A stretch of 64,000 nucleotides of DNA from Microbacterium sp. CGR2. GTDB taxonomy: Bacteria; Actinomycetota; Actinomycetes; Actinomycetales; Microbacteriaceae. Numbering within the stretch: the first letter of the stretch is position 1; the number at the start of each line of letters is the position of its first letter. The DNA is taken from contig NZ_RBHX01000001.1 of NCBI RefSeq assembly GCF_003626735.1, forward strand, positions 1,984,001 to 2,048,000. Direction: 5' to 3'. Below are positions 1-64,000 of the stretch, one piece after another. The translations under genes were made by a program, and so were the position numbers. Under the pieces are notes generated by a model that saw only the letters and a program-made list of their open reading frames with translations, searched no databases and was not told the origin of the DNA.

Positions 1-1065
1 TTCCTCGGCGCGCCGATGGAGGCCGGCGTCCAGCTGGCCGTGCAGCAGATCAACGAGGCCGACGCCGGTGTGACGATCGAACTCGAGACGGCCGACGAGG
101 GCGATCTCGACAACAAGGCGTACGAGACCTCCATCACCAACCTCCAGAACGCCGATATCACGGCCATGGTCGGCGCGGCATCCTCGAGCGTCACCAAGCT
201 GATCCTCGACGGCAACGCCGGCGCCGGCATCCTCACGGTGTCGCCGTCGAACACATCGCCGGACTTCTCGGGTATCAACCCGCTGTACTTCCGCACCGCG
301 CCCAGCGACAACCTGCAGGGCGAGGTCCTCGGCAACGAGATCGCCGAAGACGGACACAAGACGCTCGGCATCGTCTACCAGAACGACCCGTACGGCACCG
401 GCCTCTTCGAGGCCATCAAGTCGACGTTCGAGGGCACCGGCGGCGAGGTCGTCGCCGAGGCGTCCTACAACCAGGGCGACGGGCAGTTCAACGCACAGGT
501 GCAGACGATCTCGGCAGCGAAGCCGGATGCTGTCGCCGTCGTGTCGTACGACCAGTTCGCGACCATCGCGCCGCTGCTCGGCAACGCCGGCATCGACACC
601 GGGTCGCTGTACCTGGTCGACGGCAACCTGAAGGACTGGGGTGCAGACGTCTCGGTCAGCCTCGAGGGATCGAAGGGTACCCGCGCCGGCGCCGAGCTGC
701 CGCAGGACTTCCTCGACCAGCTGAACGAGGTCTGGACCTCCGACGGCAACGAGCCGATCGACGCCGTGACGTACTCCGCCGAGGCGTACGACGCCGTGAT
801 GCTCATCGCTCTGTCCGCGTTGAAGGCCGGCGCTGTCGAGGGTGAAGCCATCGCCGCCGAGATGGGCGCCACGTCGGGTGGCTCCGGCGACGGAGAGAAG
901 TGCACCACGTTCGAGGAGTGCGCCGAGATCATCAACGGGGGTGGCACCGCCGACTACGACGGCCTCTCCGGTGAGATCACGTTCGACGAGAACAACGACC
1001 CGAAGGGCGCAGCCATCGGCGTCTACGAGTTCGACGCGGAGAACGTGACGAGCCGCATCAAGTAA
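1..1065 (+). CDS. Branched-chain amino acid type ABC transporter substrate-binding protein (5' end missing)
   Basis: Extracellular ligand-binding protein of the Leu/Ile/Val (LivJ/LivK-like, periplasmic-binding-fold type I) family. The frame is open from the first base, and the first visible residues (FLGAPMEAGVQLAV) match the stretch of these proteins just after the mature N-terminus, so the signal peptide, lipobox and roughly the first 60 residues lie outside the window. The internal ATG at 16 is not the real start. Visible features are an alternating alpha/beta two-lobe pattern, VGAASSSVT and the hinge-region segment GIVYQNDPYGTGLFEAI. The gene converges on the livFGMH genes on the other strand and shares a terminator with them; it presumably supplies the ligand to that permease. 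The actual ligand (branched-chain amino acid, amide, urea) cannot be told from sequence. Confidence 0.9.
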   Translation, partial: FLGAPMEAGVQLAVQQINEADAGVTIELETADEGDLDNKAYETSITNLQNADITAMVGAASSSVTKLILDGNAGAGILTVSPSNTSPDFSGINPLYFRTAPSDNLQGEVLGNEIAEDGHKTLGIVYQNDPYGTGLFEAIKSTFEGTGGEVVAEASYNQGDGQFNAQVQTISAAKPDAVAVVSYDQFATIAPLLGNAGIDTGSLYLVDGNLKDWGADVSVSLEGSKGTRAGAELPQDFLDQLNEVWTSDGNEPIDAVTYSAEAYDAVMLIALSALKAGAVEGEAIAAEMGATSGGSGDGEKCTTFEECAEIINGGGTADYDGLSGEITFDENNDPKGAAIGVYEFDAENVTSRIK

Positions 1066-1078
1066 CACGCATAACGCG

Positions 1079-1106
1079 AAGGCCCCGAGCACCTGCTCGG
1101 GGCCTT
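1079..1106. terminator. Intrinsic terminator, probably bidirectional
   Basis: A perfect 12-bp stem (left arm 1079-1090, right arm 1095-1106) with a 4-nt loop begins 13 nt after the binding-protein stop and lies before the end of the convergent livF. There is no long T-run, as is common in high-GC actinobacteria. Confidence 0.85.
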
Positions 1107-1183
1107 CGTGCTGCGTGTCGTTCGTGTTGCGCGGTGTGCGGTTGCGGGTGCGCGGGTGCGCGAATCGGGAGCGCGGGAGCCGG

Positions 1184-1951
1184 TCAGGCGGCGTCGGTTC
1201 CGAGCGTGCCGAGGTAGAGGCCGATGACCTTCGGATCGTTGAGCAGCTCGCGCCCCGAGCCCTCGTAGGCGTCACGGCCCTGGTCGAGCACATAGCCGCG
1301 GTCGCAGATCTGCAGGCAGCGACGCGCGTTCTGCTCCACCATGATCGTGGTGACGCCGGCCTTGTTGATGTCGGAGACGCGGATGAACGCGTCGTCCTGG
1401 CGCACAGGGGAGAGCCCGGCGGACGGCTCGTCGAGCAGCAGCACCGACGGGTCCATCATGAGCGCCCGCGACATCGCGACCATCTGCCGCTCGCCGCCGG
1501 ACAGGGAGCCGGCGCGCTGCTTGAGGCGCTTGCCCAGCTCGCCGAAGATGCTGCTGACGAACTCCAGGCGCTCGGAGAAGGCCTTGGGGTTCTGATAGAG
1601 CCCCATCTGCAGGTTCTCCTCGATGGTGAGCGAGGGGAAGACGTTGTTGGTCTGCGGCACGAACCCGACGCCACGGGCGACGAGCTTGTCGGCCTTCAGG
1701 CCCACGATGCTCTCGCCCTTGACGGTGATCTCGCCGGCACGGATGTCGACCATCCCGAAGATCGCCTTGAGCAGCGTCGACTTGCCGGCGCCGTTCGGGC
1801 CGATGATGCCGATGAGCTCTCCCTTGTGAGCCACGAGATTCGCGCCGTTGAGGATGTTCACCCCCGGCAGATATCCGGCGTGGACACCCTTCAGTTCGAC
1901 GATGACGTCGTCGTTCTTGATCTCGTTCCGGACGGGCGCTGGATCGGTCAT
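1184..1951 (-). CDS. livF: Branched-chain amino acid ABC transporter ATP-binding protein LivF
   Basis: Cytoplasmic ATPase of the high-affinity branched-chain amino acid importer. At 255 residues it has the usual LivF length. It carries Walker A GPNGAGKST near residue 52, the signature LSGGERQMVAMSRAL and Walker B LLLDEPSAGLSP, and the SLTIEENL segment after the Q-loop is characteristic of LivF rather than LivG. Its ATG overlaps the livG stop by 4 bp (ATGA), so it is translationally coupled as the last gene of livH-M-G-F. Substrate specificity lies with the binding protein and permeases, so amides or urea remain possible alternatives. Confidence 0.92.
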   Translation of the reverse strand: MTDPAPVRNEIKNDDVIVELKGVHAGYLPGVNILNGANLVAHKGELIGIIGPNGAGKSTLLKAIFGMVDIRAGEITVKGESIVGLKADKLVARGVGFVPQTNNVFPSLTIEENLQMGLYQNPKAFSERLEFVSSIFGELGKRLKQRAGSLSGGERQMVAMSRALMMDPSVLLLDEPSAGLSPVRQDDAFIRVSDINKAGVTTIMVEQNARRCLQICDRGYVLDQGRDAYEGSGRELLNDPKVIGLYLGTLGTDAA

Positions 1952-2949
1952 GACTTGTTCTCCTCGGCGGCTGCGTCCTCGGCGGATTCCTCGGCTTCGA
2001 CCTCGGTCTCGATCTGCTCACGGATCTTGACCGCTTCATCTTCCGAGATCACCGGAAGACGACCGGTCACCGCGCCGAGGTCGACGTCCTGGTGAGCGCC
2101 GAGGTAGGCGTCGACCACCGCGGGGTCTTCCATCACCTTGTCCGGCGGACCCTCCGCGACGACACGGCCCTCCGCCATGACGACGACCCAGTCGGCGATG
2201 TGGCGGACCATGTGCATGTCGTGCTCGACGAAGAGCACCGTCATGCCGAGGTCCTTGAGGTCGAGGATGTGATCGAGAAGCGACTGCGTCAGCGCCGGGT
2301 TGACCCCGGCCATCGGCTCGTCGAGCATGACGAGGGTCGGCTCGCTCATGAGAGCCCGCGCCATCTCGAGCAGCTTGCGCTGACCGCCGGAAAGCGACGC
2401 GGCGAAGTCCTGCTCTTTGGCATCGAGCTTGAACCGGGTGAGCAGTTCGTGCGCCCGCACCTCGATCTCGCTGTCCTGCTTGCGCCAGAGGAAGGGGAAC
2501 AGGCTGGCCCAGAATCCCTCGCCGCGCTGGTTCGTGGCGCCGAGCTTCATGTTCTCGAGCACCGTGAGCAACGACAGCGACTTCGTCAACTGGAACGTGC
2601 GCACCTGGCCCATGCGGGCGACCTTGAAGGACGGGATGCCGGACAGGTTGGTGCCGTCGAACGACCAGGTGCCGCTGTTCGGCTTGTCGAAGCCGCAGAG
2701 CAGGTTGAACAGGGTCGTCTTGCCCGCGCCGTTCGGACCGATGAGGGCCGTGATGGCGCCCCGGGGGACCTCGAGGTGATCGACGTCGACCGCGGTCAGT
2801 CCGCCGAAGCGACGCTGGACGCCGTCGACCACGAGGATCGGATCGACCTTCGCGACGCCGGGCACGGCAGGTCCGTTGGTGAGCCCCGTGGTCTTCACGC
2901 GGGCTGTGCTCTTCGCGGGCGTGACCGCTCCGTCGTTCTCACTTGACAA
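1948..2949 (-). CDS. livG: Branched-chain amino acid ABC transporter ATP-binding protein LivG
   Basis: The second ATPase of the importer. Walker A is GPNGAGKTTLF, the signature is LSGGQRKLLEMARAL and Walker B is VMLDEPMAGVNP. At 333 residues it is longer than the usual ~255: about 35 extra residues precede the ABC domain and an acidic tail of about 50 residues (rich in E, A and D) follows it. Such extensions are typically poorly ordered. It overlaps livM by 11 bp and livF by 4 bp. The start ATG at 2949 was kept because it gives this overlap; a shorter start inside the N-terminal extension cannot be excluded. Confidence 0.9.
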   Translation of the reverse strand: MSSENDGAVTPAKSTARVKTTGLTNGPAVPGVAKVDPILVVDGVQRRFGGLTAVDVDHLEVPRGAITALIGPNGAGKTTLFNLLCGFDKPNSGTWSFDGTNLSGIPSFKVARMGQVRTFQLTKSLSLLTVLENMKLGATNQRGEGFWASLFPFLWRKQDSEIEVRAHELLTRFKLDAKEQDFAASLSGGQRKLLEMARALMSEPTLVMLDEPMAGVNPALTQSLLDHILDLKDLGMTVLFVEHDMHMVRHIADWVVVMAEGRVVAEGPPDKVMEDPAVVDAYLGAHQDVDLGAVTGRLPVISEDEAVKIREQIETEVEAEESAEDAAAEENKS

Positions 2950-3916
2950 AGGTCATCTCCCTCTTGTTTCCGAGGATGCCCTGCGGGCGGAAAACGACGA
3001 TCAGCATCAGTACGATGCCGATGACGATGTAACGGACGACGTCGGCCTGTGCGCCGGACATCGGCAGGTAGCCGGCGTTCGCCATGGCGGGCAGGAGCGC
3101 GCCGAGGAACGCGAACACGATCCAGAAGAGCACGGCACCGAGTGTCGGGCCGAGAACGGTGGCGGCACCGCCGAGCAGCAGGATCGTCCAGATGAAGAAG
3201 GTGAGCGAGGTCGAGTAGCTCCCCGGGATCACGGCCGACGGGAGCACGAACACGATGCCGCCCAGAGCGCCGATCACACCACCGACGACGAGCGCCTGCA
3301 TCTTGTAGGCGAAGACGTTCTTGCCGAGCGAGCGGACGGCGTCCTCATCCTCGCGGATTCCCTTGAGCACTCGGCCCCAGGGGCTGCGCATGAGCGCCCA
3401 CACCACGAGGATGGCGACGGCGAGAGTGATGATCCCGACGACGCGCACCCAGAGGTCATTGGCGTTATACGTCCACGGACCGAAGCCGTAGGTGCCGGGA
3501 GGGAAGGGGTTCGAGTCGCGGAAGCTCTGGTGATACCCGGAGAGCCCGCCCGCGGAGTTCGTCCAGTCCTTGAACAGTTCCGTCACGAACATCAGACGCA
3601 CCACCTCGGCCGCGGCGATGGTCGCGATGGCGAGGTAGTCGGCGCGCAGACGCAGGGTCGGGATGCCGAGGATGAGAGCGAATGCCGCTCCGCCCAGCAT
3701 GCCCACCAGGATCGCCGCCCACCACGGGAAGCCGAACGTCAGGATCGAGATCGCGTAGCCGTAGCCGCCGATGGCCATGAAGCCGGCCATACCGAAGTTC
3801 AGCAGGCCCGTGTAGCCGAAGTGCACGGCGAGACCGGTGGCGGCGAGAGCGTACGCGATCGTCGTCGGGCTGAGGAGATAGGAAGCGGTGTTGCCGAAGA
3901 TGCTGCCGAAGTCCAT
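2939..3916 (-). CDS. livM: Branched-chain amino acid ABC transporter permease LivM
   Basis: Integral membrane permease of 325 residues with about eight hydrophobic segments. It has the conserved ATPase-contact loop (around GRVLKGIREDEDAVRSLG) that LivM proteins use to dock on LivF/LivG. It lies 3 bp downstream of livH and overlaps livG, consistent with one polycistronic mRNA. The C-terminal FRPQGILGNKRE is a family hallmark, also found in modified form at the end of livH in this operon. Confidence 0.92.
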   Translation of the reverse strand: MDFGSIFGNTASYLLSPTTIAYALAATGLAVHFGYTGLLNFGMAGFMAIGGYGYAISILTFGFPWWAAILVGMLGGAAFALILGIPTLRLRADYLAIATIAAAEVVRLMFVTELFKDWTNSAGGLSGYHQSFRDSNPFPPGTYGFGPWTYNANDLWVRVVGIITLAVAILVVWALMRSPWGRVLKGIREDEDAVRSLGKNVFAYKMQALVVGGVIGALGGIVFVLPSAVIPGSYSTSLTFFIWTILLLGGAATVLGPTLGAVLFWIVFAFLGALLPAMANAGYLPMSGAQADVVRYIVIGIVLMLIVVFRPQGILGNKREMTFVK

Positions 3917-3919
3917 GCG

Positions 3920-5269
3920 TCAGCCCAACCTTTCCTTGCGCCCGAGGATGCCCTGGGGCCGCACGAGCAGGATCACGATGAGGGCGACCAGCGCCGTGGC
4001 GTATTTGAGGTCCGACGGGACGCCGAGCAGCGTCGACACCTCGACGGCGAGACCGACGATGATCGAGCCGATGAGCGCGCCGATCGCCGACCCCAGGCCG
4101 CCGAGGGTGATGGCGCAGAACATCAGCAGCAGCATCTGCATGCCCATGTCCCATTTCACGCCGGGGCGGAAGTACGCCCACAGGATGCCGGAGATGGCCG
4201 CGAGCGTACCCGCGAGGATCCAGACCGTGCGGATCACCTTGTCGACGTCGATGCCGGACGCGGCGGCCAGTTGCGGGTTGTCGGAGATGGCGCGCGTCGC
4301 CTTTCCGGTGCGGGTCTGAGTGAGGAAGAACGCGACCGCCAGGATGACGATGATGCTGGTGGACATGGCGATCATGTCGATGTACGAAAGCGAGATCGGG
4401 CCGAGCCTGATCGGCTCCGGGCTCGAGCCGGGCAGCTGATAGGTGTTGCCCCCGATGATGTACTGCAGCGCGTAACGCAGGGCGAGCGAGAGTCCGATGC
4501 TGACGATCATGAGCTGCACCACGCCGAGTCCTCGGCGGCGCAGGGGCTTCCAGATGCCGGCATCCAGGGCCCATCCGAGAGCAGCGCCCCCGATCACGGC
4601 CGCGACGATGCCGAGCCAGAGGGGAAGCTGCCAGAACGAGGTGAACAGCAGGGCGATGACCGCACCCCACGTGACCATCTCGCCGTGTGCGAAGTTCGAC
4701 AGTCGCGTCGTGCCGTAGATGAGTGCGGCGCCCATCGAGGCGAGGCCGAGCAGGAGGCCGAAGTTCAGACCGCCGACGATGCGCGAGAGCAGCTGATCGA
4801 GGAACGAGACGGTGATCCGTTCCCCGGCGTCGAGGAAGAAGTTGACGATCTTGGTGCCGGTGAGTCCGAACTCGAGCTCGAACGAGGCGGTCGTTCCGGA
4901 GACGGGCTGGATGCCCTCCGGGAGCTGGGTCGCATCCACGATCACACCGTCGGGAAGCGTCGACTCGTCGACGGTGAGGGTGTACGTCTCCTTCTCGGGA
5001 ACGTAGAGACGCCACTTGCCCTCGGCGTCGGTCTCGGTCTCGGCGTCGAAACCGTTGCCCTCGATGGTCATGACGACGCCCTCGATGGCTTCGTCCTGGT
5101 AGGTGACCAGTCCCGCGAAGTAGAAGTCGGTCACCTCCTGCTCATCGTCGGATGTCTCTGCCGACGCCGGTGTCGGCAGGGCGAAGAAAGCTGTGAGCGT
5201 GACGAGGACACCGAGGAAGACGACGAGCCAGGGGTGCCTTCGTCTGACGGCGATTGATGCGGGTCCCAC
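3920..5269 (-). CDS. livH: Branched-chain amino acid ABC transporter permease LivH with secreted N-terminal beta-sandwich domain
   Basis: The permease core occupies about residues 150-449, with multiple membrane helices and a final VRPQGILGRKERLG. Ahead of it lie a signal peptide (hydrophobic segment about 14-31, probable cleavage after ASA at residue 37) and a domain of about 85 residues (45-130). Its AGLVTYQDEAIEGVVMTI and TDAEGKWRLYVPE segments resemble carboxypeptidase-regulatory-like/Cna-B type beta-sandwich folds. The protein is thus 449 residues against about 290-300 for a standard LivH. The start is GTG at 5269 with GGAGG 4 nt upstream. The extra domain should face the cell exterior and might receive the binding protein or touch the cell wall; that role is inference. 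It is the first gene of livH-M-G-F. Confidence 0.9.
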   Translation of the reverse strand: MGPASIAVRRRHPWLVVFLGVLVTLTAFFALPTPASAETSDDEQEVTDFYFAGLVTYQDEAIEGVVMTIEGNGFDAETETDAEGKWRLYVPEKETYTLTVDESTLPDGVIVDATQLPEGIQPVSGTTASFELEFGLTGTKIVNFFLDAGERITVSFLDQLLSRIVGGLNFGLLLGLASMGAALIYGTTRLSNFAHGEMVTWGAVIALLFTSFWQLPLWLGIVAAVIGGAALGWALDAGIWKPLRRRGLGVVQLMIVSIGLSLALRYALQYIIGGNTYQLPGSSPEPIRLGPISLSYIDMIAMSTSIIVILAVAFFLTQTRTGKATRAISDNPQLAAASGIDVDKVIRTVWILAGTLAAISGILWAYFRPGVKWDMGMQMLLLMFCAITLGGLGSAIGALIGSIIVGLAVEVSTLLGVPSDLKYATALVALIVILLVRPQGILGRKERLG

Positions 5270-7021
<1,752 letters not shown>

Positions 7022-7060
7022 GAGCTCGGCGGCGCTCTTCCGTCGGTCGGCGCCTCGGCG

Positions 7061-7066
7061 TAGCGT
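7061..7066 (+). promoter_or_regulatory. -10 element of a probable leaderless promoter (DUF2277 gene)
   Basis: TAGCGT ends 7 nt before the ATG at 7073, which places the transcription start on or next to the start codon. No Shine-Dalgarno sequence and no clear -35 box are seen. Confidence 0.5.
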
Positions 7067-7072
7067 GCCGGT

Positions 7073-7387
7073 ATGTGCAGAAACATCGTTCCGCTGAACA
7101 ACCTGGAACCCGCGGCGACCGACGAGGAGTGTCACGACGCGGCGGTGCAGTTCGTGCGCAAGATCGCCGGGACGGCGACACCCTCCCGCGCGAATCAGGA
7201 GGTGTTCGAGCGTGCCGTCGCCGAGATCGAGGTCGCGACCCGCCGCCTGCTCGACGGCCTCGTGACGTCAGCGCCACCGAAGAATCGCCAGGAAGAGGCC
7301 GCCAAGCGCCAGGCGCGTTCCGCCGAGCGATATGAGGCGATCCGGGTCTTCCAGCAGGAGAAGAGGGCTGCGCGCACGGCATCCTGA
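7073..7387 (+). CDS. DUF2277 family protein
   Basis: Small cytoplasmic protein of 104 residues opening with MCRNIVPLNNLEPAATDEE and continuing VRKIAGTATPSRANQE, the conserved core of DUF2277. No function is established for the family. The N-terminal half is conserved and the C-terminal half is basic and helical (rich in R, E, Q, K). It stands alone between guaB and the two-component/glycan operon, with its own leaderless-type promoter, so it is probably not part of either. Confidence 0.85.
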   Translation: MCRNIVPLNNLEPAATDEECHDAAVQFVRKIAGTATPSRANQEVFERAVAEIEVATRRLLDGLVTSAPPKNRQEEAAKRQARSAERYEAIRVFQQEKRAARTAS

Positions 7388-7440
7388 GGTGAGCCGAGTC
7401 GCGCTGCGGAGTGTCGCGGAGCGTCTATGCCAGAATCGAC

Positions 7441-7500
7441 ATGACCCGCTCGACTTTCCCCGCGGATCCGGTGGATGAAGGCACCAGGACGCGACGCTGA
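7441..7500 (+). CDS. Possible 19-codon upstream ORF of the glycan/two-component operon
   Basis: A short frame, starting MTRSTFPAD and ending TRTRR, begins at an ATG 5 nt after a CAGAAT hexamer (7431-7436) and stops 39 nt before the REC-PIG-L start. It has no Shine-Dalgarno, so it would have to be a leaderless leader peptide. It may be chance; the only support is position and the -10-like box. If real it could couple translation of the leader to expression of the operon. Confidence 0.2.
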   Translation: MTRSTFPADPVDEGTRTRR

Positions 7501-7539
7501 TCCCCGTCAGCAGGGAACCTCCCCAAGGAAGAGCCGTAC

Positions 7540-8583
7540 ATGCCTGAGGCAACCCCTCGCGTTCTCGTCGTCGACGACGACCCTGATGTCGCGCTGCTGG
7601 TGAAGACGGTCCTCGAACGACGGGCCGGCTGCATCGTCGACGTCGCCGAAGACGGCAACGCCGCGATCGCCCGCATGGCGGAAGTGCGCCCCGACGTCGT
7701 CGTCACCGATATCGAGATGCCCGGGCTCAGCGGCCTCGAGCTGCTTGCCGAGCTGCGGCGCACCGCGCCGAACATCCCGGTGATCGTCATGACGGCCCAC
7801 GTCTCTGTCGATTACGCCGTCTCGGCGCTGCGCGCACAGGCCGACGAGTTCCTCACCAAACCGCTCGACAACGCGAAACTGGTCGAGGCCGTCACGCGGC
7901 TCGCCGAAGAAGGGCGTCGCCGTCGCGAAGCGGCGCGCCCGAAGGAGAGCGTCTTGGCGATCGGCGCGCACCCGGACGACGTCGAGATCGGCGTCGGAGG
8001 GCTTCTCGCCGCCCATGCCCACGCCGAGGACGAGATCACCATCCTCACGCTGTCGCGCGGAGCGCGCGGCGGCGATGCCGACAGCAGGCAGAGCGAATCG
8101 CTGGCGACGGCCGAGATGCTTGGAGCGCGACTGTTCGTGAAGGATCTGGTCGACACGGAGATCTCCGGCGGCGGCGCGACCGTCCGCCTCATCGAGGAAG
8201 TCGTGCAGGAGATCCAGCCGACCATCGTCTACACGCATTCCCACAACGACCGCCACCAGGACCACCGAGCCGTGAGCGAGGCCACCATCGTCGCGACGCG
8301 TCGGGTGGGGACCGTGGCCTGCTACCAGAGCCCGTCGTCGACGATCGACTTCCGCCCGACGCGCTTTGTGCGGATCGATCACTATCTCGACGACAAGCTC
8401 CGACTCCTGGAACGGTTCAGCACCCAGACCGGAACCCGCGACTACCTCTCGCCGGACTTCGTCACGGCGACGGCTCGGTACTGGTCCCGGTTCGGCGGCG
8501 GTCAGGCGGTCGAACCCCTGGAAGTGGTGCGCGAGACGGCAGAGTTCGTCGGCGCGCACGAACTCACACGACGGGAGAGCTGA
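7540..8583 (+). CDS. Response regulator receiver domain fused to PIG-L (LmbE-like) deacetylase
   Basis: Residues 1-120 form a complete receiver domain: acidic D12-D14, phospho-acceptor D57 in VVTDIEMPG, T85 and K107. Residues 135-330 form a PIG-L type zinc amide hydrolase with AHPDD (143-147) and HNDRHQDH (235-242) supplying the metal ligands. Known family members remove acetyl groups from N-acetylglucosamine-bearing substrates (GPI precursors, mycothiol precursor, teicoplanin). Fusing the enzyme to a receiver suggests that its activity, not transcription, is switched by phosphorylation. No signal peptide, so it acts in the cytoplasm. It is the first gene of a seven-gene coupled operon, has AAGGAAG upstream of the ATG, and its stop overlaps the next start by 1 bp. 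The substrate is unknown. Confidence 0.9.
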   Translation: MPEATPRVLVVDDDPDVALLVKTVLERRAGCIVDVAEDGNAAIARMAEVRPDVVVTDIEMPGLSGLELLAELRRTAPNIPVIVMTAHVSVDYAVSALRAQADEFLTKPLDNAKLVEAVTRLAEEGRRRREAARPKESVLAIGAHPDDVEIGVGGLLAAHAHAEDEITILTLSRGARGGDADSRQSESLATAEMLGARLFVKDLVDTEISGGGATVRLIEEVVQEIQPTIVYTHSHNDRHQDHRAVSEATIVATRRVGTVACYQSPSSTIDFRPTRFVRIDHYLDDKLRLLERFSTQTGTRDYLSPDFVTATARYWSRFGGGQAVEPLEVVRETAEFVGAHELTRRES

Positions 8584-9572
8584 TGATGACGCGCGTTCTG
8601 GTTACCGGTGCCGGCGGACCCGCAGGTGTGGCCGTGATCCGCTCACTGCTGAACCGGGCGGACCTGACCGTGTTCGCCGCCGACATGGACGGCTGGGCCA
8701 GCGGCATCTATCTCGTTCCTCCGTCGCAGCGGCGACTCGTGCCTCCCGGGCGGGATACGGACTTCGTTCCGGCGATCGCCCGGATGGTGGTGGAGGACGA
8801 CCTCGATCTCGTCATCTCGACGGTCGACGTCGAACTCATCGCCCTCGCCGATCGTCGAGACGAGCTCGCGCCGGCCGTGCTGGCGGCGCCGCCGTCAGAG
8901 ACTCTGCACACGGCGCTCGACAAGCTCGCGCTCGCCCAACGATGCGCTCCCACGGGCCGCACCCCGCGGACGGTCCTGGCCGGACCCGCCGCGCTCGACA
9001 TCGAGTGGGAGTTCCCGGCCTTCGCCAAGCCGCGCCAGGGGGCCGGCAGCCGCGGCATCCGCCTGGTTCCCGACCGCGCAGCTCTCGAAGCGCTGCCCAC
9101 CGACGAAGACCTCATCGTGCAGGACTACCTGCCCGGCGAGGAGTATTCGGTCGACGTCATCGCCGATGCCGACGGGAACGTCGTCGCCGCCGTCCCGCGC
9201 ACACGCGCCCGCGTCGATTCCGGCGTCGCGATCGCCGGACGCACCGTGCGCGACCCCGAACTCGAAGAGACCGCGGCGGCCATCGCCCGGGCGATCGGCC
9301 TGGTCGGCGTGGCGAACGTGCAGTTGCGCCGCGACCGAGCGGGACGAGCAGTGCTGCTCGAAGTCAATCCGCGCTTCCCCGGTGCGCTTCCCCTGACGAT
9401 CGCCGCAGGCGTGGACATCCCGTCTCTGGTCGCCGACCTGTTCCTCGGTCGCGAGATCCCGGCTCGGATCCCCTTCCGTGAGGTCGCGTCCGTGCGGTTC
9501 CTGGAGGACGTGATCGTCGAGGTCGACGAGCTGCTCGTCTCGGAACACGCCGGACATCAGGAGGAGCAGTGA
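8583..9572 (+). CDS. ATP-grasp domain protein (carbamoyl-phosphate-synthase-like ligase)
   Basis: A 329-residue single-domain ATP-grasp enzyme. The Rossmann-like pre-ATP-grasp segment starts VLVTGAGGPAG (5-15); the ATP-binding part includes FAKPRQGAGSRGI and VQDYLPGEEYSVDV; the metal-binding end is LLEVNPRFPGALPL. Such enzymes activate a carboxylate as acyl phosphate and join it to an amine, or carboxylate one. The resemblance is to the stand-alone CarB-like group rather than true carbamoyl phosphate synthase. The start overlaps the preceding deacetylase by 1 bp and the end overlaps the PHP gene by 4 bp, so it works in the same pathway. A tempting inference is that the amine freed by the PIG-L enzyme is its acceptor. 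Substrate unknown. Confidence 0.85.
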   Translation: MMTRVLVTGAGGPAGVAVIRSLLNRADLTVFAADMDGWASGIYLVPPSQRRLVPPGRDTDFVPAIARMVVEDDLDLVISTVDVELIALADRRDELAPAVLAAPPSETLHTALDKLALAQRCAPTGRTPRTVLAGPAALDIEWEFPAFAKPRQGAGSRGIRLVPDRAALEALPTDEDLIVQDYLPGEEYSVDVIADADGNVVAAVPRTRARVDSGVAIAGRTVRDPELEETAAAIARAIGLVGVANVQLRRDRAGRAVLLEVNPRFPGALPLTIAAGVDIPSLVADLFLGREIPARIPFREVASVRFLEDVIVEVDELLVSEHAGHQEEQ

Positions 9573-10288
9573 GCCATCCGGCTCTGCGGGGCGACCACCA
9601 TGTGCACTCGTCCTTCTCGGACGATGCCGTCTCGACTCTCGCCGAGAACGTCGCGGCCGCCGCGGGCGTCGGTCTGCACACGGTGCGCCTGGTGGACCAC
9701 GTCCGCGGGAGCACCACCTGGGTCCCGGAGTATCTCGCTGCCGTGCGCGGACTGGTCGTGCCCGACGGGCTCCGGGTGCTCACCGGCGTCGAAGCGAAGA
9801 TCCTCGATGCATCCGGTGAGTTGGACATCCCCCCGCTTCCCGAGGGCATCGACCGCATCCTCATCGCCGACCATCAGTTCCCCGCTGCGGACGGGCCCCT
9901 CGGCCCGACGGCCGTGCGCGGACGCATCGCCGACGGCTGGGCAGCCGATGACGTCCTCGACATGCTGGTCTCCGCGCTGATCGCCTCGATGCGTCGGCAC
10001 CCGGGGAATCAGCTCGCGCACTGCTTCTCCATCCTGCCGAAGATCGGTCTGTCGGAGGACGCTCTCGGGGATCAACGCATCGACGCCTGGGCGCGTGCGG
10101 CAGCAGAGACCGACACGCTCGTCGAGGTGAACGAGAAATGGGGCTGCCCGGATCTCGGGGCGCTCGCCGCTCTGCGCAGAGCCGGAGCCGAGATCGTCGC
10201 GTCGACCGACAGCCATGTGGCGTCCGACGTCGGGCGGTACAGCCGGGTGACCGCGCTGCTGGCCGCCGAAGAGGCCGCCCATGGCTGA
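9569..10288 (+). CDS. PHP domain phosphoesterase
   Basis: A 239-residue PHP-superfamily metal-dependent hydrolase related to histidinol phosphatase. Metal-binding motifs are DHHVHSSFSDD (H11, H13), LVDH, ADHQF, AHCFS, EVNEKW and STDSH near the C-terminus. It presumably removes a phosphate from a small organic molecule made in this pathway. The start is GTG at 9569 with GAGGAG just upstream, overlapping the ATP-grasp stop by 4 bp (GTGA). It runs 8 bp into the glycosyltransferase gene. It does not look like a histidine-biosynthesis gene: no other his gene is near and all neighbours are glycan or signalling genes. Confidence 0.85.
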   Translation: MSHPALRGDHHVHSSFSDDAVSTLAENVAAAAGVGLHTVRLVDHVRGSTTWVPEYLAAVRGLVVPDGLRVLTGVEAKILDASGELDIPPLPEGIDRILIADHQFPAADGPLGPTAVRGRIADGWAADDVLDMLVSALIASMRRHPGNQLAHCFSILPKIGLSEDALGDQRIDAWARAAAETDTLVEVNEKWGCPDLGALAALRRAGAEIVASTDSHVASDVGRYSRVTALLAAEEAAHG

Positions 10289-11768
10289 CCTCACCTGGCT
10301 GGAGACCGTGCTGGTCGTCTTCCTGCTCCTGTGCGTCTTCATCGGGACCCTGCCCGTCATCAACACCGCGTGGCAGTTCCTCATGCTGCCTCTCCACGCT
10401 TTCCGCAATCACTACGCGGAGGCGGCGCCCTATCACCCGAACGTCGCCGTCATCATCCCCGCCTGGAACGAAGGGCTCGTCATCGGTGCCGCGATCGAGC
10501 GGCTGCTGCAGCTCGAGTACCCGGTCGACCGGCTCCGAGTGTTCGTCGTGGACGACGCCTCGACCGATGACACCCCGGCGGTCGTCCTGTCGAAGGCGGC
10601 TGCACACCCCGGCCGGGTCGTGCACCTCCGGCGGGACAAGGGCGGCGAGGGCAAGGCCCACACCCTCAACCATGGACTCGACGTGGTGCTCGCGGATGCG
10701 TGGACGGAGGCGGTGCTCATCATGGACGCCGATGTCATCTTCGCCCGGGATTCGCTGCGCAAGCTCAGCCGTCACCTCGCCGATGAGAAGGTCGGCGCCG
10801 TCACCGCGTACATCCCCGAAGCCAGCCGGGACCGCAACTACCTCACGCGGTTCATCGCCATCGAGTACGTGATCGGTCAGCTCTCCGCCCGTCGAACGCA
10901 GAACGTCGGGGGAGCGATCGCCTGCCTCGCCGGCGGGGCACAGCTGCATTCGCGCGCGAACCTCGAGGCGATCGGCGGACGCATTCCCACCGGCACCCTG
11001 GCCGAAGACACGATGACCACGTTCGAGGGGCAGCTCAAGGGGCGGCGGATGGTCTTCGAGCCGCACGCGGTCGTCGGCGCCGAAGAACCGCGCACGATCG
11101 ACAGCCTCTGGAAGCAGCGGCTGCGTTGGGCGCGCGGCAACGTGCAGTTGACCTCGATCTACCGGCGACTCTGGTTCCGCCCGAGTCGCACGCACAATCT
11201 GGGCAGCGTGTCGTTCGGGCTGGCGTGGTTCACGATCCTGCTTCTTCCTGTCTTCATGGTGCTCGCCTCCGCAGCCATGCTCACCCTTCTCCTCCTGCAC
11301 AGCGACATCGCCGAGTTCGTCTTCCGCTTCATGTGGATCTTCGCGGCGTGCGTGTATCTCTACTCGATGATCTACGCCGTGCAGCTGGACCCTCGCATCG
11401 GGCGGCAGTCCTGGCGGGAAGCACTCATGTTCCCGGGGCTCGGCGCGCTGATCCTGATGGCCATCGCCCTGTTCCCGTGGATCTTCGAGCAGGGCCTGGC
11501 GCAACTCGGGCTCGCGGTGACAGACGACACACGGTTCCTGTGGGCTGTGCTCTTCTACAGCTGGGGACCGATCTCGTTGCTCGGAATCTGGCTCGCGCGG
11601 GCCATCGAATCGCTTCCCGGCGGGCGTTTCTTCGCCGGACTGCTGCTCTACATCTGCGGCTTCGGCTCGCTGCTGTGCGCCATCACGGTTGATTCCTACA
11701 TCAAGGAGTGGCGCCGAGCCGACGCCTCTTGGATCAAGACCGAGAAGATCGGACGGGTCGACTCATGA
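10281..11768 (+). CDS. Membrane-embedded processive family 2 glycosyltransferase
   Basis: A 495-residue GT2 of the cellulose/chitin/poly-GlcNAc synthase type. One N-terminal membrane helix (about 8-30) precedes a cytoplasmic GT-A domain with DDAS (D91, D92), the nucleotide-metal DAD motif (D149, D151), AED (E242, D243) and QRLRW (279-283), the full D,D,D,QxxRW set of processive synthases. About five further helices follow (about 305-480). Such enzymes polymerise a sugar from UDP-sugar and push the chain through the membrane. No PilZ domain is present, so cyclic-di-GMP control of the BcsA type is not expected; control is more likely through the receiver proteins of the operon. The polymer is not identifiable, but pairing with a GlcNAc-type deacetylase favours an aminosugar glycan. 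Confidence 0.88.
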   Translation: MADLTWLETVLVVFLLLCVFIGTLPVINTAWQFLMLPLHAFRNHYAEAAPYHPNVAVIIPAWNEGLVIGAAIERLLQLEYPVDRLRVFVVDDASTDDTPAVVLSKAAAHPGRVVHLRRDKGGEGKAHTLNHGLDVVLADAWTEAVLIMDADVIFARDSLRKLSRHLADEKVGAVTAYIPEASRDRNYLTRFIAIEYVIGQLSARRTQNVGGAIACLAGGAQLHSRANLEAIGGRIPTGTLAEDTMTTFEGQLKGRRMVFEPHAVVGAEEPRTIDSLWKQRLRWARGNVQLTSIYRRLWFRPSRTHNLGSVSFGLAWFTILLLPVFMVLASAAMLTLLLLHSDIAEFVFRFMWIFAACVYLYSMIYAVQLDPRIGRQSWREALMFPGLGALILMAIALFPWIFEQGLAQLGLAVTDDTRFLWAVLFYSWGPISLLGIWLARAIESLPGGRFFAGLLLYICGFGSLLCAITVDSYIKEWRRADASWIKTEKIGRVDS

Positions 11769-11908
11769 CTCAGGCACCATCGGAGAAAGCCGAGGTCGAC
11801 GAGATCGCCACGGATGCGCGGCGCGAGCGGCGTCTGATCCCGCAGGCGCTGTTGTCGCTGGCCGTGGTCGTCGTGGTCGTCGTCGTGAGAGAGCTTCTCC
11901 TCCGATGA
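11765..11908 (+). CDS. 47-residue single-span membrane protein
   Basis: Starts with an ATG overlapping the glycosyltransferase stop by 4 bp and ends overlapping the receiver gene by 4 bp, which is strong evidence that this tiny frame is a gene. It has a charged N-terminal half (SEKAEVDEIATDARRERR) followed by a hydrophobic segment with an unbroken run of eight valines and a short basic tail (RELLLR). This suggests a tail-anchored or single-span protein, likely an accessory subunit of the neighbouring synthase or kinase. No family is recognised. Confidence 0.7.
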   Translation: MTQAPSEKAEVDEIATDARRERRLIPQALLSLAVVVVVVVVRELLLR

Positions 11909-12252
11909 CCGGTCGGCCACTGGCCCTCGTCGTCGAGGATGCGGCAGACCAGGCGGCGCTGCTGCGTCGCTATCTGGAACGCGAGGGTTTCGACGTGTTC
12001 GTCGCCGTCGACGCGGAATCCGCGATCGCCGCCTTCCCCGAGATCGATCCCGTCGTCGCCGTCCTCGACCTCCTTCTGCCGGGGATCTCGGGTCAGGAAT
12101 GCGCACGCCTGGTGCAGAAGCGATTCCCCGGGTGCTTCCTCATCATCAGCTCGGTCTTCGACGCTGCGGACTACCCGCCCGCGGATGCCGCGTTGCCGAA
12201 GCCCATCATCGGTGCGCACCTGCACGCCATCATCGCGGGGGTGCCGCGGTGA
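11905..12252 (+). CDS. Stand-alone response regulator receiver protein
   Basis: A 115-residue CheY-like receiver with nothing attached. Acidic pocket VVEDAADQ, phospho-acceptor aspartate in VAVLDLLLPGISG, a serine in the LIISS strand and a lysine-proline pair in LPKPI are all present. The ATG at 11905 overlaps the upstream small gene by 4 bp, and the stop overlaps the kinase GTG by 4 bp. Receivers without an output domain usually relay phosphate or bind a partner; here the partner could be the kinase, the glycosyltransferase or the REC-PIG-L enzyme. No DNA-binding domain is encoded in this operon. Confidence 0.88.
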   Translation: MTGRPLALVVEDAADQAALLRRYLEREGFDVFVAVDAESAIAAFPEIDPVVAVLDLLLPGISGQECARLVQKRFPGCFLIISSVFDAADYPPADAALPKPIIGAHLHAIIAGVPR

Positions 12253-14039
12253 GGGCGACTCCGCTCGATCGTGCAGGGAGCCGGTGGTACCGGACCTTCG
12301 ACAACCCGAGCCCGTTGGTCAAGCAGTCTCCCACGGTCATCGCCACCATCCTCGCCGCACTGCTGACGTGGTGGAATGCGGATCTGCCTTTCACTCATTT
12401 CGGTGCCGCTGCCGCGGGGATCGTCATCGTGCTGCTCGCGACCGTCCAGGCCGCAGTGTTGAGCGCTCGGCACGTGTACGACGGATGGGTCGTACTCCTC
12501 ATCCCGATGATCGACATCGTGGGGCTCGGTCTGTTCCGCGCAGGAACGGGCGGAGCGGCCTCGCTCTTCTCCTCTTTCGTGCTGCTGCCCGCCGTGTGGA
12601 TCGCGGCGGCTCCGGGCATCCGCTACGTCTTCGTCGTGGGCGGGTTGACCTCTCTCGCGCTGCTCATGCCGTATTTCGCGGATCCTCCCGGCAACTGGGT
12701 CGCCTGGCTGCGCGGTGTCGTCGCCCCCCTCGTGTTCGCCGCCGTCGCCGCGGTCGTCAACGAGCTGTCCCGCCAGCAGCGCGAGCGGGCGGAACAGGCG
12801 GAGGAACTCGTGGGGGAGCGCACGGCCGCACTCGCCGACAACGTCAAGATGATCGTGCAACTGCGCGAGAAAGAGCATCAGTACCGGTCTCTCGTGGAGT
12901 CCTACGAGGGTCTGTGGTCGTCGATCACGGCCCAGGCGGTCATCGCGACCAACCGGCACGGCGTGATCACGGCATGGAACCCCGGGGCGGAGCGGCTGCT
13001 GGGCCTCTCCTCCGCAGAGGCGCTGAACGACGTGCGCGTCGACCGGTTCTTCTCCGAGTCCTCGTTGGTCGCTCTGGCGAGCGACTGCACCCAGGAGCAG
13101 CTCAGCGCGCTCGACGCGGACCTGCCGCCGGGGCTGCGGGCCCTCTTCGCCGGCGCGGACGACGAGGAGACCGCGGAGAGCGATGTCGATGTGGTGACGG
13201 CTTCCGGCACCCCCGTGCCGTCCCGGGTGACGGTGAATCCGTATCGAGACGGTTCCGGTACCCAGCAGGGATACCTGCTGGTGGTGACCGACGAGAGCAA
13301 GGCGGTCGAGGTCGCGCGGATGAAGGACGAGTTCGTCGGGATGATCTCCCATGAGCTGCGGACCCCGCTGAGTGCCATCATCGGCTTCCTCGACCTGCTG
13401 CAGAACGACCCGGCGCAGCCGCTCACCGACGAGCAGCAGGAGTTCGTGGGAATCATCGAGCGCAACGCGCAGCGCCTGCTCACCCTCGTCGGCGACCTGC
13501 TCTTCACCGCGCAGGTCGAATCCGGTCGCTTTCCGCTGGATCGCGCGGAGGCCGATGTGGCCGAACTCGTCCGTGCCGCCGTCGCCTCTTCGGGGCCGCA
13601 TGCGCAGCGCGGGGGCATCGAGATATCGGCCGAGGTCGACGCCGACTCCATCCGGCTCCTCCTCGACGCGAACCGTATCGGCCAGGCCCTCGACAACCTG
13701 CTGTCGAACGCGATCAAGTTCACCCCGCGCGGGGGGCGTGTCACCGCTCGCGCCCGGATCGTCGACGGCGGGGTGGAGCTCTCGGTGCGCGACACGGGCG
13801 TCGGCATCCCCGAAGACGAGCAGGGGATGCTGTTCACCCGTTTCTTCCGGGCCTCCACGGCGACCAGGAACGCGGTTCCCGGCGTGGGGCTGGGCCTCAC
13901 CATCACCCGTGCGATCGTCCTCGCCCACGGCGGCACGATGGATGTGACCAGCAAGGAAGGCGTGGGCACCGAGTTCCGCTTCGTGCTGCCGTCTGCGCCG
14001 AAGACCGAGACGCTGAGGACGCTGAGCCGCGCGGACTGA
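12249..14039 (+). CDS. Membrane sensor histidine kinase with PAS domain
   Basis: A 596-residue kinase starting at GTG 12249, overlapping the receiver stop (GTGA). About five to six membrane helices fill residues 25-170 with almost no extracellular domain. A short coiled coil follows (QQRERAEQAEELVGERTA), then a PAS domain (about 215-340, starting near AQAVIATNRHGVITAWN), HisKA with the phospho-accepting H368 in ISHELRTPLSA, and a HATPase with DNLLSNAIKFTP, DTGVGIPEDE and GVGLGLTI. It senses something in or at the membrane, or a ligand or redox cue via PAS. It is the last gene of the operon and presumably phosphorylates the two receiver domains encoded upstream. Confidence 0.92.
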   Translation: MRATPLDRAGSRWYRTFDNPSPLVKQSPTVIATILAALLTWWNADLPFTHFGAAAAGIVIVLLATVQAAVLSARHVYDGWVVLLIPMIDIVGLGLFRAGTGGAASLFSSFVLLPAVWIAAAPGIRYVFVVGGLTSLALLMPYFADPPGNWVAWLRGVVAPLVFAAVAAVVNELSRQQRERAEQAEELVGERTAALADNVKMIVQLREKEHQYRSLVESYEGLWSSITAQAVIATNRHGVITAWNPGAERLLGLSSAEALNDVRVDRFFSESSLVALASDCTQEQLSALDADLPPGLRALFAGADDEETAESDVDVVTASGTPVPSRVTVNPYRDGSGTQQGYLLVVTDESKAVEVARMKDEFVGMISHELRTPLSAIIGFLDLLQNDPAQPLTDEQQEFVGIIERNAQRLLTLVGDLLFTAQVESGRFPLDRAEADVAELVRAAVASSGPHAQRGGIEISAEVDADSIRLLLDANRIGQALDNLLSNAIKFTPRGGRVTARARIVDGGVELSVRDTGVGIPEDEQGMLFTRFFRASTATRNAVPGVGLGLTITRAIVLAHGGTMDVTSKEGVGTEFRFVLPSAPKTETLRTLSRAD

Positions 14040-14114
14040 GAACGCGTCATCCAACGCTGCGCCATCTGATAGCCTGGTCGGCTCGCTGTGCGGGCGGAAG
14101 GACGGCCACGCACC

Positions 14115-15803
14115 GTGGGATACATCGATGTTTCCGGAGTGGCGCTGACGCTGCCGGACGGCAGACCGCTTCTCGACGAGGCGACGTTCCGGGTGGGCGC
14201 GGGTTCGACGAGCGCTCTGATCGGCCCGAACGGCGCAGGAAAGACGACTCTGCTGCGGATCATCCGTGGCGATCAGGCAGCCGAGTCCGGCGTCGTGACC
14301 ATCGACGGCGGGTTGGGTGTGATGGACCAGTTCGTGGGGCACGGTGAGCCCGGCCAGACGGTGCACGACCTGCTGGTGGGTGTCTCCCCTGCACGCGTTC
14401 GGGCCGCAGCCGTGGCGCTCGAGGTCGCCGAGAACGCGCTGATCGAGAGAGACGAGAACGATACGCAGATGGCGTACGCCTCGGCGATCACGGAGTATGC
14501 GGATGCCGGGGGCTACGAGCACCAGACCGTCTGGGATCAGTGCACGGTGAGCGCGTTGGGCGTGCCGTTCGAACGGGCGAGGTTCCGCGAACTGACGTCA
14601 TTGTCCGGCGGTGAGCAGAAGCGACTGGCGCTCGAGGCTCTGTTGCGGGGGCCTGACGAGGTGCTGCTGCTCGACGAGCCGGACAACTACCTCGACGTCC
14701 CGGCGAAGCGGTGGCTCGAGGAGCGGCTCCGGGAGACGTCGAAGACCGTGCTTCTCGTGTCTCACGACCGCGAACTTCTCGCCCGTGCCGCCGACCGCCT
14801 GATCACGCTCGAGCCCGGTGGTGCCGGCTCGACGGCGTGGGTGCACGGCGGCGGTTTTGCGACGTATCACCAGGCGCGTGCCGACCGGATGGATCGGCTC
14901 GACGAGCTTCGGCGGCGCTGGGACGAACAGCACGAGAAGCTGCGCACCCTCGTGGCGAACCTGAAGGTGAAGGCATCGGCGAACGACGGCTTCGCTTCGC
15001 GGTACCAGGCGGCGCAGACACGTCTGCGGAAGTTCCAGGAAGCGGGGCCGCCTGAAGAACGCCCGCCGGCTCAGGACTTCGACATGCGGTTGCGCGGCGC
15101 CCGCACCGGCAAACGTGCCGTCGTGGCGTCTGCTCTCGAGCTGACCGGGCTCATGCGGCCTTTCGACGCCGAGATCTGGTACGGCGACCGGGTCGCCGTC
15201 CTCGGCTCCAACGGGTCAGGCAAGTCGCACTTCCTGCGGCTGCTGGCTCGTGGGGGCAGCGATCCGGATCCCACCCTCGGGCACGTCACCTCGGCCGCTG
15301 AGCAGGTGAGCGACGTGCCGCACACCGGCAGAGCGACCCTCGGCGCGCGCATCGTTCCGGGGTTGTTCGCGCAGACGCACGCGCATCCGGAGTTCGTCGG
15401 GCGTTCGCTCCTCGACATCCTGCATCGCGGTGATGACCGACGCGACGGGATGCCGCGGGATGCGGCGAGCTCGGCACTGGACCGCTACGGTCTGGTGCGC
15501 CAGTCGAAGCAGACCTTCGAGTCTCTCTCGGGGGGACAGCAGGCGCGGTTCCAGGTGCTGCTGCTGGAACTGTCCGGAGCGACGCTGCTGCTGCTCGACG
15601 AACCGACGGACAACCTCGACCTGGAGTCGGCGGAAGCCCTGGAGGATGCGCTGGTGCGCTACGCGGGGACGGTTCTCGCCGTCACCCACGACCGGTGGTT
15701 CGCGCGCTCCTTCGACCGGTTCCTGGTCTTCGGGTCGGACGGCGACGTCTACGAGTCCGACGCCCCGGTGTGGGACGAACGGCGGGTGGTGCGGGCGCGC
15801 TGA
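14115..15803 (+). CDS. ABC-F family ATPase
   Basis: A soluble protein of 562 residues with two ABC domains and no membrane segment. Domain 1 has GPNGAGKTTLL, LSGGEQKRLALEAL and LLLDEPDNYLD; domain 2 has GSNGSGKSHFL, LSGGQQARFQVLLLEL and LLLDEPTDNLD. They are separated by a charged interdomain linker. ABC-F proteins act on the ribosome as translation factors or give antibiotic protection; which applies cannot be told. The GTG at 14115 (GYIDVSGV...) was preferred over GTG 14088 because GGAAGGA lies upstream and because family members start near this point. A TAGCCT -10-like box lies at 14070-14075. No terminator separates it from the kinase gene, but a 75-bp gap and its own -10 suggest an independent unit. 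Confidence 0.88.
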   Translation: MGYIDVSGVALTLPDGRPLLDEATFRVGAGSTSALIGPNGAGKTTLLRIIRGDQAAESGVVTIDGGLGVMDQFVGHGEPGQTVHDLLVGVSPARVRAAAVALEVAENALIERDENDTQMAYASAITEYADAGGYEHQTVWDQCTVSALGVPFERARFRELTSLSGGEQKRLALEALLRGPDEVLLLDEPDNYLDVPAKRWLEERLRETSKTVLLVSHDRELLARAADRLITLEPGGAGSTAWVHGGGFATYHQARADRMDRLDELRRRWDEQHEKLRTLVANLKVKASANDGFASRYQAAQTRLRKFQEAGPPEERPPAQDFDMRLRGARTGKRAVVASALELTGLMRPFDAEIWYGDRVAVLGSNGSGKSHFLRLLARGGSDPDPTLGHVTSAAEQVSDVPHTGRATLGARIVPGLFAQTHAHPEFVGRSLLDILHRGDDRRDGMPRDAASSALDRYGLVRQSKQTFESLSGGQQARFQVLLLELSGATLLLLDEPTDNLDLESAEALEDALVRYAGTVLAVTHDRWFARSFDRFLVFGSDGDVYESDAPVWDERRVVRAR

Positions 15804-15834
15804 GCGTTCCCTGAGGGGAGGGCGCGGCGAGGCG

Positions 15835-16920
15835 TCAGGACAGGCGGAACGGCTCCGCCGCGCGCGCACCAGGGTCGAGGGCCAGGTCGGCGAGGACGGC
15901 GCCGATGCCGGTGGCGAATTTGAAGCCGTGACCGGAGAAGCCGGCACCGACGACGGTCCGTCCTCGCCGATCCAGCACGAACGTGCCATCGTCGGTCGAC
16001 GTGTAGGTGCAGCTGATCGGGACCGCGGATGCCGCGTCGAGTCCTGGCAGCCACTCCCGCACATATTCGCTCAAAGCCTGCTGATGCGTCGCGCGGTGCG
16101 GGCGCCCGTCCGGATCGACCTGGTCTCCGACCCCGTGGAATCCCACCTTCACGCCTTCGCCGGGTGTCGGCATCCCGTACACGGTGGCAGGATGGCGGTC
16201 CGGATCCACGTAGTGGTTGAACGACGGCCAGGGGGAATCCGTGCCGGGGCGGAAGTGCGCCGGCGTCTCCTCTGTGACGGTGAGCCGAGGCAGCCCGAAC
16301 CGACCGAGAAGTTCGGAACTCCACGCGCCCGCTGTCACGACCGCGGTGTCGGCGTGCACTCGGCTTCCGTTCGCGAGGGCGAGGACGACGCCCTTCGCGT
16401 CCTCGCCGATGTGCGCCACCGGCGTGCGCCAGCGCACTTCGCCACCGCCCGCGATGATGCGCTGTTCCAGCGCGCGGAGCGCGTCGGACGCGCGGATGAC
16501 CCCGGCATCCGACGACCACAGGACGACACCTTCGAATCGCATGCCCGGCCATCGGGTTGCGGCACCCGTCGCCGTGAGGAGCTCGGCGGCGATGCCGCGC
16601 GCGACCAGACGATCCCGCACCGCGGCGACGTCGAGCCGACCGTGTGTCACCAGCCCGTGCAGGCGCAGCAGGGGCTCGCCGTCCACAGGCCCGAGGGTGT
16701 CCCAGCCCTCGCGGGAGCGCATCAGAAGGTCGAGATAGTGCTCCTCGGCGTAGGCGTTGTTGAAGTTACGGGTCGCCCCGTGGGAGGCACCCTGGTGATG
16801 ACCGCGCGCGAACTGCTCCAGCACGACCGGTCGGAGCCCCCGCCGCGTCAACTCCCAGGCGGTCGCGAGACCCATCACTCCGCCGCCGACGACGGCGACG
16901 TCCACGGCATCCGTCTCCAT
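15835..16920 (-). CDS. FAD-dependent N-methyl amino acid oxidase (sarcosine oxidase / SolA family)
   Basis: A 361-residue flavoenzyme of the monomeric sarcosine oxidase / N-methyltryptophan oxidase family. It oxidises a secondary or methylated amine, giving an imine or formaldehyde plus hydrogen peroxide. It has an N-terminal dinucleotide motif VAVVGGGVMGLATAWEL, the SHGATR segment near the flavin, and a cysteine in SCTYTSTDDGTFVLD that matches the residue covalently bound to FAD in monomeric sarcosine oxidase. Start ATG at 16920 is preceded by GGAGGA; longer in-frame starts upstream lack support. It converges on the ABC-F gene and is divergent from the GuaB-like gene. The true amine substrate is not determinable. 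Confidence 0.85.
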   Translation of the reverse strand: METDAVDVAVVGGGVMGLATAWELTRRGLRPVVLEQFARGHHQGASHGATRNFNNAYAEEHYLDLLMRSREGWDTLGPVDGEPLLRLHGLVTHGRLDVAAVRDRLVARGIAAELLTATGAATRWPGMRFEGVVLWSSDAGVIRASDALRALEQRIIAGGGEVRWRTPVAHIGEDAKGVVLALANGSRVHADTAVVTAGAWSSELLGRFGLPRLTVTEETPAHFRPGTDSPWPSFNHYVDPDRHPATVYGMPTPGEGVKVGFHGVGDQVDPDGRPHRATHQQALSEYVREWLPGLDAASAVPISCTYTSTDDGTFVLDRRGRTVVGAGFSGHGFKFATGIGAVLADLALDPGARAAEPFRLS

Positions 16921-16975
16921 GGTTCCTCCGCTTCTCGTTCCAGTCTCCCAGCCGCAGGACGTCTTGAGCGCCGGG

Positions 16976-16981
16976 TAGGCT
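16976..16981 (+). promoter_or_regulatory. -10 element of a probable leaderless promoter (GuaB-like gene)
   Basis: TAGGCT ends 7 nt before the GTG at 16988. No ribosome binding site and no clear -35 are present, matching the pattern seen at several other genes of this window. Confidence 0.55.
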
Positions 16982-16987
16982 GGACGG

Positions 16988-18109
16988 GTGACCATGGAGA
17001 TCGAGCTCGGCCGAGGAAAGCGCGCCCGTCGCGCGTACACCTTCGATGACATCGCGGTGGTGCCGTCGCGTCGCACGCGCAACCCCGAAGATGTCTCGAC
17101 CGCCTGGACCATCGATGCGTTCGGATTCGACATCCCCGTGCTCGGTGCGCCGATGGACTCGGTCGTGAGCCCGCAGACCGCGATCATGCTCGGCCAGCTG
17201 GGCGGACTCGGCGTCCTCGATCTCGAGGGGCTGTGGACGCGTTACGAGAACCCGGAACCTCTCCTCGCGGAGATCGCGGGTCTCGACGAGCACGAAGCGA
17301 CCGTGCGCATGCAGCAGCTGTACTCCGAGCCCATCAAGCCGGAACTCATCACCCGCCGCATCGCGGAGGTTCGTGAGGCGGGGGTCACGGTCGCCGGCTC
17401 CCTCACCCCGCAGCGCACCCAGGAGTTCTACGACACGGTCGCCGCGGCCGGCGTCGACCTGTTCGTGATCCGCGGCACGACGGTCTCGGCCGAGCACGTG
17501 TCGAGCGTCGCCGAGCCGCTCAACCTCAAGAAGTTCATCTACGACCTCGACGTCCCCGTCATCGTGGGCGGCGCGGCGACGTACACGGCGGCACTGCATC
17601 TCATGCGCACCGGAGCGGCCGGCGTGCTCGTCGGCTTCGGCGGAGGGGCCGCGTCGACGACGCGCGCGACCCTCGGCATCCATGCGCCGATGGCCACGGC
17701 GGTCTCCGATGTCGCCGCCGCGCGTCGCGACTACCTCGACGAGTCGGGCGGCCGTTACGTGCACGTCATCGCCGACGGTGGAGTCGGCACGTCCGGCGAC
17801 ATCGTCAAGGCTCTCGCCATGGGAGCGGATGCCGTGATGCTCGGTGTCGCGCTCGCTCGCGCCACCGACGCGCCGGGGCGCGGCTTCCACTGGGGCCCCG
17901 AGGCGCACCACGCGAAGCTTCCCCGTGGGCGTCGCGTCGAGGTCGGCGGCATCGGCACCCTCGAGGAGATCCTCTACGGCCCGGCCCCGGTCGCCGACGG
18001 CACGGCGAACCTGATCGGCGCGCTGCGCAAGTCCATGGCGACCACCGGGTACTCCGACCTCAAGGAGTTCCAGCGGGTCGAGGTCGTGCTCGCGCCGTAC
18101 GAGGCCTGA
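16988..18109 (+). CDS. GuaB3-type IMP dehydrogenase-related protein
   Basis: A 373-residue TIM-barrel protein of the IMPDH/GMP reductase superfamily, opening with YTFDDIAVVPSRRTR and lacking the CBS insert. The loop that carries the catalytic cysteine in IMPDH (GPGSICTTR in the guaB product of this window) reads GGGAASTTR here, with serine at the cysteine position, near residue 220. It is therefore unlikely to be an ordinary IMP dehydrogenase; GuaB3 proteins of actinobacteria have no settled function. The barrel end retains [27 protein letters not shown], a phosphate-binding region. Start is the leaderless-type GTG 16988; ATG 16994 is two codons downstream. SURF1 follows 15 bp later and is probably co-transcribed. 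Confidence 0.88.
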   Translation: MTMEIELGRGKRARRAYTFDDIAVVPSRRTRNPEDVSTAWTIDAFGFDIPVLGAPMDSVVSPQTAIMLGQLGGLGVLDLEGLWTRYENPEPLLAEIAGLDEHEATVRMQQLYSEPIKPELITRRIAEVREAGVTVAGSLTPQRTQEFYDTVAAAGVDLFVIRGTTVSAEHVSSVAEPLNLKKFIYDLDVPVIVGGAATYTAALHLMRTGAAGVLVGFGGGAASTTRATLGIHAPMATAVSDVAAARRDYLDESGGRYVHVIADGGVGTSGDIVKALAMGADAVMLGVALARATDAPGRGFHWGPEAHHAKLPRGRRVEVGGIGTLEEILYGPAPVADGTANLIGALRKSMATTGYSDLKEFQRVEVVLAPYEA

Positions 18110-18124
18110 GGCACTGCGCGCACC

Positions 18125-18925
18125 GTGACGACTCCGCAGCTGTTCCCACCGACCCTTCGCGAGGTCATGCTCCGGGGACGATGGATCGGCATGCTGGTGC
18201 TGTGCCTGATCGTCGCCGCGGTGTTCGCCTGGCTCGGTCAATGGCAACTGGAGCGCGCCATCGAGACCGATCCGCCGCCCGCAGGGGCGACCGAGCAGGT
18301 GCGCCCGCTGACCGACGTGGTCGAGCCGGGGGAGTACCTGCCGGAGCCGCTGGTCGGTCAGCGCGTCGAGACCTCGGGAACCTGGATCGCCGACGACTTC
18401 CTGGTCGTTTCCGGCCGGTTCAATGACGACGTCGAGGGGTTCTGGGTGACGGGTCAGCTGCGCGTCGCCGATCGCACCTCGATCGCCGTGGCGGTCGGCT
18501 GGGCAGCCGACCGAGAGAGCGCCGATGCCGCGCTCGCCGCGCTCGCCGCGGAAGCCGACGGATCCACCGTGGAGGTGACGGGTCGCATCATCTCCGACGA
18601 GGGGCCGGCACTGCCGCCGCGTGACGACCCCGACCGGATCGACCGGATGTCGACGGCGGCTCTCCTGAGCCGCTGGCACGACGTCGAGCAGCTCGATGTG
18701 TACCGCCCGTATCTCGCGTCGACGTCGGGGGCCGCAGGTCTGGCCGACATCTCCTCGCCGGCGCCGGAGGAGCAGTCCCCGGTGAACTGGCTCAACATCT
18801 TCTACGCGGTCGAGTGGGCCATCTTCGCCGGCTTCGCGTTCTACCTCTGGTACCGCCTGGCGAAAGACGCCTGGGAGCGCGAGGTCGAAGAGTTCGAAGA
18901 GGCTGCGGGCGCGGCGTCCGCCTGA
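18125..18925 (+). CDS. SURF1 family cytochrome oxidase assembly protein
   Basis: A 266-residue membrane protein with an N-terminal helix (about 20-40), the typical LGQWQLERAIE segment right after it, a large extracytoplasmic domain, and a second helix near residue 225-245 (LNIFYAVEWAIFAGFAFYLW). SURF1 proteins assist assembly, probably haem insertion, of cytochrome c oxidase. Start GTG at 18125. It follows the GuaB-like gene by 15 bp and is probably in the same transcript. The C-terminal tail is acidic and alanine-rich. Confidence 0.88.
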   Translation: MTTPQLFPPTLREVMLRGRWIGMLVLCLIVAAVFAWLGQWQLERAIETDPPPAGATEQVRPLTDVVEPGEYLPEPLVGQRVETSGTWIADDFLVVSGRFNDDVEGFWVTGQLRVADRTSIAVAVGWAADRESADAALAALAAEADGSTVEVTGRIISDEGPALPPRDDPDRIDRMSTAALLSRWHDVEQLDVYRPYLASTSGAAGLADISSPAPEEQSPVNWLNIFYAVEWAIFAGFAFYLWYRLAKDAWEREVEEFEEAAGAASA

Positions 18926-19082
18926 TCCGATGTCGCCATCAGAGCCGGCGTCGCCGCTCGAATGGACTCCGGAGGGAGCGCATCCGCGCACTGCTTTCCG
19001 CGCGCCTGAGCAGTGACCCCCCGGGAGCATCGACCAATGGCCATGATCCGGTGAGCGGCGGGTGACCAATCGGCAAACTCCG

Positions 19083-19111
19083 TTGAGGATGTCGGAACCG
19101 CTCCGTATGCT
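19083..19111 (+). promoter_or_regulatory. Promoter of the extracellular nuclease gene
   Basis: TTGAGG (19083-19088) and TATGCT (19106-19111) are separated by exactly 17 bp and lie 88 bp before the ATG. This is one of the few spots in the window with a convincing -35/-10 pair. The 273-bp region 18926-19198 around it holds no other recognisable feature. Confidence 0.55.
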
Positions 19112-19198
19112 CGCAAACATGTGTGCGGGCTGGGAGAACCCGGTGCGCACCGTGTCAGATCTTGAGATGTCGCACCACCGACCGAGGAGACAGCACCG

Positions 19199-22100
19199 AT
19201 GACGTCCGCTCCCGACGAGAACCGCGCGGTTCCCGTCACGCACCGTAGAAACAGGGGGCGCATCGGCGCTCTCGCCGTGACCTGTGTGGCAGCCTTGGGC
19301 TTCGGCTCGCTGACCGCCGTTCCCGCCGTCGCCGCTCCCGACGGATCGGGCGTCGTCATCAACGAGGCCTACCTGTCCGGAGGCAGCGCCGGCGCCGCGT
19401 TCAAGAACAAGTTCGTGGAGCTCCACAACCCCACGTCCGCTCCGGTCACCCTCGACGGCATGTCGCTGCAGTACCGTTCGGCCACGGGCACGGGCAACTC
19501 CAACGGGGTCGCGCCGCTGACGGGCGTCATCCCGGCGGGCGGCCACTACCTGGTGCAGGCCAACAGCAACGGCGCGAACGGTGCCGCGCTGCCCGAGCCG
19601 GATGCCGTGAGCACGCTGACTCCGAGCGGTACCACCGGCACGCTGGCCCTCGTCGAGGGCACCGCGGCCGTCAACCTGACTCCCGGCTCGGTCGTGGGCG
19701 TCGACGGCGTGATCGATGTTCTCGGCTACGGGACCTCGAAAACGTTCGAGGCGAAGGCGGCCACCGCGCCGGCGGGGAACACCGACGTCAAGTCGCTGAA
19801 CCGCACCGACGGCGTCGACACCGACGACAACAGCGCGGACTTCAGCCTGTCGGCGTCGATCACCCCGCAGGCGTCGGGCGGCACCGCACCCGACCCGGAT
19901 CCCGATCCCGATCCCGACCCCGGCACGGAGCCGGCCACGGCGACGATCGCCGAAGTGCAGGGAACGACCGACGTCTCGCCGCTGAGCGGAAAGACCGTCA
20001 AGGTCGAGGGCGTGGTCACCGCCGACTACCGCACCGGCGGCTACAAGGGCATCGTCATCCAGACCCAGGGCTCCGGCGGCGCGACCGACGCGACACCGGG
20101 CGCTTCCGACGGCGTGTTCGTCTTCCTGAACGCGCTGGCCCCGACCCTGGCGGTCGGCGACCTCGTCTCGGTGACCGGTTCGGTCAGTGAGTACTTCGGC
20201 CAGACGCAGCTGAACCCCGCCACGGCGACCGACATCACCGTCGTCACGGCAGGCGTCGGCGTTCCGGCCGTCACGCCCCTGCCGGCAACCGTCGTCGGCT
20301 CCGACCGCGAGCAGTACGAGAACATGTACGTCGCGCCGGAGGGCACGTACCGACTCGCGTCCAGCCACCAGCTCTTCAACTTCGGCACACTGTGGCTGAA
20401 CGCCGGAGACGAACTGAACGTCAAGAGCACCGAGACCGTGCGTCCGGGCGACGAGGCCTCCGCCATCGCTGCGGCCAACCGGGCCAACCGCGTCCTGCTC
20501 GACGACGGTTGGTCGATCCAGGTGTCGAACAACGGTCACCCCGGCGAGCAGCCGTACTTCACCGAAGACGTCGTCGTCCGCAACGGTGACACCGTCGACT
20601 TCAGTGACGAGGGCTACGTCCTGCAGTGGGGCTTCAACGACTGGCGTCTCCAGCCGACCGTGCCCATCGACGACTCGTCATCGGCTGACCTCAAGGTCGG
20701 CTTCGAGGCCACGAACCCGCGACCCTCGACGGCCCCCGAGGTCGGCGGCGACGCGCAGGTCGCATCGTTCAACGTCTACAACTACTTCACGACGTTGAAG
20801 TCGGAGAACTCCAACGCCCGCGGCGCGGCCAACGCGGCGCAGTTCGCCATCCAGAAGTCGAAGATCGTCGCGGCGATCAACGGCCTGGACGCGGAGATCG
20901 TCTCGCTCATGGAGATCGAGAACTCGGTCAAGCTGGGCAAGCCGATCGACGCGGCGCTCAAAGACCTGGTGGCCGGGCTGAACGACGATGCCGGCAGCGA
21001 GGTGTGGGACTACGTGCCGACGCCCGCCGCGCTCAACAGCGCAGCGACCACCGACTACATCACCAACGCGATCATCTACAAGAAAGATGCCGTCACCACG
21101 GTGGGTGACAGCGCGACCATCACCGATGAGACCGTCTGGGGTAACGCCCGTGAGCCGATCGCCCAGGCGTTCGACATCGACGGACGCGTCGTCACCGTCG
21201 TCGCGAACCACTTCAAGTCGAAGTCGCCGCCCGAGGGTGCGGGTGCTGAGCCCGCCGACGGCCAAGGCTTCTTCAACGCCGATCGGGTGAAGCAGTCGAA
21301 CGCTCTCCTGGCGTTCACGGCTGAACTCGAGGAGACCTCGGGGAGCAGCGACATGCTGCTCATCGGAGACTTCAACGCCTACGGCAAGGAAGACCCGATC
21401 GACGTCTTCACCTCGAAGGGGTGGACCGACGTGGCCGCAGACCAGGCGCCGGGCCAGTACAGCTACACGTTCGACGGTGAGCTCGGCTCACTCGACCACG
21501 TGATCGCGTCGCCGTCGCTGACCGAATCGATCACGGGAGCCGGCATCTGGGGGATCAACTCCCCGGAGTGGAGCGACCGTGGCTACGCGTACGGCGCGAC
21601 GGAGGAGGGCACGCCCTACCGCTCCAGCGACCACGACCCGATCATCGTCGGTGTCTCCTCGGAGATCCCGCCGGTGAGCATCGATGTCGTCACCATCAAC
21701 GACTTCCACGGTCGGCTGGAGGCAGACGGTGCCGCGGCAGGAGCCGCGGTCGTCGCAGGTGCTGTCGACCAGTTCCGCGAGGCGAACCCGAACACGATCT
21801 TCGCCGGAGCCGGCGACCTGATCGGCGCGTCGACCTTCACCTCGTTCATCAACGATGACAACCCGACGATCGATGCGCTCAACGCCGCCGGTCTCGAGGT
21901 CAGCTCCGCCGGCAACCACGAATTCGATCAGGGCTGGGAAGACCTGCGTGATCGCGTCCAGGACCGCGCGGAATTCGAGTACATCGCGTCGAACGTGTTC
22001 GTCACCGAGACGGGTGAGCCTGCGCTCGCTCCGTCCTGGGTGAAGGAGCTCGACGGCGTGAAGGTCGGATTCATCGGCGCCGTCACGGAAGACCTCGGCT

Positions 22101-23845
22101 CGTTGGTCTCGCCCGACGGCATCGCCGACCTCGAGGTGCGCAGCATCGTCGAGTCGGTCAACGCGGTGGCCGACGACCTCCGCGACGGAGACGCCGCCAA
22201 CGGTGAGGCAGACGTCATCATCCTCCTGGCGCACGAAGGCGCCGAGAGCACCGCGCTCGCCGACATCACCGAGGACTCGCCGCTCGGCGAGATCGTCTAC
22301 GGTGTCGACGAAGACGTGGACGCCATCGTGTCCTCGCACACTCACCTCGCGTACAACCACGTCATCGACGGCCGTCCGGTCGTCTCGGCGGGCCAGTACG
22401 GCGAGAACCTCGGGCTGATGAACGCGCAGGTCGATCCCGAGACCAAGGAGCTCATCTCGATCACCAACGAGATCAAGCCCCTCACCGCCGCAGGCAAGCC
22501 GCTCTACCCGGCGGATCCCGAGGTCGCTGCGATCGTTGCGAAGGCGAAGGCCGACGCCGACGTGCTGGGCGCGGTCAAGGTCGGAGACATCACCGCCGAC
22601 CTCAACCGGGCACGCCAGAGCGACGGCAAGACGGAGAACCGCGGTGGCGAGTCCACCATCGGCAACTTCGTGGCCGACGTGCAGAAGTGGTCCACGGGTG
22701 CTGATGTGGCACTGATGAACCCCGGCGGAATCCGGGCGAACCTCACCTTCGCCTCGGCCGGAGCATCGGATCCCGACGGGAACGTCACCTACCGCGAGGC
22801 GGCGACGGTCCAGCCGTTCGCCAACACGCTGGTGACGCTGACGCTCACCGGTGATCAGCTGAAGGGTGTGCTCGAGGAACAGTGGCAGCCCGCGGGTTCC
22901 GCGCGGCCGTTCCTGAAGCTCGGCGTCTCGGAGGGACTCGTGTACACCTACGACCCCGCTGCGGCACAGGGCTCGCGTATCACGTCCATCACTCTTGACG
23001 GCTCGCCGATCGACCCGCAGGCGAACTACACGGTCGCCGCGAACTCGTTCCTCGCGGGCGGTGGCGACAACTTCGCGACCTTCAAGGAAGGCGCGGACAA
23101 GCGCGACACCGGCAAGATCGACCTGCAGTCGATGGTCGACTGGTTCGACGCGAACAAGACCGCGAGCCCCGACTACGCCCAGCGTGCCGTCGGAGTCTCG
23201 GTCAGCGCAGCGGACGCCGACGGCTACAGTGCCGGTGACCAGGTGACGGTGTCACTCTCGTCGCTCGCGTTCAGCGCGGGCGAGCCCGCCCCTGGCGAGG
23301 TCTCCCTCTCCTTGGGCGACGCTCAGCTGGCGGCTGGCGCGATCGATCCGACCGTCGTCGACGCGACGGACGAGGTGGGACGGGCGAGCCTCACGTTCAC
23401 GGTGCCGTCCGGAGTGTTCGGCGAGCAGCAGCTCACCGTCGCGGTGGCAGGCACCGGCACGACCGTGCAGGTTCCGTTCACGATCGCCGGGGAGGCCGAG
23501 TTCGCCGGGACGATCGATCTCGGGTCCTCCAAGGTGGCGGCGGGCAAGAAGCTCGCCCTCACGGGTGAGGGATACCAGCCGGGTGAGACGGTGACCGTCG
23601 AACTGCGACCGAAGAAGGGTCAGGCGATCGACCTCGGCACCGTCCAGGTCGAGGACGACGGCACGTTCGCCGCTTCGCCCACGGTTCCGAAGAACACTCA
23701 GCCCGGCAAGTACACCGTCGCTGTGTCGCAGGCCGACGGGGACGAGGCGACAGCCACCGTCACCGTCAACCGGGCCGGCGGAGTCGGCAGCATCATCAAG
23801 GACATCTTCGACTGGGTCTGGGACCTCATCACCGGATGGTTCTGA
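19199..23845 (+). CDS. Secreted ExeM/NucH-type nuclease fused to 5'-nucleotidase
   Basis: A 1548-residue exported protein that can cut extracellular DNA and then remove phosphate from the nucleotides. Order of parts: signal peptide (about 1-45, cleavage likely after AVAA); lamin-tail domain (about 48-215, VINEAYLSGGSAG); a proline-aspartate linker (about 230-242); OB-fold domain (about 245-350); endonuclease/exonuclease/phosphatase domain (about 515-820, with SLMEIEN, IGDFNAYGKEDP, SSDHDPIIVG); calcineurin-like 5'-nucleotidase (about 826-1060, INDFHGRLE, GAGDLIG, GNHEFDQGW, SSHTHLAYN); its C-terminal substrate domain (about 1085-1330, NPGGIRANLTF, GGGDNF); two beta-rich domains; and an aromatic amphipathic tail ending DWVWDLITGWF. 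No LPxTG-like signal was found. GAGGAGA precedes the ATG. The likely role is phosphate and nucleoside scavenging from DNA. Confidence 0.92.
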   Translation: MTSAPDENRAVPVTHRRNRGRIGALAVTCVAALGFGSLTAVPAVAAPDGSGVVINEAYLSGGSAGAAFKNKFVELHNPTSAPVTLDGMSLQYRSATGTGNSNGVAPLTGVIPAGGHYLVQANSNGANGAALPEPDAVSTLTPSGTTGTLALVEGTAAVNLTPGSVVGVDGVIDVLGYGTSKTFEAKAATAPAGNTDVKSLNRTDGVDTDDNSADFSLSASITPQASGGTAPDPDPDPDPDPGTEPATATIAEVQGTTDVSPLSGKTVKVEGVVTADYRTGGYKGIVIQTQGSGGATDATPGASDGVFVFLNALAPTLAVGDLVSVTGSVSEYFGQTQLNPATATDITVVTAGVGVPAVTPLPATVVGSDREQYENMYVAPEGTYRLASSHQLFNFGTLWLNAGDELNVKSTETVRPGDEASAIAAANRANRVLLDDGWSIQVSNNGHPGEQPYFTEDVVVRNGDTVDFSDEGYVLQWGFNDWRLQPTVPIDDSSSADLKVGFEATNPRPSTAPEVGGDAQVASFNVYNYFTTLKSENSNARGAANAAQFAIQKSKIVAAINGLDAEIVSLMEIENSVKLGKPIDAALKDLVAGLNDDAGSEVWDYVPTPAALNSAATTDYITNAIIYKKDAVTTVGDSATITDETVWGNAREPIAQAFDIDGRVVTVVANHFKSKSPPEGAGAEPADGQGFFNADRVKQSNALLAFTAELEETSGSSDMLLIGDFNAYGKEDPIDVFTSKGWTDVAADQAPGQYSYTFDGELGSLDHVIASPSLTESITGAGIWGINSPEWSDRGYAYGATEEGTPYRSSDHDPIIVGVSSEIPPVSIDVVTINDFHGRLEADGAAAGAAVVAGAVDQFREANPNTIFAGAGDLIGASTFTSFINDDNPTIDALNAAGLEVSSAGNHEFDQGWEDLRDRVQDRAEFEYIASNVFVTETGEPALAPSWVKELDGVKVGFIGAVTEDLGSLVSPDGIADLEVRSIVESVNAVADDLRDGDAANGEADVIILLAHEGAESTALADITEDSPLGEIVYGVDEDVDAIVSSHTHLAYNHVIDGRPVVSAGQYGENLGLMNAQVDPETKELISITNEIKPLTAAGKPLYPADPEVAAIVAKAKADADVLGAVKVGDITADLNRARQSDGKTENRGGESTIGNFVADVQKWSTGADVALMNPGGIRANLTFASAGASDPDGNVTYREAATVQPFANTLVTLTLTGDQLKGVLEEQWQPAGSARPFLKLGVSEGLVYTYDPAAAQGSRITSITLDGSPIDPQANYTVAANSFLAGGGDNFATFKEGADKRDTGKIDLQSMVDWFDANKTASPDYAQRAVGVSVSAADADGYSAGDQVTVSLSSLAFSAGEPAPGEVSLSLGDAQLAAGAIDPTVVDATDEVGRASLTFTVPSGVFGEQQLTVAVAGTGTTVQVPFTIAGEAEFAGTIDLGSSKVAAGKKLALTGEGYQPGETVTVELRPKKGQAIDLGTVQVEDDGTFAASPTVPKNTQPGKYTVAVSQADGDEATATVTVNRAGGVGSIIKDIFDWVWDLITGWF

Positions 23846-23856
23846 TTCGCCGAGTG

Positions 23857-23899
23857 ACATGACAGAGGCCGCCGGGGATCCCGGCGGCCTCTGTCATGT
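23857..23899. terminator. Strong intrinsic terminator
   Basis: A perfect 20-bp stem (23857-23876 with 23880-23899) and a 3-nt loop, starting 11 nt after the nuclease stop. Because the DeoR gene converges from the other side, it may work in both directions. Confidence 0.88.
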
Positions 23900-23908
23900 T
23901 CAGGCTCC

Positions 23909-23970
23909 GCAACTTCTGCGGGCGACAGCAACTTCTGCGGCCACACCGGCGACTCGAGGCCGCAGAAGTT
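23909..23970. repeat. Short direct and inverted intergenic repeats
   Basis: A 13-bp unit GCAACTTCTGCGG occurs at 23909-23921 and 23928-23940, and its inverse (CCGCAGAAGTT) at 23960-23970, so the second and third copies can form a hairpin. It lies between the terminator and the end of the DeoR gene. The CGCAG-containing arms recall the palindromes at 34930-35071, although the sequences are not the same. Confidence 0.6.
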
Positions 23971-24021
23971 CGGCCAGGCCGTTCGAACGACCCGCCGGCA
24001 TGAGCGTCGCGGGAGCAGCGG

Positions 24022-24825
24022 TCAGGGAGTGAGCACCTGCACGTCGGCCTGCGCGAGCGCCGCGGCGATCCGTGGGGGCAGGGGAGCATCTGTGATCAGG
24101 TAGTCGGCGCGGTCCAGGAGTGCGATCTGCGCGAAGAAGCGGCGTCCGATCTTGGTGGAGTCGGCGAGAATGGCGGTGCGCTCTGCGCGCTGGATCATCT
24201 CGGACATCATCGCGGCATCACCGAGGTTGGATGTCGAGTACCCGGCTTCGTCCACAGCGCCGACCGCGATGAGCGCCAGGTCGCAGCGGATGTCGACCTC
24301 CGGACCCCCCGGGGTCATGGTGAACGTCACCGGGCCGGTCGTGGCCTGAGTGATCGAACGCACGGCACCGCCGAACACGTAGAGGTCGCGGAAGACCGAG
24401 GGGGACAGCTCTCCGGGGATGCGCAGGTTGTTGGTGGCGATCGTCAGGTCGTGATGGTTCCGCAGCGCCCGTGCGACGGCGAGCGTCGTCGTGCCCGCGT
24501 TGAGCATGATGACGGAGCCGTCTTCCACGAGCCCCGCTGCGATCCGGGCGATCCGCTCTTTCTCCTCGGTCTGCACGCGCATGCGCACGTCGAGTGCGCG
24601 GTCTTTCAAGGGTCCGCTCGCGGAGCTGACGGCGCCGCCGTGCGTGCGGACGAGCACGCCCTCGCGATCGAGCTGGTCGAGGTCTCGCCGAATCGTGTCG
24701 ATCGAGACCCCGAAGTGCTCTGCGAGGTCGCCGACCGTCACCTGGCCCGTCTGCTCGACATAGCTGGCGAGATCGGCCTTGCGGCCCGCGGGAAGGCGGC
24801 GCCGTGCCGTTCCGGATGCATCCAT
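24022..24825 (-). CDS. DeoR family transcriptional repressor of the sugar locus
   Basis: A 267-residue DeoR/GlpR-type regulator. The N-terminal winged helix (about 15-70) contains VGDLAEHFGVSIDTIRRDL and LVRTHGGAV, family hallmarks. The C-terminal DeoRC sensor domain has LNAGTTTLAVARAL, NNLRI and DSTKIGRRFF, which bind phosphorylated sugars or polyols. The start ATG 24825 has GAGG close upstream; a TAGAGA hexamer 8 nt before it would also fit a leaderless start. It is divergent from the ABC importer operon at 25057, and its probable operators lie between the two genes. The inducer is most likely a phosphosugar made by the kinase or aldolase of that operon. Confidence 0.9.
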   Translation of the reverse strand: MDASGTARRRLPAGRKADLASYVEQTGQVTVGDLAEHFGVSIDTIRRDLDQLDREGVLVRTHGGAVSSASGPLKDRALDVRMRVQTEEKERIARIAAGLVEDGSVIMLNAGTTTLAVARALRNHHDLTIATNNLRIPGELSPSVFRDLYVFGGAVRSITQATTGPVTFTMTPGGPEVDIRCDLALIAVGAVDEAGYSTSNLGDAAMMSEMIQRAERTAILADSTKIGRRFFAQIALLDRADYLITDAPLPPRIAAALAQADVQVLTP

Positions 24826-24874
24826 GACCTCATCTCTAGCACATTCGCCTCCACAACACGGCATAGTCCTGCAG

Positions 24875-25004
24875 AAAACCGCATTCGTCATGGATCCCGC
24901 TCAGCGCGGCGATATGCACGATCCCGGCGTTGGCGGGGGTGATTGTTACCAACCGGTGCTTGACCAAGCTGCAGATGTCGGCATAACATGGCTCAAAACC
25001 GCAT
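24875..25004. promoter_or_regulatory. Candidate DeoR operators (10-bp direct repeat)
   Basis: AAAACCGCAT occurs at 24875-24884, on the regulator side, and at 24995-25004, just downstream of the importer -10 box. DeoR family repressors commonly use spaced direct repeats, so these are good candidates for sites that allow repression of both divergent genes. The pairing with this regulator is inferred from position. Confidence 0.45.
24960..24989 (+). promoter_or_regulatory. Promoter of the sugar ABC importer operon
   Basis: TTGACC (24960-24965) and TAACAT (24984-24989) are separated by 18 bp, about 65 bp upstream of the binding-protein ATG. One copy of the AAAACCGCAT repeat overlaps the expected transcription start. 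Confidence 0.5.
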
Positions 25005-25056
25005 GAACAAGCATTGAAGCGCGTGATGCGGCACGATCTCGAAGAGGAGAGAAGTG

Positions 25057-26355
25057 ATGAGCACAGTGGGACGAGGACGCAGACGAACCCGAACGATCGT
25101 CGGCGTCACGACCGCAGCGGTTACCCTTCTGGTCGTCGCGGGCTGCACGCCCGCCACGTCTGGGGACAGTGGCGGCGACGGCGAGAATGTCACGATCGAA
25201 TTCGCCCAATGGTGGGAGCCCGAACTGCCAGACGGCGAGTTCCGCGCACTCATCGACAGGTTCGAGGAGGCCAACCCCGAGATCACTGTCGAACTGGTCA
25301 GCGGACCCTATGCCTCGACGAAGGAGCAGCTGTTCGCCGGGGCCGCATCCGGCACCATGCCTGATGTCGTCGGTCTCGACGGCGCGTGGGTGAACGACTT
25401 CGCCTCCCAGGGCGTGATCGCCGATCTCACCGCTCTCATGGAGGAGAACGACTACGACGACAGCCAGCTCGCCAGCCAGGTCCAGGTCGACGGCAGCACC
25501 TACATGATCCCCGTGGTGAATTTCGTCTACCCGATGTTCACCAACGACGATCTTCTGGCCGAGGCCGGGGTCGACGCACCACCCACGACACGAAGCGAAT
25601 TCGCGGATGCCGCCGCCAAGGTCTCAGCCCTTGGCGGGGATGTCTCCGGGTGGGTGCTTCCGTTGTCGCAGGAGACTCCGAACGGTGTGCAGAACGACGT
25701 CATGTCGTGGGTGTGGGCCTCCGGAGGATCGATGCTGGACGACGGGCAGCCCGACCTGACGAACGACGACGTGACTTCTGCGGTCGACTACATCGGCGGA
25801 CTTTGGGACGACGGCGTGATCGCGTCGGGATCGTTCACGATGAAGGAGCAGGACAAGGTCGAGGAGTTCACCAACGGTCGAGCCGGCATGATGATCGATT
25901 CGCTGGCCCACATCAATCTCATCCGTGAGACGAACCCCGACCTGAACTTCTCGATCTCGGCGATCCCTGCCGAGGAAGGGTACGACGGCGAGCGCGGTAT
26001 CCCCTATGCATCGTGGGGGATCGGGGTCGCGGAGAACTCCGAGCACAAGGATGCCGCTTTCAAGCTCGTGTCCTACCTGATGAGCCAGGAGACCAATTCC
26101 GAACTGTCGACCATGGCGAAGGCCTTCCCGGGCAACTCGGAATCTGTTCCCGATTTCGTCGCCGACGACGAGCTGTTCGCCCAGGCGTTCGAGATCTACC
26201 AGGCGGGGTACCCCGCGAACGAGTTCACCGGCCTCCCCGTCGCGGAAGAGCTCATGCGTCTCCTCGGAGAGCAGCTCCAGTCCGCGTTCGACGGGCAGCA
26301 ATCGATCGATGACGCGCTGAAGAAGGCTCAAGAGGCCTGGGAAGCGGAGTTCTGA
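25057..26355 (+). CDS. Carbohydrate ABC transporter substrate-binding lipoprotein (family 1)
   Basis: A 432-residue extracellular binding protein of the MalE/UgpB type. The signal peptide ends in a lipobox (VVAGC), so the mature protein is lipid-anchored. The body shows the family order: VTIEFAQWWEPELPDGEFRA, GTMPDVVGLDGAWVNDFA, and late GIPYASWGIGVAENSEHKDAAFKLV. ATG 25057 is chosen with GAGGAG at good spacing; a GTG one codon earlier is possible. It is the first gene of an importer that has two permeases but no ATPase; in actinobacteria a shared MsiK-type ATPase from elsewhere usually energises such systems. Sugar unknown. Confidence 0.92.
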   Translation: MSTVGRGRRRTRTIVGVTTAAVTLLVVAGCTPATSGDSGGDGENVTIEFAQWWEPELPDGEFRALIDRFEEANPEITVELVSGPYASTKEQLFAGAASGTMPDVVGLDGAWVNDFASQGVIADLTALMEENDYDDSQLASQVQVDGSTYMIPVVNFVYPMFTNDDLLAEAGVDAPPTTRSEFADAAAKVSALGGDVSGWVLPLSQETPNGVQNDVMSWVWASGGSMLDDGQPDLTNDDVTSAVDYIGGLWDDGVIASGSFTMKEQDKVEEFTNGRAGMMIDSLAHINLIRETNPDLNFSISAIPAEEGYDGERGIPYASWGIGVAENSEHKDAAFKLVSYLMSQETNSELSTMAKAFPGNSESVPDFVADDELFAQAFEIYQAGYPANEFTGLPVAEELMRLLGEQLQSAFDGQQSIDDALKKAQEAWEAEF

Positions 26356-26384
26356 TCTCCCGTCCTTTGTCTCTCGCCTGAACG

Positions 26385-26416
26385 GGGTGCCGCATCGCCG
26401 ATGCGGTGCGGCACCC
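26385..26416 (+). terminator. Intercistronic stem-loop between binding protein and permease genes
   Basis: A perfect 10-bp outer stem (26385-26394 with 26407-26416) can form, or alternatively an inner 7-bp stem (CCGCATC with GATGCGG) with a 3-nt loop that uses some of the same bases. A hairpin here typically lets the binding protein be made in excess over the permeases by partial termination or mRNA end protection. Confidence 0.55.
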
Positions 26417-26441
26417 GACCAACCAAGGAGCACCGGTTCCC

Positions 26442-27365
26442 ATGAGCCTGAGAACGACCGACGACACCGAGGTGATCGTCACCGGCGTCGCCCTGTCGCG
26501 TCGGCGCCGCCAGCTGCGTAAGACCACAGAGTCCTACGCCTTCCTCTCGCCGACGATCCTGCTGCTGCTCGTGCTGATGATCGTGCCGATCGTCATGGTG
26601 ATCGGGTATTCGTTCCAGGACAACGTCATCCTGAACAAGACACCCGAGTTCGTCGGTATCGCGAACTTCGTCCAGGTCCTCACCGACCCCGGGTTCTGGA
26701 AGGCGACAGGCAATACCCTCATCTTCACGATCGGGAGTGTGATCGCGCACCTCATCCTGGGTCTGGGCTTCGCCATGATGCTCAACAGCTCTCTGCTCGG
26801 CCGTGTCACCCGTTCGCTTTTCCGAGCGCTCTACGTCCTCCCGTGGCTTTTCACCGTGGCGGTGATCGCCGTCCTCTGGCGCATGCTGCTCGCCCCGAAC
26901 GGTGTCATCAACTTCCTGCTCAACACCGACATCGAATGGTTGGCCTCGCCGCAGCTGGCGCTCGGCACCATCACGTTCATCAACATCTGGGCGGGCTATC
27001 CGTTCTTCATGGTGAGCCTGCTCGCCGGACTTCAGGGCATCCCGAACGAGCTGAACGAAGCGGCCACGGTCGACGGAGCAAGTGCGACTCAGCGGTTCTG
27101 GAACGTCACCATCCCGCAATTGCGCCCGATCATCGTCAGCCTCGTGCTCCTCGACCTGATCTGGACCTCGCAGCAGTTCGCCCTCATCTGGATGACGACC
27201 GGCGGTGGCCCGATCGATGTGACCGAAGTGCTCAGCACCTTCACCTACAAGCTGGCGTTCGCCAAGTACGACTTCTCGCTGGCGGCGACCTCGGCCGTGC
27301 TGGTGCTGCTGATGTCGATGGTTCTCGCCGTGTTCTACGTCCGTCACCAGAAAGCGAGGGACTGA
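26442..27365 (+). CDS. Carbohydrate ABC transporter permease (MalF-like)
   Basis: A 307-residue permease with about six membrane helices. The first follows an N-terminal cytoplasmic stretch of about 40 residues with RRRRQLRK. The EAA loop ELNEAATVDGASATQRFW, which contacts the ATPase, is intact. Start ATG 26442 has AAGGAG upstream; an earlier in-frame ATG at 26406 falls inside the hairpin region and is unlikely. Pairs with the MalG-like permease 2 bp downstream. Confidence 0.92.
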   Translation: MSLRTTDDTEVIVTGVALSRRRRQLRKTTESYAFLSPTILLLLVLMIVPIVMVIGYSFQDNVILNKTPEFVGIANFVQVLTDPGFWKATGNTLIFTIGSVIAHLILGLGFAMMLNSSLLGRVTRSLFRALYVLPWLFTVAVIAVLWRMLLAPNGVINFLLNTDIEWLASPQLALGTITFINIWAGYPFFMVSLLAGLQGIPNELNEAATVDGASATQRFWNVTIPQLRPIIVSLVLLDLIWTSQQFALIWMTTGGGPIDVTEVLSTFTYKLAFAKYDFSLAATSAVLVLLMSMVLAVFYVRHQKARD

Positions 27366-27367
27366 CC

Positions 27368-28213
27368 GTGGCTCTCACCGTCAAGAACCAGCGCCGGGTC
27401 GCGAAGACCGGCGTCACCATCGGCCTCATCCTCGGTGCGGTGTTCGCCGCGGGACCTGTGCTGTGGATGCTGTCGAGCTCGTTCAAGTCCAACACGCAGA
27501 TCTTCGAGCTGCCCCCGCGGCTGCTCACCGAGACGTTCTCGTTCGACGCCTACATCGCCATCTTCAGCAGCGCCGAGACGATGCGGTTCTTCTTGAACAG
27601 CTACATCGTGGCCGGAGCGGTGACCGTGCTGACGCTGATCGTCGCGATCCAGGCGCCTTACGCATTCAGCAGGTTCGACTTCCGCGGCAAACGCATCCTC
27701 AACGTCGTGATCGTGAGCGTTCAGGCGGTGCCGCCGATCACCCTGCTGATCCCGTACTTCGGGCTCATGGTGGCGCTCGGCCTGTACAACTCGTACGCCG
27801 GTCTCATCCTCACGTACATGGTCTTCACCCTGCCCTACGCGATCATCATGATGACCGGCTACTTCAATACGCTGCCGCGGGAACTCGACGAGGCCGTCCG
27901 CGTCGACGGCGCAGGCTCCATGACCGCGCTGTGGCGGATCCTCGTGCCGATCTCCGTTCCGGGCATCGTCTCGGTCGGCATCTACACCTTCATGATCGCG
28001 TGGAACGAGTACCTCTTCGCGCTGACGCTCACTCGCACCATCGACATGCGCACCGTCCCTATCGGCATCCAGCTGCTCATGGGGCAGCACTCCTACGAGT
28101 GGAACCAGATCATGGCGATGAGTGTGCTCGGCTCGATCCCGGTGCTGGTGCTGTTCCTCTTCTTCCAGCGCTACTTCATCAGCGGTCTCACGGCCGGATC
28201 GGTGAAGAGCTGA
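27368..28213 (+). CDS. Carbohydrate ABC transporter permease (MalG-like)
   Basis: A 281-residue permease starting at GTG 27368, two bases after the MalF-like stop. About six helices and the EAA loop ELDEAVRVDGAGSMTALWRI place it in the MalG group, as do the conserved WMLSSSFK after the first helix and AWNEYLFAL in the C-terminal half. It forms the translocation pore with the preceding permease. Downstream after 47 bp is the aldolase, so import and catabolism are in one transcript. Confidence 0.92.
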   Translation: MALTVKNQRRVAKTGVTIGLILGAVFAAGPVLWMLSSSFKSNTQIFELPPRLLTETFSFDAYIAIFSSAETMRFFLNSYIVAGAVTVLTLIVAIQAPYAFSRFDFRGKRILNVVIVSVQAVPPITLLIPYFGLMVALGLYNSYAGLILTYMVFTLPYAIIMMTGYFNTLPRELDEAVRVDGAGSMTALWRILVPISVPGIVSVGIYTFMIAWNEYLFALTLTRTIDMRTVPIGIQLLMGQHSYEWNQIMAMSVLGSIPVLVLFLFFQRYFISGLTAGSVKS

Positions 28214-28260
28214 CGAGCGTCCGCCCTTGCCCCAGCCCACCAAAGAAACAGGAGAATCAC

Positions 28261-29124
28261 GTGCTCTACACCGGTAAATCCATCCTCGATGTCGCCAATG
28301 CGAACAACTTCGCGATCCCGGCGTTCAACATCAGCGACTGGGCGATGTTCAACGGCATCATGGACATCAGCGAGGAGAAGGCCGCCCCGGTCATCATCGC
28401 CATCCACCCCGACGAGGTGTCCCACATCACAACCGACCTGATTCCGGCGATGCGCTCGCGCGCGCACCGCTCGAGCGTGCCGGTCGCGATCCATTGGGAT
28501 CACGGCGGCACGTACGAGCAGATCATCGCAGCGATCCACGCGGGGTTCACCTCGGTCATGATCGACGCCTCACTGCTGCCGTTCGAGGAGAACGTCGCGC
28601 TCACGCGCAAGGTCGTCGAGGCGGCACACGCGGTGGGCGTGCAGGTCGAAGGTGAGCTCGGCACGATCGGAGCCAACGACAGCTACGGCGAGTCCGGTGC
28701 GGCAGAGATCATCTACACGAACCCGGCTGATGCGGTGCGGTTCGTGAAGGAGACGGGCGTCGACAGTCTGGCGATCGCGATCGGCACCTCGCACGGGCTG
28801 TACCCCACCGAGAAGAACCCTGAGCTGCGCCACGACCTCCTCGAGGAGATCAAGGCCGCCGTCGGCATCCCGCTGGTGCTGCACGGGGGGTCATCCAACC
28901 CTGATTCGGAGTTGCGCCGGGCCGTCGAATTGGGCGTGAACAAGATCAACATCTCCAGCGACATCAAAGTGTCGTACCACAACCGCATGCGGGAGATCCT
29001 CGGAACGGATCAGCGCCTGCGTGAGCCGAATGCGATCCAACCCGAGCCGATCGCGGCGATGAAGGTGACCGCGGCTGAGAAGATCGACCTGTTCGGTGCA
29101 GACGGCAAAGCCGGGTTGTACTGA
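28261..29124 (+). CDS. Class II ketose-bisphosphate aldolase
   Basis: A 287-residue zinc-dependent aldolase of the FbaA/GatY/KbaY type that splits a ketose 1,6-bisphosphate into dihydroxyacetone phosphate and an aldehyde phosphate. It has HWDHGG (catalytic D80, zinc ligand H81), EGELGTIG, GTSHGLYP (zinc histidine) and LHGGSS (zinc histidine, phosphate loop). GTG start at 28261 follows AGGAGA. The length and lack of glycolytic-type insertions favour a dedicated sugar-catabolism aldolase (tagatose- or fructose-bisphosphate) over the housekeeping one. It sits between the importer and a sugar kinase, so its substrate is presumably made by that kinase. Confidence 0.9.
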   Translation: MLYTGKSILDVANANNFAIPAFNISDWAMFNGIMDISEEKAAPVIIAIHPDEVSHITTDLIPAMRSRAHRSSVPVAIHWDHGGTYEQIIAAIHAGFTSVMIDASLLPFEENVALTRKVVEAAHAVGVQVEGELGTIGANDSYGESGAAEIIYTNPADAVRFVKETGVDSLAIAIGTSHGLYPTEKNPELRHDLLEEIKAAVGIPLVLHGGSSNPDSELRRAVELGVNKINISSDIKVSYHNRMREILGTDQRLREPNAIQPEPIAAMKVTAAEKIDLFGADGKAGLY

Positions 29125-29155
29125 GCGGTGGCGGGGGAAAGTGGGGCGATCGGAC

Positions 29156-30364
29156 ATGATCGGCGACGTGGACGGTCAGCTGGTGCTCGGGCTCGGCGGA
29201 ACCGTCGACTACGAGTTGCGGTGGGACTCGGCCGTGCTCGAACGGCTCGCCCAGCGGCACCGCGTGCGGCAGGACGAGCTGACGGTGACCGCGACGATCA
29301 TCGACGAGCGCTCGCTTCTCCTCACGGTTCTCGCGTTCATGGCGAGCGGCTCCGGTGGTGAACGGTTCGTCGCGTCGTCCGACGTGGTCGAGCGCTTCGC
29401 CGCACACTTCGCGTACGACGTGACCCTCGGCGGCACCGGCGTGCGGGCAGGGCTGGTGCTCGATGCCCTCGGCATCGCCAGCGTGCAGCATCTGGTGAGC
29501 ATCGACGACAACGTGCGACGGTTGCTCCCGGACGGCATCACGATCGTGTCGTCCGCCGAGACCGACAGCCTGGACCCGCACCTGATCGTGCAGTATCCGA
29601 CTGGGGCGCGCGTCGGGCTGGTCGACGGCGAGGTAGTCTCGCCCGGCGCCAACCGGCTCATCTTCGCCAACGATCCTCCGAATCGTTCGATGGCGATCGC
29701 AGCAGACCTCGCGGAGGAGCTCGAGCGGGCTTCGGCGTTCCTCATCTCGGGTTTCAACACGATGCAGGATCACGATCTGCTCACGCAACGGCTCGACGAG
29801 CTGCGTGCAGCGATGCGGCGCCTTCCTCCCGGTGCACTCGTGTACTACGAGGATGCCGGTTTCTACACGCGCGCCTTCGCAGACACGGTGCGGAGCCGAC
29901 TGCTGCCCTCCATCGACGTCTACGGCATGAACGAGGATGAGCTGCAGGAGTACCTCGGCCGCACGGTCGACCTGCTCGATCCGCTGGCTGTGGCGAGCGC
30001 GCTCGGTGAGGTCCGCACGATCATCCCGGTTCCCGCCCTGGTGGTGCACACGCGGTACTGGGCGCTCGCGACCGGACCTGATGCGGCCCGGCACCGCCCG
30101 GCGCTGGAAAGCGCGGTACGCGTGGCAGCGACGCGTTATCGCTGCGGCGACGGCTTCACCGCAGCGGACGCCCAAGAGACCGCGTCGATGCGTCGGCACG
30201 ACGGGGGAGTGGCCCTGGTGCGTTCGATCGAAGAGATGATCCCGGATGCCGTGGGCGTCGCCGCTTTCGCGCTCGACGTGGAGACGCCCACGACGGTCGG
30301 CCTCGGCGACACGTTCGTCGGTGGCTTCCTCGCCGTCCTCCTCCAGCCGAGGGCGCAGGCATGA
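29156..30364 (+). CDS. Sugar kinase of the ADP-dependent phosphofructokinase/glucokinase family
   Basis: A 402-residue ribokinase-fold protein. The C-terminal PTTVGLGDTFVGGF carries the anion-hole and catalytic aspartate in the GLGD form typical of the ADP-dependent glucokinase/phosphofructokinase family (archaeal glycolysis), rather than the GAGD of PfkB kinases. DVYGMNEDELQEYLG also matches the family's conserved segment before the nucleotide site. It presumably phosphorylates the imported sugar or its monophosphate to feed the adjacent aldolase. Whether ADP or ATP is the donor cannot be read from sequence. ATG 29156 was used; GTG 29141 with a purine-rich GGGGGAAA upstream is an equally plausible start. 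The stop overlaps the next gene by 4 bp. Confidence 0.78.
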   Translation: MIGDVDGQLVLGLGGTVDYELRWDSAVLERLAQRHRVRQDELTVTATIIDERSLLLTVLAFMASGSGGERFVASSDVVERFAAHFAYDVTLGGTGVRAGLVLDALGIASVQHLVSIDDNVRRLLPDGITIVSSAETDSLDPHLIVQYPTGARVGLVDGEVVSPGANRLIFANDPPNRSMAIAADLAEELERASAFLISGFNTMQDHDLLTQRLDELRAAMRRLPPGALVYYEDAGFYTRAFADTVRSRLLPSIDVYGMNEDELQEYLGRTVDLLDPLAVASALGEVRTIIPVPALVVHTRYWALATGPDAARHRPALESAVRVAATRYRCGDGFTAADAQETASMRRHDGGVALVRSIEEMIPDAVGVAAFALDVETPTTVGLGDTFVGGFLAVLLQPRAQA

Positions 30365-31335
30365 ACCCGATCGTCCTGCCGGCCAACCGCCCGCCGGAGC
30401 GTTTCTACCGTGGTGGTGCCCGCATCTCCGCGTTCCGCGGCGAAGCCCACGCGGCACCGCGGGAGCCGGAGGACTGGGTCGGCTCCACCACGACGATCCG
30501 CGGTGAGGAGCGTCTCGGCCTGACGTTGCTTCCCGATGGGCGGTTTCTCCGCGACGCGATGGCCGCGGACCCGGTGGCCTGGCTCGGCAGCGCCCACGTG
30601 CAGCGGTGGGGCGCGGACGCCCGCCTGCTGGTGAAGCTCCTCGATGCCGGACAGCGGCTGCCCGTGCACGCTCATCCGCATGATGACTTCGCCGCCTCGC
30701 ACCTCGGACGCGCGCACGGCAAAGCCGAAGCCTGGTACATCCTCGAGGGCGGTGTCGTCCATGTCGGACTCCGCGAAGACGTGTCGACGCTGACACTCGC
30801 CGACCTCGTCTTCCGTCAGGACGTCGAGGGGCTCCTGGGCCTCTTGCACACTATCGAGGTCAAGCCGGGCGACGTCGTGTGGGTCCCGCCGGGGGAACTG
30901 CACGCGATCGGCGACGGGGTCCTGCTGGTCGAACTCCAGCAACCCGAAGATCTGTCGATCCTCCTCGAGTGGGCGGGATTCGAGATCGACGGTCCGGGCG
31001 AGGGGCATCTCGGGCTCGGCTTCGATGTCGCACTCACGGCGGTGACCACGACCGGTCGTCCTTCCGCAGAGATGGGCGGGCTCGTGCAGGCGGCGCCACC
31101 GTCAGGGTCTGTCTTCCCTCACGCGGCTGACGAGTACTTCCGCCTGGAGCGGCTTCCCCTGCGCGGCACGGAGGTGCTGCACCCCGGATTCGCGATCGTG
31201 ATCGTGATCGACGGGGTGGTCGAAGTGGCAGGCCAGCCCGTAGCCACGGGAGCGACAGTGCTCGTCCCCGCCGCAGCGCGCCATGAGGTCAGCGGCCACG
31301 GAGAGCTGCTGATCGCGCGCCCGCCGACGCCATGA
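30361..31335 (+). CDS. Type I mannose-6-phosphate isomerase-like protein
   Basis: A 324-residue cupin of the ManA class. Zinc-site motifs are VHAHPHDDFA, KAEAWYILEG and ELHAIGDG, all in the expected order, followed by a second cupin-like half. Such enzymes interconvert aldose and ketose 6-phosphates. Compared with ManA (about 390 residues) it is shorter, missing most of the helical insert. The ATG overlaps the kinase stop by 4 bp. With the kinase and aldolase it gives isomerase, kinase and aldolase, a complete path from an aldose phosphate to triose phosphates. The sugar it handles is unknown. Confidence 0.82.
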   Translation: MNPIVLPANRPPERFYRGGARISAFRGEAHAAPREPEDWVGSTTTIRGEERLGLTLLPDGRFLRDAMAADPVAWLGSAHVQRWGADARLLVKLLDAGQRLPVHAHPHDDFAASHLGRAHGKAEAWYILEGGVVHVGLREDVSTLTLADLVFRQDVEGLLGLLHTIEVKPGDVVWVPPGELHAIGDGVLLVELQQPEDLSILLEWAGFEIDGPGEGHLGLGFDVALTAVTTTGRPSAEMGGLVQAAPPSGSVFPHAADEYFRLERLPLRGTEVLHPGFAIVIVIDGVVEVAGQPVATGATVLVPAAARHEVSGHGELLIARPPTP

Positions 31336-31377
31336 GGACCGGTCGGTTCCGGCGGATGCGGCACCGGACGCGCCGTC

Positions 31378-31383
31378 TAGACT
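31378..31383 (+). promoter_or_regulatory. -10 element of a probable leaderless promoter (DUF3817-guaA operon)
   Basis: TAGACT ends 7 nt before the ATG at 31390. No Shine-Dalgarno precedes the ATG. Confidence 0.55.
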
Positions 31384-31389
31384 GGGTGC

Positions 31390-31878
31390 ATGCCCGAACC
31401 GAAAGTCGCCAGCTTTCCGGCGATCCGCGGTGCGCTGAAGTTCTACCAGATCGCTTCGATCATCACCGGAGTCATGCTGCTCCTGCTGGTCGCCGAGATG
31501 GTGCTGAAGTACACGCCGATCCGCCTCGAACTCTTCGCCGGAGGGTCCGGTGGGCCGCTGTGGTTCGCGCCGGTCGTCGAAGGGCCGGAGGGGCTCGAGT
31601 CGACGGGTGACGGCGCCAACCTGTCGCTGTTCATCCTCGTCGCCCACGGCTGGTTCTACGTCGTGTATCTTTTCGCATGCTTCCGCGTGTGGAGCCTGAT
31701 GCGCTGGCCGTTCCTGCGCTTCATCCTGCTCGCGCTCGGCGGAGTCATCCCGCTGCTGTCGTTCTTCATGGAGGCCATCGTCGCTCGCGACGTGAAGGCC
31801 TACCTCGCCACCAGGGAGGCAGCAGATGCCTCCGCGACGACCCCAGGGACCCCGGTCTCCAAGGAAGGTGCCCGTTGA
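31390..31878 (+). CDS. DUF3817 integral membrane protein
   Basis: A 162-residue membrane protein with three to four helices (about 18-40, 77-97, 103-125) and a central loop between the first two. It matches DUF3817 (family with no assigned function) by the [14 protein letters not shown] and [18 protein letters not shown] segments. It is the first gene of an operon with guaA, whose TTG start overlaps its stop by 4 bp. The association with guaA is frequent in related actinobacteria as far as I know; no biochemical link is established. Confidence 0.85.
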
Positions 31879-33461
31879 CTGACCAGTCCGAGACCCAGCA
31901 GCGTCCGGCGCTCGTGGTCGATTTCGGCGCGCAGTACGCGCAGCTGATCGCCCGACGCGTCCGAGAAGCAGGCGTGTACAGCGAGATCGTGCCCCACACC
32001 GCCACCGCAGAAGAGATCGCGGCCAAGAACCCCGTGGCCATCATCCTCTCCGGCGGTCCCTCATCGGTCTATGAAGAAGGCGCTCCGCGCCTCGACCCGG
32101 CGGTTTTCGAGCTCGGCGTGCCGACACTCGGCATCTGCTACGGCTTCCAGTACATGGCGCAGACGCTCGGCGGCGAGGTCGCGCACACCGGCCTGCGTGA
32201 GTACGGTGCGACGGATGCCGTCATCTCCGGTGACGGCGGCGTCCTGCTCGGCGGGCAGCCGGCCGCGCAGAACGTGTGGATGAGCCACGGCGATCAGGTC
32301 GCCAAGGCTCCCGACGGGTTCGAGGTGCTCGCCACCACCGACGCCACCAAGGTCGCGGCCTTCGCGAACGAGGAGCGGGGCTTCTACGGTGTGCAGTGGC
32401 ACCCCGAGGTGAAGCACTCCGACCACGGCCAGCGGGTCCTGGAGAACTTCCTGCACAAGGGTGCACGCCTGGCATCCGACTGGAACAGCGACAATGTGAT
32501 CGCCGAGCAGATCGAGCGCATCCGGGAGCAGGTGGGTGACGCCCGTGTCATCTCGGCACTGTCCGGTGGCGTCGACTCCGCGGTGTCGACCGCGCTGGTG
32601 CACAAGGCGATCGGAGACCAGCTGACCGCGGTCTTCGTCGATCACGGCCTTCTCCGCAAGGGCGAGCGTGAACAGGTCGAGAAGGACTACGTCGAATCGA
32701 CGGGGGTCCGTCTGATCACGGTCGACGCCGCCGAGACGTTCCTCGGTCACCTCCGGGGCGTCACCGACCCCGAGGAGAAGCGCAAGATCATCGGCCGCGA
32801 GTTCATCCGGGCGTTCGAGAAGGTCCAGCTCGATCTGGTCGCCGAGGCCAAGGCGTCGGGTGGCGCTCCGGTGAAGTTCCTCGTGCAGGGCACGCTGTAT
32901 CCCGACGTCGTCGAGTCGGGTGGCGGTGCCGGCACAGCGAACATCAAGTCGCACCACAACGTCGGCGGACTCCCCGATGACCTCGACTTCGAGTTGATCG
33001 AGCCGCTGCGCGCACTGTTCAAGGATGAGGTTCGCGCCATCGGACGCGAGCTCGGCATCCCCGAGGCGATCGTCGGGCGTCAGCCCTTCCCCGGCCCCGG
33101 CCTCGGCATCCGCATCATCGGCGAGGTGACGGCCGACCGACTCGAGATCCTTCGCGAGGCCGATGCCATCGCGCGGGAAGAGCTCACCAAGGCCGGGCTC
33201 GACCAGGAGATCTGGCAGTGCCCTGTCGTGCTCCTCGCCGATGTTCGCTCCGTGGGTGTGCAGGGCGACGGCCGTACGTACGGCCACCCGATCGTGCTGC
33301 GTCCGGTCTCCAGCGAAGACGCGATGACGGCGGACTGGACCCGCCTGCCGTACGACGTGCTGTCGAAGATCTCGAACCGCATCACCAACGGCGTCCGTGA
33401 CGTGAACCGCGTCGTTCTCGACGTGACCTCGAAGCCGCCGGGAACGATCGAGTGGGAGTAG
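31875..33461 (+). CDS. guaA: GMP synthase (glutamine-hydrolysing)
   Basis: Converts XMP, ATP and glutamine to GMP, the step after guaB. The 528-residue protein has a class I glutaminase domain (about 12-200; catalytic cysteine in ICYGFQYM, histidine and glutamate in QWHPEVKHS), an ATP pyrophosphatase domain (about 210-405; SGGVDS P-loop) and the C-terminal dimerisation domain with [12 protein letters not shown] and the final KPPGTIEWE. The start is TTG at 31875, with AAGGAAGG about 6 nt upstream, overlapping the DUF3817 stop by 4 bp. Its end overlaps the glycosyltransferase gene by 10 bp. Confidence 0.96.
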
Positions 33462-34843
33462 AAGGCGCTGCGGCACAGGTTCTCCCTGATGCCGAGTACC
33501 TGGTGCTGTCCAGTCGACTGATCCCGGGTCTGGACGGCGGCTACACGATCGCGACGCTCGCGCGCGCCCGCCAGCTCGCCGGCGCAGGTGTCGCCGGGGG
33601 TGCGGGTCCGCAGTTGTTGACCTTCGATCCGGGGACGGCGAACGCTCACGCGGAGCACCGGCAGAAGTTCGCCGAACGGGGCATGCTCACCGAACCCTCC
33701 CGCATGCGCAACCTGTTCGACGAGGCTGTCGCCCCCCGTGGGGGTGGCGCCGACTGGTTGATCGCGGCGGCGGATGCTGCAGCGACCCGTGATCCCGACG
33801 TCGAATACCGCGTGCTCGCCGATGTCGACGGGCGTCCGTTCGCGGCTCTGCCGGTGATCGCCGGCGATCCCGACTGGCACCTCACGGAGGAACCGGTCCT
33901 GGTCTACGACGCGGCGGGCGAGGTCGTCGGCGGGGTGCGCGGATTCCGCGGCCTCTACCGGGCATGGTTGGGCCAGGTGACCGCCGGATACGACGACCGC
34001 ACGATCATCGTGATCTGCGAGTCCCGTCAGCTCGGCGAGCTCATCGCCGACTGGGACGACCCGCGTGTGCGCATCGTTCACACCATCCACACGATCCATC
34101 TCGAGGCGCCCTACACCGCCGATGCGCCGACGAGCCCGTTCTGGACCCGATGGCTGGCGCTCGCGGACCGGTTCGACGCCGTGATCTGGCCGACGGCGAC
34201 GCAGCGCGACGATGTCGCCGCTCGCTTCGAATCCTCCGCGGTGCACACCGTCGTCCCGAACCCGATCGCACCGGTCGTTCCCCGAAGCGACCTTCGGGAG
34301 CCCGGGCTGGTCGTCGTGCTCGGACGCCTCGCCGCCGGTAAACGTGTCGATCAGGCGATCCGGGCGTTCCTCACCGCTGACGTCCCGGGGACTCGGCTCG
34401 AGATCTGGGGCGGCGGGCCGGAGCAGGAGCGGCTCGCGAAGCTGATCGAGGATCTCGGTGCGGGTGATCGCATCGACCTGGCCGGTTACACCGACGACCC
34501 CGGACGAGTGCTCGACCGAGCATCCGTCGTCATGACCGCCACCGCATTCGAGGGGCAGCCCCTCTCTATCGTCGAGGCGATGCTTCACGGCGCGCCCGTC
34601 GTCTCGTACGACGTCCGCTACGGCATCCGCGATGTCCTCGGTGCCGGCGGGGGAGTCCTGGTGCCCGACGGCGACGTCGATGCGCTCGCCGCCACGCTCC
34701 GCCGCGTGCTCGAAGACCCCGCCCTGCTCGCGCGGCTGAGTGCCGAGGCCCCGCAGGTCGCGGCCGCCTGGAGCCCGGAGAAGTCGCTCGCCGCGCTCAC
34801 CGCCGTACTCGCGGATGCTGCGGCTCGCCCCTCCCGCCGCTGA
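33452..34843 (+). CDS. GT4-type glycosyltransferase
   Basis: A 463-residue GT-B fold glycosyltransferase. The C-terminal donor domain includes [20 protein letters not shown], an [11 protein letters not shown] strand-helix, [10 protein letters not shown] and the EX7E-type stretch [20 protein letters not shown]. The N-terminal acceptor domain has the [12 protein letters not shown] segment seen in poly(glycerol-phosphate) glucosyltransferase-like proteins, so decoration of wall teichoic acid-type polymers is one option. No membrane segment is seen. Start GTG 33452 overlaps guaA by 10 bp; a later start near 33500 would also keep the domain. Placement behind guaA is probably only transcriptional linkage. 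Confidence 0.8.
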
Positions 34844-34862
34844 CTTCCGCGGGGCCGGTTCC

Positions 34863-34934
34863 GGTCGCTGCATCCGTTCGGGTCGCAGCATTCGTTCTGG
34901 TCGCTGCATCCGTTCTGGTCGCAGCATTCGTTCT
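34863..34934. repeat. 18-bp tandem repeat, four units
   Basis: Four consecutive 18-bp units of the form GGTCGCWGCATYCGTTCK (34863-34880, 34881-34898, 34899-34916, 34917-34934); units 2 and 4 are identical. The next bases, GGTCGCAG, begin the 58-bp palindromic unit, so the array seems to have grown from its left arm. The unit is a multiple of 3 and stays open in several frames, but no start or ribosome binding site supports translation. Confidence 0.85.
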
Positions 34935-35071
34935 GGTCGCAGTTTGTGCCGCCTCGTCGTCGGCAGACCGGCAGGAACTGCGACCGGCGCGGAACGTCCG
35001 GGAGGCAAGCAAGGTTCTGGTCGCAGTTTGTGCCGCCTCCTCGTCGGCAGACCGGCAGGAACTGCGACCGG
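34930..35071. repeat. Two copies of a 58-bp palindromic intergenic element
   Basis: Copies at 34930-34987 and 35014-35071 differ at a single base. Each has 10-bp perfectly inverted ends (GGTCGCAGTT at 34935-34944 and 35019-35028; AACTGCGACC at 34976-34985 and 35060-35069) and an inner TGCCG/CGGCA pair, so each folds into a long hairpin. This is the build of a REP/BIME-like or small non-autonomous element. No transposase is near. Confidence 0.85.
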
Positions 35072-35186
35072 GGGATGAACGGAGCCGGGAGGCCGGCCGA
35101 AACTGCGACGGGAACGCGCGAAAGACACCAGGCGGGGGAGACCAGCCGACGGCGAGGGAACCAGTTCTGAAAAGAATCCCGCGGGA

Positions 35187-35213
35187 TGTCGATCCGGGGG
35201 ATTCCCGTTCGAC
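35187..35213 (+). promoter_or_regulatory. Probable ECF42-type promoter of the YciI-sigma operon
   Basis: TGTCGA (35187-35192) and CGAC (35210-35213) are separated by 17 bp and lie about 48 bp before the YciI ATG. From memory, ECF42 sigma factors recognise TGTCGA in the -35 and CGA/TC in the -10 region, which fits the sigma factor encoded by this operon and implies autoregulation. Confidence 0.6.
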
Positions 35214-35260
35214 GTCTGAAGTGAGAGGGTCGAAACACGGCCCCGAACAAGGAGAACATC

Positions 35261-35686
35261 ATGAAGTTCATGCTCATCATGCGCGCGACCGACGAGGCCG
35301 TGGAGATCTACGAGGAGACTCCGTTCGAGGAGATCATCGAGGCCATGGGTACCTACAACGAGTCGATGATGAAGGCCGGTGTGCTGCTGGCAGGCGAAGG
35401 ACTCACCGACGCTGCCGAAGGCTTCGTCGTCGACTTCAGTGCGGAGACTCCGCTCATCACCGACGGCCCCTACGGCGAGACGAAGGAGCTCTTCAACGGC
35501 TTCTGGATCATCGAGGTCTCCTCCCGGGAGGAAGCCGCCGAGTGGGCGAGCCGGGCACCTCTCGGCAAGGGGTCCTTCCTCGAGGTGCGGCGCGTCACCA
35601 GCGCTGAGGACTTCCCCGCCGACAACGAGTGGACCGAGAAGGAAGCCGGCTGGCGTGACGAGCAGGCTCAGCGCGCACAGCAGTGA
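35261..35686 (+). CDS. YciI/DGPF family protein
   Basis: A 141-residue protein of the YCII-related (DGPF) family. It contains the eponymous region as ITDGPYGETKELFNGFWIIEV, and the typical start MKFMLIMRATDEA. These ferredoxin-like-fold proteins are characteristically encoded next to ECF42 sigma factors, as here, where the sigma start overlaps the stop by 1 bp. The biochemical role is not established. AAGGAG lies 6 nt before the ATG. Confidence 0.9.
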   Translation: MKFMLIMRATDEAVEIYEETPFEEIIEAMGTYNESMMKAGVLLAGEGLTDAAEGFVVDFSAETPLITDGPYGETKELFNGFWIIEVSSREEAAEWASRAPLGKGSFLEVRRVTSAEDFPADNEWTEKEAGWRDEQAQRAQQ

Positions 35687-36996
35687 TGGACTCTGCTGAC
35701 GGTGACACGGCGCGCTCCGCTCCCGATCGCGGGGCCACCCCGGATCGGGCTTCTGCGGAGCGCGCCGTCGCCGCGGTGTGGCGCATCGAGTCCGCACGGA
35801 TCGTCGGCTCGCTCACGCGGATGGTCGGGGACTTCAGCCTCGCGGAAGACCTCGCTCAGGAGGCGCTGCTCGACGCCCTCCGACAATGGCCGGTCGACGG
35901 CGTGCCCCGGAACGCGGCGGCTTGGCTCACTGCGGTCGCGAAGCGGAAGGCTATCGACGGCTGGCGTCGGCGTGAGCGACTGGATGCGCGCGTCGCGCTC
36001 ATCGCTCACGATCTGGAGCGCGAGCAGGAGGAAACGGATGACGTGCTGTGGAATCCGGATGCCGTCGACGACGACGTCCTGCGTCTGATCTTCATCGCCT
36101 GCCACCCTGTGCTCTCCAAGGAAGCGCAGGTCGCGCTCACTCTGCGGGTGGTCGGCGGTCTCTCGAGTGAGGAGATCGCGCGAGCGTTCCTCGTGCCGAC
36201 GGCGACCGTGCAGCAGCGGATCGTCCGGGCGAAGAAGACTCTCGCCGCGGCCAACGCCCCCTTCGAAGTGCCGCCCCGAGAAGAGCATGCACAGCGTTTG
36301 GGGGCTGTTCTCGGCGTGCTCTATCTGATCTTCAACGAGGCGCACGCGGCCAGCAGCGGTCCAGACTGGATGCGACCTGAACTCAGCGACGAGGCCATCC
36401 GTCTCGGTCGGGTCCTCGCAGCGCTGCTGCCCCGCGAGCCCGACGTGCACGGTCTGCTCGCGCTGATGGAGCTGACCGCTGCCCGTTTCCCGGCACGTAC
36501 CGATGCCCGCGGAGAGCCGGTCCTGTTGGCCGATCAAGACCGACGGCGCTGGGACCGCGGTCGCATCGGGCGGGGACGTGCGGCGCTGGCCACCGCGGAC
36601 GCGCTGGTGCGAGGTCGTGGGGCGTGCAGTCTTCAGGCGGCGATCGCCGAATGTCACGCGGTCGCAGCATCCGTCGACGACACCGATTGGGATCGGATCG
36701 TGCTGCTGTACGAGGCGTTGGGCCGGATCTCACCCTCTCCGGTAGTCGAACTGAACCGTGCGGCGGCCGTCGCGATGGCAACAGGACCGGCCTCAGCGTT
36801 GCGCATCATCGACCAGCTCGTCGTCTCGGGGGCGCTGCGCGGCTACCACCTGCTACCGGCGACTCGAGGTGAGCTGTTGCTGCGTCTCGGGCGTGAGGAG
36901 GAAGCGCGGAGCGAGTTCGCGACGGCGGCCGGCCTCGCGGGCAACGATCGTGAGCGTGCGATCCTCGAGCGGAAGTCACAGGCGCACGAAAAATGA
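35686..36996 (+). CDS. ECF42-type RNA polymerase sigma factor
   Basis: A 436-residue extracytoplasmic function sigma factor, much longer than the usual ~190. Region 2 (about 20-90) has the helix RMVGDFSLAEDLAQEALLDAL reading through LVGD-type promoter-melting residues; region 4 (about 135-190) has LRVVGGLSSEEIARAF. A C-terminal extension of about 220 residues (DUF6596/TPR-like; ELNRAAAVAMATGPASALRI) is the mark of ECF42, replaces a dedicated anti-sigma factor and is thought to control activity. ATG 35686 overlaps the YciI stop by 1 bp; GTG 35683 is possible. No anti-sigma gene is adjacent. Confidence 0.9.
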   Translation: MDSADGDTARSAPDRGATPDRASAERAVAAVWRIESARIVGSLTRMVGDFSLAEDLAQEALLDALRQWPVDGVPRNAAAWLTAVAKRKAIDGWRRRERLDARVALIAHDLEREQEETDDVLWNPDAVDDDVLRLIFIACHPVLSKEAQVALTLRVVGGLSSEEIARAFLVPTATVQQRIVRAKKTLAAANAPFEVPPREEHAQRLGAVLGVLYLIFNEAHAASSGPDWMRPELSDEAIRLGRVLAALLPREPDVHGLLALMELTAARFPARTDARGEPVLLADQDRRRWDRGRIGRGRAALATADALVRGRGACSLQAAIAECHAVAASVDDTDWDRIVLLYEALGRISPSPVVELNRAAAVAMATGPASALRIIDQLVVSGALRGYHLLPATRGELLLRLGREEEARSEFATAAGLAGNDRERAILERKSQAHEK

Positions 36997-37039
36997 CCCG
37001 CCCCCTCTCACGCGCTTTCGCGGCAAGAGGGGGCGGGTC
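36995..37039. terminator. Bidirectional terminator between sigma factor and GlsB-like genes
   Basis: A perfect 14-bp G/C-rich stem (36995-37008 with 37026-37039) whose loop contains a further 4-bp CGCG stem. It starts inside the sigma factor stop codon and serves the convergent gene at 37074-37346 as well. Confidence 0.88.
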
Positions 37040-37073
37040 GAAGACGCGGTGAAGCGTCAGACGCGATGAAGCG

Positions 37074-37346
37074 TCAGTCGCGCACCTTGTTGCTACGACC
37101 GGCGATCAGGCCGTAGATCAGCAGAACGATGATCGCTCCACCGATGGCCAGGAGCCAGCTACCGAGATCGAAGAACTCTTCGATACCGCGGCCGAAGAGC
37201 AGCGAGCCGATCCAGCCGCCCAGAAGGGCGCCGACGACTCCGAGCACAAGCGTGATCAGCCATCCGCCGCCCTGACGGCCGGGGAGGATGAGCTTGGCGA
37301 TGGCGCCCGCGATCAGGCCGAGAAGAAGAAATCCGAGGAAACCCAT
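37074..37346 (-). CDS. GlsB/YeaQ/YmgE family stress-response membrane protein
   Basis: A 90-residue, very hydrophobic glycine-rich protein with three membrane helices; the order GFLLLGLIAGAIAKLILPG, LVLGVVGALLGGWIGSLLFG and LLAIGGAIIVLLIYGLI matches the transglycosylase-associated/GlsB family. It is linked in other bacteria to general stress, but its function is not defined. ATG at 37346 is preceded by AAGGAG; a longer frame upstream lacks support. The last codons lie in a small direct duplication (GATGAAGCGTCAG-like, 37048-37078). Confidence 0.88.
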   Translation of the reverse strand: MGFLGFLLLGLIAGAIAKLILPGRQGGGWLITLVLGVVGALLGGWIGSLLFGRGIEEFFDLGSWLLAIGGAIIVLLIYGLIAGRSNKVRD

Positions 37347-37464
37347 GGTCTGCTCCTTTATTACTGTGTAAAACTCCCGGGGTGCCGGGGGTTCGTGTAA
37401 CAACCTTGGCAGATTCTACGAATTCCGGCGACCCCTTGCGCTGGCGTTGCGTTTTATGCCAAAG

Positions 37465-37493
37465 AAGCCCGCCCCCGAAGGGACAGGCCTCTT
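37465..37493 (-). terminator. Intrinsic terminator of the Bax-inhibitor-like gene
   Basis: Read on the minus strand it is a G/C-rich stem of about 9-10 bp, with two G-U pairs, closed by a UUCG tetraloop, followed by CTT. It begins about 36 nt after the gene's stop. Confidence 0.6.
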
Positions 37494-37528
37494 GTGGTGC
37501 CGCGGGGCGGCAGTGACGCGTGTCGCGA

Positions 37529-38455
37529 TCAGTTGCTGCCGCGAACGATGGCGATGATGCGCAGGATCTCGACGTAGAGCCAGACGACCGTGACCATGAT
37601 GCCGAAGGCGCCCATCCAGCCGAACTTGCGGGGAGCGCCGTTGCGGACGCCCTGCTGGATCTGGTCGAAGTCGAGCACCAGCGAGTACGCGGCCATGATG
37701 ACGACGAGGACACCGATGATCAGTCCGAGGGGGATACCCATGATCGAGGCGCTCAGGAGACCGAACGCCTGGCCCTCCGGCAGCACGCCGGTCCACATCA
37801 GCACGAGGTTCAGCAGCGAGAAGACGAGGTAGCCGATCATCGCGATCATGAAGATCTTGGTCGCCTTCTTCCACGCGCGGATCTTGCCGCTGGCGAAGAG
37901 GGCCAGCGTCACACCGACGACGGAGACCGTCGCGAGGGTGGCCTGGCCGACGATACCGGGGTAGATGACCTCGAAGAACGCCGAGATGCCACCGACGAAC
38001 AGACCCTCGAAGACGGCGTACGCGAAGATCAGCGCGGGACGCACCTTCTTGCGGGAAGTGAAGATGATGGCCATCGCGAGGACGAAGCCGCCCAGTGCGC
38101 CGATGATCCACGGCATCATGTTCGGAGCGAACTCGCTGTACGGGTTGTACGCGGGAGCGGCGATGCCGCCCAGCGTCCACACCCAGCCGACAGCGGCCGC
38201 GACCAGCAGGATGCCGAAGAGGCCGGCGGTCTTCCAGACGGTGTCTTCGACCGACATGCGGTCGGTCTCGATGGAGCCGGCGGGCGGGGAGGCGTACATG
38301 CCCTCGAGCCGCGCGTTGGCAGCGGCATCCATCGCGCCGTGCTGAAGGGAGGCGTTCTGTGCACCCTGAGCGGCCTGTGGTCCGCCCGGGTAGGTCGCGA
38401 CGTTGCGCGGGTCCTGCTGCTTGAACGCCGGGTTGTTGAAGGCGAAGTTGCTCAT
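37529..38455 (-). CDS. Bax inhibitor-1 / YccA family membrane protein
   Basis: A 308-residue protein. A soluble, glutamine- and alanine-rich N-terminal tail of about 70 residues is followed by seven membrane helices and a charged segment near the end (LDFDQIQQGVRNGAPRKFGW), typical of the family's actinobacterial branch. Homologues in other organisms act as pH-sensitive calcium leak channels or interact with membrane proteases; the role here is not known. The ATG is at 38455. Transcribed alone, ending at its own hairpin. Confidence 0.9.
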   Translation of the reverse strand: MSNFAFNNPAFKQQDPRNVATYPGGPQAAQGAQNASLQHGAMDAAANARLEGMYASPPAGSIETDRMSVEDTVWKTAGLFGILLVAAAVGWVWTLGGIAAPAYNPYSEFAPNMMPWIIGALGGFVLAMAIIFTSRKKVRPALIFAYAVFEGLFVGGISAFFEVIYPGIVGQATLATVSVVGVTLALFASGKIRAWKKATKIFMIAMIGYLVFSLLNLVLMWTGVLPEGQAFGLLSASIMGIPLGLIIGVLVVIMAAYSLVLDFDQIQQGVRNGAPRKFGWMGAFGIMVTVVWLYVEILRIIAIVRGSN

Positions 38456-38534
38456 TGGTGGGCCTCACTCCAAAAGGGGGTCGTAGGTCGCTTGCCTCTA
38501 CGATACCCGGCGCGATGATAACAGTGGCGTGTTC

Positions 38535-38540
38535 TACGCT
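38535..38540 (+). promoter_or_regulatory. -10 element of a probable leaderless promoter (GDPD gene)
   Basis: TACGCT ends 7 nt before the GTG at 38547. This argues that the upstream GTG at 38529, which lies within the promoter, is not the start. Confidence 0.5.
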
Positions 38541-38546
38541 GAGAGC

Positions 38547-39533
38547 GTGCCCAGGAAATCACCCCTCGTCATCGGCCATCGAGGTGCGCCCGGTTATCGC
38601 CCCGAGCACAGCCGCTCGTCGTACGAAATGGCCCTGGCGATGGGTGTCGACGCGGTGGAGCCCGACGTCGTCGCCACGAAGGACGGGGTGCTCGTCGTCC
38701 GCCACGAGAACGAGATCTCCGGCACGACCGATGTCGCCGAGCATCCGGAGTTCGCCGACCGCAAGACGACCAAGCGCGTCGACGGCCAGGCCCTGACCGG
38801 CTGGTTCACGGAGGACTTCACCTGGGCGGAGCTGTCGACCCTTCGAGGGCGGGAGCGGTTGCCCGAGGTCAGAGCCTCGAGTGCGAGCTTCGATGGCGCG
38901 CAGGCGATCCTGCGGCTGCGCGACGTCCTCGACCTTGTCCGGGACGGCTCGGTCGAGCACGGTCGCGAGATCGGTGTGGTGCTCGAGGTCAAACACGCCA
39001 CATACTTCGCCGGGATCGGCCTCGACCTGGCCCCGCTGATCGAACGCGAACTGCGCGAGGCCGGTTGGGCGGACGGCGAGCTGCCGCTGGTGATCGAGTG
39101 CTTCGAGTCGACGGTGCTCGGCCAGCTGCGCGAGCGCGGCCTCTCGGCGTCCTACATCTACCTGATCGAAGCCTCCGGCCGCCCGTACGACCTGCTGGTC
39201 GCCGAGGGTAAACGAGCCCTCACCTACGCGGCGACCGTCACGCCCGAGGGGCTCGACGGACTCGTCGGCGCGGTCAACGGCATCAGCGTGAACAAGCGGA
39301 TGCTGCTCGCCCGCGGGAACACGATCGTCCCGGATGCGCACGCCCGAGGCCTGCAGGTCTTCACGTGGACGTGCCGCCCGGAGAACGCGTTCCTCTCGCC
39401 GGAGTTCCGTGGTCCTGGCGGCAAGGGAGCGTACGGCGACTACGAGGCGGAGTGGGGTGTGATCGCGCGAACCGGGGTGGACGGCGTCTTCGTGGATCAC
39501 CCGGATCTGGGTGTGGGCTTCTTCCGGTCCTGA
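38547..39533 (+). CDS. Glycerophosphodiester phosphodiesterase family protein
   Basis: A 328-residue TIM-barrel hydrolase that would release glycerol 3-phosphate from deacylated phospholipids. The N-terminal IGHRGAPGYRPEHS and VEPDVVATKDGVLVVRHE hold the catalytic histidines and metal-binding acids; VVLEVKH and IECFE follow in the expected order, and GVDGVFVDHPDLG closes the barrel. No signal peptide, so it acts in the cytoplasm. The frame could be read from GTG 38529, but a -10 hexamer lies between that codon and GTG 38547, which is therefore preferred. Convergent with the YccF gene, only 7 bp apart. Confidence 0.88.
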   Translation: MPRKSPLVIGHRGAPGYRPEHSRSSYEMALAMGVDAVEPDVVATKDGVLVVRHENEISGTTDVAEHPEFADRKTTKRVDGQALTGWFTEDFTWAELSTLRGRERLPEVRASSASFDGAQAILRLRDVLDLVRDGSVEHGREIGVVLEVKHATYFAGIGLDLAPLIERELREAGWADGELPLVIECFESTVLGQLRERGLSASYIYLIEASGRPYDLLVAEGKRALTYAATVTPEGLDGLVGAVNGISVNKRMLLARGNTIVPDAHARGLQVFTWTCRPENAFLSPEFRGPGGKGAYGDYEAEWGVIARTGVDGVFVDHPDLGVGFFRS

Positions 39534-39540
39534 CCTCGCC

Positions 39541-39939
39541 TCAGAGCGAGCGGTCGAACGCGCCCTGGCGGGTGGAGACGATCTCCTTGCCGAGCGGCAT
39601 GAGCGAAACCGGCACCATCTTGAAATCGGCGATGCCCATCGGGATGCCGATGATCGTGATGCAGAGTGCGATGCCCGACACGATGTGGCCGATTGCGAGC
39701 CACCACCCGGCGAGGAGGACCCAGAGCACGTTCCCCAGGAAGGAACCGACTCCGGCGGTCGGCCTGCTGACCACTTCGCGTCCGAACGGCCAGATGGCGT
39801 AGCGCGCGATGCGGAAGGAGGCGATGGCCCACGGGATCGTGATGATCGGGATGCACAGCAGGATGCCGGCGAGGACGTACCCGAGGAACAGGGCCCAGCC
39901 GGCCAGGATGACCCAGATGATGTTGAGGATCGTGCGCAT
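39541..39939 (-). CDS. YccF family inner membrane protein
   Basis: A 132-residue protein made of two similar halves, each with GW-W/F-LA-GHI-like helix followed by CI-II-IP-G/W-AI and P-G/FG-E. Four helices in all. This duplication is the mark of the YccF domain (DUF307). Function unknown. Start ATG 39939. The promoter must lie in the 89 bp shared with the divergent ABC ATPase gene. Confidence 0.88.
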   Translation of the reverse strand: MRTILNIIWVILAGWALFLGYVLAGILLCIPIITIPWAIASFRIARYAIWPFGREVVSRPTAGVGSFLGNVLWVLLAGWWLAIGHIVSGIALCITIIGIPMGIADFKMVPVSLMPLGKEIVSTRQGAFDRSL

Positions 39940-40016
39940 CAGGCGATTGTGTCACCCGCAACCGGAGCAGGCTGAGCATCCGCCCGGAGCTCCCGGCGAT
40001 CGTGGCAGGCCGATGC

Positions 40017-40022
40017 CAGACT
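40017..40022 (+). promoter_or_regulatory. -10 element of a probable leaderless promoter (ABC ATPase gene)
   Basis: CAGACT ends 7 nt before the ATG at 40029. Confidence 0.4.
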
Positions 40023-40028
40023 GACCGG

Positions 40029-41006
40029 ATGAGCATCGTCGTGCAAGACGTCAGCAGAGCGTTCGGGGCCGTTCAGGCCGTGCGATCGGCGACCTTCCGA
40101 GCGGACCCCGGCCGGGTCACCGGTCTCGTCGGCCCCAACGGCGCAGGCAAGACCACGCTGCTGCTCATGCTCGCGTCGCTCCTCGCGCCGGACACCGGAA
40201 CGATCAGCATCGGGGGAGTGGACCCGTCGAACGACGCGCTGGCTGCCCGCCGCCTGCTCGGATGGATGCCGGATGCTCTCGGAGCCTGGCCCTCGCTCAC
40301 GGCCCGCGAGACCATCGTCACCACGGCCCGGCTGTACGGCATCGCCCAGTCGGATGCTGCGACTCGGGCCCAGGAGTTGCTCGCACTGGTCGGGCTCGCA
40401 GACCTCGCCGACTCACCGGCGAAGGTGCTCTCCCGCGGGCAGAAGCAGAAGCTCGGACTCGCCAGGGCGCTCGTGCACGACCCGCAGGTGCTGCTGCTGG
40501 ACGAGCCGGCATCCGGGCTCGATCCGCAGGCGCGGGTCGACCTGCGAGTGCTGCTGCGGCGGTTCGCCGCCGAGGGACGGACCGTCCTCATCTCCAGCCA
40601 CATCCTGTCCGAACTCGAAGAAGTGGTCGACGATGCGGTCTTCCTCGTCGCGGGGTCGGTCGTCGACGCTGGTCCTGCCCAGGCATCCGTCCGCGGGTGG
40701 CGGGTGCGCCTCGCCGGTGCGTCACCCGAGCGGATGAGTACGGACACCTGGCAGATCGCGTCGACGCTGGGCATGGCGCCCGAGACGCTCCGTTCCGAAC
40801 GCGGAGGCGTGCTGGTCGGATTTCCGGACGACGAGAGCGCGGCCCGGTCGCTGCGTGTGCTCGTGGAAGCCGGGCTCGCCGTCGCGGAGTTCGCCCCGGC
40901 CCAGAGCGACCTGGAGCACACGTTCCTCCACCTGCAGCACCCGGTGTCGCCACTTCGGCCCGAACCCCCGGGAACAGCACACGCGGGAACGGAGGCGGGC
41001 GCATGA
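40029..41006 (+). CDS. ABC transporter ATP-binding protein (CcmA-like)
   Basis: A 325-residue ATPase. Walker A is GPNGAGKTTLL, the signature LSRGQKQKLGLARAL (Arg instead of the second Gly of LSGGQ), and Walker B LLLDEPASGLDP. A C-terminal region of about 100 residues beyond the ABC fold is typical for ATPases that pair with ABC-2 type exporters. The start ATG 40029 gives MSIVVQDVSRAFG and sits 7 nt after a -10 box. It overlaps the permease gene by 4 bp. Exported substrate unknown; drug or lipid-type export is usual for this class. Confidence 0.9.
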   Translation: MSIVVQDVSRAFGAVQAVRSATFRADPGRVTGLVGPNGAGKTTLLLMLASLLAPDTGTISIGGVDPSNDALAARRLLGWMPDALGAWPSLTARETIVTTARLYGIAQSDAATRAQELLALVGLADLADSPAKVLSRGQKQKLGLARALVHDPQVLLLDEPASGLDPQARVDLRVLLRRFAAEGRTVLISSHILSELEEVVDDAVFLVAGSVVDAGPAQASVRGWRVRLAGASPERMSTDTWQIASTLGMAPETLRSERGGVLVGFPDDESAARSLRVLVEAGLAVAEFAPAQSDLEHTFLHLQHPVSPLRPEPPGTAHAGTEAGA

Positions 41007-42019
41007 GTCTCACGCACATCGGCACGATCGTCCGACTCGAACTCACGCAGCGGCTCCGCAGCGTCGGGTGGTACGTCCTGCTCGGCGTGTTCGCGGTCGT
41101 GCTCCTGGGCGTCACCGGTCTCGCTTTCGCGGTGTACTCCTGGGGTGACGCCGTCGGCGCGGGCGTGTACTCCATCGTCGTCAACGTCGTCCTGCTGCTG
41201 GTGGTGCTGGTATCGCCGACCCTGAGCGGCAACGCGATCAACGGGGACAGGGACGCGGCGACCCTCGCCGCCGTGCAGGTCACGGCTGCGTCGACCGGCG
41301 ACATCATGGTCGGAAAGCTGCTGGCGGCGATCGCGACAGGTGGGGCGTTCCTGGTCGTCGCGCTGCCCTTCCTCGCGTTCTCCCTTCTCGGTGGCGGTGC
41401 GAACGGACTCGTCCTGCTGGTGTCCCTGCTCGTCCTGGCGGCGGAGATCGTCATCGTCGCCGCGATCGGTGTCGGTCTGAGCGGTCTCATCGCCCGCCCC
41501 CTGTTCTCGGTCGCGTCGACGTATCTCGTGGTGTCTGCCTTCGTCATCGGCACGCTCATCCTCTTCGGCCTCGGCGGCATGGCGGTGCGCAGCGAGGCGA
41601 CGAGCTACAGCCGCCCCTACGACTCCCTCGGCAACGTCGACTGCGAGAACTGGAATACCCAGACCTATGAAGTGCCCCGCTTCGATCTCGTCTGGTGGGC
41701 GCTCGCCGCGAACCCGTTCGTCGTGCTCGCCGATGCGACACCGACCGAGTTCTCCCCGGACGGGTACCCGGTCGACCTGTTCGGACAGATCAAATACGGC
41801 GTGCGCAGTGCGCAGCAGTCGCCGCTCGAGCAGCGCTGGGACGAGTGCGATCCGGCCTCCCTCAACCCCAATGCGGAGGAGGTCATCGAGTCGACCGTGC
41901 CGAGCTGGTTCATCGGGCTCGGCGTGCAGATCGTCGTCGCGGGTTCGCTGTTCGCCGGCGCGTGGGCTCGGACACGCACGCCCGCCAAGCGCCTCCCACC
42001 GGGCACCCGCATCGCCTGA
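41003..42019 (+). CDS. ABC-2 type transporter permease
   Basis: A 338-residue permease with six membrane helices (about 18-42, 52-74, 100-125, 135-158, 163-190, 302-322). A large extracytoplasmic segment of about 100 residues between the last two (AVRSEATSYSRPYDSLG onward) contains two cysteines (DCENW and DECDP), possibly disulphide-bonded. GDRDAATLAAVQVT resembles the coupling helix region of ABC-2 permeases. GGAGG lies 8 nt before the ATG; coupled to the ATPase by 4-bp overlap. Confidence 0.88.
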   Translation: MSLTHIGTIVRLELTQRLRSVGWYVLLGVFAVVLLGVTGLAFAVYSWGDAVGAGVYSIVVNVVLLLVVLVSPTLSGNAINGDRDAATLAAVQVTAASTGDIMVGKLLAAIATGGAFLVVALPFLAFSLLGGGANGLVLLVSLLVLAAEIVIVAAIGVGLSGLIARPLFSVASTYLVVSAFVIGTLILFGLGGMAVRSEATSYSRPYDSLGNVDCENWNTQTYEVPRFDLVWWALAANPFVVLADATPTEFSPDGYPVDLFGQIKYGVRSAQQSPLEQRWDECDPASLNPNAEEVIESTVPSWFIGLGVQIVVAGSLFAGAWARTRTPAKRLPPGTRIA

Positions 42020-42151
42020 GCGTTCGTCGACCTCGACGGCGAAGAACGGCCACCTTCCGTTCACCCGCCGTGCACCAGAGAGACCCTCAGCGGCCACGCG
42101 GCATCGCTGGTCTGGGCTCATACCCGTCTGAGCCCTATTCAGGAGTCCTCT

Positions 42152-45037
42152 ATGCCCCGCCTGCACTTCGCAGCGGCGGTCACGGCAGCATGCGCACTCA
42201 GCGCCGCTGCTCTGCTCGCCACGCCGATCGCCGCCACCGGCGCCGATTCCGGCATCCGCCCGACCGAAGAGATCGCGGCGGCACCCGCTCTCGTGATCAA
42301 CGAGATCGTCTACGACGACGCTGCCACCGGACTCGCCGATCAGGTCGAGATCTTCAATGCCGGTACGGAGGCCGTGGACCTCGCCGGGTGGTACATCTCC
42401 GACGAGAAGCGGGACACGTTCGGAACGGCACCGGAAGGGGCTTCTCTCGCACCCGGTGAATTCCTCGTCCTCGTGAAGGATGTGGATTTCGACTTCGGGC
42501 TCGGCAAGGGCGATGAGGTGGTGCTGTTCGATCCGTCCGGCGCAGAGGTCGACGCGTACGCATACGAGAACACTGCGCCGCTGTCGGTCTGGGCCCGCTG
42601 CCCCGACGGCACCGGCGAGTGGGCACACGCCACAGCGGCCACGCCGGGTGCCGCCAACGACTGCACCGTCGACCCCGTCGGCGGATCGATCGCGATCAAC
42701 GAGGTCGACTCGCAGCCTGCGGACTGGGTCGAGTTCCACAACGCCGGCGATGCGACGCTCGACATCTCCGGGTATGAGATCCGCGACAACTCCGACGATC
42801 ACCGCTGGCGGTTCCTCCCCGGGACGCAGATCGATGCCGGCGGGTTCCTCGTCGTGGAGGAGGGCACCATCGGGCTGGTCGGCGGCGCCGAGGGAGCGTT
42901 CCGCGATGCGATCGGCATCGGCAGCACTGACCGCATCCGTCTCTACGACGCGGCCGGCACGCAGGTCGATGACACTCTCCCGTGGGAGGGGCACGCGGCG
43001 ATCGACGGCGACTTCGCGGCAGCCACTCTGGCGCGGTGCCCCGACGGCGAGGGTGCCTTCCTGCTCGCGAATGCCACCCCGGGAGCGGCGAACTCGTGCG
43101 TGATGCCGCACGTGGCCATCAACGAGATCGAGTCGAACGGCGACTCCACCGATTGGGTCGAGGTGAAGAACACCGGCTCCACGGCAGTCGACCTGACCGG
43201 CTGGACCCTGATGGACAACGACCCGAACGGTCACGCTGCCGAGACCATTCCGCTGCCGGCAGGCACGGTGCTCGAACCCGGTGAGTACTTCGTCTTCGAC
43301 CAGCCCGCCGCCTTCACCTTCGGCCTCGGCGACGGCGACACGGCGACGATCCTCGACACCAACGGCAACACGGTCGACGAGCACGTCTACACGGCGCACG
43401 CCGAGGGCGTCTGGGCACGTTGTCCCGACGGGTCCGGCGAGTTCCTCGATGTCGCCGTCTCGACCAAGGGCGAGCGCAACTCCTGCGGCAACCCGGTACG
43501 CATCAACGAGGTGGAGTCCGACGGGGGGGCGCCCGATGACTGGGTCGAGCTCGTGAACCCGACGACCGCAGCTCTCGACGTGTCCGGAATCGTCGTGAAG
43601 GATGACGACGACTCCCACGCGTACGCGATTCCCTCCAGCACGATGATCGAGCCGGGCGGCTACCTCGTCATCGAGCGCGACCAGCTCGGCTTCGGACTCG
43701 GCGGCGGCGACGCGGTCCGGCTGTTCGACGGAGATCTGCTCATCGATGATACCACCTGGGGCGAGGGTCACGCGGCCGTCACCTGGGGACGCTGCCCGGA
43801 TGTGACGGGCACCTTCGCGGTGACGGCGGAGCCGACGAAGGGTGCACGGAACATCTGCGCCGGTCAGATCGAGGTCGCACCGTGGCCGGGCTCTGCCGAT
43901 GTGCGCGTGCTCGACACCACGCCGACGTTCTTGGAGGACAGCTCGGGGCTCGACGTGCAGGAGACCGCGGACGGCGCGTTCCTCTGGGCCGTCGACAACG
44001 GCGAGGGCCGCATCTGGAAGCTCGCGGCGCACGCCGACGGCTCGGTCGAGATGATCGACGGCTGGGAAGAGGGCAAGAGGGTTCGATTCCAGAAGGATGC
44101 GGCGGATGCCGGAGCAGCGGGTCCCGATACCGAAGGAATCACCGTCGACGGTGCAGGCGCGGTCTACGTGGCGTCCGAACGCGACAACAGCGACAAGGGT
44201 GTGAATCAGAACATCCTGCTGAAGGTGGACCCGGATGCTGCGGCCGGCGACCTCGTCGCGCAGCAGGAGTGGGATCTGACGTCGCAGCTTCCGGCTGTCG
44301 GGGCGAACCTGGGCATGGAAGCGGTTCAGTGGGTGCCGGACACGGCGCTCGCCGGAAAGCTGTTCGATGACAACACCGGCGCGGCGTACGACCCGGCGGG
44401 CTACGCCGGTCATGGCGACGGACTCTTCTTCGTCGCGGTCGAGGACAACGGTCACGTCTACGCGTTCGCGCTGGAAGAGAACGGTACGGCCGCGCTGGTG
44501 TCGGAGATCGCGCCGGGGCTCGCCGGCGTCATGGCACTCGACTACGACAGCGTCCGCGGTGTCCTGTGGGCTGTCTGCGACGACGGCTGCCAGGGTCGCT
44601 CTGCGGAGATCACGCTCAACGGCACGGCCCAGCCCGGAGTCGCGCACTTCGATCGGCCCGCCGGCATGCCCGACATCAACAACGAAGGATTCGCCACGGC
44701 GCCGGCTTCGCTGTCCGTCGACGGTGAGCGGCCGGTGTGGTGGTTCGCCGATGGCTTCGCGTCGGAGGCACTGCGCACCGGCACCCTCCCGGGCGCCGCA
44801 GGGGAGAACCCCGGCGGGGAGAACCCCGGCGGGGAGAACCCGGGTGGCGAGAACCCGGGCGAGGCACCAGGAGGAGCGGCGCCGCTGCCCGGCGCCGGCG
44901 CCGGCGCCGACGATGGTGACAGTGGCGGCGGGCTCGCTGCCACCGGGGCGGAGCTTCCGATCGCCGCGATCGCGTTGGCCCTCGGACTCCTGGCCGCCGG
45001 CAGCGTCGCGGTGAGCCGCCGCAGGCGCTCCGCCTGA
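42152..45037 (+). CDS. Cell-wall-anchored protein with four lamin-tail domains and a beta-propeller
   Basis: A 961-residue surface protein. Signal peptide about 1-30; four successive lamin-tail domains at about 45-170, 178-310, 325-440 and 448-575, each opening with a variant of INEIESNGDSTDWVE; then a beta-propeller-like region of about 300 residues (phytase/SdiA-regulated type) with LDVQETADGAFLWAVDNG and DTEGITVDGAGAVYVASE. A GENPG linker follows, then LAATG (928-932), a hydrophobic helix and RRRR. LAxTG is the class E sortase signal of actinobacteria, so it should be covalently wall-linked. AGGAG precedes the ATG. Enzymatic activity is uncertain; phytase-like propellers may bind calcium or phosphate esters. 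Confidence 0.88.
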   Translation: MPRLHFAAAVTAACALSAAALLATPIAATGADSGIRPTEEIAAAPALVINEIVYDDAATGLADQVEIFNAGTEAVDLAGWYISDEKRDTFGTAPEGASLAPGEFLVLVKDVDFDFGLGKGDEVVLFDPSGAEVDAYAYENTAPLSVWARCPDGTGEWAHATAATPGAANDCTVDPVGGSIAINEVDSQPADWVEFHNAGDATLDISGYEIRDNSDDHRWRFLPGTQIDAGGFLVVEEGTIGLVGGAEGAFRDAIGIGSTDRIRLYDAAGTQVDDTLPWEGHAAIDGDFAAATLARCPDGEGAFLLANATPGAANSCVMPHVAINEIESNGDSTDWVEVKNTGSTAVDLTGWTLMDNDPNGHAAETIPLPAGTVLEPGEYFVFDQPAAFTFGLGDGDTATILDTNGNTVDEHVYTAHAEGVWARCPDGSGEFLDVAVSTKGERNSCGNPVRINEVESDGGAPDDWVELVNPTTAALDVSGIVVKDDDDSHAYAIPSSTMIEPGGYLVIERDQLGFGLGGGDAVRLFDGDLLIDDTTWGEGHAAVTWGRCPDVTGTFAVTAEPTKGARNICAGQIEVAPWPGSADVRVLDTTPTFLEDSSGLDVQETADGAFLWAVDNGEGRIWKLAAHADGSVEMIDGWEEGKRVRFQKDAADAGAAGPDTEGITVDGAGAVYVASERDNSDKGVNQNILLKVDPDAAAGDLVAQQEWDLTSQLPAVGANLGMEAVQWVPDTALAGKLFDDNTGAAYDPAGYAGHGDGLFFVAVEDNGHVYAFALEENGTAALVSEIAPGLAGVMALDYDSVRGVLWAVCDDGCQGRSAEITLNGTAQPGVAHFDRPAGMPDINNEGFATAPASLSVDGERPVWWFADGFASEALRTGTLPGAAGENPGGENPGGENPGGENPGEAPGGAAPLPGAGAGADDGDSGGGLAATGAELPIAAIALALGLLAAGSVAVSRRRRSA
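44801..44860 (+). repeat. 15-bp tandem repeat encoding the GENPG linker
   Basis: Four 15-bp units in frame encode consecutive GENPG pentapeptides just before the sorting signal. Their near identity suggests length variation by slippage, which would change the reach of the protein from the wall. Confidence 0.85.
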
Positions 45038-45042
45038 GGCGC

Positions 45043-45120
45043 GGGGGAGTGCGCGGGGCCGTTCGCGCACTCTCCCCGTCGGCGTGCCCGCCGACGGCAC
45101 CGTGCCCGGGTGTCGGTGCC
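45043..45120 (+). terminator. Three consecutive hairpins after the surface-protein gene
   Basis: An imperfect stem of about 11 bp with a 2-nt bulge (45044-45054 with 45065-45077), a 7-bp stem (45078-45084 with 45089-45095), and a 7-bp stem (45096-45102 with 45114-45120) follow directly one after the other. The first is the likely terminator. The last ends 6 nt before the pcrA -10 box. Confidence 0.65.
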
Positions 45121-45126
45121 GCCGCC

Positions 45127-45132
45127 TAGACT
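45127..45132 (+). promoter_or_regulatory. -10 element of the pcrA promoter
   Basis: TAGACT ends 10 nt before the ATG at 45142, giving a leader of about 3 nt or none. No Shine-Dalgarno is present. Confidence 0.5.
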
Positions 45133-45141
45133 CATAACGAC

Positions 45142-47619
45142 ATGACCGAAGCTCCTCTCATCGTTCCCGGAACCGTCGGCCCTCGCTCTTCAGGGGCCCA
45201 GGGACAGGAGGATCTCCTCGCCGGCCTCAACCCTCAGCAGCTCGAGGCCGTGACCTATCGCGGGCCCGCGCTGCTCATCGTCGCGGGCGCCGGTTCCGGC
45301 AAGACGAGTGTGCTCACCCGACGCATCGCCTCGCTCCTCCGGAGCCGTGAGGCGTGGCCGAGCCAGATCCTCGCGATCACCTTCACGAACAAGGCCGCGG
45401 GTGAGATGCGTGAGCGCGTCGAAGCGCTCATCGGCGACGCCGCCCGTGGCATGTGGATCTCGACCTTCCACTCGGCGTGCGTGCGCATCCTGCGACGCGA
45501 GGCCCAGCAGTTCGGTTTCACCAAGTCGTTCACCATCTACGACTCCGGCGACTCGCGCGCTCTGATCAAACGGCTGGTCAAGCAGCATGAGGCCGATGCC
45601 TACGGCCTCACCCCGGCGTCCGTCCAGTCGCGCATCTCGAAGCTGAAGAACGAGTTGTCCGACGCCGAGTCATACGCGCGTCAGGCCAACATGAGCGACC
45701 CGGCCGAACGCATCTTCGTCGAACTCTTCGCCGACTACCAGCGACAGCTCCAGCGTGCCAACGCCTTCGACTTCGACGACCTGATCGGCCAGACCGTCTA
45801 TCTGTTCCGCGCCTTCCCGCAGGTGGCTGATACGTACCGCCGCCGGTTCCGTCACATCCTGGTCGACGAGTACCAGGACACCAACCATGCGCAGTACGCA
45901 CTCATCCACGAGCTGACGAGGCCCGTCTCCGGCGAGTCCGCGGGGCACTCCGATCCCTATGCCTCGAACGGCATGATGATCTTCGAGCCGGAACCCGCGA
46001 CCGGCGCGACAGAGGGCGAGGCAGGGGCGTCGCTCACCGTCGTCGGCGACTCCGACCAGTCGATCTACGCCTTCCGCGGCGCCGACATCCGCAACATCAG
46101 CGAGTTCGAACGCGATTTCCCCGGTGCCAGGGTCGTGCTGCTCGAGCAGAACTATCGCTCGACCCAGAACATCCTGTCGGCCGCGAACGCCGTCATCGGC
46201 AACAACTTCGACCGCAAAGACAAGAAGCTCTGGAGTGATCGCGGCGACGGCGATGCGATCATCGGGTTCACCGGCTACTCGCAGCACGATGAGGCGCAGT
46301 TCGTGGCCGACGAGGTCGAAGCGTTGCATCGCGCTGGCATGCCGTACTCCGAGATGGCCGTGTTCTACCGCACCAACTCGCAGTCCCGTGCGCTGGAAGA
46401 GATCTTCATCCGCTCAGCCGTCCCGTACAAGATCATGGGCGGCACGAAGTTCTACGAGCGTGCGGAGATCAAAGACGCCCTCGCCTATCTCGTCGCCGTC
46501 GCGAATCCTGCCGATGAGATGTCGGTGCGCCGCATCCTCAACAAGCCGCGCCGGGGTATCGGAGACGTCACCGAGACGGCGATCGCGCGGTTCGCCGAAG
46601 AGCACGAGATCACCTTCCGCGATGCTCTCTCGATGCCGGGGCAGCTGGGCGTGGGGCCCAAGATCCAAGCTGCGATCGCGCATCTCGATGCGGTGCTCGC
46701 CGAGGCCACGGCAATCATGCTTCCGGCGACCGGCGAGGTGCCGGCTCCCACGACCGTGGCAGACGGCCTCAGCCTGCTGCTGTCCAAGAGTGGTTACCTG
46801 GACGCTCTGCGCGCCAGCCGCGATCCGCAAGACGAAGCCCGCGTCGAGAACCTCGATGAGTTCGTCGCGGTCGCCCGTGACTTCGCCAGAAACAACCCCG
46901 ACGGAACGATCGTCGACTTCCTGACGGAGGTCGCACTGGTGTCGGATGCCGACGATCTCGATGACGAGTCCGGATCGGTGTCGCTGATGACGATGCACAC
47001 GGCCAAGGGCCTCGAATACGATGCCGTCTTCGTCACCGGAGTCGAAGAAGATCTCATCCCGCACCGGATCTCCGCGGGCGAACCCGGGGGCCCGCAGGAG
47101 GAGCGTCGACTGTTCTACGTCGGCATCACCCGCGCACGAAAGCGGCTGCATCTGTCGCTCGCCATGACGAGGGCGCAGTTCGGCGAGGTGACCGTCGCCA
47201 TGCCCAGCCGATTCCTGCAGGAGATCCCGGCGGCACTGATCGACTGGCGGCAGTCTCCCGGCGATGTGAATTCTCGCGGCGGGATGCAGTCGAGAGCGTT
47301 GAACGCGCGACGACAGGGCGGGTTCGCGGGCTCGGGCGGTTCGGGCGATCGGTTCGGTGTGAAAGCGCTGCCAGGCCGAGACTCGCTCAAGCCCCTGTCC
47401 ACGGCGATGGACAAGTTCCCCAACAGGGTCACTGCCAAGATGCACGACAACGGCGACCTCGAGTTGACGGCCGGCGACCGCATCCGACATTCCGATTTCG
47501 GTGAGGGCCGCGTGGACGCTGTGACCGGTGAAGGCGCCAAGCGCATCGCGCACGTGCGCTTCGATTCCGCGGGCCAGAAGAAGCTCCTCATCAAGGTCGC
47601 TCCGATCGAGAAGATCTAG
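45142..47619 (+). CDS. pcrA: ATP-dependent DNA helicase PcrA/UvrD
   Basis: An 825-residue superfamily 1A helicase for DNA repair and plasmid or replication-fork processing. Q motif LNPQQLEAV, Walker A GAGSGKTS near residue 50, motif Ia ITFTNKAAGEMRERV, Walker B with LVDEYQDTN near 240, motif III VVGDSDQSIYAFRGAD, motif IV LEQNYRST, motif V MTMHTAKGLEYDAVF and motif VI FYVGITRARKRLHL are all present. The C-terminal segment after about 760 is the Tudor-like region that contacts RNA polymerase in PcrA (GDRIRHSDFGEGRVD). A sequence insertion near 265-290 (PVSGESAGHSDPYASNG) is typical of actinobacterial members. Confidence 0.95.
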   Translation: MTEAPLIVPGTVGPRSSGAQGQEDLLAGLNPQQLEAVTYRGPALLIVAGAGSGKTSVLTRRIASLLRSREAWPSQILAITFTNKAAGEMRERVEALIGDAARGMWISTFHSACVRILRREAQQFGFTKSFTIYDSGDSRALIKRLVKQHEADAYGLTPASVQSRISKLKNELSDAESYARQANMSDPAERIFVELFADYQRQLQRANAFDFDDLIGQTVYLFRAFPQVADTYRRRFRHILVDEYQDTNHAQYALIHELTRPVSGESAGHSDPYASNGMMIFEPEPATGATEGEAGASLTVVGDSDQSIYAFRGADIRNISEFERDFPGARVVLLEQNYRSTQNILSAANAVIGNNFDRKDKKLWSDRGDGDAIIGFTGYSQHDEAQFVADEVEALHRAGMPYSEMAVFYRTNSQSRALEEIFIRSAVPYKIMGGTKFYERAEIKDALAYLVAVANPADEMSVRRILNKPRRGIGDVTETAIARFAEEHEITFRDALSMPGQLGVGPKIQAAIAHLDAVLAEATAIMLPATGEVPAPTTVADGLSLLLSKSGYLDALRASRDPQDEARVENLDEFVAVARDFARNNPDGTIVDFLTEVALVSDADDLDDESGSVSLMTMHTAKGLEYDAVFVTGVEEDLIPHRISAGEPGGPQEERRLFYVGITRARKRLHLSLAMTRAQFGEVTVAMPSRFLQEIPAALIDWRQSPGDVNSRGGMQSRALNARRQGGFAGSGGSGDRFGVKALPGRDSLKPLSTAMDKFPNRVTAKMHDNGDLELTAGDRIRHSDFGEGRVDAVTGEGAKRIAHVRFDSAGQKKLLIKVAPIEKI

Positions 47620-47654
47620 CGCGGTCCGCGCGGCAGGGGTTGTGTCGCGCGGGC

Positions 47655-47660
47655 TAGGCT
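47655..47660 (+). promoter_or_regulatory. -10 element of a probable leaderless promoter (SseB-like gene)
   Basis: TAGGCT ends 8 nt before the ATG at 47668. No ribosome binding site is seen. Confidence 0.5.
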
Positions 47661-47667
47661 GACTGAT

Positions 47668-48786
47668 ATGGCTCTCTTCTCCCGCCGCAAGAAGTCCGAT
47701 GACGACGCTGTCGCACAGGCCGCCGACACGACTGTGGGCGCTGCTTCCGAGCAGGGCCCCGCGGCAGAGGCCGTAGAGACGGCCCCCTCCGTCGGCATCT
47801 CGGTGCAGGCCTTCCGCGGCGTCGGAGAAGACGCGGGCCCCGAAGTCACCCTTCCTGACCCTGATGCTCCGGCGCCCGCCACGGCAGCCGCTGCTCGCCC
47901 GGCGGCGCCGCAGCCCGCGCCGCTGCAGCCGGAACAGACGGAGCGGCGCCTGCCTCTCGGCCCGATCCTGCCGCCCGAGCAGACGGAGACCGTCGCGGGC
48001 ATGAAGGACAACGTTCTGCTGCGTGAGACTCTGAAAGAGATCGAGGCGAGCGCGACGAACGAACAGCTGCTCGGCGTGCTGCGCCAAGCTCTACAGGGTC
48101 ACCTCTACATCCGCGTCAACGGCGATGCGCGCGCGCAGATCAGCGAAGGAAAGCCGCTTTCGGTCGCAGTCGTCCGAGACGACGACGGACGCCAGTTCAT
48201 GCTCGCGTTCAGTTCCGCGGCCGCCGTGCGCGCGTCCGTGCAGCGGGAGTCCGACCCCACTGCCACCTCGGCCGTGGCCCAGCCCGTCACCTCCGTGCTG
48301 CAGCAGGTGGTGTCGGGGGATTTCGCCGGCCTCATCGTCGACAACGCCTCCGCGCCGAACCGGGTCGTCTTCCCCACAGAGCTGCTGGAGAAGGCGCTGG
48401 AACAGGCGGACGTCGACATGACCGTCAAGACGATCCTGGCCACGCCACGCGAGCAGGACACGGCCGTCAAGCTCGGCCAGGTGCTCGCGCAGAAGCGGAT
48501 GTGGGTGGCCGTGAACGACGGGGCCGACACCGGCCAGGTCGGCATCGCCGAGGCGCAGACCACCGACGGCAAGCGGTTCCTGCAGCTGTTCTCGCACCCG
48601 CTCGAGGTTCTGGCCCTCGGGCGCGGGGACCGCCCCCTCCCGTTCGAACCGGTGCAGCTGGCGAAGGTGCTCTCGAGCCATGCGAACATGGCAGGCGTCA
48701 TCCTCGACTCGGCAGGCCCCTCGATCATCGTCGAACGTGACGCGCTGGAACCGGTGCTCGTGCTCGCGGTGGACATCGACGACTGA
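47668..48786 (+). CDS. SseB family protein with two SseB domains
   Basis: A 372-residue soluble protein. A low-complexity N-terminal region of about 110 residues (A, P, E, Q-rich) is followed by two related SseB-type domains (about 120-235 and 240-370), with LREITLKEI-like helices, HLYIRVNGDARAQI, VFPTELLEKALEQADVD, MWVAVND and IIVERDALEPVL. SseB-domain proteins in actinobacteria have no settled function; the enhanced-serine-sensitivity name comes from Escherichia coli. It is transcribed on its own after pcrA. Confidence 0.82.
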   Translation: MALFSRRKKSDDDAVAQAADTTVGAASEQGPAAEAVETAPSVGISVQAFRGVGEDAGPEVTLPDPDAPAPATAAAARPAAPQPAPLQPEQTERRLPLGPILPPEQTETVAGMKDNVLLRETLKEIEASATNEQLLGVLRQALQGHLYIRVNGDARAQISEGKPLSVAVVRDDDGRQFMLAFSSAAAVRASVQRESDPTATSAVAQPVTSVLQQVVSGDFAGLIVDNASAPNRVVFPTELLEKALEQADVDMTVKTILATPREQDTAVKLGQVLAQKRMWVAVNDGADTGQVGIAEAQTTDGKRFLQLFSHPLEVLALGRGDRPLPFEPVQLAKVLSSHANMAGVILDSAGPSIIVERDALEPVLVLAVDIDD

Positions 48787-48823
48787 GCCGGAGCCCGGGC
48801 TTCCGCCGAAACCGTCGGCACCT

Positions 48824-48829
48824 TAGGGT
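48824..48829 (+). promoter_or_regulatory. -10 element of a probable leaderless promoter (LigD polymerase-domain gene)
   Basis: TAGGGT ends 7 nt before the ATG at 48836. Confidence 0.5.
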
Positions 48830-48835
48830 CGGAGC

Positions 48836-49909
48836 ATGGCTTCCGAACGCGTGACCCTGACCGTCGCCGACTCCGACGGAGAGCGCGAGGTGGCGCTCTC
48901 CAGCCCGAACCGAGTGGTGTGGCCCGACCTCGGCATCACGAAGGCGGAGCTCGCCGAGTATGCACAGCTCGTCTCCGAGCCGTTCCTCGCAGCCAACGGA
49001 AACCGGCCCGTGTCGCTCGAACGGTTCCGCGACGGGGTCGGCCGGTCGAAAGGACCGCGAGCGGAGGGTTTCTTCTCGAAGAATCCGCCCAAGGGCACCC
49101 CTGACTTCGTCGGCGCCGTGACCGTCACGTACAACAGCGGCCGTCAGCATCCGCAGATCGTGCTCAACAGGACGAGCGCGATCGTGTGGGCGGTGCAGAT
49201 GAACACGATCGTGTTCCATCCGTGGGCGTCGCTGGCGACCGATTCGGACAATCCGGTCGAGCTGCGCATCGACCTCGACCCGCAGCCGGGCACGGACTTC
49301 GCGGATGCTGTGCCCGCGGCTCACATGCTGCGCGAGGTGCTGCGGGAAGCGGGGCTGGAGGCGTACGCGAAGACGAGCGGCAACCGCGGCTTGCACATCT
49401 TCGCGCCGATCGAGCCGACGCACGAGTTCCTCGACGTCCGGCATGCGGTGATCGCCGCCGGGCGTGAACTGGAACGTCGGATGCCGAAGCAGGTGACCGT
49501 GAACTGGTGGAAGGAGGAACGCGGAGAGCGGATCTTCGTCGACTTCAACCAGGCCAACCGTGACCGCACGATGGCCGGTGCCTACAGTCCGCGTGCCCTT
49601 CCCGGTGCCACCGTCTCGACGCCGGTGGAGTGGGACGAGCTGGACGGCCTCGATCCGACGGTCTTCACGGTGCGCAGCATCCCGGAGCGGCTCCTGGACA
49701 TCGGCGACCCGTGGGCCGATATGCAGCGATCTCCCGGCCGTATCGACACGCTCCTGGAGTGGTGGGAGCGGGACAAGGCCGACGGCTTGGGCGAGCTGTC
49801 GTTCCCGCCGGAATTTCCGAAGATGCCGGGCGAGCCGCCCCGCGTGCAGCCGAGCAAGAAGGTCGCCGGGAACTGGGACGAAGACGGCAGCCCCGCCGAC
49901 AAGGACTGA
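48836..49909 (+). CDS. LigD-type polymerase domain protein (archaeo-eukaryotic primase family)
   Basis: A 357-residue stand-alone version of the polymerase/primase domain of LigD used in bacterial end joining. It opens with LSSPNRVVWPDLGITKAEL, has GFFSKNPPKGTPDFV, the catalytic LRIDLDPQPG (near residue 145), then KTSGNRGLHIFAPI and GERIFVDFNQANRDRTMAGAYSPRA, which is the full conserved set. It fills gaps with nucleotides, preferring NTPs in known members. The gene ends 22 bp from the convergent ATP-dependent ligase. No Ku gene is in this window. The 17-bp sequence at its 3' end (GACCGCTGTCAG...) is tandemly duplicated across the stop. Confidence 0.9.
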   Translation: MASERVTLTVADSDGEREVALSSPNRVVWPDLGITKAELAEYAQLVSEPFLAANGNRPVSLERFRDGVGRSKGPRAEGFFSKNPPKGTPDFVGAVTVTYNSGRQHPQIVLNRTSAIVWAVQMNTIVFHPWASLATDSDNPVELRIDLDPQPGTDFADAVPAAHMLREVLREAGLEAYAKTSGNRGLHIFAPIEPTHEFLDVRHAVIAAGRELERRMPKQVTVNWWKEERGERIFVDFNQANRDRTMAGAYSPRALPGATVSTPVEWDELDGLDPTVFTVRSIPERLLDIGDPWADMQRSPGRIDTLLEWWERDKADGLGELSFPPEFPKMPGEPPRVQPSKKVAGNWDEDGSPADKD

Positions 49910-49931
49910 CCGCTGTCAGCCAGGACCGCTG

Positions 49932-50975
49932 TCAGGCCAGGACCGCGCCGAGGTCGTAGCCGGACACGGTGTCGAGCTGGTCGTACGTGCACGAGCGTGC
50001 ATCACGATCGGGGCGCCAACGCTCGAACTGCACGGTATGACGGAATCGCGCTCCTTCGAGCTGGTCGTAGCGAACTTCGAGCACCCGCTCAGGTCGAAGG
50101 CGCACGAATGAGACGTCTTTGGCTCCGCTGAAACGCGAGCGCTCGCTCTCTCCCGTCACGGCGGCTCCGCTGTCATCCCGCTCCACGAGCGGTGCGAGTT
50201 CCTCGACGAGTTGCTGACGTCGTCTGTCGCTCCAGGCGGCGACTCCGCCGACCTGGCGCAGCGTGCCGTCGGCGTCGTACAGACCGACGAGGAGGGACCC
50301 CACGCCGGAGCCCGACTTGTGGACCCGATAGCCGAGGGCGACGACATCGGCCGTCCGCGCGTGCTTGATCTTGATCAGGGTGCGCTTGCCCGGGGCGTAC
50401 GGCTGGTCGAGGGGCTTGGCCACGACGCCGTCGAGCCCCGCGCCTTCGAACTCCTCGAGCCAGCGGACGGCGGCCTCGCGATCCCGGGTCGTGCGGGTGA
50501 TGTGCAGAGGGTGCTCCACCGGTTCCATGACCGATTCGAGACGTGCCCGCCGGGTTTCGAATGACTGGGTGAGGAGATCGTCGTCGCCGTACGCGAGGAG
50601 ATCGAAGGCGATGAACATCGCGGGGGTCTCGGCGGCGAGACGCGCGACGCGGGAGGCGGCCGGGTGAATGCGCTGACTCAGCGCCTCCCAGTCGAGTCGT
50701 TGCGCGCCCGCAGGACCGGTGGCGACGACGATCTCACCGTCCAGCAGGCACGGTCCTGGCAGGAGCTGAGGGATTGCCTCGACGAGCTCGGGGAAGTAGC
50801 GGGTGAGCGGCTTCGCGCCCCGAGACCCTATCTCGACCTCATCGCCGTCCCAGGCGATGAGGCCTCGGAAACCATCCCATTTCGGCTCGTACAGCAGGCC
50901 TCCGGGAGTCTTCGCCGGGTCCGGCACGGCGGCCGCGGCCTTGGCGAGCATCGGTGCGGGGATGTCGTAGCGCAT
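49932..50975 (-). CDS. ATP-dependent DNA ligase
   Basis: A 347-residue single-subunit ATP-dependent ligase of the LigC/LigD type. The adenylated lysine is K32 in EPKWDGFRG; then CLLDGEIVV, FIAFDLLAYGDDDLL, GLDGVVAKPL and TLIKIKHARTADVVALGYR give the nucleotidyl-transfer motifs, and the OB-fold domain ends the protein. ATG at 50975 is preceded by AGGA; upstream extensions are unsupported. It converges tail to tail on the LigD-type polymerase gene, so the pair together resembles a split LigD without the phosphoesterase domain. Confidence 0.9.
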   Translation of the reverse strand: MRYDIPAPMLAKAAAAVPDPAKTPGGLLYEPKWDGFRGLIAWDGDEVEIGSRGAKPLTRYFPELVEAIPQLLPGPCLLDGEIVVATGPAGAQRLDWEALSQRIHPAASRVARLAAETPAMFIAFDLLAYGDDDLLTQSFETRRARLESVMEPVEHPLHITRTTRDREAAVRWLEEFEGAGLDGVVAKPLDQPYAPGKRTLIKIKHARTADVVALGYRVHKSGSGVGSLLVGLYDADGTLRQVGGVAAWSDRRRQQLVEELAPLVERDDSGAAVTGESERSRFSGAKDVSFVRLRPERVLEVRYDQLEGARFRHTVQFERWRPDRDARSCTYDQLDTVSGYDLGAVLA

Positions 50976-51018
50976 GATCCCATCCTGGCGGGGGCGGTCG
51001 CCGCGCGGAAGGGCGGAC

Positions 51019-52470
51019 TCAGCCGAACAGGTCGTCGAGCTCGGCGGGCGCTCCGGCGTCGCGAAGAGCGGTGTGAGCGGCATGCCACCCCGCCATGCCG
51101 TTGACCGCGGGCCCCGGCGGCGTCGAGGCGGAGGCGATGTAGACCCCGCGCATCGGCGTACGCCATGGGGCGGGAGAGAGCGTCGGCCGCCGGAGCGCCT
51201 GCCGCATGTCGAACACCCCGCCCGAGATGTCGCCACCGATCTCCGCGGGATTGACCGCCTCCCGAGACGATGCGGGCACCGCGTGATGAGCGAGGATGAG
51301 ATCTCGGAACCCCGGCGCGAAGCGCTCCACCTGTGCAGTGATGAGCTCGGTCGGATCGAGGTCCGAGCCGTTCGGCACGTGGATGTATGCCCACAGCACT
51401 GCTTTACCCTCGGGTGCTCGCGTGTCGTCGTGAACCGTGGGCTGCACGGCGAGGACGTAGGGACGCTCACTGACGCGGCCGGCGGCGACGGCGTTCTCGC
51501 TCGCCCAGATCTCGGCTCGCGTGCCGCCGATGTGCACTGTGGCCGCCTGTCGGACGGTGGGGTTGGTCCACGGGATCGGGCCGTCGAGGGCGAAGTCGAC
51601 CTTCGCCGCCGCCGCCCCATAACGGTAGGAGGAGATGGCGCGCGCGTATCCGGCCGGCACATCGGGGTGGGTGAGCGCGAGTCGCGGAGAGGTGTTCAAT
51701 ACCAGGATGTCTCCGCGGGCGGCGTCCCCCCAGTCCAGCGCGCCCAGGTCGTCGACGCGCGCGCCGGCTTCCAGCGTGCCCCCGTGCGCTTCGAGGTCGG
51801 CGATCATGGCGTCGGCGATCGGCTGCGCGCCGCCACGCGGATACGGCCAGCCGCCGGCATGCGCGAGCGCACCGAGGAGGAGCCCTGCCGCGGCTCCGGC
51901 CAGCGAGGGCTGCGGGGAGTTGGCGTGGGCCACGACGCCGGACATGAGGGCAGCCGCCGCATCGGTGAGGAAGGCACGTTCGGCGAGGGGCGTGCCCTGA
52001 TCCAGCATCCGTATCGCGTATCGTGCCGCCGTGATCGGATCACGAGGGACTCGCAGCAGCTGATTCCCGGTGAAATCGGTGAGACCGTCGATGTGGGTGC
52101 TGAGCGGGCGCAGGCGCGAGAGCCATGCCGCACCGTCGACCCCGAGCCCGGCAGCGGTGCGCTCGATGTCGCGCCAGGCGATCGCCGCGCGTCCGCCGTC
52201 GAGCGGGTGGGCGAAGGAGATCTCCGGATGGATCCACTCGATCCGCTCGTCGAGTCCGAAGGCGCGGAAGAACGGGGAGGCGAGGGCTGCAGGGTGCACG
52301 GTCGAGCACACATCGTGCCGGAAACCGGGGAGTGTGGACTCGGCCGTGCGGACGCCGCCGCCGATCGTATCGGCGGCTTCACGCACGTGAACTTCGTAGC
52401 CGGCGCGTGCGAGCGCGACAGCCGAAGCGAGCCCGTTCGGACCGGAGCCGATGATCGTCGCCCGTGCCAT
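51019..52470 (-). CDS. Phytoene-desaturase-like NAD(P)/FAD-dependent oxidoreductase
   Basis: A 483-residue flavoprotein. The N-terminal FAD motif ATIIGSGPNGLASAVALARAG and IGGGVRTAE resemble carotenoid desaturase/isomerase-type oxidoreductases, and the C-terminal GVYIASASTPPGPAVNGMAG is the family's FAD-closing motif. No carotenoid genes are nearby, so the name reflects family only; COG1233 members also act as retinol saturase-like enzymes. ATG 52470 lies 7 nt after an AAGACT hexamer on the minus strand, so a leaderless start is likely. Its end lies 43 bp from the ligase start on the same strand, so the two may be co-transcribed. Confidence 0.85.
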   Translation of the reverse strand: MARATIIGSGPNGLASAVALARAGYEVHVREAADTIGGGVRTAESTLPGFRHDVCSTVHPAALASPFFRAFGLDERIEWIHPEISFAHPLDGGRAAIAWRDIERTAAGLGVDGAAWLSRLRPLSTHIDGLTDFTGNQLLRVPRDPITAARYAIRMLDQGTPLAERAFLTDAAAALMSGVVAHANSPQPSLAGAAAGLLLGALAHAGGWPYPRGGAQPIADAMIADLEAHGGTLEAGARVDDLGALDWGDAARGDILVLNTSPRLALTHPDVPAGYARAISSYRYGAAAAKVDFALDGPIPWTNPTVRQAATVHIGGTRAEIWASENAVAAGRVSERPYVLAVQPTVHDDTRAPEGKAVLWAYIHVPNGSDLDPTELITAQVERFAPGFRDLILAHHAVPASSREAVNPAEIGGDISGGVFDMRQALRRPTLSPAPWRTPMRGVYIASASTPPGPAVNGMAGWHAAHTALRDAGAPAELDDLFG

Positions 52471-52476
52471 GGACCC

Positions 52477-52482
52477 AGTCTT
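52477..52482 (-). promoter_or_regulatory. -10 element of a probable leaderless promoter (oxidoreductase gene)
   Basis: On the minus strand AAGACT (or TAAGAC one base earlier) ends 7 nt before the ATG at 52470, in a context very like the TAGACT box before the DUF3817 gene. Confidence 0.45.
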
Positions 52483-52541
52483 ACACGCCCCTACGACGGA
52501 AGCGGTCGAAGTGGGCGGCCAGACGTGCGATCCTGGAGAGG

Positions 52542-53027
52542 ATGAAAGAAGTACAGGGGCCGACCCCCGCAGGCACGTCCCGTCCATACCGTTCGCTCCC
52601 TGAAGCGCTGCGCGCGCACCGCATCGATCTCTCCAACTACGCGTTCATCACGGCCATCGTCGACGCGGTGGGAATCAGTTCGTTGATCGATCGCGGTCGC
52701 TACATCGAGGCCATCCGTCGTGGGGAGGGTGCTTCCCTTCATATCGGCCGTACGTACACGAACGGCTTCACCGAAGACGAGCGCGTCGTCGTCGGCTCCG
52801 CTCCGCTGCGTCTGCAGCCGAGCGAAGGGCGCCCGCCGTACTTCTACGTCAGCCACCCGACCGAGTTCATCGCGCTCACCCGGCCGCGCGTCGTCAAGCG
52901 CGCGACCCCTCGCGTTGCCGCTCCTCGAGGTGAGCGTCCACCGACACCCGTCGAAGATCGCGACTACGGCGTCTGTGACGTGTGCTTCATGGTGCGTACA
53001 CCCGCCGGGTCCTGCGGCTGCAGCTGA
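52542..53027 (+). CDS. Hypothetical protein with C-terminal cysteine cluster
   Basis: A 161-residue protein of no recognised family. The middle part is predicted soluble and contains ALRAHRIDLSNYAFITAIVD and a segment with TEDERVVVGSAPLRL and FYVSHPTEFIALTRP. The tail ends VCDVCFMVRTPAGSCGCS: a CxxC followed by CxC after 9 residues, a plausible zinc knuckle. ATG 52542 has GGAGAGG immediately upstream; an earlier ATG at 52464 overlaps the divergent oxidoreductase gene and lacks support. It stands between two minus-strand genes, transcribed alone. Confidence 0.75.
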   Translation: MKEVQGPTPAGTSRPYRSLPEALRAHRIDLSNYAFITAIVDAVGISSLIDRGRYIEAIRRGEGASLHIGRTYTNGFTEDERVVVGSAPLRLQPSEGRPPYFYVSHPTEFIALTRPRVVKRATPRVAAPRGERPPTPVEDRDYGVCDVCFMVRTPAGSCGCS

Positions 53028-53038
53028 CGCGAGCCCGA

Positions 53039-54274
53039 TCAGGCGAACGCGCTCATCCCGGTGATGTCGCGGCCGAGCAGCAGCGCCTGCACGCTCTCTG
53101 TCCCCTCGTAGGTGTGGATGGCCTCGATGTCCGCCATGTGCTGCATCACGCCGTTCTCGAGCAGGATGCCGTTGCCGCCGAGCAGGTCGCGCGCCGTCGA
53201 AGCCACCCGGCGCGCCGCGCGCGTGTTGTGGAACTTCGCCAGTGACGCCTGGGTCGCGCGGAGGTCACCGGCGGTCTCCAGGTCGGCGAGGCGGCGGCAG
53301 TACAGCTGCATCGCGGTGAGGTCTTCGAGCATGTGCGTCAGACGTTCCTGCACCATCTGGAACTTCGCCAGCGGCTTGCCGAACTGGATGCGCTCCATCG
53401 CATACGCCAGCGCTGCCTCGTAGCAGGCGGTCGCGTGACCGAGTGCGGACCACGCCACTCCGGAGCGGGTCGCGTACAGAACCGTCGAGGCGTCGCGGAA
53501 GCTCTTCGCCCCCGGGAGGAGGGCATCTGCCGGCACGCGAACGTCATCGAAGCGGATGAGCGCCTGGTGGATGGCGCGCAGCGACGCCTTGCCGCGGATG
53601 ACGGAAGCGTCGTAGCCGGGGGTGTCCTGCTCGACGAGGAAGCAGCGGACGGCACCGTGATCGTCGGCGCCCTCGTCCTGTACTCGCGCCCAGACGAACG
53701 TGATGCCACCGGACGCGCCATTGCCGATCCACTTCTTGGCGCCGCGGATGACCCAGCTGTCGCCGTCGCGTCGCGCGGTCGTCTCGAGCGACACCGAGTC
53801 CGAGCCGTGGTCGGGCTCCGTGAGCGCGAACGAGCCGAGCACCGACGCCTCGGCGAGGGGGCGCAACCACCGCTCCTGCTGCTCGGGGCTGCCGAACAAA
53901 GCGAGTGTGCGCAGAGCGAGTCCGCCCTGAACGGCGAGCATCGTGCCGAGGGATCCGTCGCCGCGGGAGACCTCCATGTTGACCAGCCCGGCGGCAAGCG
54001 GGGAGAGGCGGGTGAGCGCAGGGTGATCGATGCCGTCGACGACGAGATCCATCTCGCCCATTCGGCGAGCGACGTCGAGCGGGTACTCGGCGCGGTCCCA
54101 GGCGTCGACCATCCGAGGGCCGACCTCGTCGACGTAGGCCTTGGCACGATCCCACGCATCGCGGTCGGCGGCGGGGATGCCACGGAACACCTCGTAGTAG
54201 TCGCTGTCGCGGCGAGAGGTGGTGTCGTAGCCGGCGACGCTCAGGCCGGGCAGGGGAGAGGATTCAGGGCTCAT
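53039..54274 (-). CDS. Acyl-CoA dehydrogenase (glutaryl-CoA dehydrogenase-like)
   Basis: A 411-residue flavoenzyme that oxidises an acyl-CoA at the alpha-beta bond. SFALTEPDHGSDSVSLETTA is the flavin/substrate strand region, KKWIGNGASGG follows, and the C-terminal IHTYEGTESVQALLLGRDITG supplies the catalytic glutamate in the TYEGT context found in glutaryl-CoA dehydrogenase. Closely related enzymes act on other acyl-CoAs, so the substrate is open. AAGGAG lies 6 nt before the ATG. A 21-bp palindrome just upstream is probably its operator. Electrons would go to ETF, which is not encoded here. Confidence 0.88.
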   Translation of the reverse strand: MSPESSPLPGLSVAGYDTTSRRDSDYYEVFRGIPAADRDAWDRAKAYVDEVGPRMVDAWDRAEYPLDVARRMGEMDLVVDGIDHPALTRLSPLAAGLVNMEVSRGDGSLGTMLAVQGGLALRTLALFGSPEQQERWLRPLAEASVLGSFALTEPDHGSDSVSLETTARRDGDSWVIRGAKKWIGNGASGGITFVWARVQDEGADDHGAVRCFLVEQDTPGYDASVIRGKASLRAIHQALIRFDDVRVPADALLPGAKSFRDASTVLYATRSGVAWSALGHATACYEAALAYAMERIQFGKPLAKFQMVQERLTHMLEDLTAMQLYCRRLADLETAGDLRATQASLAKFHNTRAARRVASTARDLLGGNGILLENGVMQHMADIEAIHTYEGTESVQALLLGRDITGMSAFA

Positions 54275-54296
54275 CGGGACTCCTTCGGTGGCACCA

Positions 54297-54317
54297 AGTA
54301 TCGTACTCTCCGATACT
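54297..54317. promoter_or_regulatory. Palindromic operator upstream of the acyl-CoA dehydrogenase gene
   Basis: AGTATCG (54297-54303) and CGATACT (54311-54317) form a 7-bp perfect inverted repeat with a 7-nt centre, 23 bp upstream of the start codon. Size and position suit a TetR-family repressor. The regulator itself is not in the window. Confidence 0.5.
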
Positions 54318-54374
54318 GGGTTTCACCCATCTGACGTCCGTCCTCTCTGCCGTGAGCCGTGACATTCGGTGGAC

Positions 54375-54391
54375 TGTAAAGACTCTTGCAG
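54375..54391. promoter_or_regulatory. Candidate ROK operator, site 1
   Basis: TGTAAAGACTCTTGCAG is a 17-bp imperfect palindrome (6 of 8 half-site pairs), 74 bp upstream of the ROK start. Its left half is identical to the inverse of the right half of site 2 at 55646-55662; both fit the consensus TGTAAAGACTCTTTACA. A TAAATC -10-like box follows directly (54393-54398). Confidence 0.55.
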
Positions 54392-54464
54392 GTAAATCTC
54401 GCTCCGCTCGCGTGTCGACGGAGATCAGCGGCCCGTGACCGCGACCCTCTGTCAGGATGGGGAC

Positions 54465-55673
54465 GTGGAGCACAGTACAGCGAGGCCGACGGGCCTGAAG
54501 GACATGCGGCGGTCGAACGAGCTTCTCGTCCTCGAGGAGCTCTATCGCGAGTCGCCGTCGACACGCACGGCCGTCGCGAAAGCGATCGGCCTGACGAAGC
54601 CCACCGTCTCGGCGGCTCTGACCTCGCTCATCGAGGCCGGGCTGGTGGAGCCGGTGTCGTCCGGAGCTGTGTCGAAGTACGGCGCCGAGCTGTTTCAAGC
54701 CGCGGGGCGCTCGCTGCCGGTGCTGGGGCTCGACGTCGGAACCCGCTTCATCCGCGCGCAACTCGCCGGACTCGATGACCAGCTGCTGGCCGAGGCGCAG
54801 GAACCCGCCGGCGACCTCACCCTCGCCGGCATCATCGTCACGATTCTCCGCCTGCGCACCGAGGTGTGCCGTCAAGCGGGCGTGGAAGTGGGAGATATCC
54901 GAGCCATCGGCATCGGCATCCCCGGTGTGGTGCATCCGGTGACCGGCCGCATCGAATTGGCCGGTGGGTTCGAGGGTCTGAACGGCTCAGCACTGGCCGA
55001 CGACCTCAGCCAGTTGCTGGGAACGCCCGTCTTCGTGGAGAACGACGTCAACGCCGCCGCGCTGGCCGAGCGGCAGTACGGAGCGTGCAGAGACGTCGAC
55101 GACTTCGCCATGATCTCCGTCGGAGCCGGTGTCGGTGCCGCCTTGGTTCTCGGCGGACGCGTCCACCGCGGTGGGCGCGGAAGCGCGGGTGAGCTCGACC
55201 TGCTGTTCCGGCGATCCGCACGAGGTCCGATTCTCGACGATCCGAGCAGCCAGGCCATGGCGGCCTATGCGGCAGACCTGTGGCGTGCCGGTGGCGCCCT
55301 CGTCGAGGCATCGACTCTCACCGCACCCGACGACCTGCCTGGGGTCTTCGAGGCGGCTGCGGCGGGCGATGGCTTCGGCCGGGTCGTGGTGGACGAGACG
55401 GCGGCGCGGGTGGCCGCGCTCTGCGCGAGCCTGGTCGCCGTCGTGGATGTCGAGACGATCGTGCTGGTGGGCGGGGTGGGTGCGGCGATGGATGTCGGCC
55501 GGCCCGCGCTCGAGGAGCGTCTCGCCGATCTGGTGCCCTGGCCGGTCGATGTGATCCCGAGCACTCTCGGCCGCGTCGGAACGGTTCAGGGTGCGCGTTC
55601 CATCGCAGTCCGAGGTGCGCGTCGGAAAATCTTTGACGAGAAACTCGGAAAGACTCTTTACACAAATCCTTGA
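54465..55673 (+). CDS. ROK family transcriptional repressor
   Basis: A 402-residue regulator with an N-terminal MarR-like helix-turn-helix (about 12-75: STRTAVAKAIGLTKPTVSAAL, LIEAGLVEPV) and a ROK sugar-binding/kinase fold (LGLDVGTRFIRAQLAGL, IGIGIPGVV, FVENDVNAAALAERQYG, ISVGAGVGAALVLGG). It resembles XylR/NagC-type repressors that release DNA on binding a sugar. GTG 54465 is chosen because AGGA lies upstream; GTG 54435 lacks a site. It probably represses itself and the downstream glycoside operon through two similar palindromes. The gene's last codons overlap operator site 2. Confidence 0.9.
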   Translation: MEHSTARPTGLKDMRRSNELLVLEELYRESPSTRTAVAKAIGLTKPTVSAALTSLIEAGLVEPVSSGAVSKYGAELFQAAGRSLPVLGLDVGTRFIRAQLAGLDDQLLAEAQEPAGDLTLAGIIVTILRLRTEVCRQAGVEVGDIRAIGIGIPGVVHPVTGRIELAGGFEGLNGSALADDLSQLLGTPVFVENDVNAAALAERQYGACRDVDDFAMISVGAGVGAALVLGGRVHRGGRGSAGELDLLFRRSARGPILDDPSSQAMAAYAADLWRAGGALVEASTLTAPDDLPGVFEAAAAGDGFGRVVVDETAARVAALCASLVAVVDVETIVLVGGVGAAMDVGRPALEERLADLVPWPVDVIPSTLGRVGTVQGARSIAVRGARRKIFDEKLGKTLYTNP

Positions 55674-55685
55674 GTCGCATACTCT
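55646..55685 (+). promoter_or_regulatory. Promoter of the beta-glucoside operon with overlapping ROK operator, site 2
   Basis: TTTACA (55657-55662) and TACTCT (55680-55685) are separated by exactly 17 bp. The -35 box is the end of a 17-bp palindrome (55646-55662) whose right half TCTTTACA is a perfect inverse of TGTAAAGA in site 1. Bound repressor would cover the -35 box. The promoter begins inside the end of the ROK gene and lies about 80 bp before the GH4 start. Confidence 0.65.
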
Positions 55686-55764
55686 CATCAGAAAGCACGG
55701 CAGGACGGCCCCTCGCGGTTGTCGATGCGTGCGCATCTGAGAGCAGCGACCTGGGAGTCAGCAC

Positions 55765-57066
55765 ATGAAAATTGTCGTCGTCGGCGGCGGATCCACGTAC
55801 ACGCCGGAACTCATCGACGGGTTCGCTCGGCTGCGCGAGACGCTGCCCCTCACCGAGATCGTGCTGGTCGACCCGCATCAGGGCCGTCGACAGCTCCTCG
55901 CGGGGGTCGCGCGTCGGATGCTGGCCAAACAGGGCCACCCTGCCGTGGTCACCGAGACCGACGACGTCGCCGCCGCTGCCGAAGGCGCGATCGCGGTGCT
56001 CCTCCAGCTCCGTGTGGGCGGTCAGCAAACCCGCCACCGCGACGAGAGCTGGCCGCTCGAGTGCGGGTGCCTCGGTCAGGAGACCACCGGTGCGGGCGGG
56101 CTCGCCAAGGCGGTCCGCACCGTCCCGGTCGTGCTCGACATCGCCGACAAGGTCCGTGCCGTGAACCCGGACGCCTGGATCATCGACTTCACCAACCCGG
56201 TGGGCATCGTGACCCGCGCCCTGCTCTCGCACGGGCATAAGGCGATCGGTCTCTGCAACGTGGCGATCGGACTGCAGCGGTACTTCTCGGGCCTGCTCGG
56301 TGTGCCGCCCGAGCGTATCGCCCTGGACCATCTGGGCCTCAACCACCTCACGTGGGAGCGCGGTGTGCGACTGCTCGAGGTCGGTGAGTCGGCGACGCCC
56401 ACCATGGCATCGCCCCGCCCGGGCACGGATCTGCTGCCGTCCCTCCTCGTCGACAGCGGAGAGGCGCTGGCCGCTCGCATGCGCCAGCCCGTCGAGCTCC
56501 TCCGGCGTCTGGAAGCGATCCCGTCCTACTACCTGCGCTACTTCTACCAGCACGACGCGGTGGTGGAGGAGCAGCTGGGGAGCCCCACGCGAGCGGAGCA
56601 GGTTGCCGAGATGGAGGCCACGCTGCTCGAGCTGTACGCCGACCCTGCGGTCGACGAGAAGCCGGCGCTGCTGTCCAACCGTGGGGGCGAGTTCTACTCG
56701 GAAGCCGCCGTGCACCTCGTGGCATCCCTGGTCTCCGATCGCGGAGACGTGCAGGTCGTCAACACCCTCAATCGAGGGACGATCCCTTTCCTGCCCGACG
56801 ATTTCGTGATCGAGACTCCGGCCGTCATCACCGCCGGGGGCGCACAGCCCCTGCCTCAGGCGCCCGTCGAGCCGCGGTTCGCCGGGTTGATCGCGCACGT
56901 GGCGGCCTACGAGCAGTTGGCGCTGGATGCCGCCGTGCACGGCGGCCGTGATCGCATCACGGACGCTCTGCTCGCGCACCCGCTCGTCGGGCAATGGGAT
57001 CTCGCCGAGAAGCTGTCGGATCGATTGATCGCCGAGAACGCAGCGTTCCTCCCGTGGGCACGATGA
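55765..57066 (+). CDS. Family 4 glycoside hydrolase (6-phospho-beta-glucosidase type)
   Basis: A 433-residue NAD- and Mn-dependent GH4 enzyme that splits 6-phosphorylated glycosides by an oxidation-elimination route. The NAD site is KIVVVGGGSTYTPELIDG; RHRDESWPLECGCLGQETTG is the conserved GH4 substrate and phosphate region; IDFTNPVGIV and LCNVAIG (metal cysteine) and LGLNHLTW (metal histidine) complete the active site. SYYLRYFY fits the 6-phospho-beta-glucosidase branch. It needs a phosphorylated substrate, yet no PTS is present; the adjacent kinase may provide it. GGGAG precedes the ATG. Confidence 0.9.
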   Translation: MKIVVVGGGSTYTPELIDGFARLRETLPLTEIVLVDPHQGRRQLLAGVARRMLAKQGHPAVVTETDDVAAAAEGAIAVLLQLRVGGQQTRHRDESWPLECGCLGQETTGAGGLAKAVRTVPVVLDIADKVRAVNPDAWIIDFTNPVGIVTRALLSHGHKAIGLCNVAIGLQRYFSGLLGVPPERIALDHLGLNHLTWERGVRLLEVGESATPTMASPRPGTDLLPSLLVDSGEALAARMRQPVELLRRLEAIPSYYLRYFYQHDAVVEEQLGSPTRAEQVAEMEATLLELYADPAVDEKPALLSNRGGEFYSEAAVHLVASLVSDRGDVQVVNTLNRGTIPFLPDDFVIETPAVITAGGAQPLPQAPVEPRFAGLIAHVAAYEQLALDAAVHGGRDRITDALLAHPLVGQWDLAEKLSDRLIAENAAFLPWAR

Positions 57067-58106
57067 CTCCGCACCCGGACGCAGCGGTGATCGCCGTGGA
57101 CGGCGGGAACTCGAAGACGGATGTCGCCGTCGTCCGGATCGACGGCGAAGTCCTCAGCGTTGCGCGATCGGGCGGACACCGACCGCACGCTATCGGAATC
57201 GACGCGGCGGAGAGAGAACTGCACGGCGCCGTCATCGAGGCCCTCGCGACCGCGGGAGAGCCGGACGTCGTCGCCATCGGTGCGTACGTGGCGAACGCGG
57301 ATTTCGCGATCGAGGAGCAGGTCCTGCGTGACCGCATCCTCTCCTGGGGCATCACCGAGGGCGTGGAGGTCGGGAACGACACGCTCGCGCTGCTGCGCTC
57401 CGGGGTCGACGATCGCGTGGGCGTCGCGGTGGTCTGCGGGGCCGGGATCAATTGCGTCGGGCTCGGCCGGAACGGCGAGGTCGCCCGGTTCCCCGCGATC
57501 GGCACCATCACCGGCGACTGGGGTGGGGGCTTCGACCTCTCCCTCGCAGCCATGTTCCATGCCGCTCGCTCGGAAGACGGGCGCGGGCCGGCGACGATGC
57601 TCAGCCCGATGATCGCTCGGCACTTCGCGCGAGCGACGACTCTCGATGTCTCCGAAGGGATGCACCTCGGAGACATCGACCAGAAACGACTGCACGAGAT
57701 CGTGCCGGTGCTGTTCGACGCCGCCCAGCGGGGCGACGAGATCGCCGGTGACGTCGTCGCCCGTCAGGCGCACGAGGTCGTCTCCATGGCGACCATCGCC
57801 CTGGACCGGGTGGGGCTTGCAGACGTCGAGGCGGATGTCGTTCTCGGCGGCGGCGTGCTGGCGGCGGACTATCCGCTGCTCAGCCAGGCGGTCCGACGCG
57901 GCATCGCGGCCACTCATCCGCTCGCGCACGTCACGATTCCTGAGCTCTCTCCGCTGATGGGATCCATACTGCTCGCTCTGGACGAGCTTCCTCTCGACCC
58001 CGCCGCCCGCTCCGCTGCCGAGGAGCGCGCACGTGCCTCCCTGGTCCGCGTGAAGAGCGGCGTACCCCGGTCGGAGCGACACGTCGCTGCGACCGTTCAG
58101 CACTGA
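57063..58106 (+). CDS. BadF/BadG/BcrA/BcrD-type sugar kinase (N-acetylglucosamine kinase-like)
   Basis: A 347-residue member of the ASKHA kinase superfamily. It has the phosphate-1 loop IAVDGGNSKTDVAVV, VGNDTLALL, the phosphate-2 segment VCGAGINCVGL, and GGGVLAADYPLL near the adenosine site. Known relatives phosphorylate N-acetylglucosamine, glucosamine or other sugars with ATP. The ATG overlaps the GH4 stop by 4 bp, and the pair suggests phosphorylation of an imported disaccharide or of the released sugar. N-acetylglucosamine cannot be excluded as substrate; the GH4 partner points to a beta-linked glucoside or chitobiose-like compound. Confidence 0.85.
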   Translation: MTPHPDAAVIAVDGGNSKTDVAVVRIDGEVLSVARSGGHRPHAIGIDAAERELHGAVIEALATAGEPDVVAIGAYVANADFAIEEQVLRDRILSWGITEGVEVGNDTLALLRSGVDDRVGVAVVCGAGINCVGLGRNGEVARFPAIGTITGDWGGGFDLSLAAMFHAARSEDGRGPATMLSPMIARHFARATTLDVSEGMHLGDIDQKRLHEIVPVLFDAAQRGDEIAGDVVARQAHEVVSMATIALDRVGLADVEADVVLGGGVLAADYPLLSQAVRRGIAATHPLAHVTIPELSPLMGSILLALDELPLDPAARSAAEERARASLVRVKSGVPRSERHVAATVQH

Positions 58107-58133
58107 TCGAACGACAACAACGAAAGGACGAAG

Positions 58134-59798
58134 ATGCTCCGCTATACACGTCGACACCGCATCCTGGCCGCAGTCGGATTCGCTTCCGGGCTCGCGATCA
58201 TCGCCACCGGTTGCTCGTCCCCGTCCGGCGATGAAGCCGGCACGGAGAAGACCCTGACCGTCTTCGCCGGCGCGCAGACGCCGGTCGTGGCGAACTTCAA
58301 CCCCTTCTCACCCAGCCCGCTCGCGGGCACGACGGGCCTCGTCTACCAGCCGCTCTTCCACTTCAACCGGATGAGCTCCGAAGACGCGAAGCCACTCCTG
58401 GGCACCGCGTACGAGTTCAGCGAGGACGGTCGCGAACTCACGATCGACATCCGCGACGACGCGAAGTGGAACGACGGCGAGCCGGTGACGGTGGACGACG
58501 TCGTCTTCACGTTCACGTACGAGGTCGCCCGACCCGAAACCCTCACGGATGCCGTCGCCGTCGATGAGGACACCGTGAAGCTGACCTTCAGCGACCCGCA
58601 GTTCGTCAACGTCGTCGGGCTTCTCGGCACCGCCCTCGTCCTCCCGAAGCACATCTGGGAGGGGAACGAGGACCCCACGGCCGGAGTCAACGAGGATCCG
58701 GTGGGCACCGGGCCATACGTCGTCGACGAGATCTCCGGTGGTGCGTACACCTTCACCGCGAACGAAGAGTACTGGGCCCCGCCCGCGCTCGAGACCGTCC
58801 GCTACCTCGCCATCGACGGGAACCAGGCCGCGGAGGATCTCATCGCCGCCGGCGAGATCGACTACACCTCGATCTTCAGCGCCAACTACCAGTCCCTCGT
58901 CGACGGCGGAATGGGCTACATGGTCCTGCCTTCCGACCCGACCGTCCTCTACACCTGCGCTAACGCCGATCTGGGCTGCACCGGTCCGCAGACCGATCCT
59001 GCCGTGCGCGAAGCGATCTATCTGGCGATCGATCGGGAGACCATCACCGAGAAGGCATTCGTCGGTCTGACCACCCCGATGTCCCCCACGCTCGCGCTCC
59101 TCGGGCGCGACGACGAGTGGATCGGCGAGGGGCAGCCGCATGAGGACCCGCAGACCGCGGACCCCGAAGCGGCAGGGGAAGTGCTCGAGGCCGCGGGCTA
59201 CTCCAAGAACGGCGACGGCATCTATGAGAAGGACGGCGTGCCGGTCGAGTTGACCATGAACTCGGTCGACGGGTGGACCGACTACAACAACGCCGGGAAG
59301 CTGATCGAGGAGCAGGCGGCCGCAGCCGGGATCAAGATCACCGCCGGGACCTTCTCCTGGCAGGAGTTCTCCGACGGCCGGCAGACCGGACAGTTCGAGC
59401 TGATGCTGGGCTTCATGAAGACCACGTCGCTCGCAGACCCGTGGCAGATCTACAACGACTTCCTCACCACGGAGTTCACCGCACCGGTCGGCGAGCAACT
59501 CGACCCCAGCCACTTCAACTTCACCCGCTACTCCAATCCGGTCGTGGACGAGGCCGTGGCTCGGGCATCCGCCACGGATGATGAAGCGGTGAAGGCCGAG
59601 GCCTACGACGCGATCCAGACGGAGATCGTCCGCGACCTGCCCTACATCCCGGTCAACATGAACGCCGCGCAGACGTTCTTCAACGACACCGACTTCGAGG
59701 GCTGGCCGACAGAGGACAACCTCTACGCCTACCAGCAGACCGGATCCGCGCTGGACATGGCCTACATCCTGCAGAACCTGAAGCCGGCCGGGAAGTAG
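58134..59798 (+). CDS. ABC transporter substrate-binding lipoprotein (family 5, oligopeptide/oligosaccharide type)
   Basis: A 554-residue extracellular protein. The signal peptide ends in a lipobox (IATGC), then TVFAGAQTPVVANFNPFS, the family-5 hallmarks VYQPLFHFN, FSEDGRELTIDIRDDAKWNDGEPVTVDDVVFTF, and DPVGTGPYVVDE, and a C-terminal YIPVNMNAAQTF. Family 5 proteins usually bind peptides, but some, such as cellobiose and xylo-oligosaccharide binders of this group, bind sugars, which fits the GH4 and kinase neighbours. AAAGGA lies just before the ATG. Confidence 0.9.
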   Translation: MLRYTRRHRILAAVGFASGLAIIATGCSSPSGDEAGTEKTLTVFAGAQTPVVANFNPFSPSPLAGTTGLVYQPLFHFNRMSSEDAKPLLGTAYEFSEDGRELTIDIRDDAKWNDGEPVTVDDVVFTFTYEVARPETLTDAVAVDEDTVKLTFSDPQFVNVVGLLGTALVLPKHIWEGNEDPTAGVNEDPVGTGPYVVDEISGGAYTFTANEEYWAPPALETVRYLAIDGNQAAEDLIAAGEIDYTSIFSANYQSLVDGGMGYMVLPSDPTVLYTCANADLGCTGPQTDPAVREAIYLAIDRETITEKAFVGLTTPMSPTLALLGRDDEWIGEGQPHEDPQTADPEAAGEVLEAAGYSKNGDGIYEKDGVPVELTMNSVDGWTDYNNAGKLIEEQAAAAGIKITAGTFSWQEFSDGRQTGQFELMLGFMKTTSLADPWQIYNDFLTTEFTAPVGEQLDPSHFNFTRYSNPVVDEAVARASATDDEAVKAEAYDAIQTEIVRDLPYIPVNMNAAQTFFNDTDFEGWPTEDNLYAYQQTGSALDMAYILQNLKPAGK

Positions 59799-59848
59799 TC
59801 GACGGTGCCGTTCCGAGGAGGAGTTCCGATGTATGAGAGGGGCAGTCG

Positions 59849-60844
59849 ATGAAGTACTACGCACGGCGCATCGCGTTCTACGCGGTGACTCTGTGGGCTG
59901 CGCTGACCCTCAACTTCTTCATTCCCCGGCTGATGCCGGGCGACCCTGCCGACATCATGCTCGCGAAGCTGGCTCGGGTCGGGCGGGACATCCCGCCGGC
60001 GGTGGAGCAGTCCATCAGGCTCCTCCTCGGATCGGACACCGGCGAACCGCTGGGAACCCAGTACGTCACGTATCTCGGGCGCATCTTCAGTGGCGATCTG
60101 GGAGTGTCGGTCACCCAGTACCCGGTGTCGGTCGCGACCCTCATCAGCGAGTCGCTGCCCTGGACCATCGGACTGGTCGGGATCTCCACCCTGCTCGCGT
60201 TCCTCGTCGGGATCGCGGGTGGCATCTGGATCGGAGCGAAGCGCGGCACCTGGGTCGACGGGTTGATCCCCGCTTCCACGCTGCTGCAGTCCGTGCCCTA
60301 CTTCTGGCTCGCCTTGCTGCTGGTGTACTTCTTCTCGGTGCAGAACAGCTGGTTCCCGCGGATCCACGCCTACGGGTTGGAGTTCACCAGCGGCCCGGAA
60401 TGGTCCTGGGCGTTCGTCGGCTCGGTGCTCTACTACGGCACGTTGCCGGCGCTCACGATCGTGCTCTCCTCGTTCGGCGGGTGGCTGCTCGGAATGCGGA
60501 ACATGATGGTGTCAACCCTGTCGGACGACTATGTCACCACAGCCGAGGCCAAAGGGCTGCGCAATTCGCGCGTGCTGCTCACGTACGCCGCGCGCAACGC
60601 GATCCTGCCGTCCATCGCCGGTTTCGGCATCTCGCTCGGGTTCGTGGTCGCCGGCTCGATCGTGATGGAGCAGGTCTTCTCGTACCCCGGCATCGGCAAG
60701 CTCCTGATCCAGGCGGTGCAGAACAACGACTACGCGCTGATGCAGGGGATCTTCCTCATCATCACCGTCACCGTGCTGGCAGCCAACTTCATCATGGATC
60801 TGGTCTACGGCTTCATCGACCCGAGGACGCGTCACAATGGATGA
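59849..60844 (+). CDS. ABC transporter permease (DppB/OppB-like)
   Basis: A 331-residue permease. A first helix in the opening 25 residues is followed by an extracytoplasmic loop and five more helices, as in DppB. LMPGDPADIM follows the first helix, and the EAA loop around DDYVTTAEAKGLRNSRVL marks the ATPase contact. The 50-bp gap after the binding-protein gene holds no hairpin. GAGGGG precedes the ATG at 59849. The stop overlaps the next gene by 8 bp. Confidence 0.92.
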   Translation: MKYYARRIAFYAVTLWAALTLNFFIPRLMPGDPADIMLAKLARVGRDIPPAVEQSIRLLLGSDTGEPLGTQYVTYLGRIFSGDLGVSVTQYPVSVATLISESLPWTIGLVGISTLLAFLVGIAGGIWIGAKRGTWVDGLIPASTLLQSVPYFWLALLLVYFFSVQNSWFPRIHAYGLEFTSGPEWSWAFVGSVLYYGTLPALTIVLSSFGGWLLGMRNMMVSTLSDDYVTTAEAKGLRNSRVLLTYAARNAILPSIAGFGISLGFVVAGSIVMEQVFSYPGIGKLLIQAVQNNDYALMQGIFLIITVTVLAANFIMDLVYGFIDPRTRHNG

Positions 60845-61949
60845 GAGCATCCGCGAGCGCGAGCTCGCCGAATCGATTCAGGCCGCGGCTCCCCGCGGTG
60901 ACACCGGTGCAGACGGCCTCGCCGTCGAGGAGGCTCCGGCCACGGTCGCCTTCGCGGACACGGCAGCGATGGCGACACGGGAAGGGACGCGGCGGAAGAC
61001 GATCGCCGCCGTCCTTCCGCCCGCGTCACCGAAACTCATCGTGGGACTCGTCCTGACCTTCGGCATCGTCCTGTTCGGGCTCATCGGACCGTTCTTCGTC
61101 CAGGACCCGAAGTTCTCCGGCAACCCGGCGATGATGCCGCCCGGCCCCGACCATCTGCTGGGCACCACTCAGCTGGGGTACGACGTGCTCGCTCAGCTCG
61201 CCTACGGCGCACGCGGATCGCTCATGGTCGGCATCATCGCGGGTGTCATCGCCGTGGTGCTGTCGCTCGCCTTCGGCATCATCGCCGGATATGTGGGCGG
61301 ATGGACCGACGAGGTGCTCTCCCTGGTCACCAACATCATGCTCGTCATCCCCGGGCTGCCCCTCATCATCGTCATCGCCAGCTACGTGCCGTCGCGCACG
61401 CTCCTGCTCGTCGCTCTGGTCCTCGGACTGACGGGGTGGGCAGGGTCGGCGGTGGTGCTCAGATCGCAGGCCAAATCCTTGCGGAGCCGCGACTACGTGG
61501 CAGCGGCGCGTGTCGCCGGCGAGAAGACCTGGCGGATCATCCTGGTGGAGATCCTCCCCAACCTGCTGCCGCTGCTGTCGGCGCAGTTCCTCTTCGCGGT
61601 GATCCTCGGGATCCTCGGCGAGGCGGGGCTCTCCTATCTGGGCCTCGGACCGGTGGGATCGATCACCTGGGGCACGATGCTGAACGAGGCCCAACTGGGC
61701 ACCGCACTGTCCAGCGGCGCCTGGTGGTGGTTCGTGCCTCCCGGTGCTCTGATCGCCCTCCTCGGATGCGGGCTGTCTCTGATCAACTTCAGCATCGATG
61801 AATACATCAATCCGCGACTGCGCCTGGCACCGGCCGCGCAGCGCAGCATGCGCAAGGCCCGGAAGGCGGGCCGCCAGGTCACGTCCAAGCACACGGTGGA
61901 CGCCGACGGGGTCATCCTCGACGACGAGAAGAAGAAGGTAGTCGTATGA
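60837..61949 (+). CDS. ABC transporter permease (DppC/OppC-like)
   Basis: A 370-residue permease. A charged N-terminal tail of about 60 residues precedes the first helix; PGPDHLLGTTQLGYDVLAQL is the family signature, and the EAA loop is RDYVAAARVAGEKTWRIIL. About six helices in all. A basic tail (KARKAGRQ and DEKKK) closes it. The start overlaps the DppB-like gene by 8 bp and the end overlaps the first ATPase gene by 4 bp. Confidence 0.92.
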   Translation: MDESIRERELAESIQAAAPRGDTGADGLAVEEAPATVAFADTAAMATREGTRRKTIAAVLPPASPKLIVGLVLTFGIVLFGLIGPFFVQDPKFSGNPAMMPPGPDHLLGTTQLGYDVLAQLAYGARGSLMVGIIAGVIAVVLSLAFGIIAGYVGGWTDEVLSLVTNIMLVIPGLPLIIVIASYVPSRTLLLVALVLGLTGWAGSAVVLRSQAKSLRSRDYVAAARVAGEKTWRIILVEILPNLLPLLSAQFLFAVILGILGEAGLSYLGLGPVGSITWGTMLNEAQLGTALSSGAWWWFVPPGALIALLGCGLSLINFSIDEYINPRLRLAPAAQRSMRKARKAGRQVTSKHTVDADGVILDDEKKKVVV

Positions 61950-62869
61950 CCGTCTCGGCACACACTGTCGCCCTCCCGCTGAGCAGCCCGGAGCACGCGC
62001 ACTACGTCTCCGGACTCACCCCGGTGCTGACCGCTCGGAACGTGTCGATCGAGTACGAGGTCGACCCGCCCGTCGAGGCCGTGAAGAACGTGTCCCTCAC
62101 GCTGCACCGCGGGGAGATCCTGGGCCTTGCCGGTGAATCGGGCTGTGGGAAGACCACCTTTGCGTACGGCCTGAACAAGCTGCTGAAGCCACCGGCCCTG
62201 ATGCGCGAGGGCGAGGTCGTCTTCCACGACGAGTCCGGCAAGGACATCGACGTCGTCGCGCTGAGCGGTGACGGGCTGCGGCGCTTCCACTGGGACAAGA
62301 TCTCGATGGTGTTCCAGGGGGCGATGAACTCGCTGAACCCGGTCATCAGCATTCGTGCGCAGCTGTTCGACGTCCTCACCACGCACCGTCCGGGGATGAC
62401 GAAGACCGAGAAGCGCGAGCGCAGCCGCGAGCTGTTGAGCCTCGTCGGGGTCGACCCGGACAGGCTGGACAGCTTCGCGCACGAACTCTCCGGCGGGATG
62501 CGGCAGCGGGTGATGATCGCCATGGCCCTCGCGCTGCAGCCGCAGGTGATGATCATGGACGAACCGACGACGGCCCTGGACGTCGTGGTGCAGCGCGGCA
62601 TCCTGCGCGAGGTGATGCGGCTGCGGGAGCAGTTCGACTTCGCCGTGATCTTCATCACCCACGACCTTCCGCTCCTTCTGGAGATCAGCGACCGGATCGC
62701 TGTCATGCTCCGTGGCGAGATCATCGAATTGGACACCGCCGAAGCGTTGTACGAGTCGCCTCGGCATCCGTACACGCGACGCCTGCTCGCCTCGTTCCCC
62801 AGCCTCACCGGGGAGCGCGGCGACTTCGTCCGAACCGGAAGCCCGGCAGGGGAGAGGGAAGACGCATGA
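61946..62869 (+). CDS. ABC transporter ATP-binding protein (DppD/OppD-like)
   Basis: A 307-residue ATPase with Walker A GESGCGKTTF, the signature LSGGMRQRVMIAMAL, Walker B MIMDEPTTALDVV and a switch histidine in ITHDLPLLL. The HPYTRRLLASFP region at the C-terminus is typical of the oligopeptide class; the cysteine-rich [4Fe-4S]-type insert of some OppD/F members is not evident. ATGA overlaps connect it to the genes on both sides. Confidence 0.92.
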   Translation: MTVSAHTVALPLSSPEHAHYVSGLTPVLTARNVSIEYEVDPPVEAVKNVSLTLHRGEILGLAGESGCGKTTFAYGLNKLLKPPALMREGEVVFHDESGKDIDVVALSGDGLRRFHWDKISMVFQGAMNSLNPVISIRAQLFDVLTTHRPGMTKTEKRERSRELLSLVGVDPDRLDSFAHELSGGMRQRVMIAMALALQPQVMIMDEPTTALDVVVQRGILREVMRLREQFDFAVIFITHDLPLLLEISDRIAVMLRGEIIELDTAEALYESPRHPYTRRLLASFPSLTGERGDFVRTGSPAGEREDA

Positions 62870-63732
62870 GCGCCCTGGAAGTCCGCAACCTCACCAAGGA
62901 CTTCGTGGTCCGAAACGGATGGAAGCGCTCCACGCTGCGCGCGGCCAACGACATCAGCTTCCGCCTCGAGCCCGGCAAGACGGTGGCGATCGTCGGCGAA
63001 TCCGGCTCCGGCAAATCCACCGTCGCACGAATGATCGCGAAGCTGGAGAAGCCGACGTCCGGCGAGATCCTGCTCGACGATGTCTCCAGCGCGACGGCGG
63101 GGCGGGCACTGGGCGCGTACCGGCACCAGGTGCAGATGGTGTTCCAGGATCCGTTCGCCTCCCTGAACCCTTTTCACAGCGTCGAGCACCATCTCGAACG
63201 ACCTCTCCGACTCCACGGCGTCACCACCGGCGCGCGAGAGACCAGGGAACGGGTGCACGAGCTTCTCGAGCGCGTGAACCTCACTCCTGCCGAGGTGTTC
63301 GCCGCAAAGAAGCCGCACGAGATGTCCGGAGGACAGCGACAACGCGTCGCGATCGCCCGGGCGCTCGCTCCGGGGGCGCGATTCCTGATCGCGGACGAAC
63401 CGGTCTCGATGCTGGACGTCTCGATCAGGTTGTCGGTGCTCAATCTTCTCGCTCGCCTGCAGCGCGAGGACGACCTCGGCGTGCTCTACATCACCCACGA
63501 TCTCGCGACCGCACGTCACTTCAGCGACGAGATCATCGTGATGCTCCGCGGCAACATCGTCGAGCGGGGACCGTCCGACCAGGTCATCCTGGACCCGCAG
63601 CACGAGTACACGCGTCTCCTCCTCGCTGCCGCCCCGGATCCTCGCGGTCAGGGAAAGCTGCGCGACGAGGTGCGCCGCGAAGTCGCGACGGGTGGAAAGC
63701 GACGGGGGCGAGCCCCGGACGCCGTCAGGTGA
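62866..63732 (+). CDS. ABC transporter ATP-binding protein (DppF/OppF-like)
   Basis: A 288-residue ATPase: Walker A GESGSGKSTV, signature MSGGQRQRVAIARAL, Walker B FLIADEPVSMLDVS, switch histidine in ITHDLATARH. HEYTRLLLAAAPDP near the C-terminus is typical of the DppF type. It is the last gene of the seven-gene operon that starts with the GH4 enzyme. Unlike the other sugar importer in the window (25057-28213), this one brings its own two ATPases. It ends 8 bp inside the convergent edge gene. Confidence 0.92.
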   Translation: MSALEVRNLTKDFVVRNGWKRSTLRAANDISFRLEPGKTVAIVGESGSGKSTVARMIAKLEKPTSGEILLDDVSSATAGRALGAYRHQVQMVFQDPFASLNPFHSVEHHLERPLRLHGVTTGARETRERVHELLERVNLTPAEVFAAKKPHEMSGGQRQRVAIARALAPGARFLIADEPVSMLDVSIRLSVLNLLARLQREDDLGVLYITHDLATARHFSDEIIVMLRGNIVERGPSDQVILDPQHEYTRLLLAAAPDPRGQGKLRDEVRREVATGGKRRGRAPDAVR

Positions 63733-64000
63733 GTTCGATCTGAAGTCGGCGGGTCAGTTCCGCCGCCGGCATCGACCGCGGGAACACGGCGACCACGACG
63801 TCGTCGGGCGCGCGGTCGGCAGCATCCTCCGCGACGCCGTATCGGCGGCGGACATCAGCCAGTGCCGCCTGCAGGGTCGACAGCGGCACTTTCTTCGTGC
63901 CGCGCAGCAACTGCCGCAGAACATGATTGTGCACGGCGGTGACCAGAGCCGCGAAGCCGACGGCATCCAACGGGGCGACGCCGGGGAGAGCGCCGCGCAG
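63725..64000 (-). CDS. Unidentified protein, C-terminal part only
   Basis: The minus-strand frame ending at 63725 stays open to the right edge, so the N-terminus is outside the window. The visible 91 residues include NHVLRQLLRGTKKVPLSTL, QAALADVRRRYGVAEDAAD and AAELTRRLQIELT. The composition is alanine-, leucine- and arginine-rich, helical and soluble. The TTG at 63970 could serve as a start, but the frame reads on through 64000 without a stop. No family was recognised. It overlaps the DppF-like gene by 8 bp on the opposite strand. Confidence 0.55.
   Translation of the reverse strand: MRGALPGVAPLDAVGFAALVTAVHNHVLRQLLRGTKKVPLSTLQAALADVRRRYGVAEDAADRAPDDVVVAVFPRSMPAAELTRRLQIELT

What the first reader, a model, noticed from the sequence alone, without database searches (positions are those of the whole stretch)
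7540..14039. A seven-gene coupled operon joining two-component signalling to aminosugar-type glycan chemistry
Seven genes are joined without gaps by 1- to 8-bp overlaps: REC-PIG-L deacetylase, ATP-grasp ligase, PHP phosphoesterase, processive GT2 synthase, tiny membrane protein, REC, histidine kinase. Families are recognisable from motifs. Taken together they read as a membrane sensor that switches a GlcNAc-type deacetylase and perhaps the synthase, making a modified surface polymer. I know of no described system with this set. The coupling implies fixed stoichiometry. Product and signal are unknown.
Basis: partly seen in the sequence, partly recalled or inferred. Interest (0 to 1): 0.85.

Follow-up and report, generated by a model that had tools for sequence, protein, structure and literature searches.

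The report
Kinase-wired operon for an exported sugar polymer
A seven-gene bacterial operon whose gene set recurs in very distant bacteria appears to make and export a sugar polymer under the control of a membrane sensor, with a sugar-trimming enzyme that carries the sensor's switch and a 47-residue helper protein for the polymer-making enzyme.

Summary
In detail: seven same-strand genes at 7540-14039 overlap by 1-8 bp. The set is a real, widespread module. In 40 records carrying the REC-PIG-L fusion (29 actinobacterial, 11 proteobacterial or myxobacterial) ATP-grasp is in the locus in 35, GT2 in 30 (35 counting elsewhere in the genome) and a phosphatase in 32. In 396 Actinomycetota genomes, full-strength REC-PIG-L, GT2 and ATP-grasp occur in the same three.

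Relatives suggest the function. GT2 keeps the processive-synthase motifs (27 of 27) and its fold resembles hyaluronan and cellulose synthases. Relatives with an outer membrane add a TPR/beta-barrel protein, best Foldseek match BcsC; 0 of 29 actinobacterial loci do. The tiny membrane protein follows GT2 in 25 of 31 cases and is fused to it in two Legionella loci, so it is probably a synthase subunit. All 8 loci with a broken receiver lack a detected histidine kinase, against 6 of 32 with an intact one.

Most likely: a synthase-dependent exopolysaccharide system whose cytosolic deacetylase is switched by phosphorylation. Substrate, polymer and signal are unknown; four relatives lack both GT2 and ATP-grasp. 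New variant of a known kind.

The parts
7540..8583 (+). REC-PIG-L fusion: receiver domain (res. 8-118) joined to a PIG-L/LmbE zinc deacetylase (res. 139-252 matched); no hydrophobic stretch
   Evidence: receiver Asp57 in 36 of 37 aligned rows, PIG-L H144/D147/H242 in 37 of 37; hydropathy; the only PIG-L found in the genome
8583..9572 (+). ATP-grasp ligase (CPS-like, PF15632); best solved sequence match 2pn1
   Evidence: K114, K149, E187, Q247, E260, N262, R264 in 29 of 29 rows
9569..10288 (+). PHP-type phosphoesterase/phosphatase, GTG start; best solved sequence match YcdX 1m65
   Evidence: D9, H11, H13, D18, H44, E75, H102, H151, D214, H216 in 22 of 22 rows
10281..11768 (+). Membrane GT2 of the hyaluronan/cellulose/PNAG synthase class, with DxD (D149-A-D151), ED (E242-D243), QxxRW (Q279..R282-W283) and an invariant C-terminal WxKTxK tail
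   Evidence: fold of a relative; hydrophobic stretches
11765..11908 (+). 47-aa single-pass membrane protein: charged segment (DARRERR) followed by one hydrophobic helix; probable GT2 subunit
   Evidence: a similar tail is fused to the GT2 C-terminus in Legionella relatives
11905..12252 (+). Stand-alone receiver (REC) protein, 115 aa
12249..14039 (+). Sensor histidine kinase, GTG start: five hydrophobic N-terminal stretches, PAS, HisKA, HATPase_c
   Evidence: one of 11 HisKA matches in the 3.97 Mb genome

Best explanation
The operon encodes a synthase-dependent glycan (exopolysaccharide) system. The GT2 polymerises a nucleotide sugar on the cytosolic side and pushes the chain through the membrane (inferred from motifs and fold). 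The 47-aa protein is a one-helix accessory subunit of that synthase, as PgaD is for PgaC (inferred from position, recurrence across phyla and a natural fusion). The membrane histidine kinase phosphorylates the receiver domain of REC-PIG-L, and probably the stand-alone REC, switching a cytosolic sugar deacetylase on or off (inferred; supported by receiver and kinase tending to be kept or lost together). PIG-L exposes an amine on an amino sugar, the ATP-grasp enzyme joins a carboxylate such as an amino acid to it, and the phosphatase (PHP, or His_Phos_1 in several proteobacteria) completes or drives the step (inferred from family chemistry). In bacteria with an outer membrane a TPR/beta-barrel protein carries the product out (inferred from fold). 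Shown here: gene set, its recurrence, intact catalytic residues, co-occurrence, fusion, exporter-like predicted fold, receiver/kinase association. Not shown: any substrate, product, signal, phosphorylation or binding.
Against: No outer-membrane exporter, secreted hydrolase or PilZ is in the window's own operon, so the polymer reading leans on relatives. PIG-L, ATP-grasp and PHP have no membrane stretch and could make a small molecule instead. The top structural match of GT2, PcManGT, is named a mannosyltransferase, not a polymer synthase, and the second-best NCBIfam match is the mycofactocin glycosyltransferase MftF (82.6 bits, below cut-off 280). Four of 40 genomes (L025, L028, L034, L041) have REC-PIG-L but neither ATP-grasp nor GT2. 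Six intact receivers lie in loci without a detected kinase (two of these loci are cut short). The broken receivers fall in only three lineages. In VIA-align the barrel half matches porins and FadL-type barrels best, BcsC is not among the rows shown.
Confidence: 0.6

Rival explanations
1. A soluble amino-sugar metabolite pathway (thiol- or redox-cofactor-like, or antibiotic-like): PIG-L deacetylates a GlcNAc conjugate, ATP-grasp adds an amino acid as in mycothiol or bacillithiol synthesis, the phosphatase trims it, and GT2 makes the starting glycoside.
For: Deacetylase followed by amide ligase is the logic of MshB/MshC and BshB/BshC (recalled). The PIG-L part scores 79.4 bits against BshB1, below its 182.5 cut-off, and GT2 82.6 bits against the mycofactocin glycosyltransferase MftF, below its 280 cut-off.
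Against: GT2 is a membrane protein with QxxRW and a synthase fold; TPR/beta-barrel protein and BcsB in relatives. No MshC above cut-off in the genome: the one long hit has 260 bits against 485, which I read as the ordinary CysRS without testing it, so mycothiol itself is unlikely.
Confidence: 0.2
2. A glycolipid or lipid-linked glycan: GT2 adds one or a few sugars to a membrane lipid, PIG-L deacetylates it at the cytosolic face as in GPI or hopanoid glucosamine synthesis, and the ligase decorates it.
For: Weak NCBIfam similarity of GT2 to HpnI (51.3 bits, cut-off 310) and HpnB (68.7 bits, cut-off 379.25); best fold match is PcManGT.
Against: Higher scores to PgaC/IcaA (124.4 bits) and NodC (81.6 bits), though both far below their cut-offs; a TPR/beta-barrel partner is not expected for a glycolipid.
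Confidence: 0.12
3. The REC on PIG-L is only a docking or dimerisation module, and the kinase acts through the stand-alone REC or elsewhere.
For: Asp57 is kept in 36 of 37 rows even where other receiver residues are lost; six intact receivers lie in loci without a detected kinase.
Against: All eight receivers with broken signature residues lie in loci without a detected kinase; several loci keep kinase and REC-PIG-L without a stand-alone REC between GT2 and kinase (for example L022, L023, L024, L026).
Confidence: 0.08

Closest known systems
PNAG systems pgaABCD / icaADBC
   Same: [quoted passage not shown] TPR plus barrel exporter in Gram-negatives (PgaA, recalled)
   Different: GT2 scores 124.4 bits against a cut-off of 422.3; the deacetylase is PIG-L fused to a receiver and has no membrane stretch, where PgaB is periplasmic; ATP-grasp and a phosphatase are added; no c-di-GMP receptor domain seen; the tiny protein has 47 aa and one helix
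Bacterial cellulose synthase BcsABC
   Same: GT2 fold and motifs; exporter-like model has BcsC as best Foldseek match; one relative (L082) has BcsB nearby, on the other strand
   Different: No PilZ domain; cellulose synthesis needs no deacetylase or ATP-grasp (recalled); two-component parts instead of c-di-GMP control
Hyaluronan synthase and NodC-type GT2
   Same: Overall fold over about 370-380 residues; QxxRW; the C-terminal WxKTxK tail recalls the HAS gating-loop sequence WGTSGRK/R (PMC11750622, passages read)
   Different: 12-16% identity; WxKTxK comes after the last hydrophobic stretch, not in the HAS position; HAS needs no partner protein (recalled)
Mycothiol/bacillithiol synthesis (MshB-MshC, BshB-BshC)
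   Same: PIG-L deacetylase paired with an amide-forming enzyme (recalled)
   Different: The ligase is ATP-grasp; MshC not found above cut-off; here there is a membrane synthase and a kinase
Ter-associated ATP-grasp pathway (PF15632)
   Same: ATP-grasp passes the Pfam cut-off of this family
   Different: No Ter protein among the nine operon and flanking proteins scanned

Membership tests
Synthase-dependent exopolysaccharide system (Bcs/Pga class) | Processive-type membrane GT2 with DxD, ED and QxxRW motifs | tested here: met
   Invariant in 27 of 27 aligned rows; fold of a relative's model matches BcsA and HAS. Processivity itself is not tested
Synthase-dependent exopolysaccharide system (Bcs/Pga class) | Outer-membrane TPR/beta-barrel exporter in bacteria with an outer membrane | tested here: met
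   TPR or TPR-barrel protein in 10 of 11 proteobacterial/myxobacterial loci (L029 is cut off; the GT2 contig of its genome, L143, has a barrel match), 0 of 29 actinobacterial loci; BcsC best Foldseek match. Does not apply to the window's own organism; export not tested
Synthase-dependent exopolysaccharide system (Bcs/Pga class) | Control by a c-di-GMP receptor (PilZ, PelD, PgaD) | tested here: not met
   No PilZ or other such domain among the operon proteins, and no Pfam or NCBIfam match of the tiny protein (that PgaD models are in those libraries is recalled)
PNAG (PgaC/IcaA) | GT2 above the PgaC_IcaA cut-off | tested here: not met
   124.4 bits against 422.3
PNAG (PgaC/IcaA) | Extracytoplasmic polysaccharide deacetylase PgaB/IcaB in the operon | tested here: not met
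   The deacetylase is PIG-L, fused to a receiver and without a hydrophobic stretch
Mycothiol pathway | MshC ligase in the genome | tested here: not met
   Best hit 260.1 bits, cut-off 485.1; one long hit only
Bacillithiol pathway | PIG-L above the BshB1 cut-off | tested here: not met
   79.4 bits against 182.5
Two-component system | HisKA/HATPase_c kinase with a receiver that keeps the phospho-acceptor signature | tested here: met
   window receiver residues D12, D13, D57, T85, K107. Phosphotransfer not testable here
Ter-associated pathway | Ter genes beside the ATP-grasp gene | tested here: not met
   None among the nine operon and flanking proteins scanned; genes further out not scanned

The most novel reading that the evidence does not exclude
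A new class of exopolysaccharide machine in which a two-component phosphate switch sits on the enzyme that chemically tailors the sugar building block: REC-PIG-L deacetylates and ATP-grasp aminoacylates an amino sugar, so the sensor decides the charge and chemistry of the polymer as it is made, and the synthase is built in two pieces, with one membrane helix carried by a 47-residue protein that is one chain with the synthase in Legionella.
Probability: 0.3. Interest if true: 0.88.

Novelty: new variant of a known kind. Interest (0 to 1): 0.72.

Why it matters
The synthase-dependent exopolysaccharide systems in the review PMC8461298 (passages read) are controlled by c-di-GMP, and PNAG deacetylation is extracytoplasmic. 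This system would put a phosphorylation switch directly on a cytosolic sugar-tailoring enzyme, and would give Gram-positive actinobacteria a defined synthase operon to test. It also turns a 47-residue unannotated gene into a testable synthase subunit, and gives a gene set by which the system can be recognised in Cellulomonas, Microbacterium and proteobacterial genomes. Eight searches of the open library aimed at such a system listed no paper whose title or abstract start describes it; four returned nothing, one search listed 20 of 43 papers and one search listed 8 of 9.

Tried and rejected
Mycothiol role for the lone PIG-L: rejected, MshC not above cut-off. Defence system: PADLOC gave only matches of E 2e-7 or weaker over receiver and kinase stretches. 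Reading the WxKTxK tail as the HAS gating loop in place: not accepted, because four hydrophobic stretches lie between QxxRW and the tail in the window's GT2; left as a resemblance. L082's 202-aa protein, whose tail resembles the tiny protein (E 0.033, ranked third) although no GT2 precedes it: left open. Secreted-looking protein c114 of L047/L048: no Pfam match, best solved sequence match E 0.086. Promoter scan: none found, no evidence either way. Family and PDB sequence searches give no substrate for the ATP-grasp or PHP enzymes. VIA-align rows for the TPR-barrel model list porins, FadL-type barrels and separate TPR proteins; BcsC leads only in Foldseek, which aligns both halves at rmsd 9.0 and 9% identity.

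Limits. I chose the 40 (L011-L049, L082) from 80 as those with receiver and PIG-L in one gene; in the other 40 the match covers PIG-L only (L072 has a receiver match at a separate place). The barrel profile was trained on nine of the ten sequences counted; the 0 of 29 and the hit in L143 are outside that training. Genes in loci were called by a simple script of mine. Kinases were counted at E 1e-12 or better against the window's kinase; tblastn shows one weaker kinase-like match in L031, which I counted as 'no kinase'. GT2 genes were counted at more than 180 bits; three weaker ones in L053, L056 and L063 (150-153 bits) were left out of the 31. In the genome search only the best few candidates per genome were scored (3-5). 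Mirror-tree correlations (0.92, 0.85, 0.81; 0 of 2000 permutations) do not correct for shared species history.
Full report
What is there. The window lies in a 3.97 Mb genome (G000) whose nearest named relatives are Microbacterium (named hits at about 90% identity). Seven genes on the + strand at 7540-14039 overlap by 1, 4, 8, 4, 4 and 4 bp. Pfam names six of the seven products above cut-off: Response_reg + PIG-L, an ATP-grasp of PF15632, PHP, GT2, Response_reg, and PAS + HisKA + HATPase_c. The seventh, 47 aa, matches nothing (scanned inside a 66-aa ORF) and has one hydrophobic stretch. Upstream are an IMP dehydrogenase gene (guaB, recognised by eye) and DUF2277; downstream is an ABC-F gene.

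Is the module real elsewhere? A scan of named genome contigs with an alignment of REC-PIG-L gave 80 loci. 40 carry receiver and PIG-L in one gene: 29 from Actinomycetota (Microbacterium, Leucobacter, Leifsonia, Cellulomonas, Blastococcus, Serinicoccus, Occultella, Ilumatobacteraceae, Thermoleophilia and others) and 11 from proteobacterial or myxobacterial groups (Legionella, Marinicella, Burkholderiales, Rhodospirillales, other Alphaproteobacteria, Lysobacterales, Myxococcales and one labelled only proteobacterium). Within these loci ATP-grasp is found in 35 of 40, GT2 in 30 of 40, PHP in 26 and a His_Phos_1 phosphatase in 6 others, 32 of 40 for either. I then searched the ten genomes whose locus lacked GT2: five have a strong GT2 elsewhere (L017, L040, L045, L082; L029; 718-781 bits) and five do not (L025, L028, L034, L041; L033). 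Of the five genomes whose locus lacked ATP-grasp, one has it elsewhere (L040) and four lack it (L025, L028, L034, L041). So ATP-grasp and GT2 are both present in 35 of 40, both absent in 4, and discordant in 1 (L033, a 1.7 Mb assembly).

Co-occurrence in genomes drawn by the tool. In 396 Actinomycetota genomes, full-length REC-PIG-L was found in three (G000, G210, G427; two further hits at 212-217 bits match PIG-L only), GT2 in the same three, and ATP-grasp at 420 bits or more in the same three, with a fourth, weaker hit (243 bits, G243) in a genome that also has one of the PIG-L-only hits. G210 and G427 hold the genes side by side; G210 appears to be the genome of L049, so only G427 is new. 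The module is rare but kept together. In the genus it was found in 6 of the 35 same-genus genomes examined, own genome included.

Site. Of 26 same-genus loci with the ABC-F neighbour, 5 show the kinase in the 1.5 kb flank. Of the other 21, 11 have guaB or DUF2277 there; 7 of these 11 genomes had been searched for REC-PIG-L without a hit, 4 had not. In two genomes without the operon other DNA lies between (L128, L131), and one of the 21 does carry the operon further off (L130).

Spacing. Where both genes are in the locus, REC-PIG-L/ATP-grasp are within -30..+60 bp in 31 of 35, ATP-grasp/PHP in 24 of 25, PHP/GT2 in 19 of 23. Gene trees of REC-PIG-L, ATP-grasp and GT2 agree in pairwise distances (r 0.92, 0.85, 0.81 over 30 shared rows), without correction for species history.

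The tiny protein. An ORF with a charged segment and one C-terminal hydrophobic helix follows GT2 in 25 of 31 GT2 genes, usually with the same ATGA overlap. In two Legionella loci it is the C-terminal tail of GT2 itself; a protein search with that tail found five more proteins, of which the three that carry an organism name are Legionella. The four GT2 genes without it are two in L027 (tandem; the second at the locus end), L030 and L037. A profile built from actinobacterial copies only, run on 3,495 six-frame segments of 11 proteobacterial or myxobacterial loci, ranks the post-GT2 ORF first (L035, E 8e-8) and second (L031, 6e-5); a tail of an unrelated-looking protein in L082 is third (0.033); L042 (0.08), L043 (0.49) and the fused tails (0.64, 2.3) are weaker and not significant alone. 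In loci not used for training, L132 (E 8e-11) and L017 (2.5e-9) also hit, and L143 and L147 have such an ORF after GT2. L017 keeps the tiny gene in the operon although its GT2 lies elsewhere. L144, L145 and L146 have none after their GT2 (L145 ends 83 bp after it).

Export. Ten of the 11 loci from groups with an outer membrane contain a TPR or TPR-barrel protein (L029 is cut off 0.6 kb after REC-PIG-L; the GT2 contig of its genome, L143, has a barrel match of 57.5 bits); none of 29 actinobacterial loci does (nine of the ten trained the profile, and L040's copy is cut by the locus end). The alphaproteobacterial copy folds as 11 helices plus 16 strands (pLDDT 87), with BcsC 9b8a as best Foldseek match (E 3.4e-12, 9% identity, rmsd 9.0) and PelBC 9h80 third; the VIA list is led by porins for the barrel half. 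L082 also has BcsB, on the other strand. An outer-membrane exporter appearing only where there is an outer membrane is what an exported glycan predicts.

Control. A kinase similar to the window's is in 26 of 40 loci; the own genome has 11 HisKA matches in 3.97 Mb, so about 0.06 would be expected per 20 kb there (other genomes may have more). Scoring the five receiver residues as [DE][DE]D[TS]K, 32 are intact and 8 broken; all 8 broken ones are in loci without a detected kinase, against 6 of 32 intact ones (Fisher p 3.9e-5). The 8 fall in three lineages (Legionella 2, Alphaproteobacteria 4, Occultella/Serinicoccus 2), so the p-value overstates the number of independent events. L044 carries two receivers in the PIG-L gene.

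Chemistry. PIG-L H144, D147 and H242 are in 37 of 37 rows; ten PHP residues in 22 of 22; eight ATP-grasp residues in 29 of 29. Which residues bind metal or ATP is recalled from these families. PHP replaced by His_Phos_1 in six loci suggests that the step is a phosphate removal. L040 has a GlmS-like gene (SIS + GATase) about 6 kb from REC-PIG-L; GlmS is a common housekeeping gene, so this is weak support for amino sugars. Substrates are unknown.

Comparison with the literature. [quoted passage not shown] PMC11750622 (passages read) gives the HAS gating loop WGTSGRK/R. The EPS operon survey PMC7112194 (passages found by term) has no occurrence of PIG-L, ATP-grasp, Legionella or two-component in its main text. 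Among the papers listed (titles and abstract starts seen) none describes this gene set; subscription papers are not held.

Verdict. A conserved, kinase-linked synthase operon, best read as a new variant of synthase-dependent exopolysaccharide systems. The polymer reading is inferred; biochemistry is needed.

Noticed in passing
L025:5777-9360 and L028:7905-17390: Two Microbacteriaceae assemblies carry REC-PIG-L with receivers and kinases (four kinases in L028) but no ATP-grasp or GT2 was found in the genome: a reduced or different use of the fusion.
   Followed up: partly
L050, L051, L052, L054, L058, L067, L076, L077, L083, L085: A distant cluster in Geodermatophilus, Actinoplanes, Catenulispora and others: PIG-L without a receiver, GT2 and ATP-grasp (not seen in L058, which ends soon after GT2), mostly with a UDP-GlcNAc 2-epimerase and a HAD hydrolase (families tested on L067), and in L054 a weak exosortase match just under its cut-off.
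   Followed up: partly
L047:14244-16492, L048:14376-16936: In Occultella and Serinicoccus, where the receiver is broken, GT2 and the tiny gene are followed by a 500-606 aa protein with a signal-like N-terminus (by eye) and a 246-249 aa protein; the L047 copies match no Pfam family.
   Followed up: partly
L146:1389-13224: In a Myxococcales genome the ATP-grasp and GT2 pair lies near a hybrid kinase with REC and Hpt, another kinase and a REC-EAL protein, hinting at c-di-GMP links there.
   Followed up: partly
L082:5445-6191: A 249-aa protein next to the TPR-barrel gene has an ELDIEF motif like GH16 glycosidases (recalled), but no Pfam match.
   Followed up: no
L027:12996-16017: Two GT2 genes in tandem after PHP in one actinomycete assembly.
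   Followed up: no
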